Source: Thermococci archaeon (GTDB lineage Archaea; Methanobacteriota_B; Thermococci; Thermococcales; Thermococcaceae). Taken from it: 11,412 nt of DNA. The stretch spans positions 1-11,412 of the forward strand of contig QMUE01000023.1 of the NCBI GenBank assembly GCA_003663535.1, written 5' to 3'. Of this stretch, positions 1 through 11,412 are shown piece after piece (the stretch's first letter is position 1; the number at the start of each line of letters is the position of its first letter). The notes under the pieces were generated by a model. It searched no databases. It was not told the origin of the DNA and was given only the letters and a program-made list of their open reading frames with translations. The translations under genes and the position numbers were made by a program.

Positions 1-1
1 G

Positions 2-1228
2 CTCCCTCAAACCCTTTCCGATGCCCTTAAAAAGTTGGCTGAGCTTAATCCAAACTTGCGTGGTGTGGTTGACAGGTTTGATTTCATGGAGTTTCTCCTT
101 CATAGAGATAATGCAGAGATTCTTAAGCAGCTCTTTGAACTTTTCAGCGGCCTTGATTTGAAGAACGCCTCTCCAGACGTTTTGGGTGATGCCTATGAGT
201 GGATTCTAAGGTATTTTGCCCCACAGAAAGCCAAAGAGGGAGAAGTATATACACCAAGAGAAGTCATCAAACTTCTAGTTGAAATCCTTGATCCAAGACC
301 AGGTGAAGAAGTTTATGATCCCGCTTTAGGTTCCGGTGGCATGCTTATTGGCAGTTATCTTCACGTTAAAGAAAAGTTTGGGGAAAGTGAGGCCAAGAAA
401 CTATTTCTTTACGGCCAAGAAGTTAACCCAACCACTTATGCTCTGGCCGAGATGAACATGATGATCCACGGAATTAAAGATGCCAAATTAGTGGTTGGAG
501 ATACTCTCCTAAGGCCGATTTTCAAAGAGGGGGAGAAGTTAAAGCGTTTTGACGTTGTTATTGCAAATCCCCCATGGAATCAGGATGGGTATGGAGAGGG
601 AACTTTAAAGAAAGCGGAATTTAAAGAGGAGCGCTTTAAGTACGGTTATCCACCAAACAATTCTGCAGATTGGGCTTGGATCCAGCACATGCTCGCAAGT
701 GCTAAAGATAACGGCAGAATTGGAATAGTAATTGATAATGGTGCCTTATTTAGAGGAGGAGCTGAGAAGAGAATAAGGTCAAGGATTGTTAAAGATGATT
801 TGCTTGAGTGTGTCATTTTGTTGCCAGAGAAGCTGTTCTACAATACTGGAGCGCCGGGAGCGATAATGGTCTTTAACAAAGCAAAGCCAAAGGAGAGGAA
901 GGGGAAGGTTCTCTTTATCAATGCTTCTCTCGAATATGAGAAGCACCCAGAAGTTAGGAAGCTGAACCGACTGGGAGAGAAGAACATAGAAAAGATTGTG
1001 AAGGCCTACGAGGAGTTCAAGGATGGCGATGGTTTCTCCAGGGTTGTAAGCGTGGACGAGATAAAGGAGAACGACTTTAACCTGAATGTTACACTTTACG
1101 TCTTCCCAATAGAGGAAGAGGAGGAGATTGACGTTAAAGCCGAGTGGGAGGAGCTTAAGAGAATTGATGAAGAGCTTGTTAAGGTTGATGAGAAGATTGA
1201 AGGGTATTTGAGGGAGTTGGGGTATTAA
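2..1228 (+). CDS. hsdM: Type I restriction-modification DNA methyltransferase subunit HsdM (5' end outside window)
   Basis: Transfers a methyl group from S-adenosylmethionine to the N6 of adenine within the site chosen by HsdS, protecting host DNA; M2S is the methylase and joins HsdR for restriction. The frame is open from the first complete codon (position 2), so the TTG at 35 is probably internal and the true start lies upstream; about 409 codons are visible, against roughly 490-520 for the family. The SAM-binding motif I (DPALGSGG, near nt 317-340) follows the typical YTPREVI segment, and the catalytic motif IV is NPPW (nt 566-577). The C-terminus is a charged helix (IDEELVKVDEKIEGYLREL), as usual for contact with HsdS. 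It stops 15 nt before the next gene, which has its own strong ribosome site, so the two are probably one transcript. It is visibly more GC-rich than the following gene. Identity as a type I M subunit is secure from the motifs and the adjacent hsdS. Confidence 0.95.
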   Translation, partial: LPQTLSDALKKLAELNPNLRGVVDRFDFMEFLLHRDNAEILKQLFELFSGLDLKNASPDVLGDAYEWILRYFAPQKAKEGEVYTPREVIKLLVEILDPRPGEEVYDPALGSGGMLIGSYLHVKEKFGESEAKKLFLYGQEVNPTTYALAEMNMMIHGIKDAKLVVGDTLLRPIFKEGEKLKRFDVVIANPPWNQDGYGEGTLKKAEFKEERFKYGYPPNNSADWAWIQHMLASAKDNGRIGIVIDNGALFRGGAEKRIRSRIVKDDLLECVILLPEKLFYNTGAPGAIMVFNKAKPKERKGKVLFINASLEYEKHPEVRKLNRLGEKNIEKIVKAYEEFKDGDGFSRVVSVDEIKENDFNLNVTLYVFPIEEEEEIDVKAEWEELKRIDEELVKVDEKIEGYLRELGY

Positions 1229-1230
1229 GG

Positions 1231-1237
1231 GGGAGGG
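1231..1237 (+). promoter_or_regulatory. Ribosome binding site fixing a TTG start
   Basis: GGGAGGG lies 6 nt before the TTG at 1244, just after the hsdM stop. No ATG or GTG in this frame has comparable spacing, so this site supports TTG as the real start of the 595-residue protein. Confidence 0.6.
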
Positions 1238-1243
1238 ATTTAG

Positions 1244-3031
1244 TTGTTAGATACTAAAGACGATATTGAGGCAAGATTCAAAGAACTATGCAAAGATATA
1301 GATAATAAAATAAAAAATAAAGAATTTGATTCCGAGTTTGAAAATTTAATATTTTCCCTCAAAGAAGAATTCGAACTATTAATTAGGTACTATAACTTAA
1401 TCAATAGAGAACTTGATGCGTTGTATATAACTCATAACTTTTACATTAGATATAGTATATGGGAAGCTTTAACAAACCAAGCATCTTTTATTGCATCATA
1501 CTCAAAGGCATTAATGCTACTATTAGAACGGTATTTAAAGAGCCCATATTCCTATAAGAGCTTAACAAATCAAATAAAAATGTTCTCAGCATATATGATA
1601 AATATTAAGCGGGATATTAGAGTAGAAAAGCAAAAAATGAATCTAACTCCGAAAGACATAACCCAAAATGCAGAAATACTAGTTCAACTATGTGACACTC
1701 TTAATAAAGACAACCAGTTACGGGAAAAATTGCTAAAGGATACCCAACTAAGCTACATATTATACTGGATATTAAGATCTCAACTTTATTATACACTGAA
1801 AATAACCAACAATGAATACAATCTGGATAATCTTAATTTAATTGAAAAAACATTGAAAAAATTGCAAGAGTCTATTTCGTGTTTTTGTACTGAAGATTCA
1901 AATATTCTTTATGCTAAATCTCTACTTCATGAAGGATTTTTTAAAGCTTATAAACAAAAACTTTTTGCTGAACTCCGAAAAAAGGAGAAAAATGAGTCTA
2001 TAATTAAGAATTTAGTAAAAAAATGCAAAGATCATTCAAAAGCTGCGGAAAGACACTATAGACAATTCAAAGGAGTTCTCAAAGAAGATTATCATGATTT
2101 TTCATATCTTGGTCATAAAATTGATATATTAATGGCCGAGTATTTTGAACGGTTGTATGTTAAAAAGAAGATTATAAAAGCTATTAAAAAGCTTGGTGAA
2201 GTTAGATCTGTCCTAATGGAGAAATCTTTTGAGAACTCCTTTGAGGCTTTGAAAAGTACGGGACATATACGATTTATATCCCAAGAATACCACTTACTAC
2301 AAACCTATCTCAAGTTATTAGCGTTATATTCAGATATAGTCAATTTAAAAGAACAGCTACCTCCAACCTATGAGAAATGGATATTGGACTTATTTAGCAC
2401 ATTGGAGCAAGGACTAGCCAAATTAGTGGAAGAGTTCTATAAGTATCCAAGAACACTCGATACCCAACATGAATTGAAGCTATTCCCGCGAACATTTATT
2501 GGAAGTTTTTCTGAATATGTAGTTTATCAGCTCATCGAACGAATAAATTCAAAAGGAATCCAGCTAGAAGCATGCATTGGGAAAGAGTACTTAAGTGCAC
2601 CTCTTATTGAGATTAACAACACTCTATGCGACCGTTGTAAAGTTGAATTTAGATATAGGCCCTCTAAGGACCCTAAAGACCCTGATATAGATATCGCTAT
2701 ACTTAATGAGACTCAGAATTTAATTGGTATATCCGTTAAAAATGGACATCTAAAAGGTAATCTCAGAGATATAAAACACGAGTTTGATCTTGCTAAAAAG
2801 CATGGATTTAGGTGCTTTATTGTAGTTATTAACTTTCTTAAAAACATTGATCTTGTTTCTGAGATCACTAACCTTAAACATCATCTACTAGCGGAGAAGG
2901 GTGGGATGTCTGTATACTTTATAGATTTAAAGGACTTTGTTGAATGCCTTATTGACAATGTCCAGAAACAAGATGATGAATTTTTACTTCCTATGCCCAA
3001 AGATGAACTGTTATATTCCCTAGATTATTAA
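1244..3031 (+). CDS. Uncharacterised 595-residue protein between hsdM and hsdS, possible C-terminal nuclease-like domain
   Basis: I do not recognise this family. The start is TTG at 1244, placed by a GGGAGGG site 6 nt upstream. Residues 1 to about 410 look almost wholly alpha-helical and Lys/Glu-rich, with many Tyr and Leu, no signal peptide and no clear membrane segment. The C-terminal part, about 415-570, looks like a compact alpha/beta domain: a helix with E424 (GSFSEYVVYQLIERI), C462xxC465, a strand with D481 and D483 (PDIDIAIL), then a strand ending in S497-V-K499 (LIGISVKNG), a helix, and a further strand (CFIVVINF). That order resembles the PD-(D/E)XK nuclease core, with Ser in the usual Glu/Asp position. 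This resemblance is an inference from motif order only. The gene is much more AT-rich than hsdM, which suggests separate acquisition. It sits inside the M-S operon, 15 nt after hsdM and 14 nt before hsdS, so it is probably co-expressed. It could be a second effector, a regulator or an accessory restriction factor; a catalytically dead domain is also possible. Confidence 0.8.
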   Translation: MLDTKDDIEARFKELCKDIDNKIKNKEFDSEFENLIFSLKEEFELLIRYYNLINRELDALYITHNFYIRYSIWEALTNQASFIASYSKALMLLLERYLKSPYSYKSLTNQIKMFSAYMINIKRDIRVEKQKMNLTPKDITQNAEILVQLCDTLNKDNQLREKLLKDTQLSYILYWILRSQLYYTLKITNNEYNLDNLNLIEKTLKKLQESISCFCTEDSNILYAKSLLHEGFFKAYKQKLFAELRKKEKNESIIKNLVKKCKDHSKAAERHYRQFKGVLKEDYHDFSYLGHKIDILMAEYFERLYVKKKIIKAIKKLGEVRSVLMEKSFENSFEALKSTGHIRFISQEYHLLQTYLKLLALYSDIVNLKEQLPPTYEKWILDLFSTLEQGLAKLVEEFYKYPRTLDTQHELKLFPRTFIGSFSEYVVYQLIERINSKGIQLEACIGKEYLSAPLIEINNTLCDRCKVEFRYRPSKDPKDPDIDIAILNETQNLIGISVKNGHLKGNLRDIKHEFDLAKKHGFRCFIVVINFLKNIDLVSEITNLKHHLLAEKGGMSVYFIDLKDFVECLIDNVQKQDDEFLLPMPKDELLYSLDY

Positions 3032-3045
3032 CGGAGGGATATTAA

Positions 3046-4323
3046 ATGAAAGCTAAAACCAAGTTCAAAAAAACTCTAATTGGTGAGATTCCCGAGGATT
3101 GGGAAGTTATAAGAATTAGAGACATAATTATAGAAGTTAAACCTGGGTTTGCAAGTGGCAAAAGAGATGAAAATGGAATAATCCAGCTTAGAATGAACAA
3201 CATAACGACGGATGGGAGAGTCGTACTTGATGAATACTTAAAAGTTCCAATACCTAAAAATGTTGAGAATTACCTTTTAAAACCCGGTGATGTTCTGTTC
3301 AACAACACAAATAGCGTAGATTTAATTGGTAAAACTGCCATATTTAGAGGTGAATGTGATTTTTGCACGTATAGTAATCACATAACAAGAATTAGGGTTA
3401 AACAGGATGTTGTAATTCCCGAATGGGTGATGTATTATTTTATTAAACTTTGGAGTGAAGGGTATTTTAGACAAATATGTGTCAGGCATGTAGGGCAAGC
3501 AGGTATTAGAAAAGAAAACCTGTTAAACACAAAAATCCCCCTCCCTCCACTTCCCGAACAAAAGAAAATCGCCGGGATTCTGAGAACGGTTGATGAAGCG
3601 ATTGAAAAAACTGACTTGGCAATTGAAAAGACGGAGCGCTTAAAGAAGGGCTTGATGCAGAGGCTTTTGACCAAAGGAATCAAGCACGAGAGGTTTAAGA
3701 AAACAGAGATTGGGGAGATTCCTGAGGATTGGGAAGTTGTTAGGTTAAAGGACATTGCAGATAAGATGTACTATGGGATTACAGCAAAAGCAATAGAAAA
3801 TATGTCATCTCTTAGAATGTTACGAACCACAGATATCAAGAATTATAAGATTAGTTGGAAAACTTTACCTTACTGCGAGATTACAGAGAAAAGAAAGGAT
3901 ATAAAGAAATACTTTGTTCAAAAAGATGATCTCATAATTGCAAGGGCTGGAACAGTTGGAGTCTCGGTTTTAGTAGAAGAGAATGTAAGCAACGTCATTT
4001 TTGGTTCATATCTAATTAAAGTTGTTCTGAAAAAGGATAAAGTGTACCCTCGATTTATCCATTATTATTTCCAATCAGATTACTACTGGAGACATATTCA
4101 AAACGCTTCTTCTGGGAGTACTCTGAAAAATATCAACTTGCCCATTTTAAGATCTCTTAAAATCCCCCTCCCACCCCTCGAAGAACAAAAGCAAATCGCC
4201 GAAATCCTCATGACAGTTGACAAAAAGCTCGAGCTCTTAAGGAAGCGCAAAGAAAAGCTTGAGAGAATTAAGAAGGGCTTGATGAAAGATTTGCTGACTG
4301 GAAGGAGGAGGGTGAAAGCGTAA
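3046..4323 (+). CDS. hsdS: Type I restriction-modification specificity subunit HsdS
   Basis: Recognises the bipartite target DNA sequence and holds the two HsdM copies. The 425-residue protein has the classic two-fold layout: target-recognition domain 1 (about 10-165) opens with IGEIPEDWEVIRI, then a conserved helical spacer (about 165-215, KIPLPPLPEQKKIAGIL...ERLKKGLMQRLL). Domain 2 (about 217-372) opens with the near-identical IGEIPEDWEVVRL and is followed by the second spacer (373-420, KIPLPPLEEQKQIAEIL...ERIKKGLMKDLL). Both GDVL/DDLI and TRD-type segments differ strongly between halves, as expected for two different half-sites. The ATG at 3046 is preceded by GGAGGGAT 5 nt away. The length is usual for the family. 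The gene is full length and intact, so a functional methylase is likely. The next gene starts within the stop codon. Confidence 0.96.
   Translation: MKAKTKFKKTLIGEIPEDWEVIRIRDIIIEVKPGFASGKRDENGIIQLRMNNITTDGRVVLDEYLKVPIPKNVENYLLKPGDVLFNNTNSVDLIGKTAIFRGECDFCTYSNHITRIRVKQDVVIPEWVMYYFIKLWSEGYFRQICVRHVGQAGIRKENLLNTKIPLPPLPEQKKIAGILRTVDEAIEKTDLAIEKTERLKKGLMQRLLTKGIKHERFKKTEIGEIPEDWEVVRLKDIADKMYYGITAKAIENMSSLRMLRTTDIKNYKISWKTLPYCEITEKRKDIKKYFVQKDDLIIARAGTVGVSVLVEENVSNVIFGSYLIKVVLKKDKVYPRFIHYYFQSDYYWRHIQNASSGSTLKNINLPILRSLKIPLPPLEEQKQIAEILMTVDKKLELLRKRKEKLERIKKGLMKDLLTGRRRVKA
3061..3123 (+). repeat. Direct repeat at the start of HsdS recognition domain 1 (second copy 3691-3753)
   Basis: A stretch of about 63 nt encoding FKKxxIGEIPEDWEVxR recurs gapless 630 nt downstream at the start of domain 2. 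The identical core runs through GAGATTCC-GAGGATTGGGAAGTT. Such paired repeats flank each recognition domain and can serve as crossover points for domain exchange between hsdS alleles. Confidence 0.8.
3532..3672 (+). repeat. Direct repeat encoding the HsdS conserved spacer (second copy 4159-4299)
   Basis: About 141 nt align without gaps at an offset of 627 nt. The best-preserved blocks are AAAATCCCCCTCCC (3532 and 4159), GAACAAAAG-AAATCGCCG and AAGAAGGGCTTGATG. They encode the IPLPPL-EQK-IA helix that spaces the two recognition domains. Middle parts have diverged, notably the helix after TVD. Confidence 0.8.
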
Positions 4324-5138
4324 TGCTCAACCTCTCCTCTCTGACAACCTTAGACATCTCAGCAATAATCGTATTGGCGAGTGTTGTCCTTTATTATTTT
4401 GGTAGGCTAATAGCGGATACACATGTCGAACAGGCTGATAAATCCGCTCTTTATGTTACAGGGTTCATATTCGTAGTATTCTTTATTTTGATTCCAGGCA
4501 TAGTCGTTTACTATGTTCGGGATTATCTTACGGGGATACCTTTAGGTGTACTATTATTCCTCCAGATTCTAATTTTCTCAATGCTCTCATGGACATTAAA
4601 GACATATGAGTATTTTCTGAAACATGGCTTGTCAAATGTATTTCGAAAGATGTACATTAAGAAATTGGAGGAAATTAAAAAGAACAACACCATGCTTGGA
4701 AGCCTCTTCAGAAACTACGAGGACATTATAAAGAGAACCCTCGGAGATCCAGTCTCTGTTTTCCTAAATGCGCTAGAGCTCAACCGAAAGATTTCTAGTA
4801 ACTATACCTTTTTAATGTTGGCCTCGGCTATATCCATCCTTTCTATCCATAGAGCAATATCAAAAAACTCTCTAATCTTTACTGCGGTTACTTCAATACT
4901 CGGAGTCTTTATTTTCACCATGATAGCACTTGTTTATGGATTTAGTACTGCATATTATCCTCCAGCAGTTATTTATCTGAGAGATGGGGAAATTCTCCGT
5001 GGCAAGCTTCTGAAATTTGGAGATTTCATTTATTTGCTCGACGAAGATAGGAAGGTTAAGATATTCGTTAATAGACAGGAGATCAAGTATTTAGAGGAGA
5101 GTTTATTTAAAAATCAGTGGCCGGAAAAGTCAGTCTGA
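4323..5138 (+). CDS. Membrane protein of unknown function at the end of the hsdM-X-hsdS operon
   Basis: I do not recognise the family. The 271-residue protein has about five hydrophobic segments: near residues 12-31, 44-65, 71-92, 161-178 and 183-208. A basic, probably cytosolic helical segment (93-160, with KKLEEIKKNN) separates the third and fourth. The last 55 residues form a soluble, beta-rich stretch (AVIYLRDGEILRGKLLKFG, then IYLLDEDRKVKIFVNRQEI) that reads like a small SH3- or Sm-like barrel; this is inference. The ATG overlaps the hsdS stop by one base (TAATG), and a GGAGGAGGGTGA ribosome site lies 7 nt upstream inside the end of hsdS, so translation is probably coupled to hsdS. Membrane proteins are not standard type I subunits. 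Possible roles are a membrane-linked effector, an anchor or an unrelated passenger gene; the sequence does not decide. Confidence 0.75.
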   Translation: MLNLSSLTTLDISAIIVLASVVLYYFGRLIADTHVEQADKSALYVTGFIFVVFFILIPGIVVYYVRDYLTGIPLGVLLFLQILIFSMLSWTLKTYEYFLKHGLSNVFRKMYIKKLEEIKKNNTMLGSLFRNYEDIIKRTLGDPVSVFLNALELNRKISSNYTFLMLASAISILSIHRAISKNSLIFTAVTSILGVFIFTMIALVYGFSTAYYPPAVIYLRDGEILRGKLLKFGDFIYLLDEDRKVKIFVNRQEIKYLEESLFKNQWPEKSV

Positions 5139-5166
5139 AAGCAATGGGGATTTGGCTTCAACATAA

Positions 5167-5180
5167 CAAAAAGTATAAGT
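5167..5180 (+). promoter_or_regulatory. Candidate archaeal promoter (BRE/TATA) before the small ORF and structured RNA
   Basis: CAAAAAG followed by TATAAGT resembles a BRE-TATA pair. A start of transcription about 25 nt downstream would fall near 5200-5205, just before the GGAGGT ribosome site at 5218. The surrounding DNA is very AT-rich, so the match could be chance. Confidence 0.4.
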
Positions 5181-5227
5181 ATTAGATAATCATACAAAAT
5201 AATATACTGTCATATGTGGAGGTTGGG

Positions 5228-5383
5228 ATGCTCCTCGCTCTAGTAGCCTCAGCAGATCTAGTAACTACAGTAATGCTGATACAACTTGTAAGGGAGGTGA
5301 TAGAGATGGGCAAGTGCCTATCTACATGGTTGCAGAAGTATAAGGGTGGAGTGGCGGTCCCCCTCTGGGGTCGGAGGTACTAG
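5228..5383 (+). CDS. Possible small ORF (51 codons), hydrophobic N-terminus
   Basis: ATG at 5228 follows GGAGGT (5218-5223) by 4 nt and opens a 51-codon frame ending TAG at 5381-5383. Residues 2-21 are hydrophobic (LLALVASADLVTTVMLIQLV), which would suit a single membrane helix; the rest is short and basic (KCLSTWLQKYKGG, ending WGRRY). An internal in-frame ATG at 5306 has an even stronger ribosome site, GGAGGTGAT (5293-5301), and would give a 25-residue product (GKCLSTWLQKYKGG). The last 40 nt overlap the GC-rich foldable segment that starts at 5344, so coding and RNA structure compete for the same bases. No family is recognised. It may be a real small protein, or an open frame by chance inside a longer non-coding RNA. 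Confidence 0.35.
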   Translation: MLLALVASADLVTTVMLIQLVREVIEMGKCLSTWLQKYKGGVAVPLWGRRY

Positions 5384-5462
5384 GGGATCGTCATACAGGG
5401 TGAGGAGCATTTCACCCTCGCTCCCCAGAGGGTGTGGGGGTTCGACTCCCCCACCTCCGCCC
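5344..5462 (+). ncRNA. Candidate structured RNA: three-way junction with a tRNA-like T-loop hairpin
   Basis: This segment is strikingly GC-rich within AT-rich DNA, a known mark of structural RNA in AT-rich hyperthermophiles. It folds as follows. P1 pairs GGGTGGAG (5344-5351) with CTCCGCCC (5455-5462), 8 pairs with one G-U. P2 pairs CCCTCTGGGG (5361-5370) with CCCCAGAGGG (5423-5432), 10 pairs. Inside P2, AGGGTGA (5397-5403) pairs with TCACCCT (5412-5418) around the loop GGAGCATT. P3 pairs GTGGGGG (5434-5440) with CCCCCAC (5448-5454) around TTCGACT, which fits the T-loop consensus TTCRANY exactly. P3 abuts P1 with no gap. It is not a standard tRNA (no D arm, no 7-nt anticodon loop) and lacks an ACA box after P2. 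It may be an independent ncRNA, the 3' part of a longer one beginning near 5205, an mRNA control element, or a remnant of a mobile element or tRNA-targeted integration. The fold is seen; its function is unknown. Confidence 0.5.
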
Positions 5463-5562
5463 GCATAGAGTCAAGATGAAAAGTAAGTTTTAGAATTTGT
5501 CTTAGGGTCTCCGCCTATCTGATTGATGTTAACCCCTTTAACTACCCACTCAAAAACAAACA

Positions 5563-5577
5563 CCAAAACCTTAAATC
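5563..5577 (+). promoter_or_regulatory. Candidate promoter of the antitoxin-toxin pair
   Basis: CCAAAAC (BRE-like, 5563-5569) is directly followed by CTTAAATC (TATA-like, 5570-5577). Transcription would start about 25 nt on, near 5598, leaving a short leader that carries the GGTGAG ribosome site. Confidence 0.5.
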
Positions 5578-5599
5578 CTTCAAGAATAAAATTTCTTAT

Positions 5600-5605
5600 G
5601 GTGAG
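5600..5605 (+). promoter_or_regulatory. Ribosome binding site deciding the antitoxin start
   Basis: GGTGAG lies 4 nt before the ATG at 5610. It overlaps an earlier in-frame ATG (5598), which has no ribosome site of its own and sits at the predicted transcription start. The same ATGGTGAG-4 nt-ATG arrangement recurs before the EVE gene at 9911-9925. Confidence 0.6.
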
Positions 5606-5609
5606 AGTT

Positions 5610-5807
5610 ATGCAGGTTATTGAGGCCGTTTATGAGAATGGAGTTTTAAAGCCCCTGAAAAAGCTGAAGCTCAAAGAGCACTCAAAGGTCATCATCAAGA
5701 TAATAGACGAGGAGGAGCTTGATAAACTTCTCAGCTCAATGGTTATTGAGAAGATTGAGAATATCGACTACAAAAAGCTCAAGGAGGCTTATTATGAGCC
5801 CCTCTAA
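5610..5807 (+). CDS. DUF104-type (AF2212-like) antitoxin
   Basis: A 65-residue protein whose first half, VIEAVYENGVLKPLKKLKL, is the signature of the DUF104/AF2212-like antitoxin family: a short beta-hairpin with the ExVYENGVLKPL motif, then KxHSKVIIKI. The acidic, helical C-terminus (about 34-65, DEEELDKLL...DYKKLKEAYYEPL) would wrap the toxin. The family usually pairs with PIN-domain toxins and neutralises them, and often represses its own promoter. I chose ATG 5610 because of the GGTGAG site 4 nt upstream and because it matches the family start; the longer open frame from 5523 runs through the promoter and is not credible. The toxin gene overlaps its end by 14 nt. Confidence 0.9.
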   Translation: MQVIEAVYENGVLKPLKKLKLKEHSKVIIKIIDEEELDKLLSSMVIEKIENIDYKKLKEAYYEPL

Positions 5808-6258
5808 TGTGTTTATTGATTCTTCTGTGCTGGTTGGCTTAAATCTTGGAGATGAGAAAGCAAAAGAACTCGTGAAATCCCTCATAGAGAGGGGATGCGT
5901 CCTCATTATAAATCCCCTAGTTTTCTCTGAAACAGCGTATAAGGTTATGTTCACATTAGCCCTTAAGGATGGAATAAAAGGTGTCCATGACCTAAAAAAG
6001 CATCTGGACAAATATACCTGGGCCTATGGGAAGGTTAAAGACTCAATTACACTACTAATAAAAAATGAACTTTTAAAGGTTGTCGAAGTCAACTGGGAAA
6101 TACTTGAGTTATCTGCAGAGATCGGAGAGAAATACACCCTTTTGACCAATGATGCAATAATAGCCGCTACATGTAAACACTATGGGATAAAGAAGATAGC
6201 AACTTTTGATGGGGATTTTAAGAAAGTTGACTTCCTTGAGGTTATTGATTCTCCATAA
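5794..6258 (+). CDS. PIN-domain ribonuclease toxin (VapC-like)
   Basis: A 154-residue PIN-domain protein, probably a metal-dependent ribonuclease that is blocked by the antitoxin encoded just upstream. Likely acidic active-site residues are D9 (VFIDSSVL), E47 (NPLVFSETAYK), D120 (LLTNDAIIAA) and D139 or D141 (ATFDGDFKKV). The TNDAxxAAxCKxYG and IATFDxDF motifs are typical of the family, and the length is normal. ATG 5794 has AAGGAGG 6 nt upstream within the antitoxin end, and the 14-nt overlap implies coupled translation. The pair sits between the two halves of the type I locus and 17 nt before hsdR, so readthrough from its promoter may drive hsdR. RNA target is unknown from sequence. Confidence 0.92.
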   Translation: MSPSNVFIDSSVLVGLNLGDEKAKELVKSLIERGCVLIINPLVFSETAYKVMFTLALKDGIKGVHDLKKHLDKYTWAYGKVKDSITLLIKNELLKVVEVNWEILELSAEIGEKYTLLTNDAIIAATCKHYGIKKIATFDGDFKKVDFLEVIDSP

Positions 6259-6275
6259 TAAATTTGGTGTTAAAT

Positions 6276-9221
6276 ATGGTGGAGTGGGAGCAGTGTGAGA
6301 GGCCTATAATTGAAAGGCTCACCTCAGTAGGCTGGCAATATAAAAAGGGAAATGAAGTTCTTGAGGGGGAGAACGAACCTCTTCTAACCTCTCGATTAAT
6401 AGAAGCCATCAAGAGAATTAATAATGTAAGTGACAAAGAAGCCCAAATGGCTTTAACAATATTAACTACTACCCCTACAAGCATTGAAGGTGCTAGAAAG
6501 ATTTTACACTACATAAAAGAAGGAGTGCCAATAAAGGATGAAGAGGGAAACCCACAGCAAATAGCACTTATTGACTACAATAACACCGAAAACAATGATT
6601 TTCTAGTTGCCAATCAGGTTAGACAAACGGGAAAACAGCTTAGAATTTTAGACGCCATCTTGTACATCAATGGCATCCCCTTGGTCGCTGTAGAGTGCAA
6701 ACAAATGAAAAGAAGCTGGAAACTTGCTTATCAACAGATAAAAGCTTATGAAGAGGATCTGCCAAACCTTTTCAAATACGTTCAGTTCAGCATCGCAATT
6801 GGAGATAGAGTGGTTTACTTTCCAAATGTCTCAGGACTCAAAAATGTTCCCGTGTACGAATGGAAAGGTAAATACTTTGATGATCTGGACAATCTGATGG
6901 AACTCCTAAACCCCCCATCTCTCTTAGACGCACTAAGATACTTCATTTTTTATAGAGAAGACAAAGGCATCATAACTAAAGTTCTTCCAAGGTATATGCA
7001 ATACGAGGCCTCTAACCTAATAGTCGAGAGGGCCGTTAAATATGCCAGAGAGGAAAATTACAGAAACAAAGGGTTAATCTGGCACTGGCAGGGAAGCGGT
7101 AAAACTCTTACCATGATCTTCTCAGCCTATAAAATAAAGAGACTCCTTGGAAATCCAACCATATTTTTTATAGTCGATAGAAAAGAGCTTGAAGACCAGC
7201 TTGCAGGAGAGCTTAAGTCTGTCGGCCTGAGCTTTGAAGTTATAGGTTCAATAAACAAGCTCAAAGAAGTGCTTATGCATGCCGATGGAAAAAGAGGCAT
7301 CTTTATAACTCTCATCCACAAATTCAGAGAAGAAGAGCTTAGAGAAGTTAGAGAAGAGCTCATAAAACTGAGTAAAAGAAATAAAACAATAATGACTCGA
7401 AAGGATGTTGTGGTATTCATAGATGAGGGCCACAGAACACAATATGGAGACCTTGCTGCAAGCATGCGCTCTATACTCAGGACAGCTTCTTTCTTTGCAT
7501 TTACCGGAACACCAATATCTAAAAAGGATAGGGATACCTACCAAGTCTTTGGTTATCCCGATGAACCCTATCTTCACAGATACTTCATAACTGATTCTAT
7601 AAGAGACGGATTTACAGTCAAAATCGCTTATCAACCAAGGCTCGAAAATGATGTGCATTTAAAGAAAGAAGAACTGGAGGCCTTTCTCTCATCAAAGCTA
7701 GAAGAAATACCTGAAGAATACAGAGAGAAGGTTAAAGCGGAGCTAAAAAAGAAGTTAAATACTATAAAAGTCTTCTTAAAGAATCCGAAGAGAATAGAAC
7801 TCATTGTCAGGGATATAGCAAAGCATTACATAGAACACGTGGAGCCCTTTAAAGCGATGGTGGTTGCAGTTGACAGAGAAGCGTGTGTTCTTTACAAAGA
7901 AGCATTTGATAAGTTGCTACCTTCAGAATATACTGAGATCGTGATGACATATAACCCCAGTGACGCAAATGAACCAGAGAAAATAAGAGAGTACCATAAA
8001 AAACTTAGAGAGCGCTTTTTGGGGAAAGATGACAAAGAAATTACCGAAGAAATAGTAAACAGATTCAAATACAGAGACACTCCAAAGATATTGATAGTTA
8101 CTGATATGCTCTTAACGGGATTCGATGCCCCAATTTTACAGACTATGTACTTAGATAAACCTCTAAAAGAGCATCGTCTTCTTCAAGCCATAGCTAGAAC
8201 TAACAGGCCATATCTAAGAGATGGAGAGAATATAAAGTCCTTTGGACTTATAATAGATTATGTAGGAATCTTTAAAGAGCTTAAGAGGGCCTTGGAGATT
8301 TACGATGAGGTAGACATACGAGAAGTGGCCACTGACATCAAAAAGATAAAAGAAAAACTTAAAAGCGATATAGAAAAGGCTCTATCGTTTTTTGAAGGGA
8401 TTGAAGTTAAGGATGATAGAGAAAATATAATGAAGGCTGTTGAAATTCTATTTAAGAAAGAGTCTTGGGATGAATTCCAGAAACTTTATAGAAGTATTAG
8501 ATACCACTACAAGCTCTTAAAAGAAGATAGGTTGGAGTTTAAAAATACCTTTGCATGGCTGACTCAGGTTTATTATGCGTACTATGCCAAAGTCGAAGGA
8601 TTGCCACCAGAAATTGAGATCAAAAAAGATGAATTTGTTGAGGATGCCCTGAAATTCATTCACGAAACCGTAAACCTCGGAAAGATCACTAAAGATTTCC
8701 CAATAATAGAAATCGATGAAAGATTTTTGGGGAAGATTACAAAGCAGAAACCAAACGAAAGAACGTTTACTGACTTGCTATTTGCTGTTAGGAGATATAT
8801 AAACATTCATCGTGGCCCTCTTACAGAAGATCTCGTGGAACAAGTGGAAAGCATAGTAGAAAGGTGGAAACACAAAAAAGAAGAAATAGCTAAGCTCTAT
8901 AAAGAAATATTGGACATTGCTCAGCAAATCCAAGAAAGAGAAGAGGAAAAGAAGAAATTGAATTTAAGCGAGCTAGAGTATTCCATTGTGACCATTTTAA
9001 AACGTCATATAGGCGACAATCCACAATTAATAGAAGATACAAAAACTCTTCTCAATGAAACTGAAGATCTAAGATTTCCAAGATGGCAGGAAAAAAGCGA
9101 TATAATAAGTACTATCTCCAGAAAAGTTATGATATTCCTGGTCAGGAAGTATAAAGACAAAATAGATAACGTCATCAGGACCAGAGATGAGATCATGGAG
9201 GTGCTAAAAAGGTGGGGTTAA
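6276..9221 (+). CDS. hsdR: Type I restriction enzyme motor and endonuclease subunit HsdR
   Basis: Binds the methylase core, pumps DNA using ATP and cuts far from unmodified sites. Numbering from ATG 6276 (981 residues): the N-terminal PD-(D/E)XK nuclease has D126 (RILDAILYI) and E140-C-K142 (VAVECKQMK), followed by the family QxxxY motif (QQIKAYEE, about 153-160). The SF2 translocase follows: Walker A WQGSGKT (271-277), motif II DEGH (383-386), motif III TGTP (410-413), motif V TDMLLTGFDAP (609-619) and motif VI QAIARTNRP (637-645). The C-terminal third is helical, with a charged coiled coil near 860-910. TTG at 6264 is an alternative start, but ATG 6276 has GGTG 6 nt before it. All key residues are present, so the enzyme should be active. 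It is separated from hsdM/hsdS by the membrane protein, RNA segment and toxin pair. The next gene overlaps its end by 10 nt. Confidence 0.96.
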   Translation: MVEWEQCERPIIERLTSVGWQYKKGNEVLEGENEPLLTSRLIEAIKRINNVSDKEAQMALTILTTTPTSIEGARKILHYIKEGVPIKDEEGNPQQIALIDYNNTENNDFLVANQVRQTGKQLRILDAILYINGIPLVAVECKQMKRSWKLAYQQIKAYEEDLPNLFKYVQFSIAIGDRVVYFPNVSGLKNVPVYEWKGKYFDDLDNLMELLNPPSLLDALRYFIFYREDKGIITKVLPRYMQYEASNLIVERAVKYAREENYRNKGLIWHWQGSGKTLTMIFSAYKIKRLLGNPTIFFIVDRKELEDQLAGELKSVGLSFEVIGSINKLKEVLMHADGKRGIFITLIHKFREEELREVREELIKLSKRNKTIMTRKDVVVFIDEGHRTQYGDLAASMRSILRTASFFAFTGTPISKKDRDTYQVFGYPDEPYLHRYFITDSIRDGFTVKIAYQPRLENDVHLKKEELEAFLSSKLEEIPEEYREKVKAELKKKLNTIKVFLKNPKRIELIVRDIAKHYIEHVEPFKAMVVAVDREACVLYKEAFDKLLPSEYTEIVMTYNPSDANEPEKIREYHKKLRERFLGKDDKEITEEIVNRFKYRDTPKILIVTDMLLTGFDAPILQTMYLDKPLKEHRLLQAIARTNRPYLRDGENIKSFGLIIDYVGIFKELKRALEIYDEVDIREVATDIKKIKEKLKSDIEKALSFFEGIEVKDDRENIMKAVEILFKKESWDEFQKLYRSIRYHYKLLKEDRLEFKNTFAWLTQVYYAYYAKVEGLPPEIEIKKDEFVEDALKFIHETVNLGKITKDFPIIEIDERFLGKITKQKPNERTFTDLLFAVRRYINIHRGPLTEDLVEQVESIVERWKHKKEEIAKLYKEILDIAQQIQEREEEKKKLNLSELEYSIVTILKRHIGDNPQLIEDTKTLLNETEDLRFPRWQEKSDIISTISRKVMIFLVRKYKDKIDNVIRTRDEIMEVLKRWG

Positions 9222-9877
9222 ACTATAAAATCATTATAAGAAATGTAAAATACCCGAGAATCGAAATAACTCCTTTGGGTGAAATCAAGGTTATAGTTTC
9301 ACCGAATATGGATCCTACTGAATTTATAAAGCAAAAAGAGAAATGGATAACATCAAAGCTAAAGGAAATTAGCGATCTAAGGGCCCAGTTTGCCCATTTT
9401 TCCACCAAATTTCTTTTTAATGGTGAATTTTATTCCATGATTAAAGGAGAAGAGTTTTATGTGAACACCAATTTCAAAGCGATCTCATTAAAAGAGGGAG
9501 ATTTAAAACAACTGAAAATCTGGCTCAAAACCAAGCTTAAACAGGAATTAGACTTCAAAGTACGCCTATTTGCTTCATTATTGGGAGTCAAATATCGAAA
9601 AATATACATTCGTTTTCAAAAGACAAAATGGGCCAGTTGTTCCGCAAAAGGAAATTTGAGCTTCAATTTGGCACTAATGGCACTACCAGAATATCTCAGA
9701 GATTATATAATACTCCATGAGCTTGTTCATCTGAAAGTGGCTAAGCATAACAAGAGGTTTTGGGAGACAATTCAAGTCTATCACCCCGAATACAAAAAAG
9801 CAGAAGCTGAGCTAAGAAAATACTGGCTTCTTTTGGAATGGAATGAGATTTGGAAAAAACTAAGAGAAATCAAGTAA
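9212..9877 (+). CDS. YgjP/SprT-like (DUF45, M48-type) metallopeptidase
   Basis: A 221-residue protein of the YgjP-like family, with the hallmark zinc motif H169-E-L-V-H173 and a third ligand at H179 (KHNKRFWE). It is preceded by the family's TKWASCSAKGNLSFN segment (138-152) and LPEYLRDYIILHE. There is no signal peptide or membrane segment, so it is probably cytosolic. The GTG start at 9212 lies inside the last codons of hsdR (10-nt overlap) and has GGAGGTG (9197-9203) 8 nt upstream, implying coupled translation with HsdR. Genes of this family are often found beside type I hsdR genes. Known relatives are predicted zinc proteases or hydrolases with poorly known substrates. A role in handling HsdR or other components of the restriction complex is inference from the overlap. 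Confidence 0.88.
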   Translation: MGLNYKIIIRNVKYPRIEITPLGEIKVIVSPNMDPTEFIKQKEKWITSKLKEISDLRAQFAHFSTKFLFNGEFYSMIKGEEFYVNTNFKAISLKEGDLKQLKIWLKTKLKQELDFKVRLFASLLGVKYRKIYIRFQKTKWASCSAKGNLSFNLALMALPEYLRDYIILHELVHLKVAKHNKRFWETIQVYHPEYKKAEAELRKYWLLLEWNEIWKKLREIK

Positions 9878-9912
9878 AGAGTTATTAAGGATAAGGAGCT
9901 TAGTCTTTTAAT

Positions 9913-9918
9913 GGTGAG
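9913..9918 (+). promoter_or_regulatory. Ribosome binding site deciding the EVE gene start
   Basis: GGTGAG lies 4 nt before ATG 9923 and overlaps an earlier in-frame ATG at 9911. The family also begins with MTYWxCIT, which supports the later start. Confidence 0.6.
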
Positions 9919-9922
9919 TCCC

Positions 9923-10357
9923 ATGACCTACTGGCTCTGCATAACCAATAGGGATAATTGGAATGTGATTAAAAAGAGAAAGATTTGGGGTGTACCAAAG
10001 AGACATAAAAACACTATTACCAAAGTCAAGCCCGGTGATAAGCTCCTCATTTACGTGAAGCAGGAAAGGAAGGACAAACAAATTCTTGAGCCAAAAATCG
10101 TTGGCATTTTTGAAGTAGTTAGCGAGCCCTATGAAGACTCAAAAAGAATCTTCAAAAGCCCACCACATCTAAACGAAACTTACCCGCTGAGGATCAAGAT
10201 AAAGCCCATGAAGCTTGGCGAAGTTGACTTCAAACAATTAATTCCAAAACTAAAGTTCATCACAAACAAGAAGAAGTGGAGCGGCCACTTAATGGGCAAA
10301 GCTATGAGAGGAATCCCGGAAGAGGACTACAAACTAATCGAGAAGCTACTTCGATAA
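9923..10357 (+). CDS. EVE-domain (PUA-like) protein, PH1033 family
   Basis: A 144-residue stand-alone EVE domain (UPF0310). It opens with [18 protein letters not shown], then WGVPKRHKN (22-30), [11 protein letters not shown] (35-45), and the late block [20 protein letters not shown] with the C-terminal [12 protein letters not shown]. These match, from memory, the structurally solved P. horikoshii PH1033. EVE domains share the PUA fold and are known or predicted to bind modified bases in DNA or RNA, including methylated cytosine and adenine; they often accompany modification-dependent restriction enzymes. Beside a type I adenine methylase it could read the modified base, but PH1033-type proteins are widespread in Thermococcales, so it may be an unrelated housekeeping gene. 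It has its own 45-nt upstream gap with a weak TATA-like TTATTAAG near 9882-9889, so it may be transcribed separately from hsdR. Confidence 0.92.
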
Positions 10358-10408
10358 TCTCTTAAGATTCCCAAATATGGGTGATGTTAAGTAATTACCA
10401 CCTCTCCA

Positions 10409-10413
10409 TTTTT
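10409..10413 (+). terminator. Possible T-tract terminator after the EVE gene
   Basis: TTTTT followed by GTTTAT lies about 50 nt past the EVE stop. Archaeal RNA polymerase terminates at such T-runs without a hairpin. The 184 nt between the EVE stop and the next gene hold nothing else recognisable except the GTTAACCCCTTAAC motif at 10463 and the palindrome at 10502. Confidence 0.3.
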
Positions 10414-10501
10414 GTTTATCTAACCCTCCCTAAGGGCGATGCTTAAAAAGAAAATGTCAATCGTTAACCCCTTAACATTCCCCTATTATTTTCTCTTCTT
10501 T

Positions 10502-10515
10502 GTTAATCTATTAAC
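10502..10515. promoter_or_regulatory. Palindrome upstream of the broken nucleotidyltransferase gene
   Basis: GTTAAT-CT-ATTAAC is a perfect inverted repeat with 6-bp arms and a 2-nt spacer, 26 nt before ATG 10542. The core TTAATCTATTAA can also act as a TATA-like element. It may be an operator overlapping the promoter; no regulator has been tied to it. Confidence 0.35.
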
Positions 10516-10541
10516 TTGAGGGTTTTGTGTGGCGATTAGGG

Positions 10542-11179
10542 ATGATGTTATCAGACTTAAAGAAAAAGTTGAGTGAGCTTGCCGAAAATTTAAGGAAATA
10601 ACCTAAATGTCTGGGATATCATCCTCTATGGTTCTATTGTTAAAGGAAAAGAAGCCCCCAACGATATAGACGTGGCAGTTATCTTAACGAAGGGTGACCC
10701 CTTCAAAGGGGCATTTCAATTTAAACAAATGCTTGACAGTAATGGCTTTTCTCCGGAAGGACTGGACGTCAAAGGCTTCCTCATAGATGAATTGTTTAGT
10801 GAGAACAAATTAATCAGCTTTGCACTTCTTACCGAGGGTACTCTTTAATAGGAATAAATTCCTTTATGAGGAGCTTAACGCCAAAGGTTATACTCTCTTT
10901 AAATTCTCCTACTCTAACCTCACAAGCAGCGAAAAGGTTAGGTTCATATACAGCCTGAGAGGAAGGGACAAGCGTGGAGGGATCCTTAAAAAGCTTAATG
11001 CTTTGGAACTCGCCGCGGGAGTAGTCTTGGTTCCAGTAAATGCAACGTTTGAGTTTAAGGAATTTTTATTACGATGGAAGATTGAATATGAATGTGTCCC
11101 AATACTCATAGGTGAATTTAACGCGAGTTTGGAGGATTGTGATAAGCATGTCACCCACCTATCTACGACCACAAAGTAA
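10542..11179 (+). pseudogene. Nucleotidyltransferase-domain (MNT-type) gene broken by two frameshifts
   Basis: Three consecutive frames together spell one protein of about 200 residues. Part 1 (from ATG 10542) reads LSDLKKKLSELAENLRK and hits TAA at 10599. Part 2, one base further on, reads NLNVWDIILYGSIVKGKEAP then NDIDVAVILTKGD, with the catalytic GS motif (10630-10635) and D-x-D (10663-10671), and ends at TAA 10846. Part 3, again shifted by one base, reads FLYEELNAKGYTLFKFSYSN and continues to TAA 11177. Each break fits one extra base (or two lost). The GS-DxD signature is that of minimal nucleotidyltransferases, many of which are toxins paired with HEPN or AbiEi-like partners. The region of part 2 is complete, but no full-length product could be made without recoding. 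Sequencing error in the window is the alternative, though two independent shifts in one gene favour decay. The start is uncertain. Confidence 0.75.
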
Positions 11180-11217
11180 TGATCCATCACTAGTGAGTGG
11201 GTGTTCACTTTCATTTA

Positions 11218-11251
11218 AATAACAACCACTAACTTTTTATGGGTTGTTATT
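11218..11251. promoter_or_regulatory. Inverted repeat around the promoter of the last gene
   Basis: AATAACAACC (11218-11227) and GGTTGTTATT (11242-11251) are perfect 10-bp inverted arms with a 14-nt spacer. The spacer contains ACTTTTTATG, a TATA-like element, and the second arm ends 4 nt before ATG 11256. This is the expected layout of an operator that blocks TATA binding or polymerase entry, possibly by the downstream winged-helix protein acting on its own gene. Confidence 0.5.
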
Positions 11252-11255
11252 CAAA

Positions 11256-11412
11256 ATGAATATCATGAGAGCAATTACTCAAATACTCCTGGCTGAATTT
11301 GGGGGTAAAGTCATTACAAAAGAAGAGCTGGAAAAGGTATCAACTTATTTGAAAGTAAACAATGTGGATTACCTTGTAAACTACCTCATTCAGTATGACT
11401 ACATCATAAGAA
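11256..11412 (+). CDS. Probable winged-helix regulator or AbiEi-like antitoxin (3' end outside window)
   Basis: Fifty-two codons are visible, open to the window end. The N-terminus reads MRAITQILLAEFGGKVITKE, then EELEKV and a region (NNVDYLVNYLIQYDYIIR) that fits helix-turn-helix plus the beginning of a wing, as in AbiEi-type antitoxins and related DNA-binding domains. ATG 11256 and ATG 11265 are both possible starts; neither has a ribosome site, which fits a leaderless transcript from the TATA-like element near 11235. An inverted repeat covers the promoter. The broken nucleotidyltransferase just upstream raises the possibility of a former AbiEi/AbiEii-like toxin-antitoxin neighbourhood, though the usual order is antitoxin first. 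Family assignment is tentative because most of the protein lies outside. Confidence 0.5.
   Translation, partial: MNIMRAITQILLAEFGGKVITKEELEKVSTYLKVNNVDYLVNYLIQYDYIIR

Follow-up and report, generated by a model that had tools for sequence, protein, structure and literature searches.

Structured RNA elements with a small hydrophobic reading frame in type I restriction loci of Thermococcaceae

According to PMC6733600, a long-distance interaction between the 5' and 3' ends of hok/aapA-type mRNAs blocks translation until the 3' end is removed, and the aapA3 mRNA, which carries a short toxin ORF, is a highly structured molecule of about 225 nt. Type I toxin-antitoxin systems had until then been reported from three bacterial phyla only, to which the paper PMC12390103 adds Cyanobacteria. 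A protein counterpart within a restriction operon is prrC of the EcoprrI type I locus; this antiviral unit is optional and damages the host, and its product is held by the restriction enzyme (PMC3874165).

The element analysed here lies in a window of 11,412 nt, this being the whole stretch of DNA that was studied. The element resembles hok/Sok and aapA/IsoA in having a short ORF, a structured mRNA, and a long-distance 5'–3' pairing over the initiation region, but those systems are bacterial and possess an antisense RNA, whereas no antisense promoter was found in the element. Furthermore, its long-range helix (helix G) covers codons and not a Shine-Dalgarno sequence, and its 3' domain bears a T-arm and an acceptor-like stem. 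The linkage of the element to a restriction locus recalls that of prrC in EcoprrI; unlike PrrC, the element consists of a small peptide gene and a structured RNA, and it is still present where the enzyme genes are gone (genome G086). Searches of the open-licence literature found no description of this element. Nor did they turn up a small-peptide mRNA from archaea that locks itself in the manner of hok/aapA, or a cellular mRNA whose 3' domain is tRNA-like and conserved. The words "RNA" and "intergenic" are absent from the main text of a survey of archaeal restriction systems (PMC10609329).

Locus, extent and members of the element

In the window, the element is framed by the following features:

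1244–3031: ORF of 595 codons, between hsdM and hsdS
4323–5138: ORF of 271 codons, after hsdS and upstream of the element
5174..5179, + strand: TATA-like box TATAAG (consensus match), 42 nt before the GTG of the small ORF
5601–6258: VapBC-like pair (AF2212-like antitoxin and PIN domain), between the element and hsdR
9212–10357: YgjP-like metallopeptidase and EVE-domain protein, after hsdR

An earlier note had described this region as a GC-rich RNA in AT-rich intergenic DNA at 5344..5462. The GC island is real (GC content of 0.61 in 5326–5475 versus 0.35–0.40 in the flanks on both sides), but the region is not purely intergenic, as its first 40 nt belong to a small ORF (5216–5383), which ends inside the structured 3' domain. 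The start at 5344 has to be abandoned, since the conserved element begins near 5174–5216, about 130 nt farther upstream, and spans approximately 5174–5465. Its site between the M/S and R genes is as described before, except that the VapBC-like pair separates it from hsdR. A TATA-like hexamer is found 36–44 nt upstream of the GTG in all of the 11 members described below, and the probable ends of the RNA are near 5200 and near 5465.

By eye, the VapBC-like pair is also present in G004, and in G028, which is devoid of the RNA element; the YgjP-like and EVE-domain genes after hsdR are likewise seen in G004. The 595-codon ORF has no match in Pfam or PADLOC at E ≤ 1, and its C-terminal part recalls, by eye, the PD-(D/E)XK nuclease motif.

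In total, 11 members were found among 94 Thermococcaceae genomes, and they form two subfamilies, one of six (G000, which is the window, G004, G080, G086, G065, and G108) and one of five (G103, G072, G014, G016, and G109). Blastn against the 94 genomes revealed full-length copies in G004 (92%), G080 (85%), and G086 (83%), while in G065 the window copy matches the last 35 nt; G108 was added by a search with the G065 copy. Short blastn matches in three further genomes (E-values, 0.003–0.009) were taken as chance. G103, G072, G014, and G016 were added by reading upstream of related hsdR genes, using model R1 and the T-arm motif, and the last member is the fragmented G109, whose hsdR is in pieces.

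Searches of 396 archaeal genomes, in which stricter filters were used for both models, gave no further confirmed member. Model R1 returned only the six subfamily-1 members and two tRNA-Leu genes at E ≤ 0.001. At the 15 outside loci checked for R1 (14 + 1, from the higher-ranked matches), a tRNA was found at every match, namely tRNA-Leu, except for the best match of L073, which overlaps a tRNA-Lys. Model R2 had matches in 44 of the same genomes at E ≤ 0.01; the five subfamily-2 members scored 134–152 bits, and all others at most 32.1 bits. Fifteen of the 20 outside loci of R2 were checked: ARAGORN called a tRNA at 12, L154 is a tRNA by Rfam, and L137 and L153 resemble, by eye, intron-bearing tRNAs with a D-arm. 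When applied across subfamilies, R2 gave 16.5–27 bits at the right places of subfamily 1, which does not set them apart from tRNA-Ser genes in the same loci (20.6 and 18.8 bits), and R1 gave 16–23 bits on three subfamily-2 members. Because of these low cross-scores, it is their position, ORF, and helix G that link the two subfamilies, and the searches may have overlooked divergent members. The element was seen in Thermococcaceae only, where it is rare.

A phage or plasmid element was considered and rejected, as blastn of 5180–5500 yielded 13 weak phage records (eight of them annotated as tRNA-Ser) and zero plasmid matches. A contig scan with a pattern unable to match most of the family gave four matches, G108 and three bacterial records. 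In viral contigs, two patterns for the 3' end of subfamily 1, one of them faulty, matched nothing, and a subfamily-2 pattern matched eight contigs, two of them beside tRNA arrays and six without an ARAGORN tRNA. The latter six contigs (L157, L158, and L161–L164) match GGGGTTCRAATCCCCNCGCCCC.

The small hydrophobic reading frame

The coding part of the element comprises the following features:

5216..5383, + strand: small hydrophobic ORF of 55 codons, GTG at 5216, stop TAG at 5381–5383; VEVGMLLALVASADLVTTVMLIQLVREVIEMGKCLSTWLQKYKGGVAVPLWGRRY
5294..5308, + strand: Shine-Dalgarno-like GGAGGTGAT followed by an in-frame ATG at 5306

The ORF is open from the GTG in 11 of 11 members, has 47–57 codons, and stops within the structured domain; a plain noncoding RNA was rejected on account of this conserved frame. 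Over the first 35 codons, no stops occur in frame 0 of the 11 members, the +1 frame contains 3 to 9, and the +2 frame is stop-free in six members and has one or two stops in five. The mean hydropathy of the first 35 residues is 1.0–2.2 in frame 0 and negative in both other frames. The peak 19-residue hydropathy of the peptide (1.5–2.3) makes a membrane segment likely, not certain; AlphaFold2 predicts, with moderate confidence, a single helix (residues 3–42; mean pLDDT, 68; pTM, 0.33).

Synonymous changes between G103 and G014 amount to 16 of 44 in frame 0 versus 7 of 44 and 8 of 44 in the other frames, and between G072 and G016 to 16 of 42 versus 6 and 9, while close subfamily-2 pairs have no clear synonymous excess. 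For subfamily 1, dN/dS is 0.46–0.88, a sign of weak purifying selection on the ORF, and the contrast between frames is small (mean pS of 0.21 and pN of 0.13 in frame 0; 0.18/0.14 and 0.15/0.15 in the others). In G109, the C-terminus is frame-shifted by a one-base insertion.

When 5.8 billion proteins were searched with a profile, 10 clusters scored E ≤ 0.1, and hypothetical proteins from Thermococcus barossii, T. aciditolerans, and Thermococcus sp. are among them. Three of the proteins (P0009, P0010, and P0011) have differing C-termini: P0010 and P0011 fit a frame change, and P0009 reads on through the T-arm. For two small ORFs, one per subfamily, no match was found in Pfam or PADLOC at E-values up to 1.

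The start codon is uncertain, the candidates being GTG 5216, ATG 5228, and ATG 5306. No Shine-Dalgarno sequence was found upstream of GTG 5216, and ATG 5228, an alternative start, is present among the members only in the window and G004. Based on the good Shine-Dalgarno-like motif before it, a similar form of which was matched in 10 of 11 members, ATG 5306 is a possible internal start of a 25-codon form.

Long-range helix G and the tRNA-like 3' domain

The strands of the helices and the 3' end are located as follows:

5227..5241, + strand: helix G, 5' strand, in the start region of the ORF; pairs with 5397–5411
5397..5411, + strand: helix G, 3' strand, purine-rich
5216..5223, + strand: helix H, 5' strand GUGGAGGU; pairs with 5453–5460
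5344..5351, + strand: helix F (acceptor-like), 5' strand; pairs with 5455–5462; the 8-bp helix of the earlier note
5351..5362, + strand: helix A, 5' strand; pairs with 5383–5394
5383..5394, + strand: helix A, 3' strand
5361..5370, + strand: helix B, 5' strand; pairs with 5423–5432; the 10-bp helix of the earlier note
5423..5432, + strand: helix B, 3' strand
5372..5378, + strand: alternative acceptor C, 5' strand CGGAGGT; pairs with ACCTCCG at 5453–5459
5436..5452, + strand: T-arm GGGGG-TTCGACT-CCCCC, 7 bp if counted over 5434–5454
5453..5462, + strand: 3' acceptor-like strand ACCTCCGCCC, common to helices H, F, and C
5463..5465, + strand: GCA at the 3' end

The best-supported helix, G, had been missed before; one of its strands falls outside 5344..5462. 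This helix of 15 bp joins codons 4–9 of the ORF to the 3' domain and has 13–15 pairs in each of the 11 members (counted over 14 positions in G103 and G072). In the 10 distinct sequences, 94% of the cells are paired, and both-side changes are found at 11 of the 15 pairs. When 3' strands were swapped across all species, the observed pairing was reached in 0 of 2000 swaps and the both-side count in 6 of 2000; for swaps within subfamilies, the corresponding numbers were 2 of 2000 and 127 of 2000. The values of the six subfamily-1 RNAs were reached by 0 to 5 of 2000 shuffles of their own 5' segment. Such compensatory changes in homologues, the check that had been named when the RNA was noticed, support a functional structured RNA, and both the structure and the coding of the element are well supported.

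All three helices originally drawn are present: the 8-bp helix (GGGTGGAG at 5344–5351 with CTCCGCCC at 5455–5462, including one G-U pair), the 10-bp helix (CCCTCTGGGG at 5361–5370 with CCCCAGAGGG at 5423–5432), and the 7-bp T-arm-like hairpin with a canonical T-loop (GTGGGGG-TTCGACT-CCCCCAC at 5434–5454). The compact three-way junction built from them, however, is not the most stable fold, as forcing the 8- and 10-bp helices carries a penalty of 13.5 kcal/mol relative to the fold with helix G at 37 °C. Compared with shuffled sequences, the fold of 5344–5462 has a z-score of −2.41 (2 of 200 as good), and that of 5200–5470 has a z-score of −3.64 (0 of 200 as good). At 37 °C, all 11 members have the nested G fold either as their minimum or no more than 6.4 kcal/mol above it, and this fold beats the combination of F and B in 10 of 11 members both at 37 °C (not in G014) and at 80 °C (not in G109). 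Helix G crosses helices F and B, which implies a pseudoknot or an RNA switch. A local hairpin near 5398–5417, whose 5' half coincides with the 3' strand of helix G, lacks conservation and was discarded.

In subfamily 1 at 37 °C, the probability of helix G is 0.77–0.98 in all six RNAs, and the first 24 nt of the ORF are unpaired with a probability of 0.07–0.16 in the full-length RNA versus 0.21–0.41 in the RNA cut before the 3' strand of G; at 80 °C, these values are 0.10–0.38 and 0.43–0.64, respectively. In a control with the 15-nt 3' strand reversed, the unpaired probability at 37 °C was 0.14–0.27 in five of the six RNAs, with scarcely any shift in G080 (0.13 to 0.14), and 0.43 in G108; at 80 °C, it was 0.25–0.56 versus 0.10–0.38 for the full RNA. 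This modest opening indicates that, in the model, helix G can be replaced in part by other pairings. In subfamily 2, the fold model, which excludes pseudoknots, assigns helix G a probability of 0.06–0.93 at 37 °C and 0.11–0.57 at 80 °C. There the opening effect is weaker: G103 shows none at 37 °C, and at 80 °C the strand-reversed RNAs of G014 and G109 are less open than the unaltered ones. As the folding controls are only partly clean, the case for helix G rests on covariation, not on folds.

Helices F and B are kept between the subfamilies despite quite different sequences. Helix F is weaker in G108 (2 of 8 mismatched), G072 (3 of 9), and G109 (1 of 9), and helix B of G108 is, by eye, an 8-bp match of CCUCUGGG with CCCAGAGG. 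Helix A is built from other letters in G065 and G108, with 11 Watson-Crick pairs in each and an outer mismatch; in combination with helix B, it would form an H-type pseudoknot. Acceptors F and C are both possible, either 5' strand being able to pair with the one 3' strand, and the two F/C 5' strands may mark a strand-exchange switch. Helix H has 8 bp in four of the six subfamily-1 members, 7 of 8 in G108, and is bulged in G065 (by eye). Inspection by eye did not reveal it in subfamily 2, for which it was rejected as a universal acceptor.

The 5' strands of F and C resemble each other in the members, and in G103 both are GTGGGGGCG. In G004, an earlier copy of the C-strand motif is present.

The T-loop consensus is found in 10 of 11 members, the exception being G108 with a 6-nt loop, TTCGCT (UUCGCU; L054, about 1510–1530). 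The outer T-stem pair of subfamily 2 is G-C in two members, U-A in two, and a mismatch in G103. At the 3' end corresponding to the GCA of the window, the other five of the six subfamily-1 members have CCCACA, i.e., an encoded CCA, and this end is unconserved in subfamily 2. The 3' domain is similar to class II tRNA in its T-loop (UUCRANU), in the acceptor adjoining the T-stem, and, for most of subfamily 1, in the distance of about 90 nt from the C 5' strand to CCA; it differs from tRNA in having no visible D-arm or anticodon arm and no conserved CCA in subfamily 2.

The previous statement that no standard tRNA, H/ACA, SRP, or RNase P RNA fits agrees with the present results, as ARAGORN found no tRNA or tmRNA in the window and no Rfam family scored above its gathering threshold. 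Across the window and eight other member loci (all but G004 and G080), Rfam gave nothing above gathering at the element. In the window, its sub-threshold matches were tRNA-Sec and tymovirus tRNA-like only; tRNA-Sec (RF01852; gathering, 47) reached 20.9 bits there and 26.3 bits in G086. ARAGORN called no tRNA at the element in seven of 11 members and made doubtful calls in four: tRNA-Ser(AGA) in G080 and G086, and, for G014 and G016, tRNA-??? whose anticodon has only two bases. An identification as tRNA was rejected, given that no D or anticodon arm is visible and that the four ARAGORN calls are doubtful.

A tmRNA-like RNA, in which acceptor and T-arm form the tRNA domain, helix G replaces the anticodon arm, and the enclosed frame encodes the tag, is a reading that we consider very unlikely. 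The G-closed fold of the window can indeed be drawn as acceptor H, long helix G, short arm, and T-arm, CCA is encoded in five of six subfamily-1 members, and, as in tmRNA (RF00023), a long helix connects a T-arm and an acceptor-like stem with a reading frame. Sub-threshold tmRNA matches were obtained in four of the eight loci scanned (G065, 22.4; G103, 21.2; G072, 19.4; and G016, 15.4 bits; gathering, 47), and the two alignments viewed skip most of the model and draw their score from the T-arm and acceptor. On the other hand, the ORF begins 5' of helix G, outside the long helix, and its product is hydrophobic and 47–57 aa long, which is no short degradation tag. The acceptor closure by the 5' end (helix H) is unseen in subfamily 2 and imperfect in G065 and G108, ARAGORN called tmRNA in no member locus, and the window has no Rfam tmRNA match at E ≤ 5. 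To our knowledge, SmpB is not known in archaea, which also counts against this reading. An identification as tmRNA proper was rejected by the model score, the best being 22.4 bits against a gathering score of 47.

The resemblance of T-arm and acceptor to the 3' end of a tRNA gene, together with a tRNA-Ser in the neighbourhood of the element (at a distance of about 0.2 kb in G086 and 4 kb in G065), could also suggest a decaying tRNA gene or the attachment-site remnant of an integrated element. A remnant would not hold compensatory changes and an open frame over 11 members, and blastn of the 94 genomes found no second long copy, short matches only; on these two grounds this origin was rejected, and we regard it as extremely improbable. 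A noncoding tRNA-like RNA, acting as a decoy or as the antitoxin for a nearby PIN-domain nuclease, with the ORF incidental, deserves more credit and is still unlikely. Such an RNA would accord with the T-loop kept in 10 of 11 members, with the best R1 matches outside the family, which are genuine tRNA genes aligned end to end and nearly all tRNA-Leu, and with the PIN genes in the loci of G000, G004, G080, and G065. It is opposed by the ORF, open and hydrophobic in every member, by the codon-type substitution bias between subfamily-2 types, and by the single M-S gap gene tested in G103, which is not PIN (the PIN scan left out G108, G014, G016, G072, and G109).

Linkage to restriction loci and possible role

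Ten of the 11 members lie between hsdS and hsdR or an hsdR remnant. In G086, the restriction genes are gone: hsdMSR are absent from the 14 kb read, where no hsd gene was found, and the genome has no hsdR match at E ≤ 1e-50, while a 286-aa ORF and the element remain. ORFs of this kind (271–286 aa) occur in four of the 94 genomes, which are the four with close subfamily-1 copies. Among 15 genomes with a related HsdR (at least 67% identity to the G080 protein, which is covered fully or for the most part), the element is located upstream of hsdR in nine (G000, G004, G080, G065, G108, G103, G072, G014, and G016) and absent in five (G081, G114, G069, G106, and G028); G112 was counted neither way because its contig ends. 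The M-S and S-R gaps of these loci hold other optional genes, e.g., a PIN-domain protein in the M-S gap of G004, G080, and G065, in place of the 595-codon ORF of the window. Five other cargo proteins gave no match above the Pfam cut-off and none in PADLOC below E 0.01. The restriction locus seems to carry the element as optional cargo, not as an enzyme component. The proposal of a new RNA component of the restriction system is unsupported, since what the element yields is an mRNA whose small ORF is conserved, and since it persists in G086, with no hsd gene in the 14 kb read.

The hsdR of G014 (G014:C1:826121-829065) consists of two overlapping pieces, and an hsdR relative in G077 (G077:C1:1805729-1808235) is broken by several stops.

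As the best explanation, held with middling confidence, we propose that the element, as cargo of the restriction locus, gives a translation-locked mRNA that encodes a small peptide of membrane type and has a tRNA-like domain at its 3' end. Codons 4–9 would pair, over about 155 nt, with the purine-rich strand of the 3' domain that carries the T-arm and the acceptor-like stem. With helix G closed, ribosomes would not initiate on the ORF; opening or removal of the 3' domain would allow the peptide to be made, and this hydrophobic product of 47–57 aa would probably act at the membrane. Because other optional genes occupy the same hsdS–hsdR site, a likely role is that of a dormant effector, either toxin-like or serving abortive infection. 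The analysis itself establishes the family, the ORF, helices G and A, the T-arm, and the linkage to the restriction locus, while the transcript and its ends, the lock, action at the membrane, toxicity, and the release event are inferences. No TATA-like hexamer was found on the antisense strand within the element in any of the 11 members, so there is no candidate antitoxin RNA in it, and the element is not classed as a type I toxin-antitoxin system.

A more specific version, to which we assign a rather small probability, is that the tRNA-like 3' domain serves as a built-in sensor: enzymes acting on tRNA, such as viral nucleases, host PIN ribonucleases, or tRNA maturation enzymes, would cut the tail, helix G would be lost, and the peptide would be made and would stop the infected cell. 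If true, this would constitute an RNA-gated abortive-infection unit inside archaeal type I restriction loci, with a PrrC-like role, but with trigger and toxin in one molecule. The translational lock by itself, if real, would give archaea an RNA-gated effector tied to DNA restriction, and the 11 aligned members and precise helices make the element directly testable.

Instead of encoding an effector, the element might act as a leader or attenuator: the gene that follows, either hsdR or membrane-protein cargo, would then be controlled by refolding and by ribosomes translating the small ORF. A same-strand gene does follow in 10 of 11 members, and the stop codon lies inside the structured domain. 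The next gene varies, however, being VapBC in G000 and G004, an ORF of about 400 aa in G108, G014, G016, and G072, and hsdR in G080 and G065; in G086, it is a tRNA-Ser on the other strand. In addition, a TATA-like stretch is seen by eye between the RNA and hsdR in G065, G108, and G080. We regard control of a downstream gene as distinctly unlikely, and the locked mRNA remains our preferred reading. The proteins of about 400 aa encoded right after the element are located as follows:

L119, 1872–3044: G014
L120, 1713–2996: G016
L122, 1925–3136: G072
L059, 3974–5197: G108

Two of these proteins were tested and gave no Pfam match above the cut-off. They have N-terminal hydrophobic segments.
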